Of a stretch of 64,000 nt of DNA, positions 1 to 64,000 are shown one piece after another. Below the pieces are notes generated by a model. It did no database searches, was not told the DNA's origin, and saw only the letters and a list, made by a program, of their open reading frames with translations. The translations under genes and the position numbers were made by a program. Source of the DNA: Candidatus Pullichristensenella avicola (GTDB lineage Bacteria; Bacillota; Clostridia; Christensenellales; Aristaeellaceae); contig DVIA01000028.1 of NCBI GenBank assembly GCA_018711655.1, positions 1-64,000 on the forward strand. Direction: 5' to 3'. Within the stretch, counting starts at the first letter, position 1, and the number at the start of each line of letters is the position of its first letter.

Positions 1-136
1 ACGAAAGCTGTGGGTGCACCAAATTCTTCGAGTTTTGCACCCACTTTGCACCCAACTGCACCAAATTCCAAACGAAAGCTCGACTAAAAAACGAAAGCCC
101 CGAATTGTATTGTTTTCGCGGTCATTCCGCAACGGG
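1..136. other. Intergenic lead-in with short direct repeats
   Basis: No gene is recognised here. The stretch contains repeated words: acgaaagct at 1-9 and 72-80, and gcaccaaattc at 16-26 and 58-68, with further gcaccc words between. One plus-strand frame is open from the first base to 362, but it runs through the terminator at 137-169 and has no start or family match, so it is not called. The piece may be the 3' flank of a gene or element lying left of the window. Confidence 0.4.
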
Positions 137-169
137 AAGCCTCGAAACACGATGTTTCGAGGCTTTTTT
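137..169 (+). terminator. Rho-independent terminator of a gene left of the window
   Basis: A 12-bp perfect stem (aagcctcgaaac at 137-148 against gtttcgaggctt at 154-165) with a 5-base loop is followed by a T run reaching 169. It would end a plus-strand transcript entering from the left. Bases 170-303, between it and the end of gpr, hold nothing recognisable. Confidence 0.85.
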
Positions 170-303
170 GTCGCGTGCTACTTCTGGTTTGTATTTCAAT
201 GCTGCGCAAAGACGGGGCGGCAGACGAAAAAAGGCGCTGCCCGGCGGACGGACGTTGACCTGCCGCGGTCGATGCCGTGCTGCCGCGGCCCATGGCGTCG
301 CCC

Positions 304-1218
304 TCAATCCATCAGCGCGGCGATCTCCTCTTCGGTCAGTTCCGGCTGCAGGGCGCGATTGATGCCCGTGGCGATGATGCCGGCGGCGTCGCAGATGAGG
401 GCGTCGATTTCGCGCGGCGTGACGATCATATCGCCCAGTTCCGCCTCGAGAAGCTCGCGCTCGACCGCGTCAAGAGCGCTGTCGGCGCTTTGAGCGTCGC
501 AAAGCGTTTCCATGGCGTCGCGCGCCAGCGTCGCCGCATAGATGACCGTCGGCATGCCTACGGCGACGACCGGGACGCCCAGCGTATCCCGCGTCAGGCA
601 GCGCCGGTGATTGCCCACGCCGGAGCCAGGCTGTATGCCGGCGTCCGTCAATTGCACGGCGGAGCCAATGCGAGAGGCGCTGCGCGCGGAAAGGCTGTCC
701 ACGCACAGAAGCGCGCGCGGATGCAGACTGGCGCAGAGGGATTCGACGATTTCCAGCGTCTCTACGCCCGTTACGCCAAGAACGCCTGGCGCGATGGCGC
801 ATACGCTGCGCATGCGCCGGTCGGCATATTCGGGCAGTTCCTGAAACATGTGCCGCGTGACCAGCGTGCGATCAACGGCGCGCGGGCCAAGGGAGTCCGG
901 CGTGACAAAGCGATTGCCAAGGCCGACCACCATCACCGGCGCATCGCCCTCGGCGGGGAGCATGCGCGCGATCTCCTCGCCCAGAAGATTGCTCATGGCC
1001 AGGCGCGCGTCCAGGTCCCGCTGGCGCACGGCGGGGCATTCCAGCGTGATGTAGCGGCCGGGGGACTTGCCCAGATCGCGCGCGGCGCCTTCGGTTTTGA
1101 TCAAAACTTCGGTCATGTTTACGCCCATCGTTTCCCAGTGATTGACCTGCACGCCAGGAATGCCCTCATTTCCGGGCGGAATGGATTCCATTGCCAGGTC
1201 TGTACGCAATTGACGCAT
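304..1218 (-). CDS. gpr: Germination protease GPR
   Basis: The 304-residue product is the spore protease that degrades small acid-soluble proteins (SASP) during germination. It starts MRQLRTDLAMES, and the RTDLAME block is characteristic of the GPR N-terminus. Family blocks follow: NMTEVLIKTE, GLGNRFVTPDSLGP (about residues 97-110) and QLTDAGIQPGSGVGN (about 193-207). A gaggtg ribosome binding site precedes the ATG. The gene is divergent from rpsT, a neighbourhood also seen in Bacillus, but the usual downstream partner spoIIP is elsewhere (31090-32070). Forespore expression is expected from the family; no clear sigma-G promoter was identified. Confidence 0.95.
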   Translation of the reverse strand: MRQLRTDLAMESIPPGNEGIPGVQVNHWETMGVNMTEVLIKTEGAARDLGKSPGRYITLECPAVRQRDLDARLAMSNLLGEEIARMLPAEGDAPVMVVGLGNRFVTPDSLGPRAVDRTLVTRHMFQELPEYADRRMRSVCAIAPGVLGVTGVETLEIVESLCASLHPRALLCVDSLSARSASRIGSAVQLTDAGIQPGSGVGNHRRCLTRDTLGVPVVAVGMPTVIYAATLARDAMETLCDAQSADSALDAVERELLEAELGDMIVTPREIDALICDAAGIIATGINRALQPELTEEEIAALMD

Positions 1219-1289
1219 TTTTGCACCTCGTTTGCTGTGGATTTTGTCATTAGTTTACCCAAGTTTTTCATCAAAATGTGTTCCGGGCC

Positions 1290-1318
1290 TTGCTTTTTGG
1301 GTGATGTCGTGATAAAAT
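1290..1318 (+). promoter_or_regulatory. Sigma-A-type promoter for rpsT
   Basis: The -35 TTGCTT (1290-1295) and -10 TAAAAT (1313-1318) are separated by 17 bp. The predicted transcript starts near 1325, shortly before the rpsT ribosome binding site at 1338-1346. Confidence 0.6.
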
Positions 1319-1353
1319 AGATGTTGCTGATTTTGCCGGGGGAGGTGAACACT

Positions 1354-1608
1354 TTGCCGAATATCAAGTCCGCTATCAAGCGCGTGAAGGTGAACGAGAA
1401 AAAGAACCTGCGCAATCGCATGATCAAATCCGCGATGAAAACCCAGGTCAAGAAGTTCGAAACCGCTCTTTCCGCGGGTGAGGTCGATGGCAAGCTGCTG
1501 AGCGCGACGCAGGGCGCGGTTGACAAGGCTGCCGCGAAGGGCGTTATCCATAAGAACGCTGCCAATCGGAAAAAGGCCCGTTTGGCCAAGGCCGCTGCAA
1601 AGGCCTGA
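1354..1608 (+). CDS. rpsT: 30S ribosomal protein S20
   Basis: The 84-residue basic protein begins [20 protein letters not shown] and is rich in Lys and Ala throughout, as expected for S20, which binds 16S rRNA early in 30S assembly. The start is taken as TTG at 1354 because a strong GGGGGAGGTG site lies at 1338-1346 and homology begins exactly there. The in-frame ATG at 1321 would add eleven residues unlike S20 and would place the ribosome binding site inside the gene. It has its own promoter and terminator. Confidence 0.97.
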
Positions 1609-1626
1609 AAATACCGCGAAAACAGG

Positions 1627-1650
1627 AAAGCGCAAGGAATTGCGCTTTTT
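1627..1650 (+). terminator. Rho-independent terminator after rpsT
   Basis: The stem aaagcgca/tgcgcttt (1627-1634 with 1641-1648) has a 6-base loop and runs into T residues to 1650. It lies 18 bp after the rpsT stop and overlaps the -35 of the next promoter. Confidence 0.75.
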
Positions 1651-1667
1651 CTGCGTTTTGGTATAAT
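1640..1667 (+). promoter_or_regulatory. Sigma-A-type promoter for rarA
   Basis: TTGCGC (1640-1645) and a perfect TATAAT (1662-1667) are 16 bp apart, upstream of the rarA start at 1715. The -35 lies inside the rpsT terminator hairpin. Confidence 0.55.
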
Positions 1668-1714
1668 AAAAGAAGCAGAGTTTGCGCCGCGACGGTGGCG
1701 ACGGAGGTTGCATC

Positions 1715-3046
1715 ATGGACGATCTTTTTTCTGCGGGCATGGAGAAACTCGCGCCCCTGGCGGACAGGATGCGCCCGCGCACGCTTTCGGAATTCATCGG
1801 CCAGGAGCAGATTGTGGGGAAGGGCAAGCTGCTGCGCCGCGCCATTGAGGCCGACCGGCTGACCAGTTCCATTTTCTGGGGCCCTCCGGGCACGGGCAAA
1901 ACGACGCTGGCCTCGATCATCGCCGAAACGACGAGATCGGCCTTTGTCAAACTCAACGCCGTCACCAGCGGCGTCGCCGATGTGCGCGAGGTCCTCAAGG
2001 ATGCGGAAAACCGCCTGAAATTATATGGGCAGGCGACCTATCTGCTGCTGGACGAGTGCCACCGCTGGTCCAAGGCGCAATCGGATTCCATCCTGCCCGC
2101 CATCGAGCGCGGCGTGATCCGCTTTATCGGCTCGACCACGGAAAATCCCATGATCGCCATGACCCCGGCCATCGTCAGCCGGTGCCGCCTTTTCCGGTTT
2201 GAACAACTGTCTTTGGAGGACGTCAAGCGCGCTGTGCGCGCGGCCATCGCCGATCGGGAGCGCGGCTACGGGGACATGGACGTGCGCATCGACGACGACG
2301 CCCTGGAGCACATCGCCCGCGTGGCCAACGGGGACGCGCGCTCGGCGCTCAACGCCCTGGAACTTGCAGTGCTGACCACGCCCATGGACGCCGACGGTTC
2401 CACGCACATCACCCTGGCCATCGCCGAGGAATCCATCCAGAGCCGCGTGATGCAGATGGACGAAAGTCTGCTGTACGACATGCTTTCCGCCTTTTGCAAA
2501 TCCCTGCGCGGGTCGGACAGCGATGCGGCGCTGGCGTGGTTTGCGCGCATGAATTACGCGGGCATGGATCCGCGCATCATCGTGCGGCGCGTCATCGCCC
2601 ACGCCAGCGAGGACGTCGGCCTTGCCAACCCCATGGCCATGCTGCAGGCCGTTGCCGCCTATCACGCTCTGGAGGCCATCGGCATGCCCGAGGCGCGGCT
2701 TTCGATTACGCAGGCGATTGTGGCCGTATGCGAAAGCCCCAAATCCAACGCCGTGGTCATGGCCGTCGATCGCGCCTTTGCCGACGCGGAAAAGGGCGGG
2801 TTCCAGCCCGTTCCACAGCACCTGCGCGATACGCACTATCGCGGCGCGCAGACGCTCGGCTCGGGCCAGGGGTATCGGTATGTGCACGACTATCCCGGCC
2901 ACTTCGTTTTACAGCAATATCGCCCTTTGGAGGCGGGCGGTTTTCCGTACTATGTGCCATCGCAGCAGGGCTTTGAAAACGAGATCCGCTCGATCCGCGC
3001 CGCGCGCGGCTTTGCAGATCCGCCCGATGCGCCCGCCGGCGAATGA
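1715..3046 (+). CDS. rarA: Replication-associated recombination protein A (RarA/MgsA), AAA+ ATPase
   Basis: This 443-residue AAA+ ATPase acts at stalled replication forks in the RarA/MgsA/WRNIP1 family. The N-terminus MDDLFSAGMEKLAPLADRMR is followed by RPRTLSEFIGQEQIVG, Walker A GPPGTGKT and Walker B LLLDECHR. The sensor region GSTTENP follows, and the C-terminal part has the family block MDPRIIVRRVIAHASEDVGL and ends with a HFVLQQY-type tetramerisation/DUF segment. ATG 1715 is chosen because ggagg at 1703-1707 is correctly spaced. The reading frame extends upstream to TTG 1682 without similarity. It is monocistronic between rpsT and the vanW-type gene. Confidence 0.95.
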   Translation: MDDLFSAGMEKLAPLADRMRPRTLSEFIGQEQIVGKGKLLRRAIEADRLTSSIFWGPPGTGKTTLASIIAETTRSAFVKLNAVTSGVADVREVLKDAENRLKLYGQATYLLLDECHRWSKAQSDSILPAIERGVIRFIGSTTENPMIAMTPAIVSRCRLFRFEQLSLEDVKRAVRAAIADRERGYGDMDVRIDDDALEHIARVANGDARSALNALELAVLTTPMDADGSTHITLAIAEESIQSRVMQMDESLLYDMLSAFCKSLRGSDSDAALAWFARMNYAGMDPRIIVRRVIAHASEDVGLANPMAMLQAVAAYHALEAIGMPEARLSITQAIVAVCESPKSNAVVMAVDRAFADAEKGGFQPVPQHLRDTHYRGAQTLGSGQGYRYVHDYPGHFVLQQYRPLEAGGFPYYVPSQQGFENEIRSIRAARGFADPPDAPAGE

Positions 3047-3086
3047 GAATGACAAACTTTTTTTACACAGCGTTTTCGACAAAAAA

Positions 3087-3115
3087 ATGACAAATCGCTC
3101 CGCTTCGGGTATAAT
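3087..3115 (+). promoter_or_regulatory. Sigma-A-type promoter for the VanW-family gene
   Basis: ATGACA (3087-3092) and TATAAT (3110-3115) are spaced by 17 bp, about 50 bp upstream of the chosen start at 3166. Confidence 0.6.
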
Positions 3116-3165
3116 ATGGAATTAAGGTAAAAAGCGCGCCCTGGGCGCGGTCGGGAGCGATGCCA

Positions 3166-4515
3166 ATGAGCGAAAAGGAAACCAGGCGCGTGCGCAAAGG
3201 CGCTTATGCGAACGGCAGCGGTTCGCGCGCCCAGCGGCGGGCGGCAGCGCAGCGCGGCAGACTGCACATCGAATGGATTCGCGCCGAGGAGAAAGACGAA
3301 AGCTCCAGCGCGAAGCAACGCGCGCCGCGTTCGCGCGCGCAACAGCGCGCCGAAGAGCGCAGAAAGCGGCAGGGAAAGGTCGTTCTCGCCCTGGCGGCGG
3401 CGATCGTTGTCCTTTTGGCGCTGTGCGGCTGGCAATTTGCGGAATACAAGGGCTTTCAGAGCATGCGCGCCGCCGTGGAAATAGACACCTTCTTTGACGG
3501 CACGACCGTGGAGGGCATCGACGTTTCGCAAATGACGCTTGAACAGGCGCTTGCGCATTGGCAGCAGAACGTCGAAAGCGCCTATTCCGGCCGGTATGTG
3601 ACGCTCTCGGACGGCACGCGCGTCACCGCGGCGGAGGTGGGCTATTCCAGCAACTACGCCGACGTGCTCAAGGCGGCCTATGAAGCCGGCCGGCAGGGCG
3701 GTTTTGGCGACCGCGTCGATACGATGAGCACCATGGAAAACGGCGTGGAGTTCGTCGTTTCGCGCACATTGTATACGCCGGAGGGCATTGCCGAGTACGT
3801 CGATGCCCGCGGCGATGAGATCGACTGCCTGCCGGTCGATCCGGAAATGACCGGTTTCGACGCGGAGAATTACGAGTTTATCTTTTCAGAAGGCTCCGCC
3901 GGCCGCAAGCTCGACCGCGAGGCCCTGCGCGCGGATTTGACCTCCGCCTTTGAAAACGGCGGCGGTGGGGAAGTGGAGATGCATGTGGAGGTCACCCCCT
4001 GCGTGGCGCCCACCGGCAAATACGGCATTATCGCTACCTATTCCACCGACGCGGATTCCTCTACCGGTTCGCGCATTCACAACATTCGCCTGGCGATGCA
4101 GACCATCAACGGCACCTGCCTGCAGCCGGGAGAAATGTTCTCCTTCAACGGCGTGGTTGGCGAGCGCACCGACGAACGCGGCTACCGCCAGGCCAAGGCC
4201 TACTACGGCATGCAGGATATCCTTGAATATGGCGGCGGCATCTGCCAGGTCTCCTCGACGCTGTATGCGGCCGTGCAGGACGCCCACCTCGAGGTCAACG
4301 AGCGCCACGAGCATTCGCGCCGCGTTTACTACATTCCCGACGGGCGCGACGCGACGGTGGACTGGGGCCATCTCGATCTCAAATTCACCAACAACCGCGA
4401 CGAGCCGATCTACATCGGATGTTTTGTGGACGACGAATGGCAGTGCCACGTCGCGATCTTCGGCAAACTCGAGGAGGGCGATTACGGCAAGTCCAGCATC
4501 GGTTCGTTGACCTGA
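3166..4515 (+). CDS. VanW-family membrane-anchored envelope protein
   Basis: The 449-residue protein has a very basic cytoplasmic N-terminus (residues 1-70, Arg/Ala/Ser-rich), one membrane segment (about 71-90, VVLALAAAIVVLLALCGW) and an extracellular part. Residues of about 110-230 look like the peptidoglycan-binding-4 type domain found in YoaR-like proteins. The C-terminal VanW domain carries GEMFSFNGVVGERTDERGY and GGGICQVSSTLYAA. The family is linked to the cell envelope, and VanW occurs in some vancomycin-resistance clusters, but its biochemical role is not settled and no van genes lie nearby. ATG 3166 is preferred to ATG 3160 because gggag (3154-3158) is then 7 bp away. It has its own promoter and terminator. 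Confidence 0.88.
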   Translation: MSEKETRRVRKGAYANGSGSRAQRRAAAQRGRLHIEWIRAEEKDESSSAKQRAPRSRAQQRAEERRKRQGKVVLALAAAIVVLLALCGWQFAEYKGFQSMRAAVEIDTFFDGTTVEGIDVSQMTLEQALAHWQQNVESAYSGRYVTLSDGTRVTAAEVGYSSNYADVLKAAYEAGRQGGFGDRVDTMSTMENGVEFVVSRTLYTPEGIAEYVDARGDEIDCLPVDPEMTGFDAENYEFIFSEGSAGRKLDREALRADLTSAFENGGGGEVEMHVEVTPCVAPTGKYGIIATYSTDADSSTGSRIHNIRLAMQTINGTCLQPGEMFSFNGVVGERTDERGYRQAKAYYGMQDILEYGGGICQVSSTLYAAVQDAHLEVNERHEHSRRVYYIPDGRDATVDWGHLDLKFTNNRDEPIYIGCFVDDEWQCHVAIFGKLEEGDYGKSSIGSLT

Positions 4516-4523
4516 TTTTCACG

Positions 4524-4559
4524 GCGCGATGGCAAAAATCCATCGCGCTGGCTTTTTTT
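4524..4559 (+). terminator. Rho-independent terminator after the VanW-family gene
   Basis: The 9-bp stem gcgcgatgg/ccatcgcgc (4524-4532, 4540-4548) is followed by a T run at 4553-4559. A second hairpin (ccgccaaa/tttggcgg, 4572-4596, then aatttt) lies just downstream and may reinforce it. Confidence 0.8.
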
Positions 4560-4613
4560 ACCCAAATCTAACCGCCAAATTCCGTCGGTTTGGCGGAATT
4601 TTACGTTGACGCC

Positions 4614-4642
4614 TTGCAAAAAGCAAACAATTCTGATATACT
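4614..4642 (+). promoter_or_regulatory. Extended -10 promoter for tig
   Basis: TTGCAA (4614-4619) and TATACT (4637-4642) are 17 bp apart with a TG extension (4634-4635) in front of the -10. It probably drives tig and possibly clpP-clpX, since no terminator separates these genes. Confidence 0.7.
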
Positions 4643-4690
4643 TTACCATTGCCAATATAGGATAGTAGCGTCTAAACAGGAGGAAGGAAC

Positions 4691-5980
4691 ATGGCTACCA
4701 CGTTTGAAAAGCTCTCGTCCAACAAGGTAAAGCTGGGCTTTGTCGTAGACAGCGCGAAGTTCGATGAGGGCATTCGCAGCGCCTATCTGAAGAACGTCAA
4801 GAAGTTCAACATTCCCGGGTTCCGCCGCGGTAAGGCCCCGATGAAGATCATCGAGAATTACTATGGCCCCGGCGTGTTTTACGAGGACGCTTTTGATATT
4901 ATCTTTCCCGACATTTATCGCGCCGCGCTCGAGGAGCACGACGTCAAGCCCGTCGATCGCCCCGAACTGGAAGTAGAGCAGATCGAAAAGGGCAAGGACC
5001 TCAAGTTCACCGTGGAAGTGTTCGTGCGCCCGGACGTGGAGCTTGGCCAGTACACCCACCTGGGCATTGAAAAGAAGGTCGAGGAAGTCACCGACGAGGA
5101 TGTGATGGCCGACATCGAGCGCGCCCGCGACCGCGCCGCCCGCTATGTCGAGGTGACCGACCGCGCGGCCAAGTTGGACGACCAGGCCAATATCGACTAT
5201 CAGGGCCTGCTCGACGGCGTTGCCTTCGAGGGCGGCACTGCGCAGGGCCATGAACTGGTGCTCGGCTCCGGCGCTTTTATCCCCGGGTTTGAGGATCAGG
5301 TCGTGGGCATGACCATTGGCGAGGAGAAGGAGATCAACGTGACCTTCCCCGAAAACTACCACGCCGAACAACTGGCCGGCAAGCCGGTGGTGTTCAACGT
5401 CAAGCTCAACAGCCTGCGCGAAAAGGAAATGCCGGCGCTGGACGACGAGTTTGTCAAGGATGTTTCAGAAACCGCCAATACGGTTGAAGAATACAAAAAG
5501 GAAATTCGCGAAAAGCTGGAAAAGCAGGCCGAGGAGCGCGCCGACGCCGCGTTTGAATCGGAGATCATTGAAACCGTATCCGACAACGCCAAGATCGACA
5601 TTCCCAAGGCCATGGTCGAAGAACAGATCGACAACATGTTGCGCGATATGGAATTGCGCATGATGTATCAGGGCCTGCGCATGGAGGATTTCCTCAAGTA
5701 TTCCGGACAGACCATGGAACAGATGCGCGAGACCTACCGCCAGCAGGCTGAGGACCGCGTCAAGACGCAATTGACGCTGGAAGCCATCACCAAGGCGGAG
5801 GGCATCGAGCCCACCGACGAGGAGATCGACAAGGAGCTTGCCCGCTTTGCCGAGCAGGGGAAAAAGACCCTCGAGGAGTTCAAAAAGGATATGCCCGAGG
5901 GCGATATGGAGTACTTCCGCGAGGTCGCCACGATCAACAAGACCGTGAAATTCCTCAAGGACAACGCCGGCAAGGAATAG
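4691..5980 (+). CDS. tig: Trigger factor, ribosome-associated chaperone and prolyl isomerase
   Basis: The 429-residue protein has the three trigger-factor parts. An N-terminal ribosome-binding domain carries a GFRRGKAP loop (about residues 44-51). A central FKBP-type domain (about 155-245) includes GSGAFIPGFEDQVVGM. A long helical C-terminal chaperone arm follows. It binds nascent chains at the exit tunnel near ribosomal protein L23. An aggagga site precedes the ATG. Its place directly before clpP and clpX is the common bacterial order and couples folding with proteolysis. Confidence 0.97.
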   Translation: MATTFEKLSSNKVKLGFVVDSAKFDEGIRSAYLKNVKKFNIPGFRRGKAPMKIIENYYGPGVFYEDAFDIIFPDIYRAALEEHDVKPVDRPELEVEQIEKGKDLKFTVEVFVRPDVELGQYTHLGIEKKVEEVTDEDVMADIERARDRAARYVEVTDRAAKLDDQANIDYQGLLDGVAFEGGTAQGHELVLGSGAFIPGFEDQVVGMTIGEEKEINVTFPENYHAEQLAGKPVVFNVKLNSLREKEMPALDDEFVKDVSETANTVEEYKKEIREKLEKQAEERADAAFESEIIETVSDNAKIDIPKAMVEEQIDNMLRDMELRMMYQGLRMEDFLKYSGQTMEQMRETYRQQAEDRVKTQLTLEAITKAEGIEPTDEEIDKELARFAEQGKKTLEEFKKDMPEGDMEYFREVATINKTVKFLKDNAGKE

Positions 5981-6031
5981 GGATAGGTTTTGCGTTCATA
6001 CTAAAATTACGACGATTTGGGAGGTGCGCCC

Positions 6032-6616
6032 ATGAACCTGGTGCCGTATGTTATTGAACAGACCAACCGCGGAGAGCGTTCGTACGATATCTTCTCCCGG
6101 CTTTTGAAGGATCGCATTGTGTTTTTGGGCGGCGAGATCGACGACGTCTCCGCCAACCTCGTCGTGGCGCAGATGCTCTTTTTGGAGATGGAGGACCCGG
6201 ATCAGGACATCATGCTCTACATCAACAGCCCGGGCGGCTCCATCTCCGCGGGCATGGCCATTTACGACACCATGCACTATGTAAAGTGCGAAGTCTCCAC
6301 CGTCTGCGTCGGTATGGCCGCCTCGATGGGCGCGTTTTTGCTCGCCTCCGGCGCCAAGGGCAAGCGCAAGGCGCTGCCCAACGCCGAGATTATGATCCAT
6401 CAGCCGCTCGGCGGCGCGCGCGGCCAGGCGACGGACATCGCCATCCAGGCGGAACAGATCCTGCGCATCAAGCGCAAAATGAACGAACTGCTTTCCAAGC
6501 ACACCGGCCAGACGATCAAAACCATTGAAAAGGACGTGGAGCGCGACCACTATATGACCGCCGAGGAAGCCCTCAAGTATGGCATCATCGACGAGATCAT
6601 CGCGCCGAGGAGATAG
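6032..6616 (+). CDS. clpP: ATP-dependent Clp protease proteolytic subunit
   Basis: This 194-residue serine peptidase forms the ClpP tetradecamer that degrades substrates delivered by ClpX and related unfoldases. It has the N-terminal [20 protein letters not shown], catalytic Ser in [11 protein letters not shown] and catalytic His in IMIHQPLGG. Asp follows about 50 residues later, in the region before KYGIIDEII. The start is ATG 6032 because ggaggt (6020-6025) is 7 bp upstream; the open frame continues to TTG 6017 without support. It is 6 bp upstream of clpX and likely co-transcribed with it. Confidence 0.97.
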
Positions 6617-6622
6617 GGGACC

Positions 6623-7921
6623 ATGCCAAACAACAAGGACGATTTCACCAAGGCCCGCTGTTCCTTCTGCGGCAAGACGCAGGATCAGGTTCGCAAAATG
6701 GTGGCCGGGCCGAACGCCTACATCTGCAACGAATGTCTGCTTTTGTGCCAGGAGATCGTGTCTGACGACGTGGAGTCCGTCGGCACGCACGGGCAGCTGG
6801 AGATCAAGACCCCGCGCGAGATCAAGGAAGTGCTGGATCAGTATGTCGTCGGCCAGGAAAGCGCCAAAAAGGCGCTGTCTGTTGCGGTATACAACCACTA
6901 TAAGCGCATCCAGTACCAGACCGGCGCCAACAGCCGCAAGGCCGACGTCGAACTGCAGAAATCCAACATCGTCATGCTTGGCCCCACGGGCTGCGGCAAG
7001 ACCTATCTGGCGCAAACGCTGGCAAAGATTCTCAACGTGCCCTTCGCCATCGGCGACGCCACCAGCCTTACCGAGGCCGGCTATGTGGGCGAGGATGTCG
7101 AAAACATCCTTCTGCGCCTGATTCAGAACGCCGACTACGATATCGAACTTGCCCAGCGCGGCATCATCTATATCGACGAGATCGACAAAATCGCCCGCAA
7201 GAGCGAGAATCCCTCCATCACCCGCGACGTCAGCGGCGAGGGCGTGCAGCAGGCGCTTTTGAAGATTCTTGAAGGTACGATCGCCAGCGTGCCGCCGCAG
7301 GGCGGGCGCAAGCATCCGCATCAGGACTTTATCCAGATCGACACCACAAACATCCTCTTTATCTGCGGCGGCGCTTTCGACGGCATCGACAAGATCATCG
7401 AAAGCCGCATCGGCAAAAAGGTGATGGGCTTCGGCGCGGAGGTACGCGGCAAAAACGAACGCACCAGCGACGAAGTCATGGCGCAGCTTCAGCCCGAAGA
7501 TCTGCTCAAATTCGGCCTTATTCCCGAGTTTATCGGCCGCCTGCCGATGATCGTCACGCTTTCTCCTCTGGACGAGGAAGCGCTGATCAAAATCCTTACC
7601 GAGCCGAAAAACGCCCTTTGCCGCCAGTACGCCAAGCTGCTCAGTTTTGACGATGTGGAACTGGAATTCACGCCGGAGGCGCTGCGCGCCATCGCGAAAA
7701 AAGCGCTGGAGCGCAAGAGCGGCGCGCGCGGTCTGCGCGCCATCATCGAAAGCGTGATGACCGACACCATGTACGAACTGCCCAGCATGGAGGGCGTGAA
7801 GAAGTGCATCATCACCGAAGGCGCGGTGCTCAGGGCTGAAAAGCCCATCCTTATTCGCGCGCAGATCGCTGAAAAGCGAAGGCAGGAAAAACTTCCGGAG
7901 GCCAAACCGGAGGGCGCGTAA
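6623..7921 (+). CDS. clpX: ATP-dependent Clp protease ATP-binding subunit ClpX
   Basis: The 432-residue AAA+ unfoldase recognises tagged proteins and feeds them to ClpP. The N-terminal zinc-binding domain has CSFCGKTQ and CNECLLLC. The AAA+ module has Walker A GPTGCGKT (about residues 114-121), Walker [12 protein letters not shown] and the [11 protein letters not shown] block. The C-terminal small domain contains [14 protein letters not shown] strong terminator follows the stop, closing the tig-clpP-clpX unit. Confidence 0.97.
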
Positions 7922-7926
7922 ACAGA

Positions 7927-7962
7927 AGCGGAACGGTCGCAGGGCCGTTCCGCTGTGCTTTT
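7927..7962 (+). terminator. Rho-independent terminator after clpX
   Basis: The perfect 10-bp stem agcggaacgg/ccgttccgct (7927-7936 with 7945-7954) has an 8-base loop and is followed by gtgctttt. It starts 5 bp after the clpX stop. Confidence 0.85.
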
Positions 7963-9137
7963 GGCGCGGCGCGCCCGGCGTTCGCACGTTCAGGTGGATT
8001 TCCAGGGGACGAGCGCCGAAAACCGAGCGCCCTGCCGCGTACTGCCTCGCAGTCGCCCCTATGCTTCGCCGATGGCCTGTTGCCGCATGCGCGTTTTGGC
8101 ACTCCACGGCCCGGGAAAGGCGCATGGCGAAGCGCAAGCCGCCGCGCAGCGGGCAAGATCGCCAAAACGCCCCGAGAGGCCTTCTCTCGGAAAGGCGGAC
8201 AAATGGCCGCTGCCAAAACCGATCGCCCTGCCGCGTACCGCCTCGCAGTCGCCCCAATGCTTCGCCGATGGCCTGTTGCCCCATGCGCGTTTTGGCACTC
8301 CACGGCCTGGGAAAGGCGCATGGCGAAGCGCAAGTCGCCGCGCAGCGGGCAAGATCGCCAAAGCGCCCTGAGCGGCCTTCTCTCGGAAAGGCGGACAAAT
8401 GGCCGCTGCCAAAACCGAGCGCCCTGGCGCGTACCGCCTCGCAGTCGCCCCAATGCTTCGCCGATGGCCTGTTGCCTCCCGGCACGTCAGCGCGCGCTGC
8501 GCGGCGATACGGCAGCCTCCGTCCGCCGGACAGGTGCGCCAAGCCTTCGATATATACCCATCCAACGCCGCTGAGCGCCCGCGTCCAGGTGTCGCTCCGC
8601 GCCTCCCGCCTTGCATACATGCCGGAGCGGCCGGGCATGGGGCGGAGGAACGCCCTTCTTCTGCGAAACGCTGCGCGCGGGCTGTCCTTCCATGACGCCA
8701 TTCCATATCCGACTGTCAGAGTCCATTCAGCGGATGACGTCGCCACAGGCGCGCAGTCAGGGGATGCGCTGTCGAATCTTCGCCGTCACCCGACGCCGTG
8801 CGCTCAAAGCGCCGTCTGCCTTTTCCGCCTCTGGCGCGGCGGGCTCTTTCCGGCCGCGAAGCTAATGCCGCCGGCAAATCCGCCGCGCATACCCGGTGCC
8901 GCCGGCGGCGACGGTCCCGCTATCGCCCGGAAGGCGCTCCGTGGCCGCGTCGTCCATCGGCGGCTGTGAAGGATCTGGGCCGACGGATCTCGACGTGGTC
9001 GCCCGCGCGCTGGCCGCCGCTCGGCGACGGCAGCAAACGACAGGGCCAAGATTGAACAAGCGCGTCAACGCGACGGCCTTCGGCATCCTGCCCATGTCAT
9101 GCGCATGGGAAATATTGAACGCCAAGAAAAGCGCACG
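7963..9137. other. Gene-free GC-rich interval, about 1.2 kb
   Basis: No reading frame here resembles a protein family or has a convincing start. The many long frames are by-products of high GC content, and several cross the 196-bp repeat, whose period is not a multiple of three. The left third is the tandem repeat at 8029-8476. The right two thirds (8477-9137) show no repeat, RNA gene or promoter that I can recognise. The interval separates two converging transcription units, clpX (plus) and the short-chain dehydrogenase operon (minus). Confidence 0.6.
8029..8476. repeat. 196-bp tandem repeat, about 2.3 copies
   Basis: Copies begin at 8029, 8225 and 8421, each with the word gccctg, giving an exact 196-bp period. 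The third copy stops after 56 bp, at the word gatggcctgttgcc ending at 8476. Copies 1 and 2 differ by scattered substitutions but no net length change. A small inverted repeat in copy 1 (ccgagag...ctctcgg) is lost in copy 2 without compensation, which argues against a conserved RNA hairpin at that spot. Confidence 0.85.
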
Positions 9138-9167
9138 AAAAAGGCCGGCCGCGCAGCGGCCAGCCTT
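9138..9167 (-). terminator. Terminator of the SPT-like/SDR operon
   Basis: A 12-bp stem with one mismatch (9141-9152 with 9156-9167, 3-base loop) lies 15 bp beyond the SDR stop. It is followed on the minus strand by a run of Ts (complement of the A run around 9138-9142). Confidence 0.7.
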
Positions 9168-9181
9168 GCCTGGCAAGAACG

Positions 9182-9976
9182 TCAATTTCCCGCGTAGAGA
9201 AGCCCCAGCAGCCAGGAGATCAGACGAATGGGAAGAACGCGCGAAAGCAACACGAAAAACTTATAGGAAAGGCCGATGGCGTAAAAGGGCTTGACGCGCC
9301 TTTTCAACGCCACGCGCGCGAGGAATTGGCCCGCAACCTCAGGGGCCATGCCGTTTTCCTCGTCTTTTTCCATTTTGGATACGGAACGGGCGATGCGGCC
9401 CTGGTAGACGTCGTCGCCAGCGCAGCTTTTTTCGCGCGCCCGGGTAAAGCCGGTACGGATATCGCCGGGCATGACCGCGCAGACGCTGACGCCAAAGGGC
9501 CTGACTTCATTGCAAAGCGCCAGCGTATAGGCGTTGACCGCCGCCTTGGAAACGGAATACCATGCCTGAAAGGGGATGGCCAGCGGCGCGGCGACGGAAC
9601 TTATGTTGACGATGCGCCCGCCGCCCTGCGCGCGCATCAACGGCAGCGCCGCTTTCGTGGCGTTGACCATGCCGAAGAGGTTGACGTCCAAAAGGCGCTT
9701 CGCGTCGGCGTTTTCGGTAAATTCCGCCGCGCCGGAAATGCCAAAACCGGCGTTGTTGACAAGCACATCCAGCCGGCCCTCGCGCGCGTAAATTTCGCCG
9801 ATGGCCGCGGCGAGGGCTTTTTCGTCGGCGACGTCGGCGGCGATGTGCAAAAGCCCGGGAAGTTCGGCGGCATGCCGGCTGAGGACATAGACGGTGAGGC
9901 CCGCCGCCTTGAGCGCGTTGGCCGTGGCCAGGCCGATTCCGCTGGTTCCTCCGGTGACGATGGCGACGCGGTTCAT
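9182..9976 (-). CDS. Short-chain dehydrogenase/reductase with hydrophobic C-terminus, putative 3-ketosphinganine-type reductase
   Basis: This classical SDR of 264 residues has the nucleotide-binding GGTSGIGLATA, NNAG (LVNNAGFGISG), catalytic Ser in NISSV and a YSVSK active-site pair. Its last 40 residues form a hydrophobic, basic tail (KPFYAIGLSYKFFVLLSRVL and onward) suggesting membrane association. The start is ATG 9976, which overlaps the stop of the upstream gene (ATGA), so translation is coupled. Coupling to a serine-palmitoyltransferase-like enzyme suggests that it reduces that enzyme's 3-keto product; this is inference. It is not the epimerase-like threonine dehydrogenase that would pair with a true KBL. 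Confidence 0.8.
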   Translation of the reverse strand: MNRVAIVTGGTSGIGLATANALKAAGLTVYVLSRHAAELPGLLHIAADVADEKALAAAIGEIYAREGRLDVLVNNAGFGISGAAEFTENADAKRLLDVNLFGMVNATKAALPLMRAQGGGRIVNISSVAAPLAIPFQAWYSVSKAAVNAYTLALCNEVRPFGVSVCAVMPGDIRTGFTRAREKSCAGDDVYQGRIARSVSKMEKDEENGMAPEVAGQFLARVALKRRVKPFYAIGLSYKFFVLLSRVLPIRLISWLLGLLYAGN

Positions 9977-11151
9977 GCGACCACCTCCGCAAGATGCGCG
10001 GCGATCACCTCGATGGCTTCGTCCAGCAGGCTTTCGGTCAACGTCGCCATATAGCTGGTGCGCAGAAGGCACTTGTCCGGCGGCGTTGCCGGCGGCAAGA
10101 CGGGGTTGACGTATACGCCGTCGTCGTAGAGGCTGCGCGCCTTATATAGCGTGTTCTCCGCCGTGTGCGTGTATATGGGAATGATCGGCGTGGTGGATTC
10201 GAGAATGGGCACGCCGCGCAGTTTGAGGCCGCGCCGCATGTAGGCCGACAGTTCGCCAAGCCGCGAGACGATTTCGGGATGGCTGCGAATGTAGCGCAGC
10301 GAAGCGAGCGCCACCGCCGCGTTGGCCGGGGGAATGGAGGCGGAGAAAATAAAGGGACGGGAATTGTGGCGGATGAAGTCGATCACCGTTTCGCTGGCTA
10401 CGGCGTAACCGCCCAGGCTCGCCAGCGACTTGGAGAATGTGCCCATGATAACGTCCACTTCGTTCTCCAGGCCGAAATGGCTGGCCGTGCCGCGGCCGCC
10501 GTCGCCAATGACGCCCAGGCCGTGCGCGTCGTCCACCATCACGCGCGCGCCATATTTGCGCGCCAGGCGGACGATCTCCGGCAAGCGGGCAATGTCGCCG
10601 CCCATGCTGAACACGCCGTCGGTGACGATCAGGCAGCCGGCGCTTTCAGGAACCTTTTGCAGTTGCACTTCCAATTCTTCCATGTTGCTGTGCGCGTAGG
10701 TGAGCATGCGGCCGTAGGAAAGCTTGCAGCCATCGTAGATGCTGGCATGGTTTTCCTTGTCGCAGATCACATAGTCGCCATGGCCGACGAGGGCGGAAAT
10801 GATGCCGAGATTGGACTGGAAGCCCGTGGAAAACGTGCAGCAGGCGCCTTTGTGGAGGAAATCCGCCAGTTCCGCCTCCAACTGCAGGTGCAATTTCAGG
10901 GTGCCGTTGAGAAACCGCGAACCGGAGCAACCGGTCCCGTATTGCGAGAGCGCCTGCATCCCGGCATCGAGCACTTCGGGGCAGGTGGTCAGCCCCAGGT
11001 AGTTGTTCGAGCCGAGCATGATGCGGCGCTTTCCTTCCATGACGACTTCGGCGTCCTGCCGCGTTTCCAGCGCGTGAAAGTATGGATAAATGCCGCGCGA
11101 GCGCAATTCATTGGCCAGCGAATATGAGAAGCATTTGCCGAAAAGATCCAT
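9973..11151 (-). CDS. Alpha-oxoamine synthase, serine palmitoyltransferase-like
   Basis: The 392-residue PLP enzyme belongs to the family of serine palmitoyltransferase (SPT), KBL and BioF, which condense an amino acid with an acyl thioester. Lys241 in GTFSKSLASLGGY is the predicted PLP lysine, with Asp207 and His210 in VDDAHGLG and His135 in NHASIYDG. Several blocks read more like bacterial SPT than KBL: GTGCSGSRFLNGT (72-84), FSTGFQSNLGIIS (107-119) and VNPVLPPATPP near the C-terminus. ATG 11151 is supported by aaggagg 6 bp upstream. The substrate is inferred; automated pipelines may call it KBL or BioF. Confidence 0.85.
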   Translation of the reverse strand: MDLFGKCFSYSLANELRSRGIYPYFHALETRQDAEVVMEGKRRIMLGSNNYLGLTTCPEVLDAGMQALSQYGTGCSGSRFLNGTLKLHLQLEAELADFLHKGACCTFSTGFQSNLGIISALVGHGDYVICDKENHASIYDGCKLSYGRMLTYAHSNMEELEVQLQKVPESAGCLIVTDGVFSMGGDIARLPEIVRLARKYGARVMVDDAHGLGVIGDGGRGTASHFGLENEVDVIMGTFSKSLASLGGYAVASETVIDFIRHNSRPFIFSASIPPANAAVALASLRYIRSHPEIVSRLGELSAYMRRGLKLRGVPILESTTPIIPIYTHTAENTLYKARSLYDDGVYVNPVLPPATPPDKCLLRTSYMATLTESLLDEAIEVIAAHLAEVVA

Positions 11152-11184
11152 GCCATGCCTCCTTCTTTTGTCAGATTTGCTGGC

Positions 11185-11213
11185 ATTATAGCACATTTTG
11201 CTCTAAAAGGGAA
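11185..11213 (-). promoter_or_regulatory. Probable promoter for the SPT-like/SDR operon
   Basis: On the minus strand a perfect TATAAT (11190-11185) lies about 35 bp upstream of the start. The -35 at 17 bp spacing is poor (TTCCCT), so strength or activator need is uncertain. Confidence 0.5.
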
Positions 11214-11263
11214 CCTTTCCGCGCCGCGGCCGCATTTTCTAATCTTTCCGCGCGGCGGACGGC

Positions 11264-11290
11264 AAAACGTCGCGCGGCCTTTTCCGCGCG
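11264..11290 (-). terminator. Terminator after sigE
   Basis: A 7-bp GC stem cgcgcgg/ccgcgcg (11284-11290 with 11271-11277) is followed on the minus strand by acgtttt. It immediately follows the sigE stop. Confidence 0.55.
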
Positions 11291-11291
11291 C

Positions 11292-11999
11292 TCAGGCCAT
11301 TTTTTCCATCTCTGTGCGCAGCTTGCCGATGATGCGCTTTTCCAGACGCGATATGTAGCTTTGTGAAATGCCCAGCATGTCCGCGACCTCCTTTTGCGTG
11401 TGCTCGCGGCCGCCGCCGAGCCCGTAGCGCATATGAACGATGCGGCGTTCCCGCTCGTTCAGCGTGCGCACCGCCTGCGCCAGCATCTGCTTTTCCACAT
11501 CCTGATCCAGCGCGCGGGAGACCAGATCCGGCTCGGTGCCGAGTATGTCCGAGAGCAGCAGTTCGTTGCCGTCCCAATCGGTGTTGAGCGGCTCGTCGAA
11601 CGATACTTCGAGCTTGAGACGGCTGGTGCGGCGAAGCACCATGAGGATTTCGTTTTCAATGCAGCGCGAGGCATAGGTCGCCAGTTTGATGTTCTTGTCC
11701 GGATCAAAGGAATTGACCGCCTTGATCAGCCCAATGGCGCCGATGGAGATCAGATCCTCGATGCCGATGCCCGTGTTTTCGAATTTTCGGGCGATATAGA
11801 CCACCAGCCGCAGGTTGCGCTCGATGAGCGTCGAGCGCGCGGCGGGGTCGTTTTCCGCCATTTTGCGCATGTAGGCAAGTTCCTCCTCTCTTGTAAGCGG
11901 CGGGGGAAGCGTTTCGCTGCCGCCTATGTAACAGATTCCTCCCCGCCGCAGTTGCACGACCAGCCCAAAGATCGAGCGCCGGACCGCCGCGAATGCCAT
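11292..11999 (-). CDS. sigE: Sporulation sigma factor SigE
   Basis: The 235-residue sigma-70 family protein directs mother-cell transcription early in sporulation. It carries the SigE hallmark [12 protein letters not shown] after a hydrophobic, basic N-terminal stretch that corresponds to the pro-sequence removed on activation. Region 2 has [37 protein letters not shown] and [16 protein letters not shown]. Region 4 has [22 protein letters not shown] 11999 gives an 8-bp spacing to aaggag; ATG 12005 is the alternative. It lies 13 bp downstream of spoIIGA, which encodes the processing protease, as in other spore formers. Confidence 0.97.
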
Positions 12000-12012
12000 A
12001 TGCATGCTCCTT

Positions 12013-12843
12013 TCACACCACCGTTCTGTCTGCGCGCCGCGTCTGCGCGCCCTCCGCCGCCCCGACGATGGGCGGGGCCAGCGCCCGCACGCCGCCGGGC
12101 ATCTTTCCCGGATAGACCGCGACCCACATGTCCGGCGACTTGAGAAAGCCGTTTCCATAATCCACCAGGCACAGTTCCGGCCGGAAACAGTTCAGACGGC
12201 CCCGTCCGCCCAGCGCCCCGTAGCCCACCTGACGAAAGCCGGGGGGCGCGTCGCCGGGGGGCAGGGCGTCGTAACCGGCGGGCAGCACGTCGGAAAGCAC
12301 GCCGCGCTCGCAGATGAGCACCGGCAGGCCGCTGAGCGGCTCGCGCAGGCGGTTCCCAGTGTCGATCAGCGCCAGAAAGCGCGCTTCGCCGCCGCCGGCG
12401 CTGAGGAATACGCGCACTTCCCAGGTGACCAGCCGCCGCCGGCGGTAAGCGGTCGTCGCCGTCAGCGCCGCCGCGCCGCAGAGCGCCCCCAACGCGAACG
12501 CGGGCGTGCCCGGAACGGAAAACAGGCGCATGGCCATGAACTGCATACCGCCCAGGAACACGCCGCCGGCCAGGATCGCCAGCCCGCCCGATACCGCCGC
12601 GCGCGGCGAATCCACGCGCAAAGCGACGGCTGCCAGAAGCGTACATACGATCGGCAGCATCCACACCGCGCCCAGGAAACGCAGGCGCGGCAATTGGGCC
12701 AGTACCGCGTAAAGCGCGCCCAGCGCCGAGGCCACGCATACGCGGCGCCAACGCACCCGGCCAAGGCTGCGCGCCACGATGGCTGCGGCGAGAAAGTCCA
12801 TGCAGAAGTTGGTGAGAAAGAAGCCCTCCACGCTCACGGCCAT
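12013..12843 (-). CDS. spoIIGA: Sigma-E processing peptidase SpoIIGA
   Basis: This 276-residue protein has five hydrophobic segments in its first 140 residues, from [17 protein letters not shown] onward. A cytoplasmic aspartic-protease-like domain follows, with the active-site motif [14 protein letters not shown] (about residues 160-173). It cleaves pro-SigE at the sporulation septum. The pro-sigE gene follows after 13 bp. gagaggtga lies ahead of the ATG. It is somewhat shorter than the Bacillus protein but contains all the expected parts. Confidence 0.93.
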
Positions 12844-12860
12844 GCGATCACCTCTCCGGC

Positions 12861-12866
12861 ATTATA
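12861..12866 (-). promoter_or_regulatory. -10 element of the spoIIGA-sigE promoter
   Basis: A perfect TATAAT on the minus strand lies 18 bp upstream of the spoIIGA start. No good -35 is present at 16-18 bp, which fits an activated promoter of the Spo0A-dependent spoIIG type. A partial 0A-box-like word, CGTCGAA (minus strand, 12926-12920), lies about 60 bp further upstream. Confidence 0.45.
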
Positions 12867-13222
12867 CAGGGATGGGGCGGACAATGCCTGTGAAAAATGT
12901 CGCGCCTTACCGTGAATCATTCGACGCATCTGCATCCAATCGCGCCGGTTCGCGCAAAAAAGCGACAAACCTCGCCGTTTGCAGTTGCCGCTTGGGCGGC
13001 GATCGCGTCGGTTTTTGCGGCCGACGCCCCGCCCACAGGCGCGCCGGAAGCATACAAAGCAGAGAGGTAAAGCGGAAAAGAGGGCGACGACCCGGAGTTT
13101 GGATGGAAGCCGGAGAAGCGTCCGCTTCGTCGCAAAATTGCGGCCGTGGCGTGACCATGGTCGAAGAAATGCGATTTTTTAGCACGAGTTTTGGCGGCGG
13201 CGCATAGCATGCAGGGGGAGGG
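12867..13222. other. Intergenic region between spoIIGA and ylmC/ymxH
   Basis: These 356 bp separate divergent sporulation genes. Apart from the spoIIGA -10 region and a possible 0A-box at 12920-12926, I see no gene, RNA or repeat. The open frames here lack starts and similarity. Confidence 0.5.
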
Positions 13223-13474
13223 ATGCGCGTGACTTTCGGCGAACTCAAACAAAAAGACGTGATCAATATCTGCGACGGCCGCAGGCTCGGCAAGCCCATT
13301 GACCTGGCGCTGAACAACGAAGCGTGCGTTTCGGCGCTGATCGTTCCCGGCCCGGGCGGCTTTCTCAACTGCCTGCGCCCCGAACGCGAGGGCGTTTCCA
13401 TCCCCTGGGAACGCATTCGCCGCATCGGAGACGACGTGATCCTTGTGGAATTGGACGCGAATTTTGCGCAATAG
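13223..13474 (+). CDS. YlmC/YmxH-family PRC-barrel sporulation protein
   Basis: This 83-residue PRC-barrel-like protein has the pattern typical of the YlmC/YmxH family: FGELKQKDVINICDGRRLG near the start and IPWERIRRIGDDVILVEL near the end. Members are small, conserved in spore formers and often sigma-E dependent, but no molecular function is established. Two starts are possible: ATG 13223, which abuts the gggggaggg ribosome binding site, and GTG 13229, which is better spaced and would remove two residues. It lies near spoIIGA-sigE and upstream of nrdR. Confidence 0.85.
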   Translation: MRVTFGELKQKDVINICDGRRLGKPIDLALNNEACVSALIVPGPGGFLNCLRPEREGVSIPWERIRRIGDDVILVELDANFAQ

Positions 13475-13516
13475 GCAAAAAAATGTCTGCGCGCTTAACA
13501 ATTTTTCGGATAGGAC

Positions 13517-13545
13517 TAGACGAAACGTTATTTTTTGTGTATAAT
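13517..13545 (+). promoter_or_regulatory. Promoter for nrdR
   Basis: TAGACG (13517-13522) and a perfect TATAAT (13540-13545) are 17 bp apart, 25 bp before the nrdR start. Confidence 0.6.
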
Positions 13546-13570
13546 ATTAACGTATGAGGTGAACGAGCGG

Positions 13571-14029
13571 ATGAAGTGCGTCTTTTGCAACTGCATGCAA
13601 AGCCGCGTCATTGATTCGCGCCAGAGCGAGGATGGCCTCACCATCCGTCGCCGGCGCGAATGCGAGAGATGCGGCCGCCGCTTTACGACCTACGAGCGCA
13701 TTGATATGATTCCGCTCATGGTCGTAAAGAAGGATCAGACGCGCGAACCTTTTCAGGCGGACAAGCTGCGCCACGGCATCATCAAAGCCTGTGAAAAGCG
13801 CCCCGTGCCCCTGAGCGCTATCGACAACCTGGTGCGCGACGTAGAACGGCGCGCCTATTCGCAGGGCGAGGCGGAGATCACCAGCCAGGCCGTTGGCGAA
13901 ATGGTGATGGACGGCTTGAAAAAACTCGACGAAGTCGCCTATGTGCGCTTTGCCTCCGTCTACCGTCAGTTCCGAGACATACAGACGTTCATGGATGAGC
14001 TTGGAAAGCTCCTCCGGGACAGCGAATGA
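13571..14029 (+). CDS. nrdR: Transcriptional repressor NrdR
   Basis: The 152-residue regulator of ribonucleotide reductase genes has an N-terminal zinc ribbon (MKCVFCNC and CERCGRRFTTYE) followed by an ATP-cone domain beginning at VVKKDQTREPFQADKLRHGI. It senses dATP/ATP and represses nrd operons at NrdR boxes. No nrd genes are in the window, so its targets are elsewhere. ATG 13571 is chosen because the zinc ribbon begins there; the twelve codons upstream are unsupported. Confidence 0.96.
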   Translation: MKCVFCNCMQSRVIDSRQSEDGLTIRRRRECERCGRRFTTYERIDMIPLMVVKKDQTREPFQADKLRHGIIKACEKRPVPLSAIDNLVRDVERRAYSQGEAEITSQAVGEMVMDGLKKLDEVAYVRFASVYRQFRDIQTFMDELGKLLRDSE

Positions 14030-14096
14030 TTTTTCCGGGTACCTCCGGCGCCGGCCGGTTGATATACCAAGTACGAAAAAGAAAGAGGAAACGCGC

Positions 14097-14798
14097 ATGG
14101 CAAACGAACTTATTTTGGCCGTTGACGACGAGGCTCACATCCTTGAACTGCTCTCGTTCAATCTCGAAGCGGGTGGATACAGGGTCGTGACAGCCACGAC
14201 GGGCGAAGACGCGCTGGTGGTCTGTGCGCATGAGCGTCCCGCGATGGTCTTGCTGGATATCATGCTTCCGGGCATTGACGGTATGGAAGTGTGCAGGCGC
14301 CTGAAGGGGTCTCCCACCACTTCGGACATTCCCATCATCATGCTTACCGCCAAGGGCGACGAGGTCGATAAAATCCTCGGCCTGGAACTGGGCGCGGACG
14401 ACTATATCACCAAGCCGTTCTCCGTGCGTGAACTGATCGCCCGCGTAAAGGCGCTTCTGCGCCGCGCCGCGCCGCAAAACGAAGAAGAAGGCATCCTGCA
14501 CGTCGGCGGGCTGACCATTGACGTGGGCAATTACGAGGCCTTCCGCAATGGCGAGAAGCTTTCCCTTACGCTTAAGGAGTTCGAACTGCTTAAGCTGCTT
14601 GTGCTCTCGCGCGGCAAGGTGCTCACGCGCGACTTCCTGCTCGACCGCATCTGGGGTTACGAGTTCTACGGCGAGACGCGCACCGTGGATGTGCATATTC
14701 GCCATATCCGCCAGAAACTTGGCGACGACGCGCACTACATTGAAACCATCCGCGGCGTCGGCTACAAGTTCAACGACAGGCAGGAGAACCGTCTGTGA
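14097..14798 (+). CDS. OmpR/PhoP-family response regulator
   Basis: The 233-residue regulator has a receiver domain with an acidic pair in LAVDDE, phospho-acceptor Asp in VLLDIMLPGIDG, the conserved Thr in IIMLTAKG and Lys in DDYITKPFS. A winged-helix DNA-binding domain follows, with LTLKEFELLKLL, GETRTVDVHIRHIRQKLG and IRGVGYKF. Its stop overlaps the start of the histidine kinase gene (GTGA), so the two are translated together. Sequence and partner resemble the PhoP/PhoR or YycF/YycG branch, but the lack of yycHI makes a PhoP-type assignment more likely. Confidence 0.92.
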   Translation: MANELILAVDDEAHILELLSFNLEAGGYRVVTATTGEDALVVCAHERPAMVLLDIMLPGIDGMEVCRRLKGSPTTSDIPIIMLTAKGDEVDKILGLELGADDYITKPFSVRELIARVKALLRRAAPQNEEEGILHVGGLTIDVGNYEAFRNGEKLSLTLKEFELLKLLVLSRGKVLTRDFLLDRIWGYEFYGETRTVDVHIRHIRQKLGDDAHYIETIRGVGYKFNDRQENRL

Positions 14799-16669
14799 GT
14801 CTGCGGGTCGCTTTCAAAGCGGCCCTTCTCACGCTCGCCCTGATGGTAGCGCTGTTGGGGTTTAGCGCCTATTCGCTCTCGGTCGATCGCAATGCGGATC
14901 TGACCGAGAGCCTTGCCTTTGGTTGCCGGGTCGCCGCCGGGCTGATGGACGATGCGGACGGCGACGAGGCGCGTTTGGCGATTCTTTCGGAACTGCCGGA
15001 GGATATCGGCGTGAGTCTCGCCTATTTTGACGGGAACGGCACGCGGCTATACGCCAACGATGGCGACGAGGCGGCGCTTACGAAGCAGGAAAACGCGCTG
15101 CGCGATCGCGCGCAGGGCGGGATCGCCCGTTACGAGCGCGATGTTTCGGGCGAGGGAAGGGTGCTCAACGCTTTGTTTGTCTTTAGCGACGGCGCGTGCC
15201 TGCGCCTGTCGCGCCCGGGCGTGTCGGCGTTCACGGTATTTGGCGAACGCCTGTTTATTTATGCCGCGCTGGCCCTGGGAGCGTGCGCGATTGTTTTTAC
15301 ATTGGTGTATTTCTACGACGCGCATCGCCGTTCCATCATCCACCAGATCAACGACGTGCTGGTGGACTTTTCCGAGGGCCGCTACGACGCGCGCGTGGGC
15401 TTGCTGCGCGGCGATCTTCGCGAGGAGATCGACCGGCTGAACACCTCCATTGAGCACATTGAAAAGCGCGTATTCCGCCAGCGCAGCCGCGACCACGCCA
15501 TTTCGGTGATTATGAACCAGATGCAAAGCGGCATTATCGTTGTGGACGCGCGGCTGCACATACTGCTTGCCACGCCCGTGGCGCGCAAATTGCTGGGCAT
15601 CGCCCCGAATTCCGAGGGCGTAGCCATCGCCGATGCATCCAAGGACGTCAACCTCAACGGCGTCTTTGCCGAGGCCATGCGCCGCGAGGGCGTGTATACC
15701 AACGAGGTCGCCGCGCGAACGGCCGTGGGGCGTGGGCATCGGCCGCTGCGGCTGTATGTGTCGCCTATGCGCCAGGACGGCAAGGTGGTTGGCGCGCTCG
15801 CCATGGTGGAAGATATCACCGAATTGCGCCGCTTGGAGCAGGTGCGCACGGACTTTGTGGCCAATGTTTCCCACGAGTTAAAGACGCCGTTGACCTCCAT
15901 CAAGGGCTTTGTGGAAACGCTGCTGGACGGCGCGATCAGCAACCCGCAGATGGCGGAAAAATTCCTCAAGATCATCATGCTCGAAGCCGAACGCCTTACG
16001 CGGCTGATCAACGACATACTTTCCATCAGCAAGTTGGAAAGCGGCATGACCGAAACCGCCACCGAGCGCATCCAGCTGGACAAAATGGCTTTTGAGGTGG
16101 CGGATATGCTTCGCATCCACGCCGAGGAAAAGCAGGTTTCCATCAACGCGCACCGAAACAAGAAGCCCGTATACATCCTTGGCAACCCGGATCACGTCGA
16201 GCAGATGCTGATCAACCTGATCGAAAATGCCATCAAGTACAATAAACCCGGCGGCTCTGTAACGGTGCATGTGTTTGGCAACGAGCGCGAAGCCAACCTC
16301 ACCATCTCCGATACCGGCATTGGCATCGCAGAAGAACACCTGCCGCGCCTGTTCGAGCGCTTCTACCGCGTGGACAAGGGTCGTTCCCGCTCCATGGGCG
16401 GCACCGGCCTGGGCCTTGCAATCGTCAAGCACATCGTGCGCGGCATGAGCGGCGAAATCGAGGTCCATTCCAAGCTGGGCGAGGGCACGGAATTTCTGGT
16501 GACGTTGCCCATTGCGCCGGCGGAGGATCGCGCCGGCGACGAAGTCGTGGACATTACCGACGAGGAACGCGCCGCCGAACAGCGCGAACGCGACCGGGAA
16601 GCCCATCGCTCCCGCGCGACGCGCGAAGGCGGGAACGAGGCGGAGCAAACGGAAACGCCGCCGCAATAG
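14795..16669 (+). CDS. PhoR-type sensor histidine kinase
   Basis: The 624-residue membrane kinase begins with GTG inside the stop of the response regulator. It has two membrane segments (about residues 8-27 and 148-172) enclosing an extracytoplasmic sensor of about 120 residues, then a HAMP-like linker and a PAS domain (about 230-340). The H box FVANVSHELKTPLTS has phospho-acceptor His360. The ATP-binding domain has the N box NLIENAIKYN and G boxes DTGIGI and GGTGLGLAIVK. The last 50 residues are a charged Glu/Arg-rich tail beyond the catalytic domain, which is unusual. The signal is unknown; phosphate is possible by family. Confidence 0.9.
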   Translation: MSLRVAFKAALLTLALMVALLGFSAYSLSVDRNADLTESLAFGCRVAAGLMDDADGDEARLAILSELPEDIGVSLAYFDGNGTRLYANDGDEAALTKQENALRDRAQGGIARYERDVSGEGRVLNALFVFSDGACLRLSRPGVSAFTVFGERLFIYAALALGACAIVFTLVYFYDAHRRSIIHQINDVLVDFSEGRYDARVGLLRGDLREEIDRLNTSIEHIEKRVFRQRSRDHAISVIMNQMQSGIIVVDARLHILLATPVARKLLGIAPNSEGVAIADASKDVNLNGVFAEAMRREGVYTNEVAARTAVGRGHRPLRLYVSPMRQDGKVVGALAMVEDITELRRLEQVRTDFVANVSHELKTPLTSIKGFVETLLDGAISNPQMAEKFLKIIMLEAERLTRLINDILSISKLESGMTETATERIQLDKMAFEVADMLRIHAEEKQVSINAHRNKKPVYILGNPDHVEQMLINLIENAIKYNKPGGSVTVHVFGNEREANLTISDTGIGIAEEHLPRLFERFYRVDKGRSRSMGGTGLGLAIVKHIVRGMSGEIEVHSKLGEGTEFLVTLPIAPAEDRAGDEVVDITDEERAAEQRERDREAHRSRATREGGNEAEQTETPPQ

Positions 16670-17014
16670 CAAACCGAAAGCGCCGCCGCGGAACAAGCGG
16701 TCGGCGCTTTGCACTGTGGCGCCCTGCGCGCGCCCTTCGGCTTTTGCAAAGGACGGTGTTTTCATCGGCGGGAACGCTTCGGGGCGCTTTGCGGCCGCCG
16801 CGCCCACGCTTTGCAGCCGCCGCGTCTGTGTTTTGTAGCCGCCGCGTCCGTGCTTTGCGGCCGTTGTATCCGCGTTTTGCGGGCGCCGGGATCGCGCTTG
16901 CGGCTGGCTTTTCAAACGCCTGCCGCATGCGCCCTGGAGGCGCGGTTTGCCGTTGCCCGGCAGGCCCGCGCAAATCGCGCAGGCTTCCTGATTTTGCAGA
17001 AAGGAAAGGTGCTT
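16670..17014. other. Intergenic region containing a minisatellite
   Basis: The 345 bp between the kinase stop and the aldo/keto reductase start hold the 22-bp repeat at 16787-16896 and no convincing gene. A weak GC-rich inverted pattern follows the kinase stop (16677-16710). The reductase ribosome binding site aaaggaaagg lies at 17000-17009. Confidence 0.5.
16787..16896. repeat. 22-bp tandem repeat, five copies
   Basis: Five consecutive 22-bp units start at 16787, 16809, 16831, 16853 and 16875, following the pattern (c/t)tttg(c/t)(g/a)gccgccgcg-nnn-(c/t)g. A sixth partial unit begins at 16897 (cttgcgg). Units 1-3 are closest to each other; units 4 and 5 have diverged. Confidence 0.8.
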
Positions 17015-18133
17015 ATGCAATATCGTCAATTTCCCCGCGATGGGCAGAAGGTCAGCGCCCTGGGTATGGGCTGCATGCGTTTGCCGGAAAAGGACGGGGC
17101 AGTGGACGTCCCCAATGCGGTGGCGCTGATCCGCCGCGCCGTAGACGGCGGCGTGAATTACCTGGACACGGCGTATCCCTACCACAATCAGCAGAGCGAG
17201 CGCGTCGTCGGCGAGGCGCTCAAGGGCGGATATCGCCAGCGCGTGTTGCTTGCCACCAAGCTGCCCGTGTGGAAGGTTGAAACGTCGCAGGACCTTGAAA
17301 CTGTGTTTGCGGAACAACTGGACAAGCTGGGCGTGGACTATGTGGACGTTTACCTTTTGCACGCGCTGGATCGCAAGCGCTTTGAAAAGGTGCGCGCTTT
17401 GGGCGCGTTCGATTTCCTGCGCCGCCTTCGCAAAGAGGGCCGCGCGCGCAGGGTGGGTTTTTCCTTTCACGATGAGGCGGACGTTTTTCGCGAGATTCTC
17501 TCCGCCTTTGATTGGGACGTCTGCCAGGTGCAGATGAACCTGCTCGACGAACACCGCCAAGCGACGATGGACGGCGTGCGCCTGGCGGCCGAACGCGGCG
17601 TTGGCGTGATCGTGATGGAACCCCTGCGCGGCGGCGCGCTGACCAAGACCGCGCCTGCGGAAGTGGACGCGCTTTACGAAGCCTGCGCGCCCGGCCGCAG
17701 CCGCGCCGACTGGGCGTTCCGTTACCTCCTCGACCGGCCGGAGATCACGACGATCCTTTCGGGCATGAGTACGCCGGGACAACTGGAGGAAAACCTGCGC
17801 ATCTTCGACGCGGCCGGGGTCGGTTGCCTGAGCGCCGAAGAGCATGAAACGCTCGCGCGCGTGCGCGAGGCCTATGAAAAGCGCATCCCCATTGGCTGCA
17901 CGGGCTGCGGTTATTGCCAACCCTGCCCGCAGGGCGTGAAAATCCCGGAAATTTTCCAGGCCTACGATCGCGCCGCCATGTTTGACGATCAGGCCGCGTT
18001 CAGCGCCTTCTATGCGAAGGAAGAACGACCCGACTGCGTCGGTTGCCTGGCCTGCGAGGCGGCCTGTCCGCAGCATTTTGCCACGCCGATTCACCAGCGC
18101 ATCCAGGCCATTGCCAGGGAAATGCGCGGGTAG
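17015..18133 (+). CDS. Aldo/keto reductase with C-terminal 4Fe-4S domain
   Basis: The 372-residue protein joins an NADPH-dependent aldo/keto reductase barrel to a ferredoxin-like tail. The barrel has the start YRQFPRDGQKVSALGMGCMR, catalytic Asp and Tyr in YLDTAYPYH, the catalytic Lys region in LATKLPVW and His in YLLHALD. The tail has GCTGCGYCQPCPQGV and CVGCLACEAACPQ, two cysteine motifs able to hold [4Fe-4S] clusters. This architecture is common in anaerobic Clostridia; the substrate is unknown. ATG 17015 follows aaaggaaagg. No operon partner is seen. Confidence 0.92.
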   Translation: MQYRQFPRDGQKVSALGMGCMRLPEKDGAVDVPNAVALIRRAVDGGVNYLDTAYPYHNQQSERVVGEALKGGYRQRVLLATKLPVWKVETSQDLETVFAEQLDKLGVDYVDVYLLHALDRKRFEKVRALGAFDFLRRLRKEGRARRVGFSFHDEADVFREILSAFDWDVCQVQMNLLDEHRQATMDGVRLAAERGVGVIVMEPLRGGALTKTAPAEVDALYEACAPGRSRADWAFRYLLDRPEITTILSGMSTPGQLEENLRIFDAAGVGCLSAEEHETLARVREAYEKRIPIGCTGCGYCQPCPQGVKIPEIFQAYDRAAMFDDQAAFSAFYAKEERPDCVGCLACEAACPQHFATPIHQRIQAIAREMRG

Positions 18134-18220
18134 GGCAGAACCGCCGGCATTTGCGCGACGGTTTTTGCCCGGGCGCGGCGTCGAAGGGGCGCAGGCACGG
18201 CCGCGAAAGCGGCGCAAAAT

Positions 18221-18260
18221 GCAGGATCGCCTTTACAGACGCTTGTAAAGACGATCCTGC
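18221..18260 (-). terminator. Hairpin terminator between the aldo/keto reductase and Nudix genes
   Basis: A long stem (gcaggatcg plus ctttaca, 18221-18237, with tgtaaag plus cgatcctgc, 18244-18260, one mismatch) sits between two converging genes. On the minus strand it is followed by attttg, so it mainly suits the Nudix gene, but it could act both ways. Confidence 0.65.
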
Positions 18261-18295
18261 GATACAACTTTGGCGCAGAGCGCTGCTGCGGCGCA

Positions 18296-18727
18296 TTATG
18301 GCTGCGGCGCTTCCGCGTCGGCGAGGATCTGACGCGCGCGCCGCAGGATGTCGCGATCCTGTTCGTGCGTCAGCAGGCGCACGGCGATTTCGTAGGGGTA
18401 GTAATCTCCATCGAGAAACCCCTGCTCAAAGGCGATGCGGTAGCGGCGGTCGCTGGCGCGCATGGCGTACCACTGGATGCGGTTGGAAACGCTTTTGCGG
18501 CGCGACTGCGAGAAAAAATCGTAGCTCGTGCGGCCGACGGGCGCAACAATTTCAGCGCGGATGCCGGCCTCGGCCTCCACGCGATAGAGCGCCACGTCCC
18601 GCGCGCTGTTGCGGTCGCGAATGACGCCTTTGGGCATGATCCACTCGCCCTTGTCGTTCTTCAACAGGAAAACCTCGTCGCCGGCAAATACGACGCCGCC
18701 GGCACAGTTGCGAATGTGCTCCGCCAT
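18296..18727 (-). CDS. Nudix-fold protein with a degenerate Nudix box
   Basis: The 143-residue protein has the Nudix fold pattern (NCAGGVVFAGDEVFLLKND, then EWIMPKG). However, the Nudix box at residues 34-56 lacks most of its catalytic acids. Against G-x5-E-x7-R-E-U-x-E-E-x-G-U it has Asn40 for Glu, and Tyr-Arg for Arg-Glu. One of the paired metal-binding glutamates is Ala52, and only Glu53 remains. It may therefore bind nucleotides or another ligand without hydrolysis, or use other residues. It is monocistronic, with its own promoter and terminator, and divergent from the sirtuin gene. Confidence 0.85.
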   Translation of the reverse strand: MAEHIRNCAGGVVFAGDEVFLLKNDKGEWIMPKGVIRDRNSARDVALYRVEAEAGIRAEIVAPVGRTSYDFFSQSRRKSVSNRIQWYAMRASDRRYRIAFEQGFLDGDYYPYEIAVRLLTHEQDRDILRRARQILADAEAPQP

Positions 18728-18753
18728 CCTCTATGCACCTCCCGTCCCGCGTC

Positions 18754-18782
18754 ATTATACCATATAACGCGCGTTTCTTCAA
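18754..18782 (-). promoter_or_regulatory. Sigma-A-type promoter for the Nudix gene
   Basis: On the minus strand TTGAAG (18782-18777) and TATAAT (18759-18754) are 17 bp apart, about 27 bp upstream of the start. Confidence 0.65.
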
Positions 18783-18805
18783 GACTTAACCGGAGGAATA
18801 CGTCT

Positions 18806-19519
18806 ATGGATACATTGCAAACGCTGCAAGCCTGGGTGCGCGAAAGCAGCAGGATCGTCTTTTTCGGCGGCGCCGGCGTTTCGACCGAAAGCGGCATTCC
18901 CGACTTTCGCGGCGTGGACGGCCTTTACCGCCAGAAATACGCCTATCCGCCGGAAACGATCCTCAGCGCCGACTTTTTTGCGCGCGAAACGGAAGAATTT
19001 TACCGCTTTTATCGGGAAAAGATGCTCGTCACCGGCGCGCGGCCCAACGCCGCGCACGAAACGCTGGCCCGGTGGGAACGGGAGGGGAAACTGCTCGCCG
19101 TCGTTACGCAGAACATCGACGGGCTGCATCAGAAGGCGGGCAGCAAAAACGTGTTTGAACTGCACGGCAGCATTTACCGCAACCATTGTCTGCGCTGCGG
19201 GCGCGCCTGGAGCGTGGAACGCGTGCAGGGCTGCGATGGCGTGCCCAAATGCGAATGCGGCGGTACCATCAAGCCGGACGTGGTGCTCTATGGCGAATCG
19301 CTCGATGGAGATGTGTTGCGCGGCGCGCTCGAGGCCATCGCGGCGGCGGATCTGCTGATCGTGGGCGGCACGTCTTTGACGGTCTATCCCGCGGCGGGCC
19401 TGATCGACGCCTATCGCGGGCGGCGCCTGGCGCTGGTGAACAAGACCGCCACAGGGCGCGACGATCGCGCCGATCTGATCCTTCGCACGCCGATCGCGCA
19501 GACGTTTGGCAAACTGTGA
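18806..19519 (+). CDS. cobB: Sirtuin, NAD-dependent protein deacylase
   Basis: The 237-residue class III deacylase has the NAD-binding GGAGVSTESGIPDFRG, TQNIDGLH, catalytic His in FELHGS and the GGTSLTVYPAAGL segment. A structural zinc site is formed by CLRCGR and the spaced CEC. It removes acyl groups from lysines with production of nicotinamide. ATG 18806 follows cggagg. The zinc-domain second pair is C-x-C rather than C-x2-C, a minor variation. It is a single gene, divergent from the Nudix gene. Confidence 0.94.
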   Translation: MDTLQTLQAWVRESSRIVFFGGAGVSTESGIPDFRGVDGLYRQKYAYPPETILSADFFARETEEFYRFYREKMLVTGARPNAAHETLARWEREGKLLAVVTQNIDGLHQKAGSKNVFELHGSIYRNHCLRCGRAWSVERVQGCDGVPKCECGGTIKPDVVLYGESLDGDVLRGALEAIAAADLLIVGGTSLTVYPAAGLIDAYRGRRLALVNKTATGRDDRADLILRTPIAQTFGKL

Positions 19520-19580
19520 GGGACGCAGGGCAAGGGCCGCCGTTTCGCCGCGCGCGGGTTCGCGGGGCGAAGCGCGGCGC

Positions 19581-20270
19581 CTAGGGTTCCTGGAACCAGC
19601 GTTGCAACAGCGGTTCGCCCGGGTTTTGCAAAATCCATGTGCGGTCAAAGACCAGGCCGGTATCGCGCATGCTTACCGCCTGATGATCGGCGACAATGAT
19701 GTGATCCAGCAGCGGGACGCCCAGCGGCTGCAGCGCCGAGATCAGGTTCAGCGTGCAGTTGATGTCGCTTTGCGAGGGCAGAAGCGTGTTGTTGGGATGG
19801 TTGTGGCTGATGACGATGGCGTGCGCGCGCGTGCGCACCACTTCGCTGAGGACATGGCGGACGTAGAAGGGCGCGCTGTCGGTCGTGCCCCGTTGCAAAA
19901 ATACGCAGGAAAGCAGGCGCCCGGACGGGTCGAGCGCGAGCATGTAAAAATGCTCGAAAACGCGCCCGAGGAAGAGCGCTTTGAGGTATTCGCCCGCCTT
20001 GGCAAAGCGATCCAGGCGCGGCGCGCGCCCGAAACGCTCCAACAGCATGCAGCGGGCGATGCCGGGAACGAGCGTCAGAAGCAGCGCGTCGGCGCGCGGG
20101 ATATCCATGTTCTGCAAAATGTGCGCGCTGGATTCAAAGATCGCCGCGGGCGCGATGAAACGGCGGCGGAGACGGCCGGCCCACGCTTCGCCCTCGCCGG
20201 GATGAATGGCGTCGATCAGATCGCGCGTGGCGGCATAGACGCGCCGCACGCGGGTGTCCGAGGCGCTCAC
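19581..20270 (-). CDS. RadC-family JAB/MPN-domain protein
   Basis: The 229-residue protein has an N-terminal helical region with a helix-hairpin-helix-like LLTLVPGIA and a C-terminal JAB1/MPN metalloprotease-like domain. The RadC signature is HNHPNNTLLPSQSD, with His156, His158 and Asp169 as predicted zinc ligands. Despite the old DNA-repair label, the biochemical role of RadC proteins is unresolved. The start is GTG 20270, which overlaps the stop of the upstream gene, so the pair is translationally coupled. Longer ATG starts would run through the neighbour. Confidence 0.88.
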   Translation of the reverse strand: MSASDTRVRRVYAATRDLIDAIHPGEGEAWAGRLRRRFIAPAAIFESSAHILQNMDIPRADALLLTLVPGIARCMLLERFGRAPRLDRFAKAGEYLKALFLGRVFEHFYMLALDPSGRLLSCVFLQRGTTDSAPFYVRHVLSEVVRTRAHAIVISHNHPNNTLLPSQSDINCTLNLISALQPLGVPLLDHIIVADHQAVSMRDTGLVFDRTWILQNPGEPLLQRWFQEP

Positions 20271-20548
20271 GGCAGCGCGCCGGCTTCGGTAAGGGCGCGG
20301 CGTACCTGTTCCGGCGCGGCGACGGCCTCGCAGATGTAATAGCCTTCCATACCTTCGTCGTAGGCCAGCAGGCAGGCGCCGTCTATGCGCACGCCATGTT
20401 CGCAAAACACCAGGTCCAGGGACATCGGCGCTTCCAGGTCGTAAAGGTCGGCCACATACTCGCTTTCAGAAAGGGCTTCGCAGTCCGCGTTGCCGTCAAG
20501 AAAAGCGCGCAGCGCCGCCAGTTCCTGTTTGTTGAGGGAAAGCATCAT
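20267..20548 (-). CDS. Uncharacterised small acidic protein coupled to RadC
   Basis: I do not recognise this 93-residue protein. It is acidic, with a helical N-terminus (SLNKQELAALRAFLDG), a YVADLYDLEAP segment and no membrane segment or cysteine motif. aaagga lies upstream of the ATG. Its stop overlaps the GTG start of the RadC-family gene, which implies joint expression. It is divergent from the YkuD gene with only 26 bp between the two starts. The base composition resembles that of its neighbours and the start and overlap are credible, so it is likely a real gene. Confidence 0.7.
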   Translation of the reverse strand: MMLSLNKQELAALRAFLDGNADCEALSESEYVADLYDLEAPMSLDLVFCEHGVRIDGACLLAYDEGMEGYYICEAVAAPEQVRRALTEAGALP

Positions 20549-20574
20549 CGAAAATCATCCTTTCGAGGTGGACG

Positions 20575-21048
20575 ATGGGCGTTGTAATACGGGTATGCAA
20601 GCACGCAAGAACGCTGGAGGCGTTTCGGGATGGAGTATGCGTTCTGCGCTGCGTCGTCAGTCTGGGGTCCGGCGCAAACGACGGCCCCAAAAGGCGCGAA
20701 GGCGACGGCCGCACGCCGGAGGGGCGCTATCGCGTTTGTACGAAGAACGTCTCCTCGCGGTTTTTTCGCGCCCTGGGCCTTTCCTATCCAAACGCGCGGG
20801 ACGCCAGAGCCGCCCTTGCGCGCGGGGAAATCGACGAGGCGACCTGCCTGCGCCTTGTGCGCGCCGAGGAAGAGGGCCGCAGGCCGGATTGGAACACGCC
20901 GCTGGGCGGGTTCATCATGCTGCACGGCGAGCACCCGCAGGGGCGGGAAGGCGATTGGACGGCGGGCTGCGTGGCGCTGGCAAACGCCGATATGGCGCGC
21001 CTGTTTGCGCTCTGCGCGCTGGGCGATTGCGTGGAAATCGCTCCCTGA
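20575..21048 (+). CDS. YkuD-type L,D-transpeptidase-like protein without a signal peptide
   Basis: The 157-residue protein is a YkuD (ErfK/YbiS) domain: LGSGANDGPKRREGDGRTPE near the middle, then His117 in MLHGEH and nucleophile Cys132 in DWTAGCVALAN. L,D-transpeptidases cross-link peptidoglycan at diaminopimelate. The N-terminus (MGVVIRVCKHART) begins directly with the domain, so there is no signal peptide or anchor, which is odd for a cell-wall enzyme. A cytoplasmic or spore-compartment role, or non-classical export, are open options. The gene begins 26 bp from a divergent gene. Confidence 0.85.
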   Translation: MGVVIRVCKHARTLEAFRDGVCVLRCVVSLGSGANDGPKRREGDGRTPEGRYRVCTKNVSSRFFRALGLSYPNARDARAALARGEIDEATCLRLVRAEEEGRRPDWNTPLGGFIMLHGEHPQGREGDWTAGCVALANADMARLFALCALGDCVEIAP

Positions 21049-21254
21049 AAAGGCTGGGGCGGACGTTCGCCGGCCCTTTGCGCGCGCTGCGATCGAAGCG
21101 ATGGCTTCTGCCTTTATTATACAACTGGGAGGCGCAAAAGGCAAGCAAAGCGGGAGACGTGATTCCATTTGTTGTGAAAAATGTGCAAGCCAGGGCGCGC
21201 GCCGCCGCGAAATATTAAGAAATATTAAGGTTGTGCGAAGTTCATGCGCTTTGA
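21049..21254. other. Intergenic region upstream of the 2-oxoacid dehydrogenase operon
   Basis: It holds a perfect direct repeat of ten bases (gaaatattaa at 21209-21218 and 21219-21228) just upstream of the promoter, which might be a regulator site. No gene is seen. Confidence 0.4.
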
Positions 21255-21283
21255 TTGATTCTTTCATAGGTTGCTGTTAGAAT
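21255..21283 (+). promoter_or_regulatory. Extended -10 promoter of the E2-E3-E1 operon
   Basis: TTGATT (21255-21260) and TAGAAT (21278-21283) are 17 bp apart, with TG at 21275-21276. The E2 start at 21344 lies about 55 bp downstream of the predicted transcription start. Confidence 0.65.
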
Positions 21284-21343
21284 GGATATAGTCGGGTGAA
21301 AACTCGAACGATCTGCAATTCTATTCGCGTTGGGAGGATTCTT

Positions 21344-22717
21344 ATGGCAGTTGCGGTAATCATGCCCCGACAGGGAAACACCGTCGAGAGCTGTATCATC
21401 ACCAAGTGGGCCAAGCAGAAGGGCGACGCGGTGAAAGTCGGCGATATCCTGTTCTCTTACGAGACGGACAAGGCCGCTTTCGATGAAGAGGCCAAGGTCG
21501 AAGGCACTTTGCTGGACGTGTTCTTCCAGGAGGGCGACGACGTGCCCTGCCTGACGAACGTCTGCGTTATCGGCGCGCCGGGCGAAAGCACGGCGGAATT
21601 CAATCCCAACGGAGCCGCCCCGGCCGCCGAGGAAAAGAAAGAGGCGGCGCCTGTGGAGGCCGCCGCGCCCGCGGCTCCCGCGCCTGCGGAAGTGGCCGCC
21701 GCGCCGGTGGCGATCTCGGGCGATCTGAAAATTTCTCCCCGCGCCAAGGCCCTGGCCGAGCGCACGGGCGCGGATCTGTCCTTTGTGCGCCCCACCGGCC
21801 CGGACGGCCGCGTAATTGAGCGCGATGTGCAGGCGCTTTTGGACGCGGGCCGCGTGGTCAGCGCCGCGGCGCGCGATGCGTATGCCGGCGGCGTAGAGGG
21901 CACGGGCCTGGGCGGCCGCGTGACGCTTTCCGACCTCGCCGCCAAGCCCGCCGAGGTTGCCGCGAGCGCCGTTGCCGCTTCCACGGTGGAGGTTGGCACG
22001 CCCAACGACGACAGCTATACCGAGCCGATGCCCAACATCCGCAAGGTCATCGCCCGCACCATGCACTCCTCGCTTTCCAGCATGGCGCAGCTTACCCACA
22101 ATATCACCTTCGACTGCACCCAGATCCAGGCCCTGCGCAAGCTCTTCAAGGAAAAGGGCGAGGAAATGGGCATGAGCAAGGTTTCCCTCAACGACATCGT
22201 CATGTACGCCGTGGCGCGCACGCTGATGAAGCCCGAACACCGCGCCCTCAACGCCAATCTCATCGACGATGGCAAGACCATGAAGTACTACAACTGCGTC
22301 AACCTCGGCATGGCCTGCGATACCGATCGCGGCCTGATGGTGCCCACCATCTTCGGCGCAGACAAAATGAGCCTCAAACAGCTTTCCGACACCGCCAAGA
22401 AGCTGGCCAAGGATTGCCGCGAAGGGCACATCAATCCGGATTACCTCCAGGGCGGCTCCTTCACCGTTTCCAACGTCGGTTCCTACGGCATCGAGAGCTT
22501 CACGCCGGTCATCAACCCGCCGCAGACGGGCATTCTCGGCGTGTGCGGCATCGTTACCCGCGTGCGCGAGGTCAACGGCCAGATTGAGGCCTATCCGGCC
22601 ATGGGCCTGTCGCTGACTTACGACCACCGCGCGCTGGACGGCAGCCCCGCCTCCCGCTTCCTCAAGGACCTCAAGTACAACCTGGAAAACTTCACCCTGC
22701 TTCTGGCGCGGGGCTGA
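21344..22717 (+). CDS. 2-oxoacid dehydrogenase complex E2, dihydrolipoyl acyltransferase
   Basis: The 457-residue core subunit has one lipoyl domain (residues 1-78, with lipoylated Lys43 in ETDKAAF) and an Ala/Pro-rich linker. A peripheral-subunit-binding domain (about 125-165, ISPRAKALAERTG) and a catalytic domain ending with TYDHRALDGSPASRF follow. His and Asp of HxxxDG are the catalytic residues. It transfers the acyl group to CoA. It begins the E2-E3-E1 operon. The substrate is most likely pyruvate, but acetoin or branched-chain ketoacids cannot be excluded from sequence alone. Confidence 0.92.
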   Translation: MAVAVIMPRQGNTVESCIITKWAKQKGDAVKVGDILFSYETDKAAFDEEAKVEGTLLDVFFQEGDDVPCLTNVCVIGAPGESTAEFNPNGAAPAAEEKKEAAPVEAAAPAAPAPAEVAAAPVAISGDLKISPRAKALAERTGADLSFVRPTGPDGRVIERDVQALLDAGRVVSAAARDAYAGGVEGTGLGGRVTLSDLAAKPAEVAASAVAASTVEVGTPNDDSYTEPMPNIRKVIARTMHSSLSSMAQLTHNITFDCTQIQALRKLFKEKGEEMGMSKVSLNDIVMYAVARTLMKPEHRALNANLIDDGKTMKYYNCVNLGMACDTDRGLMVPTIFGADKMSLKQLSDTAKKLAKDCREGHINPDYLQGGSFTVSNVGSYGIESFTPVINPPQTGILGVCGIVTRVREVNGQIEAYPAMGLSLTYDHRALDGSPASRFLKDLKYNLENFTLLLARG

Positions 22718-22735
22718 TGAACGGAGGAACCAGTT

Positions 22736-24100
22736 ATGTATGATCTGATCATCATCGGCGGCGGTCCCGCCGGCTATGACGCCGCAGAGCGCGCCGGCCA
22801 CGCGGGCCTGAAGGTCTGCCTGTTTGAGAAGCGAGCGCTGGGCGGCGTCTGCCTCAACGAGGGCTGCATTCCCTCGAAGGCGCTTTTGAATTCTGCAAAG
22901 ATCTATGAACATGCGCTGGCGGGCGCCAAGTACGGCGTCAGCGTCGAAGGCGCGAAGCTCGACCAGAAGGCCGTCGTCGCCCGCCGCGGCAAGGTGGTGC
23001 GCATGCTGGTCTCCGGCGTCGGCGCGAAGATGAAAAAGGCCGGCGTTACGGTGGTCAACGAGATGGCGGTCATCAAGGGCCGCGTCGCGGGCGGCTTTGC
23101 CGTTACCGCCGGCGGGCAGGACTACGAAGCGGCCAAGTTGCTGATTTGCGCCGGTTCCGAGGCGGTTGTGCCGCCCATCCCCGGCGTGAAGGAGAATTTG
23201 GGCGATTTCGTGCTGACCAACCGCGAAGTGCTGGAATTGCCGGAAGTGCCGAAGAATTTCGTCATCATCGGCGGCGGCGTCATCGGTTTGGAAATGGCGG
23301 CTTACTACTGCGTTGCCGGCTCCCACGTTACGGTTGTGGAGATGCTCGATCACATCGCCGGCCCCACGGATCGCGAGATTTCCACGATGCTGCAGAAGGA
23401 ATACGCCAAGAAGGGCGTGGACTTCAAGCTTTCCACCAAGTGCCTGGCTGTGGAAAAGGGCAAGGTCGTCTGCGAAGCCGACGGCAAGCAGTTCGACGTG
23501 CCGGCGGATAAGGTGCTGCTTTCCATCGGCCGCCGCGCCAGCACCAAGGGCATCGGCCTTGAAAACATCGGCGTGGAAATGAACCGCGGCGTCATTGTTG
23601 TGGACGAACAGGGCCGCACCAACGTTGAGGGCGTGTTCGCCGCCGGCGATTGCATCGGCAAGGTGATGCTGGCGCATACCGCCTATCGCGAGGCGGAAGT
23701 GGCCGTCAACACCATCCTCGGCAAGAAGGATAAGATGCGCTACAACGCCAATCCCTCGGTCATCTACACCCACCCCGAGGTCGCCAGCGTCGGCATGACC
23801 GAGGAGGAGGCCAAGGCGCAGGGCGTGAACTACGAGGTCAAGAAACTCTCCATGCGCTATGCGGGCCGCTTCGTGGCCGAAAACGAGGGCGAGGACGGCA
23901 TCTGCAAGATTCTCATCGGCAAGGAGCACCGAAACATTCTCGGCGTGCACATGCTTGGCAATTCCTCGTCCGAGGCCATCTGGGGCGCGGCGCTGATGAT
24001 CGAGCAGGAACTGCGCGTCAAGGACGTCAAGGAGATCATCTTCCCGCATCCCACGGTCAGCGAAATCATTCGCGAGACCATCTGGGAGTTCAACGATTAG
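22736..24100 (+). CDS. lpdA: Dihydrolipoyl dehydrogenase (E3)
   Basis: The 454-residue flavoprotein reoxidises dihydrolipoamide with NAD. It has the FAD-binding IIIGGGPAGYDAAERAG, the redox-active pair in GGVCLNEGCIPSKALL and the NAD-binding VIIGGGVIGLEMA. A second FAD contact is VFAAGDCIG, and the interface His-Glu motif is in FPHPTVSE. It lies 18 bp after E2 and before the fused E1, so the three subunits are co-expressed. Confidence 0.95.
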   Translation: MYDLIIIGGGPAGYDAAERAGHAGLKVCLFEKRALGGVCLNEGCIPSKALLNSAKIYEHALAGAKYGVSVEGAKLDQKAVVARRGKVVRMLVSGVGAKMKKAGVTVVNEMAVIKGRVAGGFAVTAGGQDYEAAKLLICAGSEAVVPPIPGVKENLGDFVLTNREVLELPEVPKNFVIIGGGVIGLEMAAYYCVAGSHVTVVEMLDHIAGPTDREISTMLQKEYAKKGVDFKLSTKCLAVEKGKVVCEADGKQFDVPADKVLLSIGRRASTKGIGLENIGVEMNRGVIVVDEQGRTNVEGVFAAGDCIGKVMLAHTAYREAEVAVNTILGKKDKMRYNANPSVIYTHPEVASVGMTEEEAKAQGVNYEVKKLSMRYAGRFVAENEGEDGICKILIGKEHRNILGVHMLGNSSSEAIWGAALMIEQELRVKDVKEIIFPHPTVSEIIRETIWEFND

Positions 24101-24188
24101 CCTTTGCGGGCGCGGACGGCGTTTCGCTCGCGCCCGTAGCATGGATTTTGCCCGCGACAGCTATTTTTAGAAGGAGCGTGTTTTCCCC

Positions 24189-26657
24189 ATGTCCAAGCAA
24201 CTGTTTGTCGATCCGAATGTGGTCCGCAAGCCCGGTCAGGTTACGTTCGAGCCCATCCCCTGCAACCAGTACCAGAAGAAGGTCAAGGATGAGCTGGGCA
24301 ACTTCACCAAGGAACAGTTCCTCAACATTTATCGCGATATGCTGATGCTGCGTGAGTTTGAAATGATGATTCAGACCATCAAGACCACCAGCGAATACCG
24401 CGGCGTTTCCTATACCCATCCCGGCCCGGCCCACCTGGGCATCGGCCAGGAGGCGGCGGCCGTCGGCGAGGCCTTCCACCTCGACGTCAACGACTTTATC
24501 TTTGGTTCGCACCGCTCCCACTGCGATATCCTCGCCAAGGGCCTGTCCGCCATTGAAAAGCTCTCCGACGAAGAACTGATGGACATCATGAAGAACTTCC
24601 TGGGCGGCAAGACCCTCGCCGTCGTGGAAAAGGGCGAGCACGCCACGGTGAAAGATCTGGCGATCGACTTCCTGCTCTACGGCGCCATGAGTGAGATCTT
24701 CGCCCGCGAAACCGGCTTCAACCGCGGCCTGGGCGGCTCGATGCATACCTTCTTTACGCCCTTTGGCATCTATCCGAACAACGCCATCGTCGGCGGCAGC
24801 GGCACCATCGCCATGGGCGCGGCGCTGTACAAGCGCGTCAATCGCAAGCCCGGCATCGTCATTGCCAACATCGGCGACGGTTCGCTTGGCCGCGGCCCCG
24901 TGCTCGAGGCGCTGAACATGTCCGGTATGGGCCAGCTCAACACGCTCTGGGAGGACGACATGAAGGGCGGCCTGCCGGTGCTGTTCAACATCTTCAACAA
25001 CCAGTACGGCATGGGCGGCCAGACCAACGGCGAGACCATGGCCTACGACGTCCTGGCGCGCCTGGGCGCGGGCTTCAACCCCAACCAGATGCATGCCGAG
25101 CGCGTGGACGGCTTCAACCCCTTGGCGGTGATCGAGGCCTACGGCCGCAAGAAGAAGCTCCTGCTCGAAGGCAAGGGCCCGGTGCTGCTGGATGTGGTTA
25201 CCTATCGCTTCTCCGGCCACAGCCCGTCGGACAGCTCTTCTTACCGCACCAAGGAAGAAGTGGCCGCCTGGGAGGCGCAGGATCCGATCATCGAGTACCG
25301 CAAGCAGCTGATCGAGGCCGGTTTGGCCACGGAAGCGGATTGCGACGCCATCATCAAGGATGTGGACGACGCGATCTTCCGCAACTTCAAACTGGCCATC
25401 GACGAGGAGATTTCCCCGCGCATGGACCTTGGCAAGAACCCCGACGAAATTGCCGACCTCATGTTCACCAACGGCCATGTGGAGTCCTTCTCCGACGCCA
25501 AGCCGGACGTCAATATGCCCCTGGAGGAGAACCCGCGCGTGCAGGCCATCGCCCGCAAGGAGCGCTGGGGCTTCGACGCCAATGGCAAGCCCGTTTCCAA
25601 GAACAAGGTATTCCAGCTGCGCGACGGCCTGTTTGAGGCCATCATCGACCGCTTCTACAAGGACGCTTCGCTCGTCGCTTACGGCGAGGACGTGCGCGAC
25701 TGGGGCGGCGCGTATGCGGTGTACCGTGGCCTGACCGAGGCGCTGCCGTATCATCGCCTGTTCAACTCGCCGATCTCTGAAAGCGCCATCGTCGGCTCCG
25801 CCGTCGGCTACGCCATGGCGGGCGGTCGCGCGCTGATCGAGCTGATGTACTGCGACTTCCTTGCCTGCGCGGGCGACGAAGTGTTCAACCAGATGTCCAA
25901 GTGGCAGGCCATGTCCGCCGACATCATCAAGATGCCCGTGGTCCTGCGCGTGTCCGTCGGCTCCAAGTACGGCGCGCAGCACTCCCAGGATTGGTCGGCG
26001 CTGGCCGCCCATATTCCGGGCCTGAAGCTGGCCTTCCCGGCCTCGCCCTACGACGCCAAGGGCCTGATGGCCTCCGCGCTGGTGGGCACCGATCCGGTGA
26101 TCTTCTTCGAATCGCAGCGCATTTACGATGTGGGCGAGCAGTTCCACGAGGGCGGCGTGCCCAAGGATTACTACGAGATTCCCTTCGGCAAGGCCGACAT
26201 CAAGCGCGCCGGCAAGGATGTCACCATTCTCACCTTCGGCGCGGTGCTCTATCGCGCCCTCAAGGCTGCCGACGAACTCAAGGAGAAGTACGGCATGGAG
26301 GCCGAGATCATCGACGCGCGCACGCTGGTGCCGTTCGATTACGACACAGTGCTTGAGTCCGTGAAAAAGACTGGCCGCCTGGTGATCGTCACCGACGCCT
26401 GCGAGCGCGGCTCCTTTGCCTCCGAGGTCGCCCGTCAGATCACCGAAATGGCCTTCGACGAATTGGACGCCCCGCCGGTTGTGGTGGCCTCCAAGAACTG
26501 GATCACCCCGGCGCACGAACTGGAAGAGGCCTTCTTCCCGCAGCCGTCCTGGATCCTCGACGCCATCGACGCCAAGATCGTGCCGCTGAAGGGCCATGTC
26601 CGCACCACCAACCAGACCCTGGGCAACAAGCTCAAGAGCGAGCGCAAGGGCGTGTAG
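24189..26657 (+). CDS. 2-oxoacid dehydrogenase E1, fused alpha and beta subunits
   Basis: This 822-residue protein joins E1 alpha (about residues 1-400) to E1 beta (about 470-822), normally two genes. The alpha part has thiamine diphosphate motif residues GDGSLGRG (229 onward) and NNQYGMGGQ, the RFSGHSPSDSSSYR region and a substrate-site His in GSHRSH. The beta part has YGEDVRDWGG, PISESAIVGSAVGYAMAG, the GAQHSQDWSA loop and a C-terminal TDACERGSFASEV block. It decarboxylates the 2-oxoacid and acylates lipoyl-E2. Fusion guarantees 1:1 stoichiometry. aaggagcg lies upstream of ATG 24189. Confidence 0.92.
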   Translation: MSKQLFVDPNVVRKPGQVTFEPIPCNQYQKKVKDELGNFTKEQFLNIYRDMLMLREFEMMIQTIKTTSEYRGVSYTHPGPAHLGIGQEAAAVGEAFHLDVNDFIFGSHRSHCDILAKGLSAIEKLSDEELMDIMKNFLGGKTLAVVEKGEHATVKDLAIDFLLYGAMSEIFARETGFNRGLGGSMHTFFTPFGIYPNNAIVGGSGTIAMGAALYKRVNRKPGIVIANIGDGSLGRGPVLEALNMSGMGQLNTLWEDDMKGGLPVLFNIFNNQYGMGGQTNGETMAYDVLARLGAGFNPNQMHAERVDGFNPLAVIEAYGRKKKLLLEGKGPVLLDVVTYRFSGHSPSDSSSYRTKEEVAAWEAQDPIIEYRKQLIEAGLATEADCDAIIKDVDDAIFRNFKLAIDEEISPRMDLGKNPDEIADLMFTNGHVESFSDAKPDVNMPLEENPRVQAIARKERWGFDANGKPVSKNKVFQLRDGLFEAIIDRFYKDASLVAYGEDVRDWGGAYAVYRGLTEALPYHRLFNSPISESAIVGSAVGYAMAGGRALIELMYCDFLACAGDEVFNQMSKWQAMSADIIKMPVVLRVSVGSKYGAQHSQDWSALAAHIPGLKLAFPASPYDAKGLMASALVGTDPVIFFESQRIYDVGEQFHEGGVPKDYYEIPFGKADIKRAGKDVTILTFGAVLYRALKAADELKEKYGMEAEIIDARTLVPFDYDTVLESVKKTGRLVIVTDACERGSFASEVARQITEMAFDELDAPPVVVASKNWITPAHELEEAFFPQPSWILDAIDAKIVPLKGHVRTTNQTLGNKLKSERKGV

Positions 26658-26675
26658 CCTGCGCAAACCACATGC

Positions 26676-26705
26676 GGGGACGGGCGTTTTGCCCGCCCCC
26701 ATTTC
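26676..26705 (+). terminator. Probable terminator of the E2-E3-E1 operon
   Basis: The stem gggg-a-cgggc/gcccg-cccc (26676-26685 with 26691-26699) lies 19 bp after the E1 stop and is followed by catttcc, a weak T tract. Confidence 0.55.
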
Positions 26706-26758
26706 CTGTCTTGAGGGAGCGGCGCGCCGGCGCGCAGCCCGCTTGAAGGAGGAGAAAA

Positions 26759-27112
26759 ATGCTTTACTGTGAACGCTGCAAGCGCCTCGTCAGGGGCGAA
26801 ACTTGTCCTGCTTGCAAAAAGGCGCGTTTTCTGCGCGCGCCGGAAGCGGGCGATCCCGTGCTTCTGTGCACGCTGCGGTATGCCATGGCCGCTATGGTCG
26901 AACCGCTTTTGGAGGAGGAGGCTGTGCCGTATTCCAAAGTCGCCCTGGGCGCAGGCGCGCTTCTTGGCGGCAGCACCATACTGGAAAACTATTCCTTCTA
27001 TGTGCCTTACGGCGCCTATGAGGGGACGGTTGAGATGCTCGGCGGCATTTTCGCTCAGGACGAAGAAATTTGCCGCGCCCTGCGCGAAGCGGCCGATGAA
27101 ACAAACGCCTGA
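26759..27112 (+). CDS. Small zinc-ribbon protein, uncharacterised
   Basis: The 117-residue protein has an N-terminal zinc ribbon (CERCKR and CPACKK, residues 4-20). An alpha/beta region follows that includes LLCTLRYAMAAMVEPLLEEE and VPYGAYEGTVEMLGGIF. The second part resembles the DUF2007-type signalling domain (about 70 residues), but I am not certain of this. gaaggagg precedes ATG 26759. It follows the dehydrogenase operon after a probable terminator and is followed by a repeat-rich gap, so it is likely transcribed alone. Confidence 0.7.
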   Translation: MLYCERCKRLVRGETCPACKKARFLRAPEAGDPVLLCTLRYAMAAMVEPLLEEEAVPYSKVALGAGALLGGSTILENYSFYVPYGAYEGTVEMLGGIFAQDEEICRALREAADETNA

Positions 27113-27483
27113 ATGCGCAGTCTGCGCCGCCCTTTGAGCGCTGCCTCTCTTCGCTCCGTGACTGCATTGGGCGACACGGCTCGCACGGTGCGCTTCTCAG
27201 GCGATCCTGCGCGCGCTGGCGTAGCGAACGGGCATGGACGGCGCGCGCTCGCTGTCCGGGCGCGCGCTTGGCGCGTCTTGCGCTGCGCGCGCCGGAAGGA
27301 CGGTCTGCCGGACTGTGACGCCAGTCCGTCGGCAGGCGCCTTGAGGCGCCTTCGCCACGCACGGCGGCGAGAATGCGCCCGGATCTTCGCGCCGGCAGAC
27401 GGCGGAGCCATGCGGCGCGACGGAATCGAGGCATGCGCGCCGCGCACTGTAGAAGTCAGGGTTGTGGCGCGCAGGAGGGGGGG
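27113..27483. other. GC-rich intergenic stretch before the 59/61-bp repeats
   Basis: No gene, RNA or promoter is recognised in these 371 bp. Short inverted words (ggcgccttgaggcgcc at 27337-27352) occur. Several long frames on both strands lack plausible starts and similarity. Confidence 0.5.
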
Positions 27484-27788
27484 ATGGATAAGGGGCGCGA
27501 TGGTTGCCCTCTTCAAGCCGGCCCTGGGCTGTGCAGGAGGGTATGGATAAGAGCGCGATGGTCGCCTTTTTCAAGCCGGCCCTGAGACGCGCAGGCGGGG
27601 AGTATGGATAAGGGGCGCGATGGTTGCCTTCTTCAAGCCGGCCCTGGGCTGTGCAGGAGGGTATGGATAAGAGCGCGATGGTTGCCCTCTTCAGGCCAGC
27701 CCTGAGATGCGCAGGCGGGGAGTATGGATAAGGGGCGCGATGGTTGCCCTCTTCAAGCCGCTCCTGGAATGCGCAGGTGGGGAGTATG
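27484..27788. repeat. Tandem array of five alternating 59- and 61-bp units
   Basis: The word atggata recurs at 27484, 27543, 27604, 27663 and 27724, giving spacings of 59, 61, 59 and 61 bp. The units thus alternate between two types, forming a 120-bp higher-order repeat. Each unit contains gcgcgatggt-gcc and ttcaagccg. The array ends 45 bp before the start of the nucleotidyltransferase gene. Neither spacing is a multiple of three, so the array is not coding. Confidence 0.88.
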
Positions 27789-27832
27789 ATCTGCCCGACA
27801 ATGCGGTTTGCACAATGGGAAAGGAGCAAAGC

Positions 27833-28534
27833 ATGAAGGCATGGATGGAGACGCTCAAGGAGCGCATGCGCGCGGCCTTTGGCGAGCGCGTGCTGTTTAT
27901 CGGCCTGCAGGGCAGTCGCGCTCGGGGCGAGGCGACGATCGACAGCGACATCGACGTGGTCGTAGTGCTCGATACGCTCGGCGCGGACGATATCCGTCTT
28001 TGCCGCGCCGTGCTGGGCGCCATGCCGGAAGGGGATAAGATCTGCGGCTTCTTTTCCGGGCGCGCGGAACTGGCGGCATGGGAACGCGGCGACCTTTTTC
28101 AGTTCGTGCGCGATACGACGGCTTTTTACGGCGACCTTGCCGATATCGTGGCGCTTCCCGGCCGCGAAGAGGCCCGGCGCGCCGCCCTGAGCGGCGCCTG
28201 CAACATTTACCATGGGTGCGTGCATAACCTGCTTTTTGACCGCGATGCGGGTATTTTGCGCGAACTTTACAAGGCCGCGGGCTTTGCTCTGCGCGCAAAG
28301 CATTTTTGGCGCACGGGCGCGTACTGTTCCCGAAGCGAAGAACTTGCCGCGGCGCTGCCGGCGGCGGAGGCGGCTGTGCTTGCCGGGCGGGAAACTGCGC
28401 GCGCGCTGCGCGGCGACGGCGAGAGTTTTGAGCGAGCCTCCAATCTCCTGCTGGATTGGGCGGGGCAAACCATCCGGGAGATGGGAGAGGCTAACCAAAA
28501 CAATACAGAAACGCGCTTGCGCCTTAACCCGTAG
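27833..28534 (+). CDS. Nucleotidyltransferase-domain protein (MNT/KNTase type)
   Basis: The 233-residue protein has the minimal nucleotidyltransferase motif GS-x10-D-x-D: GSRARGEATIDSDIDVVVV, with Gly27, Ser28, Asp39 and Asp41. A helical C-terminal region (AALSGACNIYHGCVHNLLF onward) resembles the HEPN-like substrate or partner domain found in such proteins. It may transfer AMP to a small molecule or protein; the substrate is unknown. ATG 27833 is chosen because aaggag (27821-27826) is 6 bp upstream. ATG 27815 is a less likely alternative. The ribU promoter lies inside its 3' end. Confidence 0.85.
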   Translation: MKAWMETLKERMRAAFGERVLFIGLQGSRARGEATIDSDIDVVVVLDTLGADDIRLCRAVLGAMPEGDKICGFFSGRAELAAWERGDLFQFVRDTTAFYGDLADIVALPGREEARRAALSGACNIYHGCVHNLLFDRDAGILRELYKAAGFALRAKHFWRTGAYCSRSEELAAALPAAEAAVLAGRETARALRGDGESFERASNLLLDWAGQTIREMGEANQNNTETRLRLNP

Positions 28535-28545
28535 CGCGCTATACT
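28517..28545 (+). promoter_or_regulatory. Promoter of the FMN-riboswitch-ribU transcript
   Basis: TTGCGC (28517-28522) and TATACT (28540-28545) are 17 bp apart, inside and just after the end of the nucleotidyltransferase gene. The transcript would begin near 28552, just before the aptamer. Confidence 0.65.
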
Positions 28546-28566
28546 GACCATGACAACTGAACAGGT

Positions 28567-28678
28567 ACGTCTTCAGGGCAGGGTGCAATTCCCGATTGGC
28601 GGTACAGTCCGCGAGCGCAGAGCGCAGATCCGGTGAAACTCCGGAACCAACAGTGAAAGTCTGGATGAAAGAAGATGT
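28567..28678 (+). ncRNA. FMN riboswitch (RFN element)
   Basis: The conserved aptamer words occur in order: cttcagggcagggtgcaatt, cccgattggcggtacagtcc, gatccggtgaaactccgg, aacagtgaaagtctggatga and the closing gaagatg. P1 pairs 28567-28574 with 28671-28678 (one G-U). It binds flavin mononucleotide and controls the riboflavin transporter gene downstream. Confidence 0.95.
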
Positions 28679-28732
28679 GTCTTGGTCAAGGATGCTTCGC
28701 GCGAAGCGATACAGCCTCCGGCACACCAGTAA

Positions 28733-28770
28733 GACACCTGCAAGACGCTCCGTCTTCAGGCGTCTATTTT
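28733..28770 (+). terminator. Riboswitch-controlled terminator before ribU
   Basis: A hairpin of two stacked stems (gacacctg/caggcgtc at 28733-28740 and 28757-28764; aagacg/cgtctt inside) is followed by tatttt. It lies between the FMN aptamer and ribU, which indicates control by transcription attenuation: terminator formed when FMN is bound. Confidence 0.8.
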
Positions 28771-28789
28771 GATTTCGGAGGGAAAGAAT

Positions 28790-29443
28790 ATGCATTTCAA
28801 AACCAAGAAAATCGCCATGCTGGGCGTGCTGGCGGCGCTTGCCTACCTGTCGGTCGTGCTGATCAATATCCCCGTCGTTTCGGTAGACTTCCTCAAATAC
28901 GAGCCAAAGGACGTCATCATCGCCCTGGGCGGTTTCATGTTCGGCCCGGTTTCGGCGGCGCTTTTGAGCGTGGTCGTCTCTCTGGTGGAAATGGTCACCA
29001 TCAGTTCCACAGGCCCCATTGGATGCGTAATGAATATCCTTTCCACCTGGGGCTTCGCCTGCGTGGCGGCGATGGTCTATAAGCGCGTGCATACGCTCAA
29101 AGGCGCGGTCGTCGGGCTGGCTGCGGGCTGCGTGGCGACCACGGCGCTGATGCTTTTGTGGAACTATCTGATAACGCCTTTGTACATGGGCCTGACGCGC
29201 GAAGCGGTTGCGGCCATGCTCGTGCCCGTTTTTCTGCCTTACAACCTGCTCAAGTGCGCGATGAACGCGGCCCTGACAATGCTGATCTATAAGCCGCTGG
29301 TCAACGCCTTGCGGCGCGCGAACCTGCTGGAAAGCTCCGGAACCGGCGCGGCGGGAACGCGAAATATGGGCATCATTTTGACGTCTTTGCTGGTGGTGGC
29401 CACCTGCGTGCTGGCGGTGCTGGCGCTGCGCGGCGTGATCTGA
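28790..29443 (+). CDS. ribU: Riboflavin ECF transporter substrate-binding subunit RibU
   Basis: The 217-residue integral membrane S component has about six hydrophobic segments. N-terminal KTKKIAMLGVLAALAYLSV and DFLKYEPKDVIIALGGFMFG are typical of RibU, the latter forming part of the flavin site and the coupling helix. It works with a shared energising module (EcfA, EcfA', EcfT), not encoded here. The FMN riboswitch directly upstream supports riboflavin as substrate. ATG 28790 follows cggaggg. The last 40 residues contain an extra C-terminal helix. Confidence 0.95.
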   Translation: MHFKTKKIAMLGVLAALAYLSVVLINIPVVSVDFLKYEPKDVIIALGGFMFGPVSAALLSVVVSLVEMVTISSTGPIGCVMNILSTWGFACVAAMVYKRVHTLKGAVVGLAAGCVATTALMLLWNYLITPLYMGLTREAVAAMLVPVFLPYNLLKCAMNAALTMLIYKPLVNALRRANLLESSGTGAAGTRNMGIILTSLLVVATCVLAVLALRGVI

Positions 29444-29444
29444 C

Positions 29445-29487
29445 AAACGCACAAACAGGCCGGGGGAACAAGCCCCGGCCTGCGTTT
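29445..29487. terminator. Bidirectional terminator between ribU and udk
   Basis: The 10-bp stem caggccgggg/ccccggcctg (29456-29465 with 29473-29482) is extended by aaacgca/tgcgttt outside. T-rich sequence follows on both strands. It lies just after the ribU stop and touches the udk stop at 29486-29488. Confidence 0.8.
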
Positions 29488-30103
29488 ATGCTTCCGGCTG
29501 TACCATGCCGGAATTGATATAGAAGGCGAGTATATCCACGATGCGGGCGTTTTTGCCGCCACGGGCGACGATGAGGTCCGCATATTCCACATAGTTGCGT
29601 ATGTAGCGCTCGAACATCGGCTTGACCGTTTCCAGATACTGCCGGGCGACGCTGTCCACATGGCGGGCGCGCTCGACGATGTCGCGCTGCACGCGCCGCA
29701 GAAGGCAAATGTCCGGATCGACCTGGATGAATATTTTGAAATCCATCAAATCGCGCACGGCGGGATCGTAGAACACATGAATGCCCTCGAGCAACACAAC
29801 GTCGGTGGGGTAGATCAATTCCTCGGAATCGCACCGGCGGTGCAGTTTGTAATCGTAGCCCTTGCGCGTAATCGGCCGGCCGGCGCGCAACGCTTCAAGG
29901 TCGGCGCGCAGGGCTTCGTGCTCAAAGGCCTGCGGTTCGTCGTAGTTGATGCGCTCGCGCTGTGCAAAGTCCATATCCGGATGGTCTCTGTAGTAGGAGT
30001 CCTGCTTAAGCAGCACGCAGGGGTTGCGCAATCTGCGCGCCAGTTCGTCTGCAAGCGTAGATTTTCCGCTGCCGCTCGCCCCGCATATTCCGATGATCAG
30101 CAT
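29486..30103 (-). CDS. udk: Uridine kinase
   Basis: The 205-residue P-loop kinase phosphorylates uridine and cytidine in pyrimidine salvage. It has Walker A GICGASGSGKST (residues 5-16), the substrate region KQDSYYRDHPDMDF, YDEPQAFEH and the VVLLEGIHVFYD block. The lid region has RRVQRDIVERARHVDSVARQ. It is 50 bp downstream of the Spo0A-like gene and may share its transcript. ATG 30103 follows aaaggcgggg. Confidence 0.93.
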   Translation of the reverse strand: MLIIGICGASGSGKSTLADELARRLRNPCVLLKQDSYYRDHPDMDFAQRERINYDEPQAFEHEALRADLEALRAGRPITRKGYDYKLHRRCDSEELIYPTDVVLLEGIHVFYDPAVRDLMDFKIFIQVDPDICLLRRVQRDIVERARHVDSVARQYLETVKPMFERYIRNYVEYADLIVARGGKNARIVDILAFYINSGMVQPEA

Positions 30104-30153
30104 TTGCACCCCGCCTTTCCTGTGCACTATGATAGCACAGGCCGGCGCGGATT

Positions 30154-30903
30154 TCAAGCGGAAAGGACCCCGTGGCCTTCGCTTTCTTCGCGCAGGCGTT
30201 GCAGCGCCCGGGCAAGGAACTGACGATTGCTCAGCGCGGCAGCCCCGTCGCCGTCGGCAGATCGCGCGCGGCGGATGGCGGTGCGTATGTTGCGCTCCAC
30301 GCTTTCCGGCGTGGTGGAAAGTGCCTGCGCGATTTGCGGATAGAGATTGCGGCGCATGTTGCGCAAAAGGCGCTCGTTTTCGCTCAGGCGGTAGAGCGCT
30401 TCGGCCAGGCAGGCAAAGCCGAACAGGCGCGGCACGATGCCTTCGCGCATGAGGGTCTGGCGGATGCGCGCCGTCGGCGAGGGCGCGCCTTCGCCCGCCT
30501 CCAGGGCGCGCTGCTCCTCCAGCATGCGCCGTTTGACGCGCGTGGTGCCCACTACGCATTCGTGGAGATGCTCCAGCGGCACCGGTTTGGAAAGGAACAT
30601 GTCCGCGCCGACGTCCCTGCTCAGGCGCAGGGCCGCTTCGCTCAAAAACGACGTGCAGACGATCAGGGCCTGCTGCGTGGAAATGGCGCGCAATGTTCGC
30701 AAAAGCGTCAACGCATAGCAGCTTCGCTGCGCCAGGCTCAAAACGATGCAATCGGGCCGTGTTCGCGCGATTTGCGGCAACGCCTGCGCGGCGTCGGCAA
30801 CATATCCGACAACTTCCACGTCGCGCGTGGCGGACAGGTATTCCGCCGTGCGTTCCAGGTAGCAAAGATCAATGTCGATGAGAAACAGTCGAACCTTTTT
30901 CAT
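30154..30903 (-). CDS. Spo0A-like transcription factor with a pseudo-receiver domain
   Basis: The 249-residue protein has a receiver-like N-terminal domain and a C-terminal Spo0A DNA-binding domain: IRQTLMREGIVPRLFGFACL, YPQIAQALSTTPESVERNIR, RTAIRRARS. In the receiver, the position of Spo0A Asp56 is Ser56 (DCIVLSLAQRS), so phosphorylation there is impossible. The acidic pocket is reduced to LIDID; the switch Thr (VCTSF) and Lys (LSKP) remain. The output helix aligns with the Spo0A recognition helix RVERAIRHAIE. ATG 30903 is set by the aaagga spacing. It may be a paralogue or a constitutive/ligand-controlled form; whether a true Spo0A exists elsewhere is unknown. Confidence 0.85.
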   Translation of the reverse strand: MKKVRLFLIDIDLCYLERTAEYLSATRDVEVVGYVADAAQALPQIARTRPDCIVLSLAQRSCYALTLLRTLRAISTQQALIVCTSFLSEAALRLSRDVGADMFLSKPVPLEHLHECVVGTTRVKRRMLEEQRALEAGEGAPSPTARIRQTLMREGIVPRLFGFACLAEALYRLSENERLLRNMRRNLYPQIAQALSTTPESVERNIRTAIRRARSADGDGAAALSNRQFLARALQRLREESEGHGVLSA

Positions 30904-30972
30904 GTGCGCCATTCCTTTCCTATACTGCATTCGCTTCTAATGTAGCACATTTAAGCGCTCAATGCGTGTATA

Positions 30973-31000
30973 ATTATACCATGGCGCGGAGTGTAGTCAA
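30973..31000 (-). promoter_or_regulatory. Promoter for the Spo0A-like gene
   Basis: On the minus strand TTGACT (31000-30995) and TATAAT (30978-30973) are 16 bp apart, about 70 bp upstream of the start. The -10 sits in a palindrome, gtataattatac (30968-30979). Confidence 0.65.
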
Positions 31001-31089
31001 GATGCAAAGATGAAAACGGCGTGATGATTTCCATATATATTTTGGAATACAAAGCGCAAAAGAAGATAAATTCTGCCTAAATGGGCGCA

Positions 31090-32070
31090 TTATGCTTCTT
31101 GTGCGATCAAAATTCCGGAAATGGCTTCGGCAAGGGGTTGCATGGCGTTGAGCGCTTCCACCAGCGTATTTCGGTTGTTGCCAACTTCGACCAGGATGGC
31201 ATAGACGCCGACATGCTGGTTGTAGCGGTTGGTCTTGACCAGCACGTCTCGGCAGATGCCGGGCGTCGCGGCGTTGAGGGCGTCGGTCAGGGCGCATGCG
31301 AAGGCATAGTTCTCGGCAAAATGGGGCTTGACGTCGAAGTTTTCGCCTTCGCCAATGAGCATCATCAGTTTTGCATAGTCCACGCCGTCGGCGCGCAGCA
31401 CATTCTCGCCCATGCCCTCCACATAGGCGTCGCGGTGCAGGTCGATGTAAAGATCGAAGGGCTCGTCGTAGGAAAGCAGCGTCTGTTCCGAGCGCGCATA
31501 GGCGGTGGAGAGATCGTCCAGCTCATGGTCGGTCGTGTCGTGAACGACTTCGCAGCCGCGCTCGCGCAAAAGCTGCGCCAGCTCTGCGCCGACGCGCACC
31601 ACGCTATGCTGCGCGTCGGCGGTGCGCCATGCCTCGAGGGCGACGTAGGGGTCGTCCGCCGCCTGTTCGTAGGCCTCATGCGTGTGCGTGTGATAGATCA
31701 GCACGCGCGGCGCGCTGCTGGCGGCGATATCCACTTCGCCGGCCGGATCCAGTTGAAGCGGCGGAACGGTCTGATCCGTGTGCTCGTTTTCGGGCGCAGG
31801 GGTGGCTTGTCCACGCTCGTCAGCTTTTTCGTCCTCGTCCACCACACTGATTTCGATTCCGCCAGAAAGCGGAGCGGCAAGGACCGCCAACGCGGCCCTC
31901 GCCTCCTCTTCCTGCGCCTCGCTTTTGACCAGATCGCCGCCGACGGGGGTTGTGGCAGCGTCGCCTGATGCAAAAAACCGAAGCGCCAGCAGACATACCA
32001 CCAGCGCCAGCGCTACAACCGCCGCGCCCAGCAAAAGCCGCGAACCTTTGATGACCCGAAAGCGTACCAT
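31090..32070 (-). CDS. spoIIP: Stage II sporulation protein P
   Basis: The 326-residue protein has one N-terminal membrane segment (about 12-34, LLLGAAVVALALVVCLLALR), an acidic linker and the SpoIIP domain beginning RVLIYHTHTHEAY. With SpoIID and SpoIIM it hydrolyses peptidoglycan during engulfment, as an amidase and endopeptidase. His residues of HTHTHE and the DLHRDAY block match the zinc-enzyme core. ATG 32070 is preferred to ATG 32076 for spacing to ggaggagg. In many spore formers it lies next to gpr; here it is about 30 kb away. Confidence 0.93.
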   Translation of the reverse strand: MVRFRVIKGSRLLLGAAVVALALVVCLLALRFFASGDAATTPVGGDLVKSEAQEEEARAALAVLAAPLSGGIEISVVDEDEKADERGQATPAPENEHTDQTVPPLQLDPAGEVDIAASSAPRVLIYHTHTHEAYEQAADDPYVALEAWRTADAQHSVVRVGAELAQLLRERGCEVVHDTTDHELDDLSTAYARSEQTLLSYDEPFDLYIDLHRDAYVEGMGENVLRADGVDYAKLMMLIGEGENFDVKPHFAENYAFACALTDALNAATPGICRDVLVKTNRYNQHVGVYAILVEVGNNRNTLVEALNAMQPLAEAISGILIAQEA

Positions 32071-32402
32071 GCGCATTCCTCCTCCGCATAACTCTATTCG
32101 CATGGAGGAGCGTTTATGAAACCAGGGCCGCGCGCAGAAGAGGGGGAGCAGGCCGCCGGTTGCGCGCGGTCTATGGATATGAACATCTCCGCGCGCTCGA
32201 ATCAAGGCGGACGCGGCAGGAACGGCGGGGAATGCGGTTCTCGGCTGAATGCGCGCGCCGGAAATGGCGCATGACGCGCCGGAGTGAATATGGCGCCGCA
32301 TCGGCGCGCGGCCGTCGCTTGCGCAGATCGCCCTTTTGCAAAAGCGACGCGGAAGCGCGCCGCGAATCGCCACCGCAGAGAAACGCTTTAGACGCGCGAA
32401 AA
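32071..32402. other. Intergenic region between spoIIP and the rsmI cluster
   Basis: About 330 bp hold no recognisable gene. On the minus strand this is the spoIIP promoter region; I could not assign a convincing sigma-E or sigma-F site. Confidence 0.45.
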
Positions 32403-32429
32403 CAAAAATGGCGACGCCGGGCGTCGCCA
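32403..32429 (-). terminator. Terminator of the trpS-to-rsmI cluster
   Basis: The 8-bp stem tggcgacg/cgtcgcca (32409-32416 with 32422-32429) is followed on the minus strand by atttttgtttt. It lies 14 bp past the rsmI stop. Confidence 0.75.
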
Positions 32430-32442
32430 GGAACGGCAAGCG

Positions 32443-33300
32443 TCACCCGCGCGCCAGCGGACGCAGAAACAGTCCGGCGCGATAAACCTCGTTGCGCGCA
32501 AAGCCGCGCGCGCGGGCCGCCTCGGCGGCTTTTTCCAAACTTTCGCCAGCGTACAGGCGTTCCGCCATCCACGCCACTGCGCTGATGGCGGCGCTTTCGG
32601 GCGTTTCAGAAGCGGGCACGGCGGAGAGGTCTACCGCCAGGCAATATTCGCCCTTCTCGACGTTGGGGTTGGCAACCAGGCGCTTGAGGACCTCCTGCGG
32701 CGCGCCGCGCAGAAGCCACTCAAACTTCTTGGAGAGGTCGGCGCAAATCGCCAGCGTGCACTGCGGCCAGAGCGCAGCGATGGCCTCGACCAACGACGCG
32801 ACGCGATGGGGCGATTCGTAAAACACCGCCACGGGAATGCCTGTGGCGCGCACCGCGTCGAGCTTTTCATGCAACGCCTTCTTTTCGCGCGGCAAAAAGC
32901 CGTAAAAGGCGAATTCGCGCGCATCGAATCCGGACGCCGACAGCGCCGTCGTCACCGCCGACGGCCCGCATATGGGCGTTACGGGAATGCCGGCTTCCCA
33001 CGCCTCCCGCACGAGGATATGCCCCGGGTCGGAAATGGCCGGCGTGCCGGCGTCGCAGGTAAGCGCCACGGTGAGATCCTCTGCGAGCATGCGCTCGACG
33101 ATGTGTGGGGCGCGAGCGCCCTCGTTGTGGCGGTGGCAGGAGACCAGCGGCTTTTTCAATTCCATGCGGTTGAGAAGCTTCATGGTCACGCGCGTATCCT
33201 CCGCGGCGATGAGATCGGCGCTTTCCAGCGCTTCGCGCATGCGCGGCGTGAGGTCGTTGAGATTTCCGATCGGGGTCGCCACGACAAACAGACGGGCCAT
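32443..33300 (-). CDS. rsmI: 16S rRNA (cytidine1402-2'-O)-methyltransferase RsmI
   Basis: The 285-residue SAM-dependent enzyme methylates C1402 in the 30S decoding centre. It has the family start LFVVATPIGNLNDLTPRM, AAEDTRVTMKLLN, the GTPAISDPGHILVREA block, ICGPSAVTTALSASG and FYGFLPREKK. It begins 1 bp after the Arm/Rmt-like gene and is the last gene of a minus-strand cluster rich in rRNA and tRNA modification enzymes. RsmH, which modifies the same nucleotide (N4 of C1402), is encoded two genes upstream. Confidence 0.95.
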   Translation of the reverse strand: MARLFVVATPIGNLNDLTPRMREALESADLIAAEDTRVTMKLLNRMELKKPLVSCHRHNEGARAPHIVERMLAEDLTVALTCDAGTPAISDPGHILVREAWEAGIPVTPICGPSAVTTALSASGFDAREFAFYGFLPREKKALHEKLDAVRATGIPVAVFYESPHRVASLVEAIAALWPQCTLAICADLSKKFEWLLRGAPQEVLKRLVANPNVEKGEYCLAVDLSAVPASETPESAAISAVAWMAERLYAGESLEKAAEAARARGFARNEVYRAGLFLRPLARG

Positions 33301-33301
33301 A

Positions 33302-34033
33302 TCAGCGCTCCTTCAAGACGTAGATCAGTTCCCTGCCGGCGACGAAACGACCGACGACGGCGTATTTCTCCGGGCAATTCTCTTCAAAATCCTGCGAATA
33401 GTGGCGCTCCATGCCCACGGCGCGTCCGGAGAGCGTGCGCGTGGGAAAAGATACGGCCACCCATGCGGCGTGCACGCGCCCGAGCAGGTCGTACCCGTCC
33501 GCGCCCAGCAGCGGCACAAGTTTGAAGATCAGCGCCAGATCGAACCGGCCGTCGGGCATCGCGCATGCGCGCAGGTCGGCGCCCGCAGCCCGGGCGTCCA
33601 ATCCATTGCGCGTCGCAAAGGCGTTGACCAGCGCCACCGCGCCCAGATGCGCGTCCAGCCCCAATACGCTCGTCCCGCGCGCGGCAAGATAGATGGGGTT
33701 CAGGCCGCAGGCAAGATCCAGCACGCGCTCGGGCCTTCCGGTAATTTCGAACAGCTGTTTGTAGAGCGCATCCGTCTCCGGGAGCGGCAGGCGCTCGCGC
33801 GTGGAGGCGTGCAGGGAAAGAATGCGCGAAAGCGCTTCGTCGCCGCCATCGGGCCAGGCGTCAAGCAGTTTTTCGGCGCGCCGGGCCTCCTCGCGGCTGA
33901 AAAATGCGCCGGCCACGCGGTGCAGTTCCCGCCGCGCGGCGCGGTCTGCATCCCTGGGGCGGGAATAGCGGGCCCTTGCCTCGGCATAGGCGCGCTCCAC
34001 CAGCGCGTCGCAAAGGTGGCTATGCTTCTCCAT
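33302..34033 (-). CDS. Arm/Rmt-family 16S rRNA methyltransferase homologue (FmrO type)
   Basis: The 243-residue protein matches the ArmA/Rmt enzymes that methylate N7 of G1405 and give high-level aminoglycoside resistance. Shared blocks in order are SLHASTRERL (73-82), VLDLACGLNP (104-113, SAM site), LALIFKLVPLL (167-177), VSFPTRTLSGRAVGME (194-209) and RELIYVLK (234-241). Length agrees with the family (about 250). It overlaps the upstream tgt-like gene by 14 bp and precedes rsmI by 1 bp, so it is embedded in a housekeeping rRNA/tRNA modification cluster with no mobile element nearby. Resistance activity is inferred; a native modification role is equally possible. Confidence 0.88.
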   Translation of the reverse strand: MEKHSHLCDALVERAYAEARARYSRPRDADRAARRELHRVAGAFFSREEARRAEKLLDAWPDGGDEALSRILSLHASTRERLPLPETDALYKQLFEITGRPERVLDLACGLNPIYLAARGTSVLGLDAHLGAVALVNAFATRNGLDARAAGADLRACAMPDGRFDLALIFKLVPLLGADGYDLLGRVHAAWVAVSFPTRTLSGRAVGMERHYSQDFEENCPEKYAVVGRFVAGRELIYVLKER

Positions 34034-35102
34034 CGCGCAAAATCTCCATCAGTCGGCCGTAAAAACGCAGGTTGTGGGCGGTCATCAGGCGCAGGGCGTG
34101 GGGATCGCCCATTTTGAGAAGGTGGTTGAGATATGCGCGGGAATGACTGCGGCAGAGGACGCAGTCGCAAGTCTCGTCCACGCTGCGCGCGTCGCGGCAA
34201 AGCTCGGCGTCCATGGGGTAGAGATAGCGATAAAAGGCCCGCCCGGAACGCACGCCGTCGGCCGTATCCATGCCGGGCAAAAAGACGTACAGGCGGTTGT
34301 GGCGCGCCTCGCGGGTGGGAATGACGCAGTCAAAGAGACGGTAGCCCATCTCAACGCACTGCACGATCTCCTCCGGCCGGCCCAGGCCCATGGCGTATTT
34401 GAGCTTGCCGTCAGGCATGGCGTCAGCGGCCATTTTGAGAACGTCCAGGCGCAGTTTTCCCTCCGAATCGAGCGGCCAGCCGCCAAAGCCATAGCCGTCA
34501 AAGCCGATTTTTTCCAGCCGTTCGCCGCATTCGGCGCGCAATTCCGGATCGCTTCCGCCCTGCACGATGCCCAGCAGCAGCGGCCGCTTTTCGCGCCTGG
34601 CCGTCAGACGGTCGAATTCAGCGCGACAGCGCGCCCCCCAGCGCACCGTCAATTCCACGCTGCGGCGCTGCGTGGCCGCGTCGTCGTCCGGATGCGTGCA
34701 CATGTCCAGCGCCATCAGAACATCCGAACCGAACTGAAGCTGGGCCGTGACGCACTTTTCCGGCGTATAGACCATGCGCTCTTTGCGGTCGGGGCGGAAG
34801 ATGATCTCGTTTTCGCGAATCTCGCCGTATTCGGGGTTTTCCCGGATCAGGGAATACAATTGAAATCCGCCGGAATCGGTGAGGATCGCGCCATTGTATC
34901 CGGAAAAGCCGTGCAGCCCGCCGAGGCTCTTGATCAGCCGCGCGCCGGGCTTGGTCATGAGGTGATAGGTGTTCATTTCCAATCCGAACAGGCCCGCCGC
35001 CGTCACATCTGCAAACGAGGCGGCGCGCACGGCGGCGTAGGTGGCGTCGGGGAAAAAAGCGGGCAGCGGCACGCGGCCGGAGGGAAGATGCAGATATTTC
35101 AT
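34020..35102 (-). CDS. Divergent tRNA-guanine transglycosylase family protein
   Basis: The 360-residue TIM-barrel protein keeps the TGT catalytic set. Asp76 is in LTDSGGFQ, the base pocket is GIVQGG, nucleophile Asp258 is in FDCVIPTREAR, and a zinc site is formed by Cys312, Cys314, Cys317 and His343. It differs from standard bacterial Tgt in two places: the N-terminal PVFMPVGT block reads PAFFPDATY, and the substrate-loop GGL(A/S)VGE reads GGWPLDSEG (207-215). The preferred base (preQ1, queuine or another) is therefore uncertain. It starts inside the rsmH stop (ATGA). No queA or queF is nearby. Confidence 0.85.
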   Translation of the reverse strand: MKYLHLPSGRVPLPAFFPDATYAAVRAASFADVTAAGLFGLEMNTYHLMTKPGARLIKSLGGLHGFSGYNGAILTDSGGFQLYSLIRENPEYGEIRENEIIFRPDRKERMVYTPEKCVTAQLQFGSDVLMALDMCTHPDDDAATQRRSVELTVRWGARCRAEFDRLTARREKRPLLLGIVQGGSDPELRAECGERLEKIGFDGYGFGGWPLDSEGKLRLDVLKMAADAMPDGKLKYAMGLGRPEEIVQCVEMGYRLFDCVIPTREARHNRLYVFLPGMDTADGVRSGRAFYRYLYPMDAELCRDARSVDETCDCVLCRSHSRAYLNHLLKMGDPHALRLMTAHNLRFYGRLMEILRDGEA

Positions 35103-36034
35103 GGCAATTTCTCCACGATGCGCAAGGTGGCGCTGCGGGCACGCGGGTTGCTTTCGAGTTCCTCAGCGCCGGCGACGATGGGCTTGCGGGTGACTATGCG
35201 CACCGTCGGCCGCTTGCCGCAGACGCACACGGGAATGTTTTTGGGACAGGTGCATGGGTCGGCCAGCGTGCGAAACGTATTTTTGACGATGCGGTCCTCC
35301 AGGGAATGGAAGGCGATCACACACAGCCGCCCGCCGGGATTGAGGAGCCCCGTCAGCATTTCCAGAGCGGCGCGCAAGGGCTCCAATTCGTCGTTGACGG
35401 CGATGCGCAGGGCCTGGAAAACGCGCCGGGCGGGGTGCGCGCCATCCCGAGCGCGCACCTTTTTGGGAATGGCTGCGTCAATGGCGGCGACGAGTTGCAA
35501 GGTGGTCTGCATCGGCCGGCGATCGACGACCACGCGGGCGATCTGCCGCGCCCAGTTTTCCTCTCCATATTCGCGGAAGATGCGCGTAAGTTCGTCCTCG
35601 GAAGCGGTGTTGACGAGGTCCGCCGCCGTTTTTGGCTGCGAAGCATCCATGCGCATGTCCAAGGGCGCGTCATCGTGATAGGAAAAGCCGCGCTCGCGGC
35701 AGTCGAGTTGAAACGAGGAGACGCCCAGATCGGCAAGAATGCCGTCGAAACGCGCAGGGGCCGTCAGTTCCGCGGCGTCGTGAAAATTGCCGCGAATGGC
35801 GCGAAAATCGCCGGCGTCGCGCCCGGATTGCCGCAAAAAGGCCTCGAGGCGCGCAGTGGCGGCGGCGATGGCGTCGGCATCGCGGTCGATGCCGATCACG
35901 CGCCCGCCCCGGCGCAATATTTCCAGCGTGTGTCCGCCGCCGCCCAGCGTGCAATCGAGATACGCGCCGCCGGGAGCGACGCGCAAACCGTCCATGCACT
36001 CCGTCAGGAGCACCGGGAGGTGGTGAAATTCCAT
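35099..36034 (-). CDS. rsmH: 16S rRNA (cytosine1402-N4)-methyltransferase RsmH
   Basis: The 311-residue enzyme methylates N4 of C1402. It begins MEFHHLPVLLTECMDGL, then has the SAM motif YLDCTLGGGGHTLEIL, ILADLGVSSFQLD and the FSYHDDAPLDMRMD block. Further family blocks are RRVFQALRIAVNDEL and VIAFHSLEDRIVKNTF. It overlaps the 3' end of folC by 31 bp and its stop overlaps the tgt-like start. In most Firmicutes rsmH (mraW) heads the dcw cluster next to mraZ and ftsL; none of those is here, so the gene has moved. Confidence 0.95.
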   Translation of the reverse strand: MEFHHLPVLLTECMDGLRVAPGGAYLDCTLGGGGHTLEILRRGGRVIGIDRDADAIAAATARLEAFLRQSGRDAGDFRAIRGNFHDAAELTAPARFDGILADLGVSSFQLDCRERGFSYHDDAPLDMRMDASQPKTAADLVNTASEDELTRIFREYGEENWARQIARVVVDRRPMQTTLQLVAAIDAAIPKKVRARDGAHPARRVFQALRIAVNDELEPLRAALEMLTGLLNPGGRLCVIAFHSLEDRIVKNTFRTLADPCTCPKNIPVCVCGKRPTVRIVTRKPIVAGAEELESNPRARSATLRIVEKLP

Positions 36035-37245
36035 ACGCTTTCCCCCTTCAACAGCGCGCGCGCCGCGCCGACAAGATAGAGCGAACCGGCGACCACGCGC
36101 GCGCCGGAAACGGCCCGAAGCGCCTCCTCGACGGACTCCGCCGTGCGCGTTTCGCAGCCAAAGGCGGCGTAGGCGGCGGCTACGCGCTCCGGCTCGGCGG
36201 CGCGCGGCTCGTTCACGCGCGTAGCAACCACGCGGGGAAACAGCGGCGCAAGAATGGCGGCGCATTCGTCGATCTGCTTGTCGCGCATCATGCCGGTGAT
36301 CAGCGTCATGTCCGCATTTGCAAAGTGTTCGCAGAGATAGTCGCGCAGCGTGCGCGCGCCCTGCGGGTTGTGCGCGCCGTCCAGCAGCGTTTCGCCCAGC
36401 CACTCCAGGCGTCCGGGCCATTCGGCAGAACGCAGTCCTTCCTCCAAATTCGCAAGCCGCAGGCCCGAGGCGCGCAGGCCGTAGAGCGCCAGGGAAGCGT
36501 TGCGCATCTGATGCCGCCCGGGCAGACGGATGGAAAATTCGCCGAAGGGCAGACGGAAGCGGCTGCCGTAGGGGGTAATTTCCAGCGGCTGCGGATCCTC
36601 GGCGACGATGATTTCGCCCTTTTCGCGGAATATGCCGAGGATTTCCTCGCTCTGGCGCATCACCACCGCGGGAACGCCCGGCTTGATGATGCCCGCTTTT
36701 TCGCGGGCGATGGCGCCGAGCGTATCGCCCAGCTGCGCCATGTGGTCCATGCCGATGGCGGCGATCATGGAAACGACGGGCGTTACGACGTTCGTGCAGT
36801 CCAGCCGTCCGCCAAGGCCGCATTCGACCACCGCCACCTGTACGCCCGCCTCGCGGAAATGCCAGAAGGCCAGCGCAGTGCCGATCTCGAAGGTGGTCGG
36901 AAAGACGCCCGAGCGCTCCAGAGTTGCGCAGGCGGCCATGATCTCGCGCACGCCGCGCACGAGATCGGCCTCGGGAATGCACTGACCTGCGACGCGGATG
37001 CGCTCGCGGTAGTTTTCCAGATACGGCGAGGTGTAAAGCCCGGTACGGTAGCCGCTTTTTTGCAGACACGCGGCGCACATGGCCGCAGTCGAGCCCTTGC
37101 CGTTTGTGCCGGCGATGTGCAGGGAAAGAAAACCCCTTTCGGGGTTTCCCAGTGCCGCGAGCAGCGCGCGCGTGTTCTCCAGTCCATGCTTGTGGCCGGT
37201 ATAGCGCCGGCTGTGGATCCATTCTATGGCTTGGTTTGCGTTCAT
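36004..37245 (-). CDS. folC: Folylpolyglutamate synthase/dihydrofolate synthase
   Basis: The 413-residue Mur-ligase-family enzyme adds glutamates to folates. Key parts are the N-terminal HGLENTRALLAALGNPE, P-loop HIAGTNGKGSTAAMC (43-57) and YTSPYLENYRERI. Mid and C-terminal parts are VECGLGGRLDCTNVV, AIGMDHMAQLGDT, AREKAGIIKPG and LLDGAHNPQGA. It is 9 bp downstream of trpS and its 3' end overlaps rsmH by 31 bp. Confidence 0.93.
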   Translation of the reverse strand: MNANQAIEWIHSRRYTGHKHGLENTRALLAALGNPERGFLSLHIAGTNGKGSTAAMCAACLQKSGYRTGLYTSPYLENYRERIRVAGQCIPEADLVRGVREIMAACATLERSGVFPTTFEIGTALAFWHFREAGVQVAVVECGLGGRLDCTNVVTPVVSMIAAIGMDHMAQLGDTLGAIAREKAGIIKPGVPAVVMRQSEEILGIFREKGEIIVAEDPQPLEITPYGSRFRLPFGEFSIRLPGRHQMRNASLALYGLRASGLRLANLEEGLRSAEWPGRLEWLGETLLDGAHNPQGARTLRDYLCEHFANADMTLITGMMRDKQIDECAAILAPLFPRVVATRVNEPRAAEPERVAAAYAAFGCETRTAESVEEALRAVSGARVVAGSLYLVGAARALLKGESVWNFTTSRCS

Positions 37246-37254
37246 TCTGATTGC

Positions 37255-38256
37255 TTACAGTTTCGTCGGGGCCAGGCCGACTTTCTTGTGTACCTTGCGC
37301 AGCGTGCGCGCGGCAAGGGCGGAAGCGCGCTCCGCGCCGGTTTGCATCACCGATTCGAGGTATGCTTTGTCCGCGCTGAGCTTTTCGTAATTCTGCTGGA
37401 TGGGCGAAAGCGTCGCGATCACCGCGTCGGCCACGGCGTCCTTGAAAACGCCGTAACCCTTGCCGTCGAAATCCGCGGCGATGCTCTCCAGGCTCTGCCC
37501 GGTCAGGGCGGAGAGGATGCTCATCAGGTTGGAAACGCCGGGCTTGTTTTCCGGATCAAAGCGCACCTGCGCGTCGCAATCGGTCACGGCGCGGCGCAGT
37601 TTCCTGCGAATTGCGTCCGCCGGATCGAGGATGGCGATGTAGGTATCCTCCGGATCGGATTTGGACATCTTGCGCGTGGGCTCCTGCAGGCTCATCACCC
37701 GCGCGCCCACCTTGGGGAAATAGCCGTCCGGCACCACAAACGTGTCCGAATACAGGGCGTTGAAGCGCTCTGCGATGTTGCGCGCCAGTTCCAGGTGCTG
37801 CTTCTGATCGGTGCCAATGGGCACAAGATCGGCCTGATAAAGCAGGATATCCGCCGCCATCAGCACAGGATAGGCGAACAGGCCGCAGTTGATGTTGTCG
37901 GCGTGCTTGCGCGATTTGTCCTTAAACTGCGTCATGCGCGAAAGCTCGCCCATGTAGGTATAGCAGTCGAGAATCCAGGCAAGCTCCGCGTGCTGATGGA
38001 CGTGGGACTGGAAAAAGATGATGTTCTTTTCCGGATCCAATCCGCTGGCGAGGAAAATGGCCAGCGTGCGCAGGCAGGCCTTGCGCAGCTGCGCGGGATC
38101 CTGGCGAATGGTGATGGCGTGCAGATCGACGATGGAATAAAGACAGTCGTATTCGTCCTCAAACATCTTAAAATTGCGCAGCGCGCCGATATAATTGCCC
38201 AACGTGAGGTTGCCGGTGGGCTGTATGCCGGAGAAGATGCGTTTTTTTGCTTCCAT
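37255..38256 (-). CDS. trpS: Tryptophanyl-tRNA synthetase
   Basis: The 333-residue class I synthetase charges tRNA-Trp. It has the HIGH-like segment SGIQPTGNLTLGNYIGALRN, with TLGN in place of HIGN. Further blocks are DLHAITIRQDP, SHVHQHAELAWILDCY and the KMSKS motif RKMSKSDP. It heads the minus-strand cluster ending with rsmI, with a promoter at 38298-38326. The 40-bp leader has no room for a T-box. aggaggg precedes the ATG. Confidence 0.96.
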   Translation of the reverse strand: MEAKKRIFSGIQPTGNLTLGNYIGALRNFKMFEDEYDCLYSIVDLHAITIRQDPAQLRKACLRTLAIFLASGLDPEKNIIFFQSHVHQHAELAWILDCYTYMGELSRMTQFKDKSRKHADNINCGLFAYPVLMAADILLYQADLVPIGTDQKQHLELARNIAERFNALYSDTFVVPDGYFPKVGARVMSLQEPTRKMSKSDPEDTYIAILDPADAIRRKLRRAVTDCDAQVRFDPENKPGVSNLMSILSALTGQSLESIAADFDGKGYGVFKDAVADAVIATLSPIQQNYEKLSADKAYLESVMQTGAERASALAARTLRKVHKKVGLAPTKL

Positions 38257-38297
38257 AGAGACCCTCCTGATCGTGGAAAGCTGTTTAACTATGCAAT

Positions 38298-38326
38298 ATC
38301 ATAACACGCGGTCAAATTTTCGTCAA
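38298..38326 (-). promoter_or_regulatory. Promoter for trpS and the downstream cluster
   Basis: On the minus strand TTGACG (38326-38321) and TATGAT (38303-38298) are 17 bp apart, 41 bp upstream of the trpS start. Confidence 0.65.
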
Positions 38327-38333
38327 GGTTGGC

Positions 38334-38362
38334 TTGAAAAAATCGGCGAAATCTGTTAGAAT
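38334..38362 (+). promoter_or_regulatory. Extended -10 promoter for plsX-acpP-rnc-smc-ftsY
   Basis: TTGAAA (38334-38339) and TAGAAT (38357-38362) are 17 bp apart, with TG at 38354-38355. It is back to back with the trpS promoter. No match to a FapR operator was noticed. Confidence 0.7.
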
Positions 38363-38393
38363 GGGTATACTGGCATGATAGGGGGAGAATGGT

Positions 38394-39398
38394 TTGGCTA
38401 TGTATACGATCGCGTTGGACGCCATGGGGGGAGACAACGCCCCGCAGGCCGTCGTCGAGGGCGCCAAACTGGCGGTCGCCGAATTTGACGATATTACCGT
38501 GCGCCTCTACGGCCCGGAGGAGGTTCTCCGGCCGCTGGTCGATGGCTGCGAGCGCGTGGAGATCGTTCACGCCCCGGACGTCATCGGCATGCACGATTCG
38601 CCCATGCTGGCCGTGCGCCAAAAGACAGAATCGTCCATGGTCAAGGCGGTCATGGCCGTGCGCGAAGGCGAGGCGGACGCAGTGGTCTCCGCCGGTTCCA
38701 CAGGCGCGCTTCTGGCCGGGGGCATGCTGCGCATCGGCCGTATTCGCGGCGTGGAGCGCCCGGCCCTGGCGCCGGTGATTCCGGGCCGCAAAAAGCCGTT
38801 CCTGCTCATCGACTGCGGCGCGAACGTCGATTGTCAGGCCCGGTATTTGCAGCAGTTCGGGCTGATGGGCTCTGTGTACATGCAGAGCGTGCTGGGCGTC
38901 GAGCGGCCTGAGGTCGGCCTTGCCAACATCGGCGCCGAGGCGGAAAAGGGCGACCGGCTCGCCCGCGAAGCCTATGAACTGATGTCCAGGCAGACGGCGT
39001 ACGTCTTTAAAGGCAACGCCGAGGTGCGCGACGTGCCCTCCGGCGATTTTGATGTGGTGGTGGCCGACGGTTTCGTCGGCAACGTCATCCTAAAGACCAT
39101 CGAAGGCGTCACAGGCCTGATCATGAGCATGCTCAAGGACGGCATGCGCTCCTCCCGCCGGGCGAAGATGGGCGCGCTGATGCTGCGCACGCCGCTGCGG
39201 GAGATGAAAAACCGCATGGATTACAAAAGCCACGGCGGCGCGCCGCTTCTGGGCGTGAACGGCGCCGTGGTCAAGGCGCACGGCAGTTCCGACGCCCGGG
39301 CGATCAAGAACGCCGTGCGGCAGGCGCGCTCCATGCTGGAAGGTTGCGTGGTCGAAAAAATACGCGACGGCCTGGAAGGGCTGTCTATGGAAAAATAA
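38394..39398 (+). CDS. plsX: Phosphate acyltransferase PlsX
   Basis: The 334-residue peripheral membrane enzyme converts acyl-ACP to acyl-phosphate for phosphatidic acid synthesis. It has the family start IALDAMGGDNAPQAVVEGA, SAGSTGALLAGGML, LLIDCGANVDC, LANIGAEAEKGD and VADGFVGNVILKT. The chosen start is TTG 38394, 6-7 bp from gggggag; ATG 38400 two codons on is the alternative. acpP follows after 13 bp. Confidence 0.95.
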   Translation: MAMYTIALDAMGGDNAPQAVVEGAKLAVAEFDDITVRLYGPEEVLRPLVDGCERVEIVHAPDVIGMHDSPMLAVRQKTESSMVKAVMAVREGEADAVVSAGSTGALLAGGMLRIGRIRGVERPALAPVIPGRKKPFLLIDCGANVDCQARYLQQFGLMGSVYMQSVLGVERPEVGLANIGAEAEKGDRLAREAYELMSRQTAYVFKGNAEVRDVPSGDFDVVVADGFVGNVILKTIEGVTGLIMSMLKDGMRSSRRAKMGALMLRTPLREMKNRMDYKSHGGAPLLGVNGAVVKAHGSSDARAIKNAVRQARSMLEGCVVEKIRDGLEGLSMEK

Positions 39399-39411
39399 GG
39401 AGGAACGTTCC

Positions 39412-39642
39412 ATGGTTTACGAAAAAGTCGTTGAATACATCACCCAGCAGCTTCCGGTCAAGGCGTCCGACGTCAAGCCTGAAAGCCGCCTGATCGAAGA
39501 CTTGGGCGCGGACAGCGCCAATATGATGATGCTCATCATGGATCTGGAGGCCGAGTACGACATGACCGTCGAGGACGATATGCTCAGCCAGATCAAAACG
39601 GTGGACGACATCGTCAAATACATTGAAAAGCGGGTCGGATAA
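39412..39642 (+). CDS. acpP: Acyl carrier protein
   Basis: The 76-residue acidic four-helix carrier has Ser35 as the phosphopantetheine site in LGADSANMMMLIMDLE. The usual motif is DSLDxVEL, so the sequence after Ser is unusual: Ala-Asn-Met-Met in place of Leu-Asp-x-Val. The position between plsX and rnc is where the fatty-acid ACP of Firmicutes sits, so it is likely the main ACP with a divergent helix II. aaggaggaac precedes the ATG. Confidence 0.9.
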   Translation: MVYEKVVEYITQQLPVKASDVKPESRLIEDLGADSANMMMLIMDLEAEYDMTVEDDMLSQIKTVDDIVKYIEKRVG

Positions 39643-39645
39643 ACG

Positions 39646-40323
39646 TTGGAACGCTTACAGGAAAAGCTGGGCTATCGCTTTGCGGATCGCACGCTGCTTG
39701 CCACTGCGCTGACGCACCCGTCCTTTGGCAGCGACCACCGTGTCGCCCACTATCAGCGGCTGGAATTTCTCGGCGACGCGGTATTGGAACTGGTGGTAAG
39801 CGAGTACCTATACCGCGCGCTTCCCGATGTGCCTGAAGGAACGCTTACGCGCATGCGCGCCCACACGGTGCGTGAAGAGGCGCTGTTTCAGGCGGCCCAG
39901 CGCCTGGAATTGGGGCGGCTTGTGCGCCTGTCGGTGGGCGAGGAACGCACCGGCGGGCGGGAAAAGCCCTCCATTCTTGCGGATGTGGCGGAGGCCGTAT
40001 TCGCGGCGGTATACCTGGACGGCGGTATGGAGGCTGCGCGGCGCGTCATTCTTGCCTCGCTGGGGAATCTTTTGAACATACGCTCCCTTTCCGATTGTCT
40101 GGACGAGAAATCTCGCCTGCAGGAGGAATTGCAGAAGCGGGGAGCGATGCCCAGGTATGTCTTTTTGTCCTGTGAAGGCCCGGCGCACGCGCCGAAGTTC
40201 CGCTATCGCGTGCTGGAGGGCGAGACGCTGCTGGGCGAAGGCGAGGGCGCAAGCAAGCAGCTGGCGCAGCAGGCGGCGGCGAAAAACGCATTGCAGAAGT
40301 TGGGAGCAAACCATTGCGGCTGA
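39646..40323 (+). CDS. rnc: Ribonuclease III
   Basis: The 225-residue double-strand RNA endonuclease processes rRNA precursors and structured RNAs. The catalytic domain has LTHPSFGS, signature RLEFLGDAVLELVVSEYL and metal-binding Asp/Glu in DVAEAVFAAVYLDGG. The C-terminal dsRNA-binding domain runs from KSRLQEELQKRG to GEGEGASKQLAQQAAAKNAL. The start is TTG 39646, 3 bp after the acpP stop. Its end overlaps the smc start by 10 bp. Confidence 0.94.
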   Translation: MERLQEKLGYRFADRTLLATALTHPSFGSDHRVAHYQRLEFLGDAVLELVVSEYLYRALPDVPEGTLTRMRAHTVREEALFQAAQRLELGRLVRLSVGEERTGGREKPSILADVAEAVFAAVYLDGGMEAARRVILASLGNLLNIRSLSDCLDEKSRLQEELQKRGAMPRYVFLSCEGPAHAPKFRYRVLEGETLLGEGEGASKQLAQQAAAKNALQKLGANHCG

Positions 40324-43300
40324 AAAAACTGGTTATCCACGGGTTCAAGTCGTTCGCGGACCGCGTGGAGGTTACATTTGAAAACGGCATCACCGGCGTC
40401 GTCGGCCCGAACGGCTGCGGCAAGAGCAACATCGCCGATGCCGTGCGCTGGGTGCTGGGCGAACAGAGCGCCAAGACGCTTCGCGGCTCCAAAATGGAGG
40501 ACGTGATTTTTAATGGCACCGAAAAGCGCCGCCGTCTGGCGTTTTGCGAAGTTACGTTGACGTTTGACAACGAGGACAAGGCCTTGCCGGTGGACTACAC
40601 CGAAGTCGAAGTTTCCCGCCGCGTTTATCGCAGCGGCGAAGGCGAATACAAACTCAACGGCACGCCCTGCCGTCTGCGCGATATTGTGGATCTGTTCCGC
40701 GATACGGGCATCGGCAAGGAGGGGTATTCCCTCATCGGCCAGGGCCGCATCGACGACATCCTCTCCGTCCGTTCCGAGGACCGGCGCAAGATTTTCGAAG
40801 AGGCGGCGGGCATCGTCAAGTACAAGGCCCGCAAGGTGGACGCCCAGCGCCGCATGGAAAACACGCGCCAGAACCTCACGCGCGTAGAAGATATCCTTTC
40901 GGAACTGGAAACGCGCGTGGAACCGCTGCGCGAGCAGAGCGAGACTGCGCGGGAATACCTGGCGCTGCGCGACGAACTGAAGGTTTTGGACGTCAACGTC
41001 TATCTGGTTCGCACGGAGCGCTATCAGGCGCGCCTTGCGGAATTGCGCGAAACGCTGCAGGCGCTTTCGCAGGCCGTATCGCAGGCGGAGGAGGAACTTA
41101 AAACCGTGTCCGCCGGCCGCGAGGAGGGCCTGCTCAATTTGGAAGAACTCGAGCGCGAGGCGGCTTCTCAGCGCGAGATCGTGCAAAAGTGGATCCGCGA
41201 AGTCGAGGCCCGCGAGGGCGCCGCGCAGGTAATGCGCGAGCGCATTCTCGCCGGCGAGCGCGAGCGCGACCGCCTTCTTGCCGAACGCGATGCGGCCCGC
41301 GACGGCGGCGGCGGCGTCCGGCGCCATGTGGAGGAACTGCGCGGAAAGATCGCCGCGCAGAGCGAAGAGATCTCCGCCCTCGAGGCCGAACAGGCCGCCC
41401 GGGAGGAGGAACTCTCCCGCTTTGAGGCTGAACTGGACGCCCTTGAGGCGCAGGCCGAGGCCGAAAAGGAGCAGATCATACAATCCATGAACCGCCTGGG
41501 CGACGTGCGCAACCAGCAGGCGCGCCTGGAAGCGCTGCGCACGGCGCTGGAGGGCCAGCTTTCCGGCATGGGCGAGGATGCGGCGCGCGCCGAGGCGGGC
41601 GCGCAGTCGCTCGACGAGCAGGTCGCCGCCGCGCAGGCGCTTTTGCAGGAGGAGAGCGAGCGCAAGGCTCGTTTTGAAAGCGAAGTCGCCGCTTCGGTGG
41701 AACAGGTGCGCCTTTCCACAGAGCAGAGCCGCCAGCTTTCCGAGCGCGTCAGCGCCATTACGGCCGAGCGCCAGCGCGCCGATTCGCGGCTGAAACTGCT
41801 GGTGGAAATGCAAAACGATTACGAAGGCTATCAGCATTCGGTCAAGCAGGTGCTGCTCTACGCGCGCAAAAACGGCGCATCTGGCGTACATGGCGTGGTA
41901 GCGGAACTGATCGAGGTTCCCGAAAAACTCGAGCGCGCCATCGACATGGTTTTGGGCGGCGCGCTGCAGAACATCGTCGTCGAGCGCGACGAGGACGCCA
42001 AGCGCATGATCGAATACCTGCGCAACAACCGCTTTGGCCGGGCCACCTTCCTTCCGGTGGGTTCGGTACGGCCGCGCGTCCTGGACGCGCGCGAACGCGA
42101 GGTGCTGAAGTTGCCCGGCTGCCTGGGCGTGGCTTCAGAACTGATCCGGTTTGACGAAAAGTACCGCGGCGTTGTCGATAATCTCCTCGGCCGCACTGTT
42201 GTGGCGGAGAATCTGGAGGCCGGCATCCGCATCCAGCGCGCCGGGTGCTATGCTTTCCGCCTGGTAACGCTGGAGGGCGACGTCATGCATTCCGGCGGTT
42301 CGATGACCGGCGGCAGCGTGCAGTCCCGGGTGACGAACCTGCTCTCCCGCGGCCGCGAAATCGAGGAATTGCGCAAGGCGTTGGGCAGACTGGATGACGA
42401 GGCGATCGCCGCCCGCAACGAGCTGGTGCGCCAGGAAGCCGAGCGCACGCGCCTGAAACAGGAGCGCGGCGAATTGTACGATGAACTGCACCGGCAGGAG
42501 GTCGCCTGCGCCCGCGCCGAAGCGCAACTCAAGGCCGTCGAGGACGAGCGCGCCGCGCACGAACAGAGCGTTTCCCGCGCGCGCGCCGAGCGCGAACGCC
42601 TTGCGGCGCAGTTGGAGGATGTAAAGCAGTCCCTCTCCGCCATCGAGGCGCATCAGCAGTCGGCGCAGGAAAACACCGAAGGCCGCCAGGAGCGCGTCAA
42701 AGCGCTTATGGAGGACATATACGCCCGCCGGGAACAGGGCGAAAAACTGCGCGCGCTCACAAGCGACGGCCGCGTGCGCCTGGCGACGCGCCAGCGCGAC
42801 CTTGCATCCGCGCGCGCCGATTGCGAGCGCCTCAGCCGGCAGGCGGAGGATATGGAAAAGCTGCTTTCCGACAGCGAGAGGCTGCTGGCAGCCTGCCAGG
42901 AAACGCTGGCGGAGAACGCGGCGCTGCTGGAAAACGACAATGCGCAGCTTGCCGTGGGCAAGGCGGAACTCAACCGCGCGCGCGATCAGTTCAACGATAC
43001 CGACGCTCGCCGCACAGCGGCCCAGCGCAAGCTGCAGGAGCAGTCGGAGACCATCGACGCCCTGCGCGCACGAGTGGACGAGCACACCGACAAGCGCCAT
43101 CGCTGCGAACTGCAATTGCAGCGCGTGGAGACGGAGTTTAAGCAGATCGAAGAGCGCATCTGGGAGGACTATGAACTGACCTACGCCCTGGCCGAACCCT
43201 TTCGCCAGGCGGATTTCCGCCTCGGCGAATCGGAAAAGCGCGTCGCCGCCATCCGCGCCCGCATTCGCGAAATGGGCGTGGTGAATGTGTCGGCGTTGGA

Positions 43301-43874
43301 CGAGTATCGCCAGACGGTCAAGCGCCTGGAGGAAATGACCGCCCAGCGGGACGATCTGCAGCGGGCGGAATTGGACCTTCAGAACATCGTCGAAGAATTG
43401 GAACGCAAAATGGAAAGCCAGTTCAAGCGCGAATTTGCCATATTGAACCAGAATTTCCAAAAGACGTTCATCAAACTCTTCGGCGGCGGCCGCGCGGAGT
43501 TGACGCTTTCCGACCCCAACGACGCGCTCAACTGCGATATCGATGTCGTAGCCCAGCCTCCGGGCAAGAAATTGCAGCTTTTGACGCTGCTTTCGGGCGG
43601 CGAGCGAGCGCTGACGGCCATTGCCATCCTCTTTGCCATGCTCGACCTCAAACCCACGCCCTTCTGCATCCTCGACGAGATCGAGGCCGCGCTGGACGAC
43701 GCCAATATTGACAATTACGCCGACTATCTGCGCGCCTATTCTGAAGATACGCAGTTCGTGGTCATTACGCATCGCAAGGGCACCATGGAGCGCTGCAACG
43801 CCCTTTACGGCGTGGTGATGGAGGAAAAGGGCGTTTCCAAGCTGGTATCGGTATCCCTGAATGAAGCGAGTTAG
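40314..43874 (+). CDS. smc: Chromosome segregation protein SMC
   Basis: The 1186-residue condensin ATPase has an N-terminal head with Walker A VVGPNGCGKSNIADAV, a long coiled coil and a hinge (about residues 510-640, including YEGYQHSVKQVLLYAR and VLGGALQNIVVE). A returning coiled coil leads to a C-terminal head with signature LLSGGERALTAIAILFAM and Walker B PFCILDEIEAALDD. It compacts and separates chromosomes with ScpA and ScpB, encoded elsewhere. The TTG start at 40314 lies inside rnc; gggag is 7 bp upstream. Confidence 0.96.
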   Translation: MRLKKLVIHGFKSFADRVEVTFENGITGVVGPNGCGKSNIADAVRWVLGEQSAKTLRGSKMEDVIFNGTEKRRRLAFCEVTLTFDNEDKALPVDYTEVEVSRRVYRSGEGEYKLNGTPCRLRDIVDLFRDTGIGKEGYSLIGQGRIDDILSVRSEDRRKIFEEAAGIVKYKARKVDAQRRMENTRQNLTRVEDILSELETRVEPLREQSETAREYLALRDELKVLDVNVYLVRTERYQARLAELRETLQALSQAVSQAEEELKTVSAGREEGLLNLEELEREAASQREIVQKWIREVEAREGAAQVMRERILAGERERDRLLAERDAARDGGGGVRRHVEELRGKIAAQSEEISALEAEQAAREEELSRFEAELDALEAQAEAEKEQIIQSMNRLGDVRNQQARLEALRTALEGQLSGMGEDAARAEAGAQSLDEQVAAAQALLQEESERKARFESEVAASVEQVRLSTEQSRQLSERVSAITAERQRADSRLKLLVEMQNDYEGYQHSVKQVLLYARKNGASGVHGVVAELIEVPEKLERAIDMVLGGALQNIVVERDEDAKRMIEYLRNNRFGRATFLPVGSVRPRVLDAREREVLKLPGCLGVASELIRFDEKYRGVVDNLLGRTVVAENLEAGIRIQRAGCYAFRLVTLEGDVMHSGGSMTGGSVQSRVTNLLSRGREIEELRKALGRLDDEAIAARNELVRQEAERTRLKQERGELYDELHRQEVACARAEAQLKAVEDERAAHEQSVSRARAERERLAAQLEDVKQSLSAIEAHQQSAQENTEGRQERVKALMEDIYARREQGEKLRALTSDGRVRLATRQRDLASARADCERLSRQAEDMEKLLSDSERLLAACQETLAENAALLENDNAQLAVGKAELNRARDQFNDTDARRTAAQRKLQEQSETIDALRARVDEHTDKRHRCELQLQRVETEFKQIEERIWEDYELTYALAEPFRQADFRLGESEKRVAAIRARIREMGVVNVSALDEYRQTVKRLEEMTAQRDDLQRAELDLQNIVEELERKMESQFKREFAILNQNFQKTFIKLFGGGRAELTLSDPNDALNCDIDVVAQPPGKKLQLLTLLSGGERALTAIAILFAMLDLKPTPFCILDEIEAALDDANIDNYADYLRAYSEDTQFVVITHRKGTMERCNALYGVVMEEKGVSKLVSVSLNEAS

Positions 43875-43885
43875 GGGTGAAGCCA

Positions 43886-44785
43886 ATGGGATTGTTTGAC
43901 CGCATCAAGGCGGGCCTGCAAAAGACCCGCGCCGCCTTTTCCGGCCGCATGGACGAACTGGTGGAGAATTACAAGGATCTGGACGACGATTTTTTTGAGG
44001 ACCTGACCGATGTGCTCATCATGGCCGACGTGGGCGTCAAAACCACGGAACTGGCCGTGAACCGTCTGCGCGAAAAGTGCAAGGCGGAAAACATCGGCTC
44101 GCCGGAAAAGGCGCGCGAGGCTCTCAAGGAAATCCTCGTGGACATCATGCGCACGGAGCCGATGCGCCTGGAAAGCCCCATGGTGCTGCTCGTCATCGGC
44201 GTCAACGGCGTGGGCAAGACCACCACCATCGGAAAACTGGCCACGCGTTTTAAAACCGTTGGCCGGCGCGTCATCATCTGCGCCGCCGACACCTTCCGCG
44301 CCGCCGCGGCAGAGCAACTCACCGTCTGGGCGCAGCGCGCCGATGTGCCCATCATCAAGCAGAAAGAGGGCGCGGATCCCGCCGCGGTGGTTTTCGACGG
44401 CATCCAGGCCGCCCGGGGCCGTCACGCGGACGTGCTCATCGTGGATACGGCGGGCCGGCTGCACAACAAGACGCACCTGATGGAGGAACTGAAAAAGATC
44501 GGCCGCGTGGCCGCGCGCGAGTACCCCGAAGCCAAGATCAAGGCGCTTCTGGTGATCGACGCCACCACCGGCCAGAACGGGCTTCAGCAGGCCATGCTCT
44601 TCAAGGAGGTCGCCGATATCGAAGGCATCGTCCTTACCAAATTGGACGGCACGGCCAAGGGCGGCATCGCCATCGCCATTCGCAGCGAATTGGGCCTTCC
44701 GGTGTATTACATTGGCTTTGGGGAGCAATTGGACGACTTGCAGCCCTTCGACGCCCGCGAATTTGTAGACGCCATTTTCGGCTAG
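43886..44785 (+). CDS. ftsY: Signal recognition particle receptor FtsY
   Basis: The 299-residue SRP GTPase receives ribosome-nascent chain complexes at the membrane. It has a short N-terminal region and an N domain with [20 protein letters not shown]. The G domain has [15 protein letters not shown] (P-loop), [28 protein letters not shown] and the C-terminal [16 protein letters not shown] 43886 is chosen because aggggtg (43873-43879) is correctly spaced; GTG 43877 is in frame but too close. It is the end of the plsX-acpP-rnc-smc-ftsY unit. Confidence 0.95.
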
Positions 44786-44825
44786 GCTTCTTGCCGCCGT
44801 CCGCTGGACGGTTATGGAGAAAACA

Positions 44826-45971
44826 ATGAAAGCGATTGTCAATGGAAAAATCGTCCTTCCAGACCATGTCGAGGAAGGCCGTTGCCTGTTGTTTGACGAG
44901 ACGATTCGTGAAGTGTGCGACCGCCCCGGCGAAAACGTCGAGACGCTCGACGCGCGGGGCATGTATGTGATTCCCGGCCTGTTCGATATCCACATTCACG
45001 GCTATATGGGCCAGGACGCCTCCGACGGAAGCTACGAAGGCCTGAAAACCATGGCCGAGGGCGTGGCGCGCAACGGCGTCACCGCTTTTCTGCCCACGAC
45101 GATGACCGTTTCCCGCCCGGAACTGGAGACGGCTTTTGCGCAGATCGCGCGCCTGATGCGCGAAAGCGAGGGCCCCCTCTGGCGCGGCGCGCGCGCCCTG
45201 GGCGTCAACGCCGAAGGGCCGTTCATCAACCCGAAGAAGAAAGGCGCGCAGGCGGGGGAAAACATCCTCCCCGGCGAGGCGGAGTTCTTCCTGCGCTATC
45301 CTCAAATCGTTCAGACCACCATCGCTCCGGAAATGCCGGGAAATCTGGAGTGCGTGCGCGCTTTGGCGAAAAAGGGCGTGCTGGTCTCGGTTGGCCACAC
45401 AGCGGCGACGTTTGAAGAAGCAGCCGCGGCGTTCGATGCCGGCGCGCGCCATGCCACACACCTGTTCAACGCCATGACGCCTTTGATGCACCGCGAACCC
45501 GGCGTGGTCGGCGCGGCGCTGTCAGACGAGCGCGTCAGTTGCGAACTGATCGCCGATACCTTCCACGTTCATCGCGGCCTGTTCAAATTGCTGCGCAAAG
45601 TCAAGGGCGGTAAGCTCGTTCTCATTACGGACTGTACGCGCGCCGGCGGCCTGGCAGACGGTGAGTATACGCTGGGCGGCCAGCCGATTTTCGTGCAGGG
45701 CATCGAATGCCGCCTGGCCGACGGCACCATTGCCGGCAGCGTCCTCAAGCTCAACCAGGCTGTGGCCAACATGGTGCGCTATGGCGGCGCCGAGGTATGG
45801 GAGGCGGTCAACATGGCCAGCCTTCACCCTGCGAAGCTGCACGGCCGCGACGATATCGGCGCCCTGTTGCCCGGCCGTCGTGCAGATATTGCCATCGCCG
45901 ACGCGGAATTCACCGTGCACCGCACGCTTTTGGGCGGCAGGACCATCTACGAAAGGGGAGAAGAACAATGA
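44826..45971 (+). CDS. nagA: N-acetylglucosamine-6-phosphate deacetylase
   Basis: The 381-residue amidohydrolase removes acetate from GlcNAc-6-phosphate. It has metal and active-site blocks YVIPGLFDIHIHGYMG, GVNAEGPFINPKKKGAQ, SVGHTAATFEEA, ATHLFNAMTPLMHREPG and the catalytic Asp in LITDCTRAGG. ATG 44826 is preferred because tggaga lies 5 bp upstream; ATG 44814 would add four residues. Its stop overlaps the ROK gene start (ATGA), suggesting a joint role in amino-sugar use or cell-wall recycling. No nagB is adjacent. Confidence 0.93.
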   Translation: MKAIVNGKIVLPDHVEEGRCLLFDETIREVCDRPGENVETLDARGMYVIPGLFDIHIHGYMGQDASDGSYEGLKTMAEGVARNGVTAFLPTTMTVSRPELETAFAQIARLMRESEGPLWRGARALGVNAEGPFINPKKKGAQAGENILPGEAEFFLRYPQIVQTTIAPEMPGNLECVRALAKKGVLVSVGHTAATFEEAAAAFDAGARHATHLFNAMTPLMHREPGVVGAALSDERVSCELIADTFHVHRGLFKLLRKVKGGKLVLITDCTRAGGLADGEYTLGGQPIFVQGIECRLADGTIAGSVLKLNQAVANMVRYGGAEVWEAVNMASLHPAKLHGRDDIGALLPGRRADIAIADAEFTVHRTLLGGRTIYERGEEQ

Positions 45972-47338
45972 ATTTGCAAGTGCGGCCGCCGCTGGAAGCG
46001 GGATTTGCGCCCCTGTGCGTCGCCCTGCGCGACTACGCCGCTGAGGTCCGCCAGAAGGGCGGCCGGAGCGTGAGCGTTTCCGTCGTGCGCGATGCTGAAC
46101 GCGTCAAAACCTATTCCTTCGACGTATTGGCCGACGATGCCGGCGATGCGCGCAGTTTGCGCCTGGCCGAGCGCGTCGCCAAGACGTTGCTGTGGATCTA
46201 CGGCGGCGCGAAGCTGGTAATCTCCGGTTCCCGCGCCGTGTATGAGCACATCCGCGACGCCTATCGCCCGGGCGGCGCGCGCGATTTCGACGTCGATTTC
46301 ATGTCCACCGTATTTGAAAAGCCCTTTGAGGTCTGCTGGTCGGACGAGCCGCTGCCCACGCATTGGCAATCGCGGCCGGTAGGGCGGCACCTGGACGGCT
46401 GCCGCATCGGCTTTGACGCGGGCGGCAGCGATCGCAAGGTATCGGCGGTCATCGACGGCGAAACCGTGTACTCCGAAGAGGTGATTTGGCATCCGAAGCT
46501 CTCTGCGGATCCCGCCTATCAGCGCGCTGGCATTCTCGAATCCATGCGCACGGCTGCATCGAAGATGCCGCGCGTGGACGCCATTGGCGTGAGCACCGCG
46601 GGCGTGACCATCGACAACCACATGACCATCTCGTCGCTGTTTATCAAGGTGCCGCGGGAGATGCATGCGCAGCATGTGCGCAATGTCTATATTGATTGCG
46701 CGCGGGAGATTGGCGCGGATATCCCCCTGGAGGTCGCCAACGACGGCGATGTGACCGCTCTGGCGGGTTCCATGGATTTGGGCGATGGCGGCGTTCTGGG
46801 TATCGCCATGGGTACCAGCGAAGCCGGCGGCTATGTGGACGCCGAGGGAAATCTCACCGGCTGGCTGAGCGAACTGGCCTTTGTGCCCATCGACCTCAAT
46901 CCCGATGCAATGCGGGATGAATGGTCGGGCGATTGCGGTTGCGGCGTAAAGTATTTCTCGCAGGATGGCGTCATCAAATTGGCGCCGGAGGCGGGCATCG
47001 AACTGGATCCCGCCGCCACGCCGGCGGAAAAACTCAAGGCCGTACAGGAACTCATGGCCCAGGGCGATCCGCGTCCCCGCAAGATTTATGAAACGCTGGG
47101 CGTGAACTTCGGCTACGCCATCGCATATTACGCCATGTTTTACGATATTCGCCATGTGCTGGTGATGGGGCGCGTCACGTCCGGAAAAGGCGGCGAACTG
47201 CTGCTGGAAAAGGCGCGCGAAGTGCTGGCGAAGGAATTCCCCGAACTGGCTGAAAAAACCGCGCTGCGCATTCCCGACGAAAAAAGCCGCCGGGTGGGCC
47301 AGTCCGTGGCGGCCGCCAGCCTGGCGCAGAGGGCTTAG
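45968..47338 (+). CDS. ROK-family protein with an extra N-terminal domain
   Basis: The 456-residue protein has a ROK (repressor, ORF, kinase) ATPase core from about residue 142: IGFDAGGSDRKVSAV (phosphate 1), GVSTAGVT, catalytic Asp region EVANDGDVTALAGS and GIAMGTSEAGG. The first 140 residues (RQKGGRSVSVSVVRDAERVK and onward) are not a helix-turn-helix and match nothing I recognise. The normal ROK zinc motif CxCGxxGCxE is absent, with only DCGCG in its place. Coupling to nagA suggests a GlcNAc or related sugar kinase, but this is inference. A terminator follows. Confidence 0.8.
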   Translation: MNLQVRPPLEAGFAPLCVALRDYAAEVRQKGGRSVSVSVVRDAERVKTYSFDVLADDAGDARSLRLAERVAKTLLWIYGGAKLVISGSRAVYEHIRDAYRPGGARDFDVDFMSTVFEKPFEVCWSDEPLPTHWQSRPVGRHLDGCRIGFDAGGSDRKVSAVIDGETVYSEEVIWHPKLSADPAYQRAGILESMRTAASKMPRVDAIGVSTAGVTIDNHMTISSLFIKVPREMHAQHVRNVYIDCAREIGADIPLEVANDGDVTALAGSMDLGDGGVLGIAMGTSEAGGYVDAEGNLTGWLSELAFVPIDLNPDAMRDEWSGDCGCGVKYFSQDGVIKLAPEAGIELDPAATPAEKLKAVQELMAQGDPRPRKIYETLGVNFGYAIAYYAMFYDIRHVLVMGRVTSGKGGELLLEKAREVLAKEFPELAEKTALRIPDEKSRRVGQSVAAASLAQRA

Positions 47339-47352
47339 GCGACTCCGTTTTT

Positions 47353-47389
47353 TGCGTCCCGTTGCGTTTTCCGACGGGACGCATTTTTT
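47353..47389 (+). terminator. Rho-independent terminator after nagA-ROK
   Basis: The perfect 10-bp stem tgcgtcccgt/acgggacgca (47353-47362 with 47374-47383) is followed by six Ts, 15 bp past the stop. Confidence 0.9.
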
Positions 47390-47780
47390 GCAGCCCCCGC
47401 TTGGAGCAGCGCTTCAGAAGGAGGCCTTAGCTGCGCGCAGAATCCCAAACCCTTGAGACGTACAGGGAAACCTGACGCGGAGAAGGAAGGGCCGGTTGAA
47501 CCGCGCCAGAGGGATGGACGCATGCCTCGCCGATTCAGATGCGTGTGCGCTGCCGTTCCTATCCCTATGTGCCCACAATCTCCGTTCAAGCTGGTCGCGT
47601 CAAAGCGATCATATAAAACAGACTGAAGTTTTAAAAATGAGATGCGCATTGCGTAGTTTGTCGGGTGTCCGAGTTTACAAAAAAGACCGAGGTCTTAAAT
47701 TATACGCGAGGATCGGTGGTTTCGCTGAGGAGGAATGCCGCTGTGAACAAAAAGGACTTTGGTTTGATTTGCGCGATCCA
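47390..47780. other. Intergenic region with decayed short hairpin repeats
   Basis: About 390 bp between two converging units show no convincing gene. The base composition is less GC-rich than in the surroundings. The words agactgaagttttaaa (47620-47635) and agaccgaggtcttaaa (47684-47699) match at 13 of 16 positions and both can fold into a small hairpin. Confidence 0.5.
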
Positions 47781-47812
47781 AAAACGAAGCCGGCGGAGTT
47801 TCCGCCGGCTTC
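47781..47812 (-). terminator. Terminator after the sorE-like gene
   Basis: The perfect 11-bp stem gaagccggcgg/ccgccggcttc (47786-47796 with 47802-47812) is followed on the minus strand by gtttttgg. It lies 27 bp beyond the stop. Confidence 0.85.
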
Positions 47813-47839
47813 GCGCGCTACATTCAACGCGGGGAGCAA

Positions 47840-49102
47840 TCAGATATTCTTCGCGTGGGCCAACAGGTATTCCTCGGCCTCGCCGCTCCACAGGCCCTGG
47901 TGACGGTCGCAGATTTCGGCCAGTTTGGCAAACACCGGATCGGTCTTGCCCTTTTCGGCAAAATCGGCGATGGCGGTCAGCGGCATGTCGATCTGCGTAT
48001 AGATCAGCTTTTTGCCGCCCCTGATTTTGGGCAGATTCAGGGTCGTATCCACCACGGCGTTCAGACCGCCGATGTGCGTGATCATCGCCGCGGGATTGAT
48101 CTTTCCAGAGGTCATCATCGCGATGGCTTCGCGCATATCGCTCGTGTTGCCGCCGGAGGTGCCTACAAGATGCGTGTAGAGGTAATGCACGTTATAGAAA
48201 TTGAATTCGGCCTTGAACTGCGTGTCGGTCGGGCCGGCGAAGAAGTTGAGGCAGCCGTCAAAGCCAAGAATCGCGTCCGCCTGTTCCACGACGCTCTTTA
48301 CCGGCGCAAAGCAGATCACGTCGTTGTAGCCCGTACCCCCGGTCAGCGAACGCAGATAATCCGTGCCGCAATCCGGCTTGGAGGTGTTGACATAGTGGAG
48401 TTCGACGCCCATGGATTTTGCGTGTTCCACGGAATAGATTTTTTCCGCGCGCGCCAGGCGTTCATCGTCAATGTCGGTGACCACCAGCAGCCCGGGGCGA
48501 CGATCGCAGTGCAGCGCATAGTCGATCGCGCCAAGCCCCATCGGGCCAACGGAGGCCAGCAGGGCCATTTTGCCGCCTTCGACGATGCCCATTTCGTGTT
48601 CATAGGAACCGGGCTTGGTGTGATACATGGCGTGGAAGGTGCCGATAATGCAGCTCATCGGCTCCGAAAGCGAACCATAGAAATATGTGTTCGAATCATA
48701 GGTCAGAAGGTTGTCGGTCAACAGCGTCTCGATCGGCACCAGCCCGTACTGCGCGTCGCCGCCGCAATAGTGGTAGGAATAGCCCGGCGCCATCTGCGAG
48801 CCTTTGTAAAAGTGCGCCGGCTGGATGGCAAAGCCCTGACCGACTTTGTATTTGTGCTGCCAGTTTTTGCCTACCGCGTCGATCACGCCGCAGAACTCGT
48901 GGCCCACGATGGTGGGATGCTCCGCCACGTCGTTGGGAACGCGTTTGTGTTCCGGGCCTTCGACGGCAGCCTTATAGGTGCTCATGCAAATCGAATCAGA
49001 AATGACCTTGATTCGCACATCGTCGTCCCCGACTTCGGGAAGTTCGATCTCGTCCAAGCGCAGATCCATTTTTCCATGGATGCGTACCGCTTTGGTCAAC
49101 AT
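47840..49102 (-). CDS. sorE: L-sorbose-1-phosphate reductase-like zinc dehydrogenase
   Basis: The 420-residue medium-chain dehydrogenase resembles SorE, which reduces L-sorbose-1-phosphate to D-glucitol-6-phosphate. Shared blocks are SDSICMSTYKAAVEG, TIVGHEFCGVIDAVGKNWQH, SLSEPMSCIIGTFHAMYH and ASVGPMGLGAIDYALHCD. Others are DGCLNFFAGPTDTQF, THLVGTSGGNTSDMREA and the C-terminal EAEEYLLAHAKNI. Neighbouring sorD supplies the next step. No PTS genes for L-sorbose are in the window, so uptake or another substrate must be explained. aaggagga precedes the ATG. Confidence 0.82.
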   Translation of the reverse strand: MLTKAVRIHGKMDLRLDEIELPEVGDDDVRIKVISDSICMSTYKAAVEGPEHKRVPNDVAEHPTIVGHEFCGVIDAVGKNWQHKYKVGQGFAIQPAHFYKGSQMAPGYSYHYCGGDAQYGLVPIETLLTDNLLTYDSNTYFYGSLSEPMSCIIGTFHAMYHTKPGSYEHEMGIVEGGKMALLASVGPMGLGAIDYALHCDRRPGLLVVTDIDDERLARAEKIYSVEHAKSMGVELHYVNTSKPDCGTDYLRSLTGGTGYNDVICFAPVKSVVEQADAILGFDGCLNFFAGPTDTQFKAEFNFYNVHYLYTHLVGTSGGNTSDMREAIAMMTSGKINPAAMITHIGGLNAVVDTTLNLPKIRGGKKLIYTQIDMPLTAIADFAEKGKTDPVFAKLAEICDRHQGLWSGEAEEYLLAHAKNI

Positions 49103-49157
49103 AGCTGTATTCCTCCTTCAAGTTGCGCTGTGCTTGCATAAAAACGCGGTTTTCGCG

Positions 49158-49952
49158 TCAGGGTTGCATCTGCTGGCCGCCGGTGACATTGATGGCCTGG
49201 CCGGTCATGTAACTGGATTCTTCGCTGAGCAAAAAGACCATGACATTGGCGATGTCGTCATACTGGCAGCCGCGACGCATGGGCACCTGGTTGATGTACT
49301 TTTCGCGGATCTTCTCTTTCGTGGTGCCCTGATTGCGCGCATACTGCTCGTAAAGCGAATTGACCCACAGCGGAGAATCGAGCAGATTGCCGGGGCAGAT
49401 GGAGTTGACGCGAATGTTTTCCTGCGCAAGTTCGAGGGCGAGGGACTCGGTCAGGCCAATGCCGCCGAACTTGCTGGCCGCGTAGGCGCAGTTCTTTGCA
49501 GAACCCTTTTTGCCGGATTTGGAGTTGATCTGTACGATCACGCCGCCGCCGCCCTGCTTGCGGAACTGTGCAACAGCCGCTTTTGCGGTGTTGAAGTAGC
49601 CGTTGAGGTTGATGTTGACCACAAAGGAGAACTCCTCATAGGTCATGTCCTCAATGGCGTCGGAACGCACCACGCCCGCGTTGGCCACGACCATGTCCAA
49701 ACGGCCATAGGCGTCCACGGCGGTCTGCACGGCGCTTTCACAGGAAGCATAGTCGCAGACGTTGAGGTTGACGGCGACGCCGTGCTCCAACTGTGCGGCC
49801 ACGTTCTTCGCGCCTTCGAAGTTCATATCGCCCACGACGACTTTGGCGCCTTCTTCGCTCAGGCGGATGGCCAGCGCCTCGCCGAGGCCCTGCGCCGCGC
49901 CGGTAATGAGAACCACCTTGTTTTCCAGACGGGGAAATGCACGCTTTTGCAT
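49158..49952 (-). CDS. Sorbitol-6-phosphate 2-dehydrogenase, SDR family
   Basis: The 264-residue SDR matches SrlD/SorD enzymes, which oxidise D-glucitol-6-phosphate to fructose-6-phosphate. It has the nucleotide site LITGAAQGLGEALA, VANAGVV, and the distinctive run QINSKSGKKGSAKNCAYAAS with catalytic Ser and Tyr. FGGIGLTESLALELAQENIR and the C-terminal MTGQAINVTGGQ follow. It lies 55 bp upstream of sorE in the same transcript. aaggaga precedes the ATG. The promoter at 49988-50016 overlaps an inverted repeat that may be an operator. Confidence 0.88.
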   Translation of the reverse strand: MQKRAFPRLENKVVLITGAAQGLGEALAIRLSEEGAKVVVGDMNFEGAKNVAAQLEHGVAVNLNVCDYASCESAVQTAVDAYGRLDMVVANAGVVRSDAIEDMTYEEFSFVVNINLNGYFNTAKAAVAQFRKQGGGGVIVQINSKSGKKGSAKNCAYAASKFGGIGLTESLALELAQENIRVNSICPGNLLDSPLWVNSLYEQYARNQGTTKEKIREKYINQVPMRRGCQYDDIANVMVFLLSEESSYMTGQAINVTGGQQMQP

Positions 49953-49987
49953 GGAACAGACTCTCCTTCCGCAAAATTCCTGAATCT

Positions 49988-50016
49988 ATTATAACACATT
50001 TGGCGCAGGGTGTGAA
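49988..50016 (-). promoter_or_regulatory. Promoter for the sorD-sorE unit
   Basis: On the minus strand TTCACA (50016-50011) and TATAAT (49993-49988) are 17 bp apart, 35 bp before the start. Confidence 0.7.
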
Positions 50017-50027
50017 CAGGATTTACA
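50011..50027. promoter_or_regulatory. Inverted repeat overlapping the sorD-sorE -35
   Basis: tgtgaa-cagga-tttaca is an imperfect palindrome (TGTGAA against TGTAAA) covering the -35 hexamer, a place where a sugar-responsive repressor or CcpA-like regulator could act. It is not a clean cre site. Confidence 0.35.
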
Positions 50028-50066
50028 AAAATCCGCCGCACCCAGCGCCAAAAAGCAACATTGCAA

Positions 50067-51116
50067 CTATCGTCCGCGCGATCCGCCGCCGCCACGGGAA
50101 CCGCCGCCCCCGCCGCGCGAGCCGCCGCCAAAACCGCCGCTTCTGCGGCCACCGCCAAAGCTGCCGCGGAAACTGCCGCCGCTGCTTCGGGAACCGCCGC
50201 CGCCGCGCGAAGCGCCGCCGCCGCCAAAGAGGCCGCCGCCAAAGAAGCCGCCGCTGCGGGGCGGACGGGAAGCGCGCGGGGGGCGCGCAGGCCGCGGCGC
50301 GCTGCCAGGACGCGGGCCGCCCCAGAACCAGCCGCGCGCTCGCGGGGGACGAGGATGTACCGGCGGATGATAGCGCCGGTAGCGGCGGTAGCCAAAGCCG
50401 CCGCCCACGCCGACAAAGAGCAGAAGAACGACGAGCAGCAAAAGGCCAAGGCCTCCGCAACTGCAGCCCAGGCAATCAAGCCCCAACATTGCGCATCCAC
50501 CTCCCGCACAGCCATCGGCGGGCGCGTTCGCTTCCGGGCGGATATACGAATCCGCAGACTCGGACGCGCCGTCCGCCGTCTCCAACCAGGCTTCAAAGCG
50601 CGCGTCCCCGTCCGCAAGCGAAACATCTGCGCCGCATGCCTCGGCGATGCGAACAAAAAGCGCGTCGAAGAATTTGCGCACGCCTGCGTCGTAATCGCGG
50701 TCGGCAAAGTCCGGCTCCAGATACTCGTCGGCCAACGCATGGACGACGCCGGAACTCAGTTCAAGGTCCAGCCCTGTGCCCGGCATCCAGCCGTAATTGT
50801 CGTCGTCGATGGCGAGGACCACCACAAAACCGTTCTGCTTGCGCGCGTCGCCCACGCCCCAATCGTTGATGAGGGCGAGGCAGTAGTCCTCCATTGTCTC
50901 GTTGCCCACCGTATCCACGGTGACAAAGACGATCTGCGCGCCGCAGGCGTCGTAAAGGGCCTGGTTGCAAAAGACGATGTGCCCTTCGGTTTCATAGTCG
51001 ATCACATCGGCGCCGTCGTAGACGTAAAAGTCCGGCGTGGGTTCGGGAATTTCCGCGGCCAGCGCCGAAAGGCAAAGCAGGGAAAGCGCCGCCAGCAGCG
51101 CGCACAAGCGTTTCAT
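50067..51116 (-). CDS. TPM-domain protein with Gly/Arg/Ser-rich tail
   Basis: The 349-residue protein has a signal peptide (1-21, MKRLCALLAALSLLCLSALA), a TPM domain (about 33-175, including VYDGADVIDYETEGHI and ARKQNGFVVVLAIDDDNYG) and a membrane segment (about 216-240). A low-complexity tail of about 100 residues made of Gly, Arg, Ser, Phe and Pro follows. TPM proteins of the YgcG/Psb32 type are membrane-bound and of unclear function. Here the domain would face outward and the basic Gly-rich tail inward. It is 6 bp downstream of the LemA gene, a known partnership. Confidence 0.88.
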   Translation of the reverse strand: MKRLCALLAALSLLCLSALAAEIPEPTPDFYVYDGADVIDYETEGHIVFCNQALYDACGAQIVFVTVDTVGNETMEDYCLALINDWGVGDARKQNGFVVVLAIDDDNYGWMPGTGLDLELSSGVVHALADEYLEPDFADRDYDAGVRKFFDALFVRIAEACGADVSLADGDARFEAWLETADGASESADSYIRPEANAPADGCAGGGCAMLGLDCLGCSCGGLGLLLLVVLLLFVGVGGGFGYRRYRRYHPPVHPRPPRARGWFWGGPRPGSAPRPARPPRASRPPRSGGFFGGGLFGGGGASRGGGGSRSSGGSFRGSFGGGRRSGGFGGGSRGGGGGSRGGGGSRGR

Positions 51117-51122
51117 CTTCGT

Positions 51123-51680
51123 TCACCACCCGAACGTATTGAGCGGTTTGACGCCGAACAGACCGGCGAGGAGACTGGCGGGGAAGTTTTCGAGCTTGTC
51201 GTTGAAGGCGCTGGCCATGACGGGATACTGGTCGTTCTGGATCAGGTTCACCGCGCCTTTGAAGTCGTTGTAGGCGAGGCGCGCGTCCACAAGCTCGGTA
51301 GTGTCATAGCCCTGCAGAAGGTTTGTATACAGCGTTTCCACCGCCGGCACCAGCTGCTGATAGGCGGCATGCCGGGCGTCGAGGTCGTCGCCGCCCTCGC
51401 GGACGGCGGCGGCAGCCTCGCGCGCGTTTTCGATCAGCGCCGCGTCGGCGTTAAGAAGCGCGCCCTGCTCCGCCAGCGCGTCTGCGCGCTCCGCGCAGCG
51501 CAGCAGGTAGGCCTCCATGCTGTGACGCACGGAAAGCGAAGTGTCCGTTCCGTCGGAAAATACCTGCAGGATATCATAGCGCTCATTGCGCAGCGCGCCG
51601 CCGCCAAAGAGGACGACGCTCGCCAGCGCGCAGACGATCAGCACGATCAGCGCCAGCTTGCGGTTTTCCGAAAGACGCAT
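51123..51680 (-). CDS. LemA-family protein
   Basis: The 185-residue protein has one N-terminal membrane segment (about 9-27, LALIVLIVCALASVVLFGG) and a long helical domain with alternating Ala/Glu/Arg. It ends with LEN FPASLLAGLFG VKPLN, the typical LemA finish (FP-x-x-L-x-AG-LFG). The LemA fold is a helical bundle and its role is unknown, though it is linked to envelope stress in several bacteria. It lies between TelA-type and TPM genes in one transcript. Confidence 0.85.
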   Translation of the reverse strand: MRLSENRKLALIVLIVCALASVVLFGGGALRNERYDILQVFSDGTDTSLSVRHSMEAYLLRCAERADALAEQGALLNADAALIENAREAAAAVREGGDDLDARHAAYQQLVPAVETLYTNLLQGYDTTELVDARLAYNDFKGAVNLIQNDQYPVMASAFNDKLENFPASLLAGLFGVKPLNTFGW

Positions 51681-51695
51681 GCGATCTCCTCCTGT

Positions 51696-52841
51696 TTACT
51701 TGCGAATCTCCAGCAGCTTCTGGCGCAGTTCGCCCTCGATGGTGCGCAACTGGCCTTCGGCGGCCTGACGCTTCTGGCGGCCTTCCTGCTGGATGGTGAG
51801 CACTTCGTCCATGGTGTCGATGAGCATCTGGTTGGTGGCCTCCAGCGTTTCGATATCGACGATGCCGCGCTCGGCCTCCTTGGCGCTTTCGGTGGTGGCC
51901 ACCTTGAGCTTTTCTGCGTTCTTGCGCAGCAATTCGTTGGTCAGGTCGCTCACGGCGCGCTGGGCCTCCATGGCGCTCTGCGTATGCGCCAGGCCAAGGG
52001 TCAGCACCATCTGGCTCTTCCACAGGGGAATGGTGTTGTTCAGGGAAGTCTGAATCTTTTCCGCCATCAGCTGGTTGCTGGACTGAATCAGGCGAATCTG
52101 CGGCGCCATCTGAATGGAAACATTGCGCGTCAGTTCCAGATCGTACAGCTTCTTTTCAAAGCGTTCGCACTTTTCGTTCAGGTCCTTGGCCGCCTGCGCG
52201 TCCTCGGGCAGCCCGCTCTTTTCCGCCTTGTCATAGGCGGCCTTGAGATCGGTGGCGCGCACATCCTCCAGGCGCTGTTTGCCGGCGGCGATGTACATGG
52301 AAAGCTCCTTGAAATAGGTCAGGTTCTGCTCGTAGAGGCGATCGAGCATGGCGATGTCCTTGAGAAGCTGCACCTGATGATTTTCCAGCCCTTCGCAAAT
52401 TTTGTTGACGTTGGCCTCGGCCGCGTCATAGCGGGTCTTGAGCAGTTCGACCTTATCGACCTGGTGCTTGAACCAGCCGAAAATGCCCTTCTTTTCTTCT
52501 TCGTCGGAGGAAAAACCCTTCAACTCGCCCACGAGGCTGGCGATCATATCGCCGACTTCGTCCAGGTCCTTGGTTTTGACGTTCTGCAGCGCCGTATCGG
52601 AAAACTCGGCGATGCCCTGCTGGGCATTGGCGCCGTAGGAAAAGACGAGGTTCGTATCCGTGACGTCGATCTGCTTGGCAAATTCGTCGATCTGCGCCTG
52701 CTCTTCGGGGGTGAACTGCGGCTCCTGGATCGCTTCAGGGGCGGCGGGCGCTTCCTGCGCGACGGGGGCGACGGCGGTCGAGTCGGCGGAAACAGCGGGA
52801 GCGGCAGGGGTGGGGTTGAGCGTGAGCTTGATTTCAGACAT
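51696..52841 (-). CDS. Toxic anion resistance protein, TelA family
   Basis: The 381-residue mostly helical protein has an Ala/Pro-rich N-terminus and the TelA domain (about 50-381): IFGWFKHQVDKVELLKTRYD, NHQVQLLKDIAMLDRLYEQN, QMAPQIRLIQSSNQLMAEKI and NTIPLWKSQMVLTLGL. TelA homologues are associated with tellurite and antimicrobial tolerance, but the mechanism is unknown. ATG 52841 (aatgaggaga upstream) overlaps the XpaC gene by 8 bp. The XpaC-TelA pairing is widespread in Firmicutes. Confidence 0.92.
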   Translation of the reverse strand: MSEIKLTLNPTPAAPAVSADSTAVAPVAQEAPAAPEAIQEPQFTPEEQAQIDEFAKQIDVTDTNLVFSYGANAQQGIAEFSDTALQNVKTKDLDEVGDMIASLVGELKGFSSDEEEKKGIFGWFKHQVDKVELLKTRYDAAEANVNKICEGLENHQVQLLKDIAMLDRLYEQNLTYFKELSMYIAAGKQRLEDVRATDLKAAYDKAEKSGLPEDAQAAKDLNEKCERFEKKLYDLELTRNVSIQMAPQIRLIQSSNQLMAEKIQTSLNNTIPLWKSQMVLTLGLAHTQSAMEAQRAVSDLTNELLRKNAEKLKVATTESAKEAERGIVDIETLEATNQMLIDTMDEVLTIQQEGRQKRQAAEGQLRTIEGELRQKLLEIRK

Positions 52842-53493
52842 GGGCGTTTTTCTCCTCATTGTTCTTTCTGGCATCGGCGCGGATGCCGTCTGCGGCCAGC
52901 ATGGTTTCCAGAACGTCTATATCGGTCTCGATATCCATGGCTTCGTGGCGATAGAGACTGTCCAACTGTTTTTCAAAGGCGGTCGCGATCATTTCCAGGC
53001 TGTTTTCCACGCTGTGCATCGCGCCCTGGATATTTTCGCCCTGCGAGCCGGTGCCCATCAGGGCCCGATACTGCGTCAGCAGCTTGTCCGCCGTAGGCAG
53101 ATAGTAATTCATAAACTTGCGCACTTCTCCGGCGCGAGAGGCGTCCTTTTCCAGCGCGTCGAAGATCTTTGCGCCGGCGTCTGTCATGCGCTTGAGCCGC
53201 GCGGAAATGGCGGCGTCCTCGATGGCGGCGTCCGCTTCGCGCAGGTTTTTCAACGCCGCGCGGCCCTCGGCGATCTGGCGGTTGACCTCGTCGTCGCCGC
53301 TGTCGGGCGCGGCGTCTACTTCAATGGTGCGGCCGGGCAGGAACACGCTGGCCACCAGATAGACCGCCAGGGACACGCAGGCGGCGATGACGATGAAGAG
53401 CAGTTCGTAAATCGGCGAAAACAGGCCGAAGAGAATCCACGTCAGCGCCGCCAGGTAGATGGGAATGGCGGATTTGATTTTTATGGTCCTCAT
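52834..53493 (-). CDS. XpaC-family protein
   Basis: The 219-residue protein has two adjacent N-terminal membrane segments (about 8-52, IPIYLAALTWILFGLF and LLFIVIAACVSLAVYLVASV). A cytoplasmic helical domain follows with RKFMNYYLPTADKLLTQYRAL and SVENSLEMIATAFEKQLDSL, which match XpaC. The name comes from a Bacillus gene affecting indoxyl-phosphate hydrolysis; the real function is unknown. It is the first gene of the xpaC-telA-lemA-tpm unit and overlaps telA. Confidence 0.9.
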   Translation of the reverse strand: MRTIKIKSAIPIYLAALTWILFGLFSPIYELLFIVIAACVSLAVYLVASVFLPGRTIEVDAAPDSGDDEVNRQIAEGRAALKNLREADAAIEDAAISARLKRMTDAGAKIFDALEKDASRAGEVRKFMNYYLPTADKLLTQYRALMGTGSQGENIQGAMHSVENSLEMIATAFEKQLDSLYRHEAMDIETDIDVLETMLAADGIRADARKNNEEKNAHV

Positions 53494-53581
53494 GGAAGCA
53501 CCTCCACAGTCATTGTAGCGCATGCGCGCCGCATTTGCAAGGGAAATTGCGCGCATACGGCCCGTCGCGCGCTGGAAACGC

Positions 53582-54334
53582 CTACTGAAGCACCAGTTCC
53601 ACCGGGCAATGGTCGCTGCCCAGGATCTGATCGTGGATGGAGGCGGAGACAAGGCGGCTCTTGAGCCGTTCGCTGACGAGAAAATAGTCGATGCGCCATC
53701 CGGCGTTGCGGCTGCGCGCGCCGCCGATGTAGCTCCACCAGCTGTACGCGCCGGTCTTATCCGGGTAGAAATAGCGGAAGGTGTCGATAAACCCGGCGTC
53801 GAGCAGCGCGGAGAACTTGCCGCGCTCCTGATCGGTAAAACCGGCGTTGAAATGGTTTGTCTTGGGGTTTTTCAGGTCGATCTCCTCGTGCGCGACGTTG
53901 AGGTCGCCGCAAAGCACCACGGGCTTTTTCCTGTCCAGGCCGATCAGATAGGCGCGGAAATCGTCCTCCCATTTTTCACGGTAGGCCAGGCGGCGCAGTT
54001 CGTTTTGCGAATTGGGCGTGTAGCAGCATACGAGGAAAAAATCCTCGAATTCGCAGGTGATGACGCGTCCCTCATGGTCGTGCTCATCGACGCCAATGCC
54101 AAAGGCGCTGGAAAGCACCGGCACGCGCGAGAGCACCGCCGTGCCGGAATAGCCCTTTTTCTCGGCAGAATTGATCAGCGCCTCGTAGCCCGGCAGATTC
54201 GCGTCATAGTGCTCGGGGCTCATTTTGATCTCCTGCAGGCAGATGACGTCAGCGTCCAGCGCGGTCATGCTTTGGACGAAACCCTTTTTCATGCAGGCGC
54301 GCAGGCCGTTGACGTTCCAGGATACCAGCTTCAT
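53582..54334 (-). CDS. Exodeoxyribonuclease III / AP endonuclease
   Basis: The 250-residue enzyme cleaves DNA at abasic sites and has 3'-5' exonuclease and phosphatase activities in base-excision repair. It has the active-site blocks [19 protein letters not shown] (metal-binding Glu), [20 protein letters not shown] and [11 protein letters not shown]. The final Asp-His is in [10 protein letters not shown]. It is a single gene, divergent from the T-box-cysS unit, with gaggg ahead of the ATG. Confidence 0.95.
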
Positions 54335-54427
54335 GTGATTCCCTCCATTGCCGTTATATTGTAACAGAAGTTTGTGAAGTTTGCTAGAGGAAAGTCGCAT
54401 TTTTGCCGCATTGAACGGAAAATTCGC

Positions 54428-54456
54428 TTGACGAAGGCGCGCGCGCGGCGTATAAT
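54428..54456 (+). promoter_or_regulatory. Sigma-A promoter of the T-box-cysS transcript
   Basis: TTGACG (54428-54433) and a perfect TATAAT (54451-54456) are 17 bp apart. The transcript would begin near 54463, at the start of the T-box leader. Confidence 0.8.
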
Positions 54457-54462
54457 AACCAC

Positions 54463-54672
54463 AACGATGATGACCGGGAAGAGAAGCGGTAAACGCGCCC
54501 AAGAGACCGGCGGCCAAAGGCTGCGAACCGCCGGGGCGCCGGCCGCGTCGCGTGCGCCCGCGAGTCGCCGCGCTGAAGGAAGTAGGCGCGGCCGTTTGCC
54601 ACGTTACGGCCAGGAAGTAAAATGCAGAGTGGAACCGCGGCCACGCCTCTGTCGAAGGGGCGGGCCGCGGTT
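54463..54672 (+). ncRNA. T-box leader controlling cysS
   Basis: The leader begins with gatgaccgggaagag, the stem I base typical of T-boxes. It contains the T-box word gcagagtggaaccgcgg (54624-54640), and ends in a terminator in which 54633-54642 pairs with 54663-54672. Uncharged tRNA-Cys would stabilise the antiterminator. The likely specifier is the Cys codon TGC at 54553-54555, inferred from position. Confidence 0.88.
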
Positions 54673-54693
54673 TGTGAAAACGGAGGGAACGGC

Positions 54694-56091
54694 ATGCAGA
54701 TTTTCAACACCATGACGCGCAAAAAAGAGGAATTTGTCCCCGTGCATGAGGGCAAGGTGGGCATCTACGCCTGCGGCCCCACGGTGTACAACTACTTTCA
54801 CATCGGCAACGCGCGTCCATTTATCATTTTTGATACCCTGCGGCGCTTTCTCAAGCACATGGGTTACGACGTAACCTTTGTGCAGAATTTTACCGACATC
54901 GACGACAAAATGATCCGCCGCGCCAACGAGGAACATACCACGGTGGACGCCATCGCAGAAAAATACATCGCCGAATACTTCAAGGACGCCGAGGCCCTGG
55001 GCGTGCTGAAGGCGGACGTGCACCCCCGCGCCACCAAGCACATCGGCGAAATCATCGCCCTGATCAGGAAACTCGAAGCCAAGGGCCTTGCCTACGAAGT
55101 CGATGGCGACGTGTATTTCGATACGCAGGCCTATCGCTCCAGCTACGGCAAGCTCTCCGGCCAGAACCTCGACGATCTCGAAAGCGGCGCGCGCGTGGAA
55201 GTGGGGGACATCAAACGCCATCCCATGGATTTCGCCCTCTGGAAAGCGCAGAAACCCGGCGAGCCGGCGTGGAAAAGCCCCTGGGGCATGGGCAGGCCCG
55301 GCTGGCACATCGAGTGTTCGGCCATGAGCATGAAATACCTTGGCGAAACCTTCGACATCCACTGCGGCGGCGTGGATCTCATTTTCCCGCACCATGAAAA
55401 CGAGATCGCCCAGTCCGAGGGCGCCACAGGCAAGCCCTTCGCCAGATACTGGATGCATAACGGCCACATCAACGTGGACAACAAGAAGATGTCCAAGTCT
55501 GCGGGCAACTTTTTCACCGTGCGCGATATCCTTCAGCAGTTCGATCCCGAGGCCGTGCGCCTGTTCATGCTTTCGGCGCACTACCGCAGCCCCATCAATT
55601 TCTCGCGCGACCTGATCGTGCAGGCGAGCAATTCGCTGGAGCGGCTTTACACGGCACGCAACACTGCCCTGTTCAACCGCGACCACGCCCCGCGGCGCGC
55701 GCTTACCGCGGAGGAATCCGCTTTTGCACAGCGCTGCAAGGCGGCCGTGGAAGCCTTCGACGCCGCCATGTCGGACGACCTCAACACCGCCGACGCGCTG
55801 GCCGCCATCTTTGAGCATGTGCGCGATATGAATACCACGCTCAGCGCCGACAGCGCCGTGGAGGCCATTGACGCCGGCCTTGAGGCCCTCAAGACGATGA
55901 CGGACGTGCTCGGCATCCTCCGCAGGGACTACGACGACACCCCTGCCGAGGTCAAGGAACTGGTGGAAAGGCGCGCCGCCGCCAAAAAGGCAAGGGACTT
56001 CGCCGAAGCGGACCGCCTGCGCGACGAAGTGCTGCAAATGGGTTACGTCATCGAGGACACGCCCAAGGGCCCCAAGGTCAAAAAGGCGTAA
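54694..56091 (+). CDS. cysS: Cysteinyl-tRNA synthetase
   Basis: The 465-residue class I synthetase has [19 protein letters not shown] (zinc Cys and HIGN motif), the zinc-site Cys in HIECSAMS and the [18 protein letters not shown] block. The KMSKS loop is [13 protein letters not shown]. The C-terminal DALR-type and anticodon-binding region runs to [14 protein letters not shown] 54694 follows cggaggg; the frame extends upstream into the T-box. Expression responds to tRNA-Cys charging through the leader. Confidence 0.97.
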
Positions 56092-56102
56092 AATATGAAA
56101 AC

Positions 56103-56136
56103 AAACGGCGCGGCCAATGTCGGTCGCGCCGTTTTT
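56103..56136. terminator. Bidirectional terminator between cysS and the GNAT gene
   Basis: A 13-bp stem with one G-U (56103-56115 with 56122-56134) has a 6-base loop and is followed by Ts. It lies 11 bp after the cysS stop and reaches the stop of the converging GNAT gene. Confidence 0.85.
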
Positions 56137-56729
56137 CAAACATTCGTTTCCACGAAATGGACGGCGGAAGCATCCCAGTACTTTTTATAGACCCTCGCCC
56201 CGTTCCCGTCCAGATTCAACTGGTACATGCGGAACGTGACCAGCGCATTTTTCGGCTGCCATTGTTCCTCATAAGAATACTGGTATCGCATCCCGAGCTT
56301 TTCCATCACGCCGCCGCTGCGGGGATTGTCGCGGTCGTGGGTGGCCGTGATATAGGGGAGGCCGTCCTTTCGCACCTGTGCGACCACAGCGGCCGCGGCC
56401 TCCGAGATGATGCCCCGATGCCAGAACTCTGTGCGCAGCCCATACCCGAGGTCGTGCGCGTCGCCCATGTCCACGTTGACGTATCCGATGGGTACATCAT
56501 CGCTTTTCAGGCAGACTGCGTAGGCATAGGCGCGAGGCTGGGCGTATTTTGCCGCGTACCGCTCCTCGAAGAAGCGACGCGCTTGCGCAGCGCTTCGCAA
56601 GGGGAACCAGGGCAAAAAGCGATTGGCCTCCGCATCGCTGAAGATGCGGTAGAAAGCGTCCATGTCGCCGTCTGTGAATTTTCTCAGCATCAGGCGCGCT
56701 GTTTGCAAAGGTGGCGTGTTTGCATGCAT
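56136..56729 (-). CDS. GNAT-family N-acetyltransferase, RimJ/RimL type
   Basis: The 197-residue protein has the pattern of RimJ/RimL-like acetyltransferases: TARLMLRKFTDGDMDAFYRI near the start, GYVNVD and LGYGLRTEFWHRGIISEAAA, which corresponds to the acetyl-CoA loop region. DNPRSGGVMEKLGMRYQYSY follows, with Asn-Pro-Ser-type recognition of the pantetheine. The substrate is unknown; protein N-termini or small amines are possible. It lies 25 bp downstream of a second GNAT gene and likely shares its transcript. Confidence 0.88.
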   Translation of the reverse strand: MHANTPPLQTARLMLRKFTDGDMDAFYRIFSDAEANRFLPWFPLRSAAQARRFFEERYAAKYAQPRAYAYAVCLKSDDVPIGYVNVDMGDAHDLGYGLRTEFWHRGIISEAAAAVVAQVRKDGLPYITATHDRDNPRSGGVMEKLGMRYQYSYEEQWQPKNALVTFRMYQLNLDGNGARVYKKYWDASAVHFVETNV

Positions 56730-56754
56730 TCCGAAAATATCCTTTCCGGCTTCG

Positions 56755-57234
56755 TCACAGCGCGTAGTAAAACAGCACGATGTCCGCGTAGTGCCCGTCC
56801 TTCATCAAAAACCCTCCCGGCACCTCGCCGATGCGCTGAAAGCCCAGCTTTTCATAAAGATGCAGGGCGCGGTGGTTCTCCTTGACCACGGCGTTGAACT
56901 GCATCAGCCGAAAGCCGAGCGCCGCCGCCGTTTTCAGACAGTGCCCGACCAGCGCTTCACCCGCGCCCCTGTCCCGCGCGCCGCGCTCGACGGCGTAACT
57001 GGCGTTGGCGATGTGCCCGCAGCGGCCCTCGTTGTTGGGGTGGAGGATATACAGGCCGATCACTTCGCCGCTTTCCTCGGCGACGGCGGAAAAGCTCTGG
57101 GCGCGAAAGAATTCGCGCGCCGTTTCCAGGGTGAGGGGAGTCAACTGGGGGAAGGCCACGCCGTCCTCAACGACCTGGTTCCAGATAAGCGTCATGCGCG
57201 GAAGATCCGCCTCCGCATAGGCGCGCACGTTCAT
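56755..57234 (-). CDS. GNAT-family N-acetyltransferase
   Basis: The 159-residue acetyltransferase has MNVRAYAEADLPRMTLIWNQ at the N-terminus, EVIGLYILHPN, a CoA-binding stretch GARDRGAGEALVGHCL, and the KENHRALHLYEKLGFQRIGE finish typical of the family. The substrate is unknown. Its ATG overlaps the stop of the ABC exporter gene (ATGA), so it is translationally coupled to it, and may modify a compound handled by the exporter. Confidence 0.9.
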   Translation of the reverse strand: MNVRAYAEADLPRMTLIWNQVVEDGVAFPQLTPLTLETAREFFRAQSFSAVAEESGEVIGLYILHPNNEGRCGHIANASYAVERGARDRGAGEALVGHCLKTAAALGFRLMQFNAVVKENHRALHLYEKLGFQRIGEVPGGFLMKDGHYADIVLFYYAL

Positions 57235-59018
57235 CCGTCCTCTTCCTCCTCGTCTGTATAGAGCTTGTACAGGTCGTAATATGCGCCGCGCCGCGCCATC
57301 AGTTCCTCGTGCGAGCCCTGTTCGACGATGCCCTTTTCGGTGAGCACGAGAATGACCTGCGCGTTGCGAATGGTGGTCAGGCGATGGGCGATGGTGAAGG
57401 TCGTGCGCCCGCGCATCAGTTCCTCCAGCGATTTTTGCACGATGCGCTCGCTTTCATTGTCCAGCGCGCTGGTGGCTTCGTCGAGAATGAGCACCGGCGG
57501 GTCCTTCAAAAACACGCGCGCAATGGAAATGCGCTGCTTCTGTCCGCCGGAAAGCTTGAAACCATGCTCGCCGACATAGGTGTTGTAGCCGTTTTCCAGC
57601 CCCATGATGAACTCGTGCGCGCCGGCGCGCCTGGCGGCTTCGACGACCTCCTCGTCCGTAGCCGAGGGGCGGCCGTAGCGAATGTTGTCGATCACCGAGC
57701 CGGAGAAAAGGTGCACGTCCTGCTGCACGACGCCGATGCGGCTGCGCAGGGAATGCAGCGTGTATTTGCGAATATCCTCGCCGTCGAGCAAAATGCGCCC
57801 GGAGGTGACCTCATAAAAGCGGGGAATGAGGTTGCAAAGCGTGCTTTTGCCGCCGCCCGAAGGCCCGACCAACGCCACGCTTTCCCCGGCGGGCACATGC
57901 AGGTTGATGTCCGTAAGCACGTTCTCCAGGCCCTCTTCATAGGTAAAGCTGACGTGGTCGAAGGTGATGTCGCCATGGACGTCCTCCACGTCCACCGCGT
58001 CCGCAGCATCGTCGATCTCCACCGGCGTTTCCATGATCTCCTCAAAGCGCTCGATGCCGGTCAGGCCGCGCATGAACTGCTCGGAAAACTCGATCAGGCG
58101 GCGGATGGACGTCAAAAGCGTCTGCACAAACAGTATGTAGGCGATATAATCGGCGGCGGTGATGCCGCCTTCGCCGCGGATGAGGAACAGCGCGCCGAGA
58201 ATCACCACCACGATGAACATCAGCCCGTCGAACAGGCGCGTCACCGAATGGAATCCCGCCATGTTGTGGTACATCAGGCGCTTGATGCGCAGGAAGCCGC
58301 GGTTGCCTTCTGCGAATTTTTCCTGTTCCAGCGCTTCGTTGGCAAACGATTTGACCACGCGGATACCGGAAAGCGTATCCTCCACCTGCGCGTTGAGTTC
58401 GCCCAACTGGTGGCGCGTATCCTTGTAAGTCGAACGCATGCGGCTGGAAAAGCGGATGGAAAAATAGACCATGAAGGGGAAAATGGCGAAAATGATCAGC
58501 GTCAGGGGAACGTTGATGGTCAGAAGAATGACAAAGGCCGCCAGCACCTTCACGGTGGTGATGAACACTTCCTCCGGCGTGTGGTGGGCAAACTCGGTCA
58601 CATCAAACAGGTCGGTGGTGATGCGCGACATGATCTGGCCGATCTTCGTGTTGTCATAAAAGGAGTTGGAAAGCCGCTCCAGGTGCGCGAACATATCGCG
58701 GCGCATATCGGTTTCGATGCGCGAGCCCATGATATGGCCGATGGACTGCATATAATAGTTTGCGGCGGCGTCGATCACGCGCAGCAGGATATAAAGCCCG
58801 CCCAGAAAAAGCACCGGCCGCAGGGTCAGCGCGTCGGCGGATCCGGTAAAATAGCGTACGATCAGCGGCAATGCCAGATCGCACAGCGTGGTCAGCGCCG
58901 CAAAAAACAGATCCAGCGCCAACGTGGCCCGATAGGGGCGGAAATAGGGCAGAAAACGCCGCAAAAGCGCCGCGTTGTCGCGCAGGCGGCGGCGCGGGAC
59001 GGCCGTATCCTTCGACAT
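57231..59018 (-). CDS. ABC exporter, fused membrane and ATPase domains
   Basis: The 595-residue half-transporter has an N-terminal six-helix exporter domain (about 20-325). Its nucleotide-binding domain (about 355-590) has Walker A VGPSGGGKSTLCNLIPRF, the Q loop in RIGVVQQDVHLF, signature KLSGGQKQRISIARVF, Walker B VLILDEATSALD and an H loop TFTIAHRLTTIRN. It probably works as a homodimer, since no partner is encoded nearby, and resembles lipid or multidrug exporters of the MsbA type. Two acetyltransferase genes follow in the same transcript. Confidence 0.93.
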   Translation of the reverse strand: MSKDTAVPRRRLRDNAALLRRFLPYFRPYRATLALDLFFAALTTLCDLALPLIVRYFTGSADALTLRPVLFLGGLYILLRVIDAAANYYMQSIGHIMGSRIETDMRRDMFAHLERLSNSFYDNTKIGQIMSRITTDLFDVTEFAHHTPEEVFITTVKVLAAFVILLTINVPLTLIIFAIFPFMVYFSIRFSSRMRSTYKDTRHQLGELNAQVEDTLSGIRVVKSFANEALEQEKFAEGNRGFLRIKRLMYHNMAGFHSVTRLFDGLMFIVVVILGALFLIRGEGGITAADYIAYILFVQTLLTSIRRLIEFSEQFMRGLTGIERFEEIMETPVEIDDAADAVDVEDVHGDITFDHVSFTYEEGLENVLTDINLHVPAGESVALVGPSGGGKSTLCNLIPRFYEVTSGRILLDGEDIRKYTLHSLRSRIGVVQQDVHLFSGSVIDNIRYGRPSATDEEVVEAARRAGAHEFIMGLENGYNTYVGEHGFKLSGGQKQRISIARVFLKDPPVLILDEATSALDNESERIVQKSLEELMRGRTTFTIAHRLTTIRNAQVILVLTEKGIVEQGSHEELMARRGAYYDLYKLYTDEEEEDG

Positions 59019-59048
59019 GCAAATCTCCCTCCCAATATACTGCTTACT

Positions 59049-59077
59049 ATCATAGAAACCCGGTCGCGGAAAGTCAA
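59049..59077 (-). promoter_or_regulatory. Promoter of the ABC exporter operon
   Basis: On the minus strand TTGACT (59077-59072) and TATGAT (59054-59049) are 17 bp apart, 30 bp before the start. Confidence 0.7.
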
Positions 59078-59127
59078 GTTAAGGCTTTGAGCGCCGGACA
59101 AAATTCTTGCTCCGGCGCAAATGCAGG

Positions 59128-59156
59128 TTGACAGGGGTTGCAAAAAACATTACAAT
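59128..59156 (+). promoter_or_regulatory. Promoter of the frr-uppS-cdsA-dxr-rseP-ispG operon
   Basis: A consensus TTGACA (59128-59133) and TACAAT (59151-59156) are 17 bp apart, 39 bp before the frr start. All downstream genes overlap or abut, so this promoter probably drives the whole set. Confidence 0.75.
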
Positions 59157-59195
59157 ATGAGGGAAAAGACGTTATGCTGCCAAGGAGGACTTTCC

Positions 59196-59753
59196 ATGTA
59201 TAAGAAGGCTATCCAAAGCGCCGGAGAAAAGATGGACAAGACCATCGCCATCATCGAAAAGGATCTTTCCACCCTGCGCGCCGGCCGCGCCAACCCCCAG
59301 ATTCTCGACAAGATCACCGTGGATTACTACGGAACGCCCACGCAGCTGAATCAGGTGGGCAACATCTCCTCGCCCGAACCGCGCATGCTGGTCATCGCGC
59401 CCTGGGAACCGAAGATGATCGCGGAGATCGAAAAGGCCATCCAGAAGTCCGATCTGGGCATCAACCCCTCCAACGACGGCAAGGTGATCCGCCTGGTGGT
59501 GCCGGAACTGAACGAGGAGCGCCGCAAGGAACTGTGCAAGCAGGTCAAAAAGCAGGTGGAGGAGGGCAAGGTCGCCATCCGCAACACCCGTCGCGACACG
59601 ATGGACCAGATCAAGAAAATGAAGAAGGATTCCGTCATCACCGAGGACGACCTCAAACTGGCGGAGACCGAGATGCAGAAAGTCACCGACGCGCACATCA
59701 AGACCCTGGATAAGGTGGGCGCGGACAAGGAAAAGGAGATCATGTCGATCTGA
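59196..59753 (+). CDS. frr: Ribosome recycling factor
   Basis: The 185-residue protein splits post-termination ribosomes with EF-G. It has the long-helix family blocks LSTLRAGRANPQILDKITVD, YYGTPTQLNQVGNIS, IGIN-like SDLGINPSNDGKVIRL and PELNEERRKELCKQVKK. aaggagg precedes the ATG. Its stop overlaps the uppS start (TGATG). In many Firmicutes frr follows pyrH, but here a promoter and a divergent ABC exporter gene replace it. Confidence 0.97.
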   Translation: MYKKAIQSAGEKMDKTIAIIEKDLSTLRAGRANPQILDKITVDYYGTPTQLNQVGNISSPEPRMLVIAPWEPKMIAEIEKAIQKSDLGINPSNDGKVIRLVVPELNEERRKELCKQVKKQVEEGKVAIRNTRRDTMDQIKKMKKDSVITEDDLKLAETEMQKVTDAHIKTLDKVGADKEKEIMSI

Positions 59754-60559
59754 TGCTGCAAAAGCTGACAACGCTTCTGCGCGGGAAGCCCCGCAGCGCG
59801 AACGTCGCGCCCCGGGACGACGGGGCGCGCCTTGCGCTGCCTGCAAAACTGCCGCGGCATGTGGGCATCATCATGGACGGCAACGGCCGCTGGGCGCAAA
59901 ACCGCGGCCTGCCCCGTTCGGCGGGCCACGCCGCCGGAACCGAGGCCCTGCGCGACATCATTCAGGCCTGCGACGACTGGGGGATATACGCCCTGTCCAT
60001 TTACGCGTTTTCCACCGAGAACTGGGCTCGGCCCATGGACGAGGTGGGCGCGCTGATGGGCCTTATTTTGCGCTACTTTCAATCCGAGATCGACGAACTG
60101 GACGAAAAGGGTGCGGTCATTCGCATCATCGGCGATGTGGACGGCCTGCCGGACAAGCAGCGCGAGGTCGTTTTGCGCGCCATGGAGCGGACAAAGGACA
60201 ACGACGGCCTGCGCCTCAACATCGCCCTGAACTATGGCGGCCACGCCGAATTGACCCGCGCGGCCCGGCGCCTGGCTGCGCGTTGCCTGCGGGGCGAACT
60301 TGCGCCCGAGGATATTTCCGAGGCGGATGTCGAGGGCGAATTGTACACCGCCGGGCTTCCGCCGGTGGATCTGCTCATCCGCACCAGCGGCGAGGTGCGC
60401 ACTTCAAACTTCCTGCCCTGGCAGGCGGCTTATGCGGAGATGGTCTTTAACCCCATCCTCTGGCCGGATTATACCCGCGAGGTGTTTCTGCGCGACCTGC
60501 ACGAATATGCCTCCCGAGATCGGCGATTCGGCGCTGTGAAGAAGGGGGACAAGCGATGA
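59753..60559 (+). CDS. uppS: Undecaprenyl diphosphate synthase
   Basis: This 268-residue cis-prenyltransferase makes the C55 lipid carrier for peptidoglycan. It has VGIIMDGNGRWAQNRGLPRS (catalytic Asp and Asn), YAFSTENWARP, IRIIGDVDGLPD and the C-terminal LLIRTSGEVRTSNFLPWQAA. The usual RxSGExRxSNFxxWQ motif is present with Thr in place of Leu. An extra 35-residue N-terminal leader precedes the conserved core. It is coupled to frr and cdsA by overlapping stop/start codons. Confidence 0.95.
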   Translation: MLQKLTTLLRGKPRSANVAPRDDGARLALPAKLPRHVGIIMDGNGRWAQNRGLPRSAGHAAGTEALRDIIQACDDWGIYALSIYAFSTENWARPMDEVGALMGLILRYFQSEIDELDEKGAVIRIIGDVDGLPDKQREVVLRAMERTKDNDGLRLNIALNYGGHAELTRAARRLAARCLRGELAPEDISEADVEGELYTAGLPPVDLLIRTSGEVRTSNFLPWQAAYAEMVFNPILWPDYTREVFLRDLHEYASRDRRFGAVKKGDKR

Positions 60560-61380
60560 AAACGCGCGTGATCACGGGAATCGTTCTCATCGCCCTCGTT
60601 TCCGCGGCGATCATGCTTGGCGGATGGTGGCTGCGCGGCGTGGTGCTGCTGCTTATGCTGCTGAGCATGCACGAGATGTACGCTGCGCTCCGCCGCAAGG
60701 GGACGCGCCCCCTGCCCGTCGGGATGGGCCTTGCGCCGCTGCTTCTATTGTGCGCGCTGTTGCTTCCGCAAGGCGAATTGATGGAGGCGGCGGTGGCGGG
60801 AACGGCGTTTCTGGCGGCTGTGGGCGTGGGCGCGATCGTTTTGCGCGGCGCGGTCGATGGGCCGCGCATGCAGGCGACGCTTCTGCCGCTGATCTATCCC
60901 GGCGTGTTCTATATTTTGATGTTTGATCTTACCTATGCGGGCGAGGGAATGCCGCGGACGCTGCTGTTCGTGCTGCTCTTTCTCGTGCCCTCGATGAACG
61001 ACTGTTTCGCGCTGTTTACCGGCATGGCCTGTGGGCGGCACAAGCTTTCGGCGCAGATCAGCCCCAAAAAGACCGTCGAAGGCAGCGTTGGCGGACTGGC
61101 GGCGGCGGTGGCGTTCGCCGTCGGGCTTCCGTTTCTGGTTCGCGCCCTTTACGGCGCGGACGCCGCGGCGCTCGCGCCGGCATGGTACTATGCGCTGTTC
61201 GGGCTGCTGGCGGGGGCGCTGTCGCAGATCGGCGATCTGGCCGCCTCGCTGGTCAAGCGCGATTGCGGCATAAAGGACTTTGGAAAAATATTTCCCGGAC
61301 ACGGCGGCGTCATGGATCGGCTGGACGGTATCCTCTTTGCCACCCTGGCCTGCCATGTGTTTTTTCGGATGATGGGATGA
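60556..61380 (+). CDS. cdsA: Phosphatidate cytidylyltransferase
   Basis: The 274-residue multi-spanning membrane enzyme makes CDP-diacylglycerol for phospholipid synthesis. It has about eight hydrophobic segments, SPKKTVEGSVGGL and the signature region SLVKRDCGIKDFGKIFPGHG followed by GVMDRLDG. Both ends overlap neighbours by ATGA. The position between uppS and dxr is the standard order. Confidence 0.95.
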   Translation: MKTRVITGIVLIALVSAAIMLGGWWLRGVVLLLMLLSMHEMYAALRRKGTRPLPVGMGLAPLLLLCALLLPQGELMEAAVAGTAFLAAVGVGAIVLRGAVDGPRMQATLLPLIYPGVFYILMFDLTYAGEGMPRTLLFVLLFLVPSMNDCFALFTGMACGRHKLSAQISPKKTVEGSVGGLAAAVAFAVGLPFLVRALYGADAAALAPAWYYALFGLLAGALSQIGDLAASLVKRDCGIKDFGKIFPGHGGVMDRLDGILFATLACHVFFRMMG

Positions 61381-62534
61381 TCGCTTTGCAACGAAAGATT
61401 GCCATACTCGGCGCGACCGGCTCCATCGGAACGCAGGCGTTGGACATTGCGCGCCGCTATCCCGAGCGCTTTGAGGTCGTCTGTTTGACGGCCCATTCCT
61501 CGGCGGACAAACTGTTTGAACTGGTTCGCGAATTTCGCCCGCGCGTGGCGGCGCTGGAAACGGAGCCCGCCTGGATTCCCGAGGACGTGCGCTTTTGCGA
61601 GTGGGTTTTTGGCAGGGACAGTTCCGCGCGCGCATTGGAGTTTTCGGGCGCGGACGACGCCCTGTGCGCGGTGGTGGGCATAGCCGGTTTGCGCAACGTA
61701 TGGACGGCGCTTGCCTGCTGCGAGCGCGTGCTGCTGGCAAACAAGGAGGCGCTGGTGACGGGCGGCGAACTGGTCATGGCGCGGGCGCGGGAGATGCGTC
61801 GCACGCTTTTGCCCGTGGACAGCGAACATTCGGCCATTTTCCAGTGCCTGCGGGCGCGCGAGGGCAATCCCGTGCGCCGGCTGGTCCTCACGGCCTCGGG
61901 TGGGGCGCTGCGCGACCGCACGGCGAAGGAGATCGAAAACGCCAGCGTCGAGGACGTTTTGCGCCATCCGACCTGGCGCATGGGCGCGAAGATCACCGTG
62001 GACTGCGCCACCATGCTCAACAAGGGGCTGGAGGTGATCGAGGCGCACCACCTTTTCGGCATGGACGCGGAAAATATCCGCGTGGTGGTGCATCCCGAAA
62101 GCGTCGTGCATTCCATGGTGGAGTTTCAAGACGGCGCGATACTGGCTCAGTTGGGCAGGGCGGACATGCGCGGGCCGATCGGTTACGCCATGGGCTTTCC
62201 GGAAAGACTGCCTTACGGGGGAGAACCGCTTTCCCTGACGGAAGTTGGCAGCCTGACCTTCCGCGCCCCGGACGACGCGCGCTTTCCCTGCCTGTCCATG
62301 GCCTACGAGGCCCTGCGCGCGGGCGCGAACGCGCCGGTGGTTTTCAATGGCGCCAACGAGGCGGCCGTCGGGGAATTTTTGGGCGGAAGGGTGCGCTTTG
62401 GCGAAATCGCCCGCTGCGTGCGCGCTGCGCTCGACGGCGTTGCGCGCCGCGAGATCCGATCGCTGGACGATGTGTTCGCCTGCGATCTGGAGGCGCGTGC
62501 GTTTGCGCGAAAATTCCTTGGAGGACGGAAATGA
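61377..62534 (+). CDS. dxr: 1-deoxy-D-xylulose-5-phosphate reductoisomerase
   Basis: The 385-residue NADPH enzyme forms MEP in the non-mevalonate isoprenoid pathway, the target of fosmidomycin. It has the NADPH site KIAILGATGSIGTQALD, LLANKEALVTGGELVM, PVDSEHSAIFQCL, LTASGGALRDRT and HPTWRMGAKITVDCATMLNK. VFNGANEAAV follows. ATG 61377 lies in the cdsA stop. Together with ispG at the window end it shows that isoprenoids are made by the MEP pathway. Confidence 0.96.
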   Translation: MIALQRKIAILGATGSIGTQALDIARRYPERFEVVCLTAHSSADKLFELVREFRPRVAALETEPAWIPEDVRFCEWVFGRDSSARALEFSGADDALCAVVGIAGLRNVWTALACCERVLLANKEALVTGGELVMARAREMRRTLLPVDSEHSAIFQCLRAREGNPVRRLVLTASGGALRDRTAKEIENASVEDVLRHPTWRMGAKITVDCATMLNKGLEVIEAHHLFGMDAENIRVVVHPESVVHSMVEFQDGAILAQLGRADMRGPIGYAMGFPERLPYGGEPLSLTEVGSLTFRAPDDARFPCLSMAYEALRAGANAPVVFNGANEAAVGEFLGGRVRFGEIARCVRAALDGVARREIRSLDDVFACDLEARAFARKFLGGRK

Positions 62535-63589
62535 TCGTCAATCTGCTTTTTATATTGTTGGCCATCGTGATTCTGGGCGTGCTGGTGATGGTGCACGAGT
62601 TTGGGCATTACATCGTCGGCAGGCTCACGGGCATGACGGTGCTGGAATTTTCCATCGGTTTCGGCCCCAAGCTGCTGGGCTGGCGGCGCAAGGAGATCGA
62701 CTATTCCCTGCGCCTGATCCCGCTGGGCGGCTATTGCAGTTTTTTGGGCGAGGATGAAAACAACGACGATCCGCGCGCCATGAACAATTTGCCCGTGTGG
62801 CGCCGTTTTTTGACGGTGTTCGCCGGCCCGGCGATGAACTTTGTGTTCGCCCTTGCCGTCTGTGTGGTTTCGATGATGCTCTACGAAGGCGTGCGCACGC
62901 AGCCGCTGATCCAGGAGGTGGTTCCCGCTTCGCCGGCTGCGCAGGCGGGCATCGAGGCGGGCGATACCATTGTGGCCGTCAACGGCCGCGAGATCAGCGA
63001 TGGAAACAGCCTGACGCTTTCGCTCTCCATTGCCACTGCGGGCGAGGGCGAAGCGGTAGAGATCACCGTTTTGCGCGATGGCGAGCGGGAGACGCTTTCC
63101 ATGGTTCCCAGCGCAGTGGTGCTGGAGGATGGCACGAGCGTCAAACAGATCGGCATCGTCTATACCACGCAGGTCGTGGAGCGCTATTCTCTGGGCGCGG
63201 CTTTGCGCGCGGCGCCGCAGCGGCTTTGGGAGATCGTCGAAACAATGATCGACGCCCTGAAGGGGCTGGTGTTCCACGGCGAGGGCGCCACGGAAATGGC
63301 CGGGCCGGTGGGCATCGTCGGTATGATCTCTGAAGAGACGCGCACAGGCGGCTTTTATATGGTTTTGTACCTTATGTACATTATCTCGCTCAATCTGGGG
63401 CTGATGAACCTTTTGCCCCTGCCGGCGCTGGATGGCGGAAGGCTGGTGTTCCTCATCGTCGAGGCCATCCGCAGAAAGCCCGTGCCGCCGGAGAAAGAGG
63501 GAATGGTGCATGGGGTCGGCATGCTGCTTCTGCTGGGTCTTATTGTCGTGATTACCTATCAGGACATTGTGCGCCTGATTGCGAGGTAA
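62531..63589 (+). CDS. rseP: Site-2 intramembrane metalloprotease RseP/RasP
   Basis: The 352-residue intramembrane zinc protease has HEFGH (residues 22-26) in its first membrane helix, one PDZ domain (about 120-205, ASPAAQAGIEAGDTIVAVNG) and NLLPLPALDGGRL near the C-terminus, which supplies the third zinc ligand. It cleaves anti-sigma factors and signal peptide remnants. A single PDZ domain is typical of the Firmicute form. The start overlaps the dxr stop. Confidence 0.94.
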   Translation: MIVNLLFILLAIVILGVLVMVHEFGHYIVGRLTGMTVLEFSIGFGPKLLGWRRKEIDYSLRLIPLGGYCSFLGEDENNDDPRAMNNLPVWRRFLTVFAGPAMNFVFALAVCVVSMMLYEGVRTQPLIQEVVPASPAAQAGIEAGDTIVAVNGREISDGNSLTLSLSIATAGEGEAVEITVLRDGERETLSMVPSAVVLEDGTSVKQIGIVYTTQVVERYSLGAALRAAPQRLWEIVETMIDALKGLVFHGEGATEMAGPVGIVGMISEETRTGGFYMVLYLMYIISLNLGLMNLLPLPALDGGRLVFLIVEAIRRKPVPPEKEGMVHGVGMLLLLGLIVVITYQDIVRLIAR

Positions 63590-63594
63590 AGCCT

Positions 63595-64000
63595 ATGGCT
63601 ACAAAAGCGGTTTACGCCCAAAATGTGCAGATCGGCGGCGGCGCGCCCGTCACCGTGCAATCCATGACCAATACTGATACGCGGAACCTTGCGGCAACCA
63701 TCGCCCAGATTCGCGCGCTGGCAGACGCCGGGGCGGAGATCGTGCGCGTTTCGGTCTACGATGAACTTTGCGCGGGGAATGTGCGCGCGCTGGCGGAGGC
63801 AAGCCCCGTGCCGCTGGTGGCGGACATCCACTTTGACCACCGCCTCGCCATTCGCGCGGTGGAAAACGGCGTCGCCAAGGTGCGCATCAACCCTGGAAAT
63901 ATTGGCGGGGAGAACAATGTGCGCGCGTTGGCGGATTGTCTGCGCGCCCACGACGTTCCGGTGCGCATCGGCGTCAACGCCGGCTCTCTGGAGCGCGACA
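63595..64000 (+). CDS. ispG: 4-hydroxy-3-methylbut-2-enyl diphosphate synthase, truncated by the window end
   Basis: The first 135 residues are present. VQIGGGAPVTVQSMTNTDTR at the start, GAEIVRVSV, PLVADIHFDHRLAI and KVRINPGNIG are characteristic of IspG (GcpE), an iron-sulphur enzyme of the MEP pathway. The gene runs off the right edge; the C-terminal cluster-binding cysteines are not visible. It begins 5 bp after rseP. Confidence 0.95.
   Translation, partial: MATKAVYAQNVQIGGGAPVTVQSMTNTDTRNLAATIAQIRALADAGAEIVRVSVYDELCAGNVRALAEASPVPLVADIHFDHRLAIRAVENGVAKVRINPGNIGGENNVRALADCLRAHDVPVRIGVNAGSLERD

Follow-up and report, generated by a model that had tools for sequence, protein, structure and literature searches.

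The Locus and Its Genes

The window, a stretch of 64,000 nucleotides (positions 1 to 64,000 of contig DVIA01000028.1, assembly GCA_018711655.1) from Candidatus Pullichristensenella avicola, carries a gene for a 249-aa Spo0A-type protein, designated here as C. The genus is placed by NCBI in Clostridia incertae sedis. The gene lies between spoIIP, which was named from its VLIYHTHTHEAY motif, and a udk-type kinase gene, which was named from its P-loop sequence. The features of the locus, in window positions, were as follows:

31090..32439, minus strand: spoIIP, upstream neighbor of C (coordinates of the listed ORF, start codon uncertain)
30973..31000, minus strand: sigA-type promoter of C, TTGACT-16-TATAAT (11/12)
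30936..30954, no strand assigned: inverted repeat TCTAATG-N5-CATTAGA between the -10 element and the ribosome binding site, candidate operator of C
30154..30903, minus strand: gene of the C-type Spo0A paralog (ATG at 30903, stop at 30154)
30736..30738, minus strand: codon 56 of C, AGC (Ser), the phospho-aspartate position according to alignments
30129..30157, minus strand: promoter-like site for udk, TTGAAA-17-TATCAT, at the end of the C gene
29486..30103, minus strand: udk-type kinase gene, downstream neighbor of C

The C protein consisted of a pseudo-receiver (residues 1-120), a linker and a Spo0A_C-type DNA-binding domain (residues 147-240). The receiver matched Pfam Response_reg (PF00072) at 36.4 bits (cut-off 30.2). 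The DNA-binding end matched Pfam Spo0A_C (PF08769) at 58.3 bits (cut-off 25), covering only profile positions 1-68 of 104, and this agreed with an earlier note on the same DNA, which had assigned the C-terminal domain to the Spo0A type. Against the NCBIfam Spo0A equivalog TIGR02875, C scored 85.9 bits, well under the cut-off of 200; the canonical Spo0A of the same genome scored 292.8 bits. C is a paralog of Spo0A, not an ortholog, and its receiver counts as an aspartate-less pseudo-receiver by the definition in PMC12632262, where a pseudo-receiver is a PF00072 domain missing any one of five residues. The protein at the locus on DVGE01000060.1 of Candidatus Pullichristensenella stercoripullorum shared 68% identity with the C protein of the window.

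Receiver Active Site

Ser56 of C was placed at the phosphorylation site by three approaches. It stood opposite the phospho-Asp of the Spo0A receiver 1dz3 in a phmmer alignment and in the phospho-Asp column, together with B. subtilis Spo0A, in an alignment of 144 proteins. An AlphaFold model of moderate quality (mean pLDDT 68.9, pTM 0.59, three sequences in the alignment) had a receiver fold with Ser56 at the end of strand 3; because of this quality the C-terminal half of the model was not interpreted in detail. The structural matches of the model included phosphorylated Spo0A 1qmp (TM 0.83-0.88, target-normalized) and the Spo0A receiver 5wq0. The replacement of the phosphorylated Asp by Ser56 claimed in the earlier note was borne out by all three placements, and no structural alignment put a conserved Asp at the site. 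Its description of a reduced acidic pocket also held, since D10 of the acidic pair was kept and the second acid was replaced by I11. Thr84 and Lys106 of the active site were intact, and the aromatic residue at K-3 (Phe103) and P107 were also kept. The C receiver was shown to lack the Asp, with no normal phosphoryl acceptance at site 56; as had been argued before, such a protein, an additional member of the Spo0A family in which Asp phosphorylation is impossible, could not be switched by the normal phosphorelay.

Among the seven species of the genus, Asp56 was lost in six, and site 56 was variable. Ser was encoded by AGC in the window and G122, Gly by GGC in G102, GGA in G140, GGG in G005 and GGT in G052, and Asp by GAT in G080. 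With Ser shared by the sister species G122 and Gly encoded in four others, a sequencing error at codon 56 was ruled out. The loss of Asp was conserved (6/7) and the Ser itself was not (2/7). Ser as a conserved new phospho-site was considered and found unsupported, as Gly was commoner in the genus. The simplest path to the codons seen would be Asp to Gly to Ser through single-base steps.

In the family alignment, site 56 was Asp in all 43 A sequences (the canonical Spo0A), and among the 19 C sequences it was Asp in 11, Gly in 4, Ser in 2 and Glu in 2. Asp losses recurred across the C tree. Lys108 (B. subtilis numbering) was present in 19/19 C sequences and Asp10 in all 18 that were readable there. 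Most C orthologs beyond the genus retained Asp56, Thr and Lys, and phosphorylation may therefore matter in them.

Spo0A Paralogs in the Genus, Family and Order

Three Spo0A_C proteins were found in the genome of the window. They were the canonical Spo0A (A, contig C3), with a complete active site (DD/D56/T/K), a degenerate copy (B, contig C33) located between spoIVB and deoB with the receiver residues EP/S/R/R, and C. The same number of Spo0A_C genes was present in each of the 7 genus genomes. Of 150 genomes from the wider family, 80 carried Spo0A_C genes, often two to four each, and in the order at least one was found in 108 of 121 genomes. C was encountered only in genomes with other Spo0A_C genes.

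The presence of the canonical Spo0A, which the earlier note had proposed to look for, fits its suggestion that C is a second, extra member of the Spo0A family. It also disposes of the suggestion that sporulation is governed by C alone, under some new control; this reading and that of a sequencing error at Ser56 are both extremely improbable. The note had missed the B copy in the spoIVB locus, the conservation of the paralog set, the inconstancy of Ser56 and the alteration of the DNA-binding domain.

B (L082 8765-9526, contig C33) had lost nearly the whole receiver active site; its sigH-type promoter was retained, as was a C-terminal motif of high conservation (Q..F..T.D..RGKPT). B-type copies adjoining spoIVB were also seen elsewhere in the order, in families other than this one. 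The active site was still complete in some of them (G150, G164), and in those genomes the other full-length Spo0A copy was not adjacent to spoIVB; this linkage outside the family rests on 20 regions with wide flanks. The spoIVB-linked copy looks old, with a receiver that would have decayed unevenly, and this is offered as a lead.

Two further groups of genomes were rich in Spo0A_C matches. G025, G148 and G207 had 7-9 matches each, and some of these ORFs were short enough for the DNA-binding domain alone. The very small genomes of the order in family f25 (0.8-1.2 Mb) had 2-5 matches, and some of the frames concerned were only about 130-140 aa long.

Synteny, Phylogeny and Selection

The order spoIIP-C-udk was kept inside and outside the genus wherever the flanks were readable. 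The C sequences (n = 19) formed a clade with support of 100/97 in a tree from which column 56 was excluded, and with support of 98 in a larger tree. In contig C47 of G052 (L090 1-4054), canonical spo0A, spoIIP and C stood in one row, followed by udk. The position of canonical A directly upstream of spoIIP and C would suit, and does not prove, an origin of C by local duplication. In an order-wide profile search with the C alignment, canonical Spo0A ranked first, and the result is therefore no proof that C is missing beyond the family. A scan of genome contigs reached just two close relatives and two distant receivers.

Between near species of the genus, dN/dS (Nei-Gojobori) was about 0.15-0.3 for C, 0.06-0.15 for A and about 0.2-0.3 for B; as dS was high and near saturation for several pairs, these values show constraint only. 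The selection estimates for the C receiver and C-terminal domain were 0.18 and 0.45 for the window and G005, and 0.16 and 0.57 for the window and G080. The receiver of C was often as constrained as the C-terminal domain or more so, and in B the relation was reversed. The faster divergence of the C-terminal domain in several genus pairs suggests that the DNA-binding end is loosely constrained or shifting in specificity.

That C is a decaying duplicate of no important function, which lost its Asp by drift, would agree with the variability of site 56 (Ser, Gly and Asp within one genus), with the repeated Asp losses on the tree and with the faster evolution of C than of A. Against this, the genus copies of C read without stop codons or frameshifts (that of G122 was split over two contigs), dN/dS was well under 1, and promoter, palindrome and synteny were conserved. 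A pseudogene reading was not favored in view of this purifying selection, and relaxed constraint is an improbable explanation. C was shown to be a synteny-conserved, selected, aspartate-less paralog of Spo0A, not a decaying copy.

DNA-Binding Domain

In the recognition helix of C (B. subtilis numbering), E213 and R217 were present in 19/19 sequences and R214 in 18/19. The flanking residues S210, R211 and H218 of B. subtilis were mostly replaced; R211 was less affected beyond the genus, with Arg in 9/19. The stretch that follows the recognition helix and leads to the last helix (B. subtilis 231-243) had gaps in every copy from the genus and was largely missing across the clade, with positions 234-243 gapped in 18-19 of the 19 sequences.

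Hatt and Youngman reportedly found in 1998 that residues of about 227-240 of B. subtilis Spo0A are needed for sigA-dependent activation. The missing loop after the recognition helix suggests that C would act as a repressor or competitor and not as an activator. With the loop deleted and the flanks of the recognition helix changed, binding of C to ordinary 0A boxes cannot be assumed, and with R211 and H218 replaced C may have no affinity for 0A boxes.

C might instead work by protein contact, through mixed dimers with A or through binding of the kinases and phosphatases of A by the kept receiver surface, the DNA-binding end being secondary. The better conservation of the C receiver than of the C-terminal domain in several genus pairs points in this direction, as do the receiver coupling residues Thr84, Lys106 and Phe103 (the K-3 aromatic; PMC12632262) kept in C. 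The invariant E213 and R217 and the near-invariant R214 over 19 sequences point to DNA contact, and a role by protein contact is considered rather unlikely.

Promoters and Candidate Operators

The sigA-type promoter of C was near consensus in 6/7 genus species and weaker in G052 (TTGTAT, TATA-T). A sigA-type site with at most 1 mismatch was found upstream of 56% of C genes, compared with about 1% of shuffles; the controls for this and the other promoter motifs were mononucleotide shuffles. The inverted repeat downstream of the promoter had 2 mismatches in the window and was perfect in G122. Five species without the Asp (G000, G122, G102, G140, and G005) had it beside the C promoter with 0-2 mismatches, and it was not found at the C promoter of G052 or of G080, the species that kept Asp. 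In 4 of the 5 genomes searched it was the sole match; G140 had one extra match with two mismatches. The palindrome could instead form a hairpin in the 5'UTR or be the operator of another regulator. The promoter-like site of udk was conserved in the genus, and C is probably monocistronic.

The upstream motifs of B and A were labeled after the consensus patterns of sigH and sigE promoters. Upstream of B, a sigH-type motif (GCAGGAWTT...GWMGAAT) was found with at most 2 mismatches in 78% of cases, compared with 7% of shuffles. In this genus (L083, L090-L095), A was preceded by a conserved GCATATT-14-CATATA-like pair resembling a sigE promoter, which was unexpected for a sporulation initiator; with at most 2 mismatches the pair occurred in 27% in the family, compared with 1% of shuffles.

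Exact 0A boxes (core TGTCGAA) numbered six in the window compared with 7.6 expected by chance, so this count was uninformative. Upstream of spoIIGA (window 12843-12970, minus strand), GCGTCGAA and GTTTGTCGC lay near a TATAAT, as in a Spo0A-dependent sigA promoter, and the arrangement was similar in G122. Among the spoIIGA upstream regions only those of the window and G122 aligned well. Doubtful start codons impaired the genus-wide alignments upstream of spoIIGA and spoIIE, which thus support no statement on 0A boxes.

The growth-type promoter of C, the palindromic layout at that promoter, unlike tandem 0A boxes, and the recognition-helix flanks unlike those of Spo0A would also suit a regulator, constitutive or controlled by a ligand, that recognizes DNA sites of its own and has a regulon outside sporulation, for example in nucleotide salvage, as udk is adjacent. 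However, C was linked to spoIIP wherever the upstream side was readable, it was found only alongside other Spo0A_C genes, and the udk gene had a promoter-like site of its own, so that its linkage need not mean regulation. This alternative deserves some weight and appears doubtful.

Proposed Role of C

The reading we prefer, with a probability of about 0.42 and based on sequence comparison, is that C may be a growth-phase, phosphorylation-independent Spo0A paralog that acts as a repressor or competitor and is controlled through its abundance. As a lineage-specific third Spo0A paralog, C would stand outside phosphorelay control. It would be made during vegetative growth from the sigA-type promoter, would be active without phosphorylation and would contact DNA through its modified Spo0A_C domain, repressing or competing rather than activating. 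Its activity would be set either by its own amount, with the palindrome serving for autoregulation, or by a partner. In the cell, the probable outcome would be that early sporulation genes, or other 0A-like sites, are damped or gated in growth. Since Asp56, Thr and Lys persist in most orthologs from other genera, the ancestral role may have been something other than repression.

The earlier note had suggested a constitutive or ligand-controlled member, or an antagonist competing for 0A boxes. A constitutive or antagonistic role is compatible with everything seen; that such an antagonist would bind ordinary 0A boxes cannot be taken for granted.

A wider arrangement, which we regard as fairly unlikely, is a staged set of paralogs with different promoters. 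C would serve in growth (sigA-type promoter) and B at the onset of sporulation (sigH-type promoter, spoIVB locus), with the phosphorylatable A located elsewhere and carrying the sigE-like motif in the genus. If this were true, onset would be driven wholly or partly by phosphorylation-independent relatives of Spo0A, and phosphorylated Spo0A would come into play at a later stage or in the mother cell.

Comparison with Known Systems

Spo0A is the switch that starts spore formation, and it is treated as a single phosphorylation-switched gate. The spo0A gene is also used as a sporulation marker in metagenomes (PMC11536998). A large group of uncultured gut Clostridia has a conserved set of Spo0A paralogs, two of which have receivers that cannot be phosphorylated; counting spo0A matches can therefore mislead, and so can the assumption of one phosphorelay-fed regulator in these bacteria. 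The open-licence papers searched contained no description of Spo0A paralogs that have lost their phosphosites and form a conserved set on the chromosome.

C had the same order of receiver and Spo0A_C domain as Spo0A (TIGR02875; B. subtilis; PDB 1qmp for the receiver, 1lq1/1fc3 for the DNA-binding domain) and a similar length, and it shared D10, T84, K106 and P107 of the receiver and E213, R214 and R217 of the recognition helix. It differed in the absence of the phospho-Asp, the second acid and the loop joining the recognition helix to the last helix, in its score (85.9 against a cut-off of 200), in its location at spoIIP-udk and not at spoIVB, and in its sigA-type promoter. Like C, the B paralog (spoIVB-B-deoB) combined Spo0A_C with a degenerate receiver and had Ser at the site in the window genome. 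However, B formed a clade separate from C, had also lost the T and K in the window genome and, unlike C, had a full C-terminal domain with a conserved motif of its own and a sigH-type promoter.

Gut phages encode receiver-less Spo0A homologs that are truncated to the DNA-binding domain (PMC10294663). These are likewise Spo0A_C proteins outside phosphorelay control, whereas C is full length, chromosomal and syntenic. Among receivers at large, about 2.0% of PF00072 domains lack the D (PMC12632262), so the receiver feature of C is by itself uncommon and not new. As in those aspartate-less receivers, C lacked the D and one residue of the DD pair and retained the Thr, the Lys and the K-3 aromatic; its effector is Spo0A_C, and that review makes no mention of Spo0A (PMC12632262). 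The control of pseudo-receivers was called a mystery in the same recent review (PMC12632262), and the natural aspartate-less Spo0A proteins of these gut Clostridia provide material for asking how pseudo-receivers are controlled.
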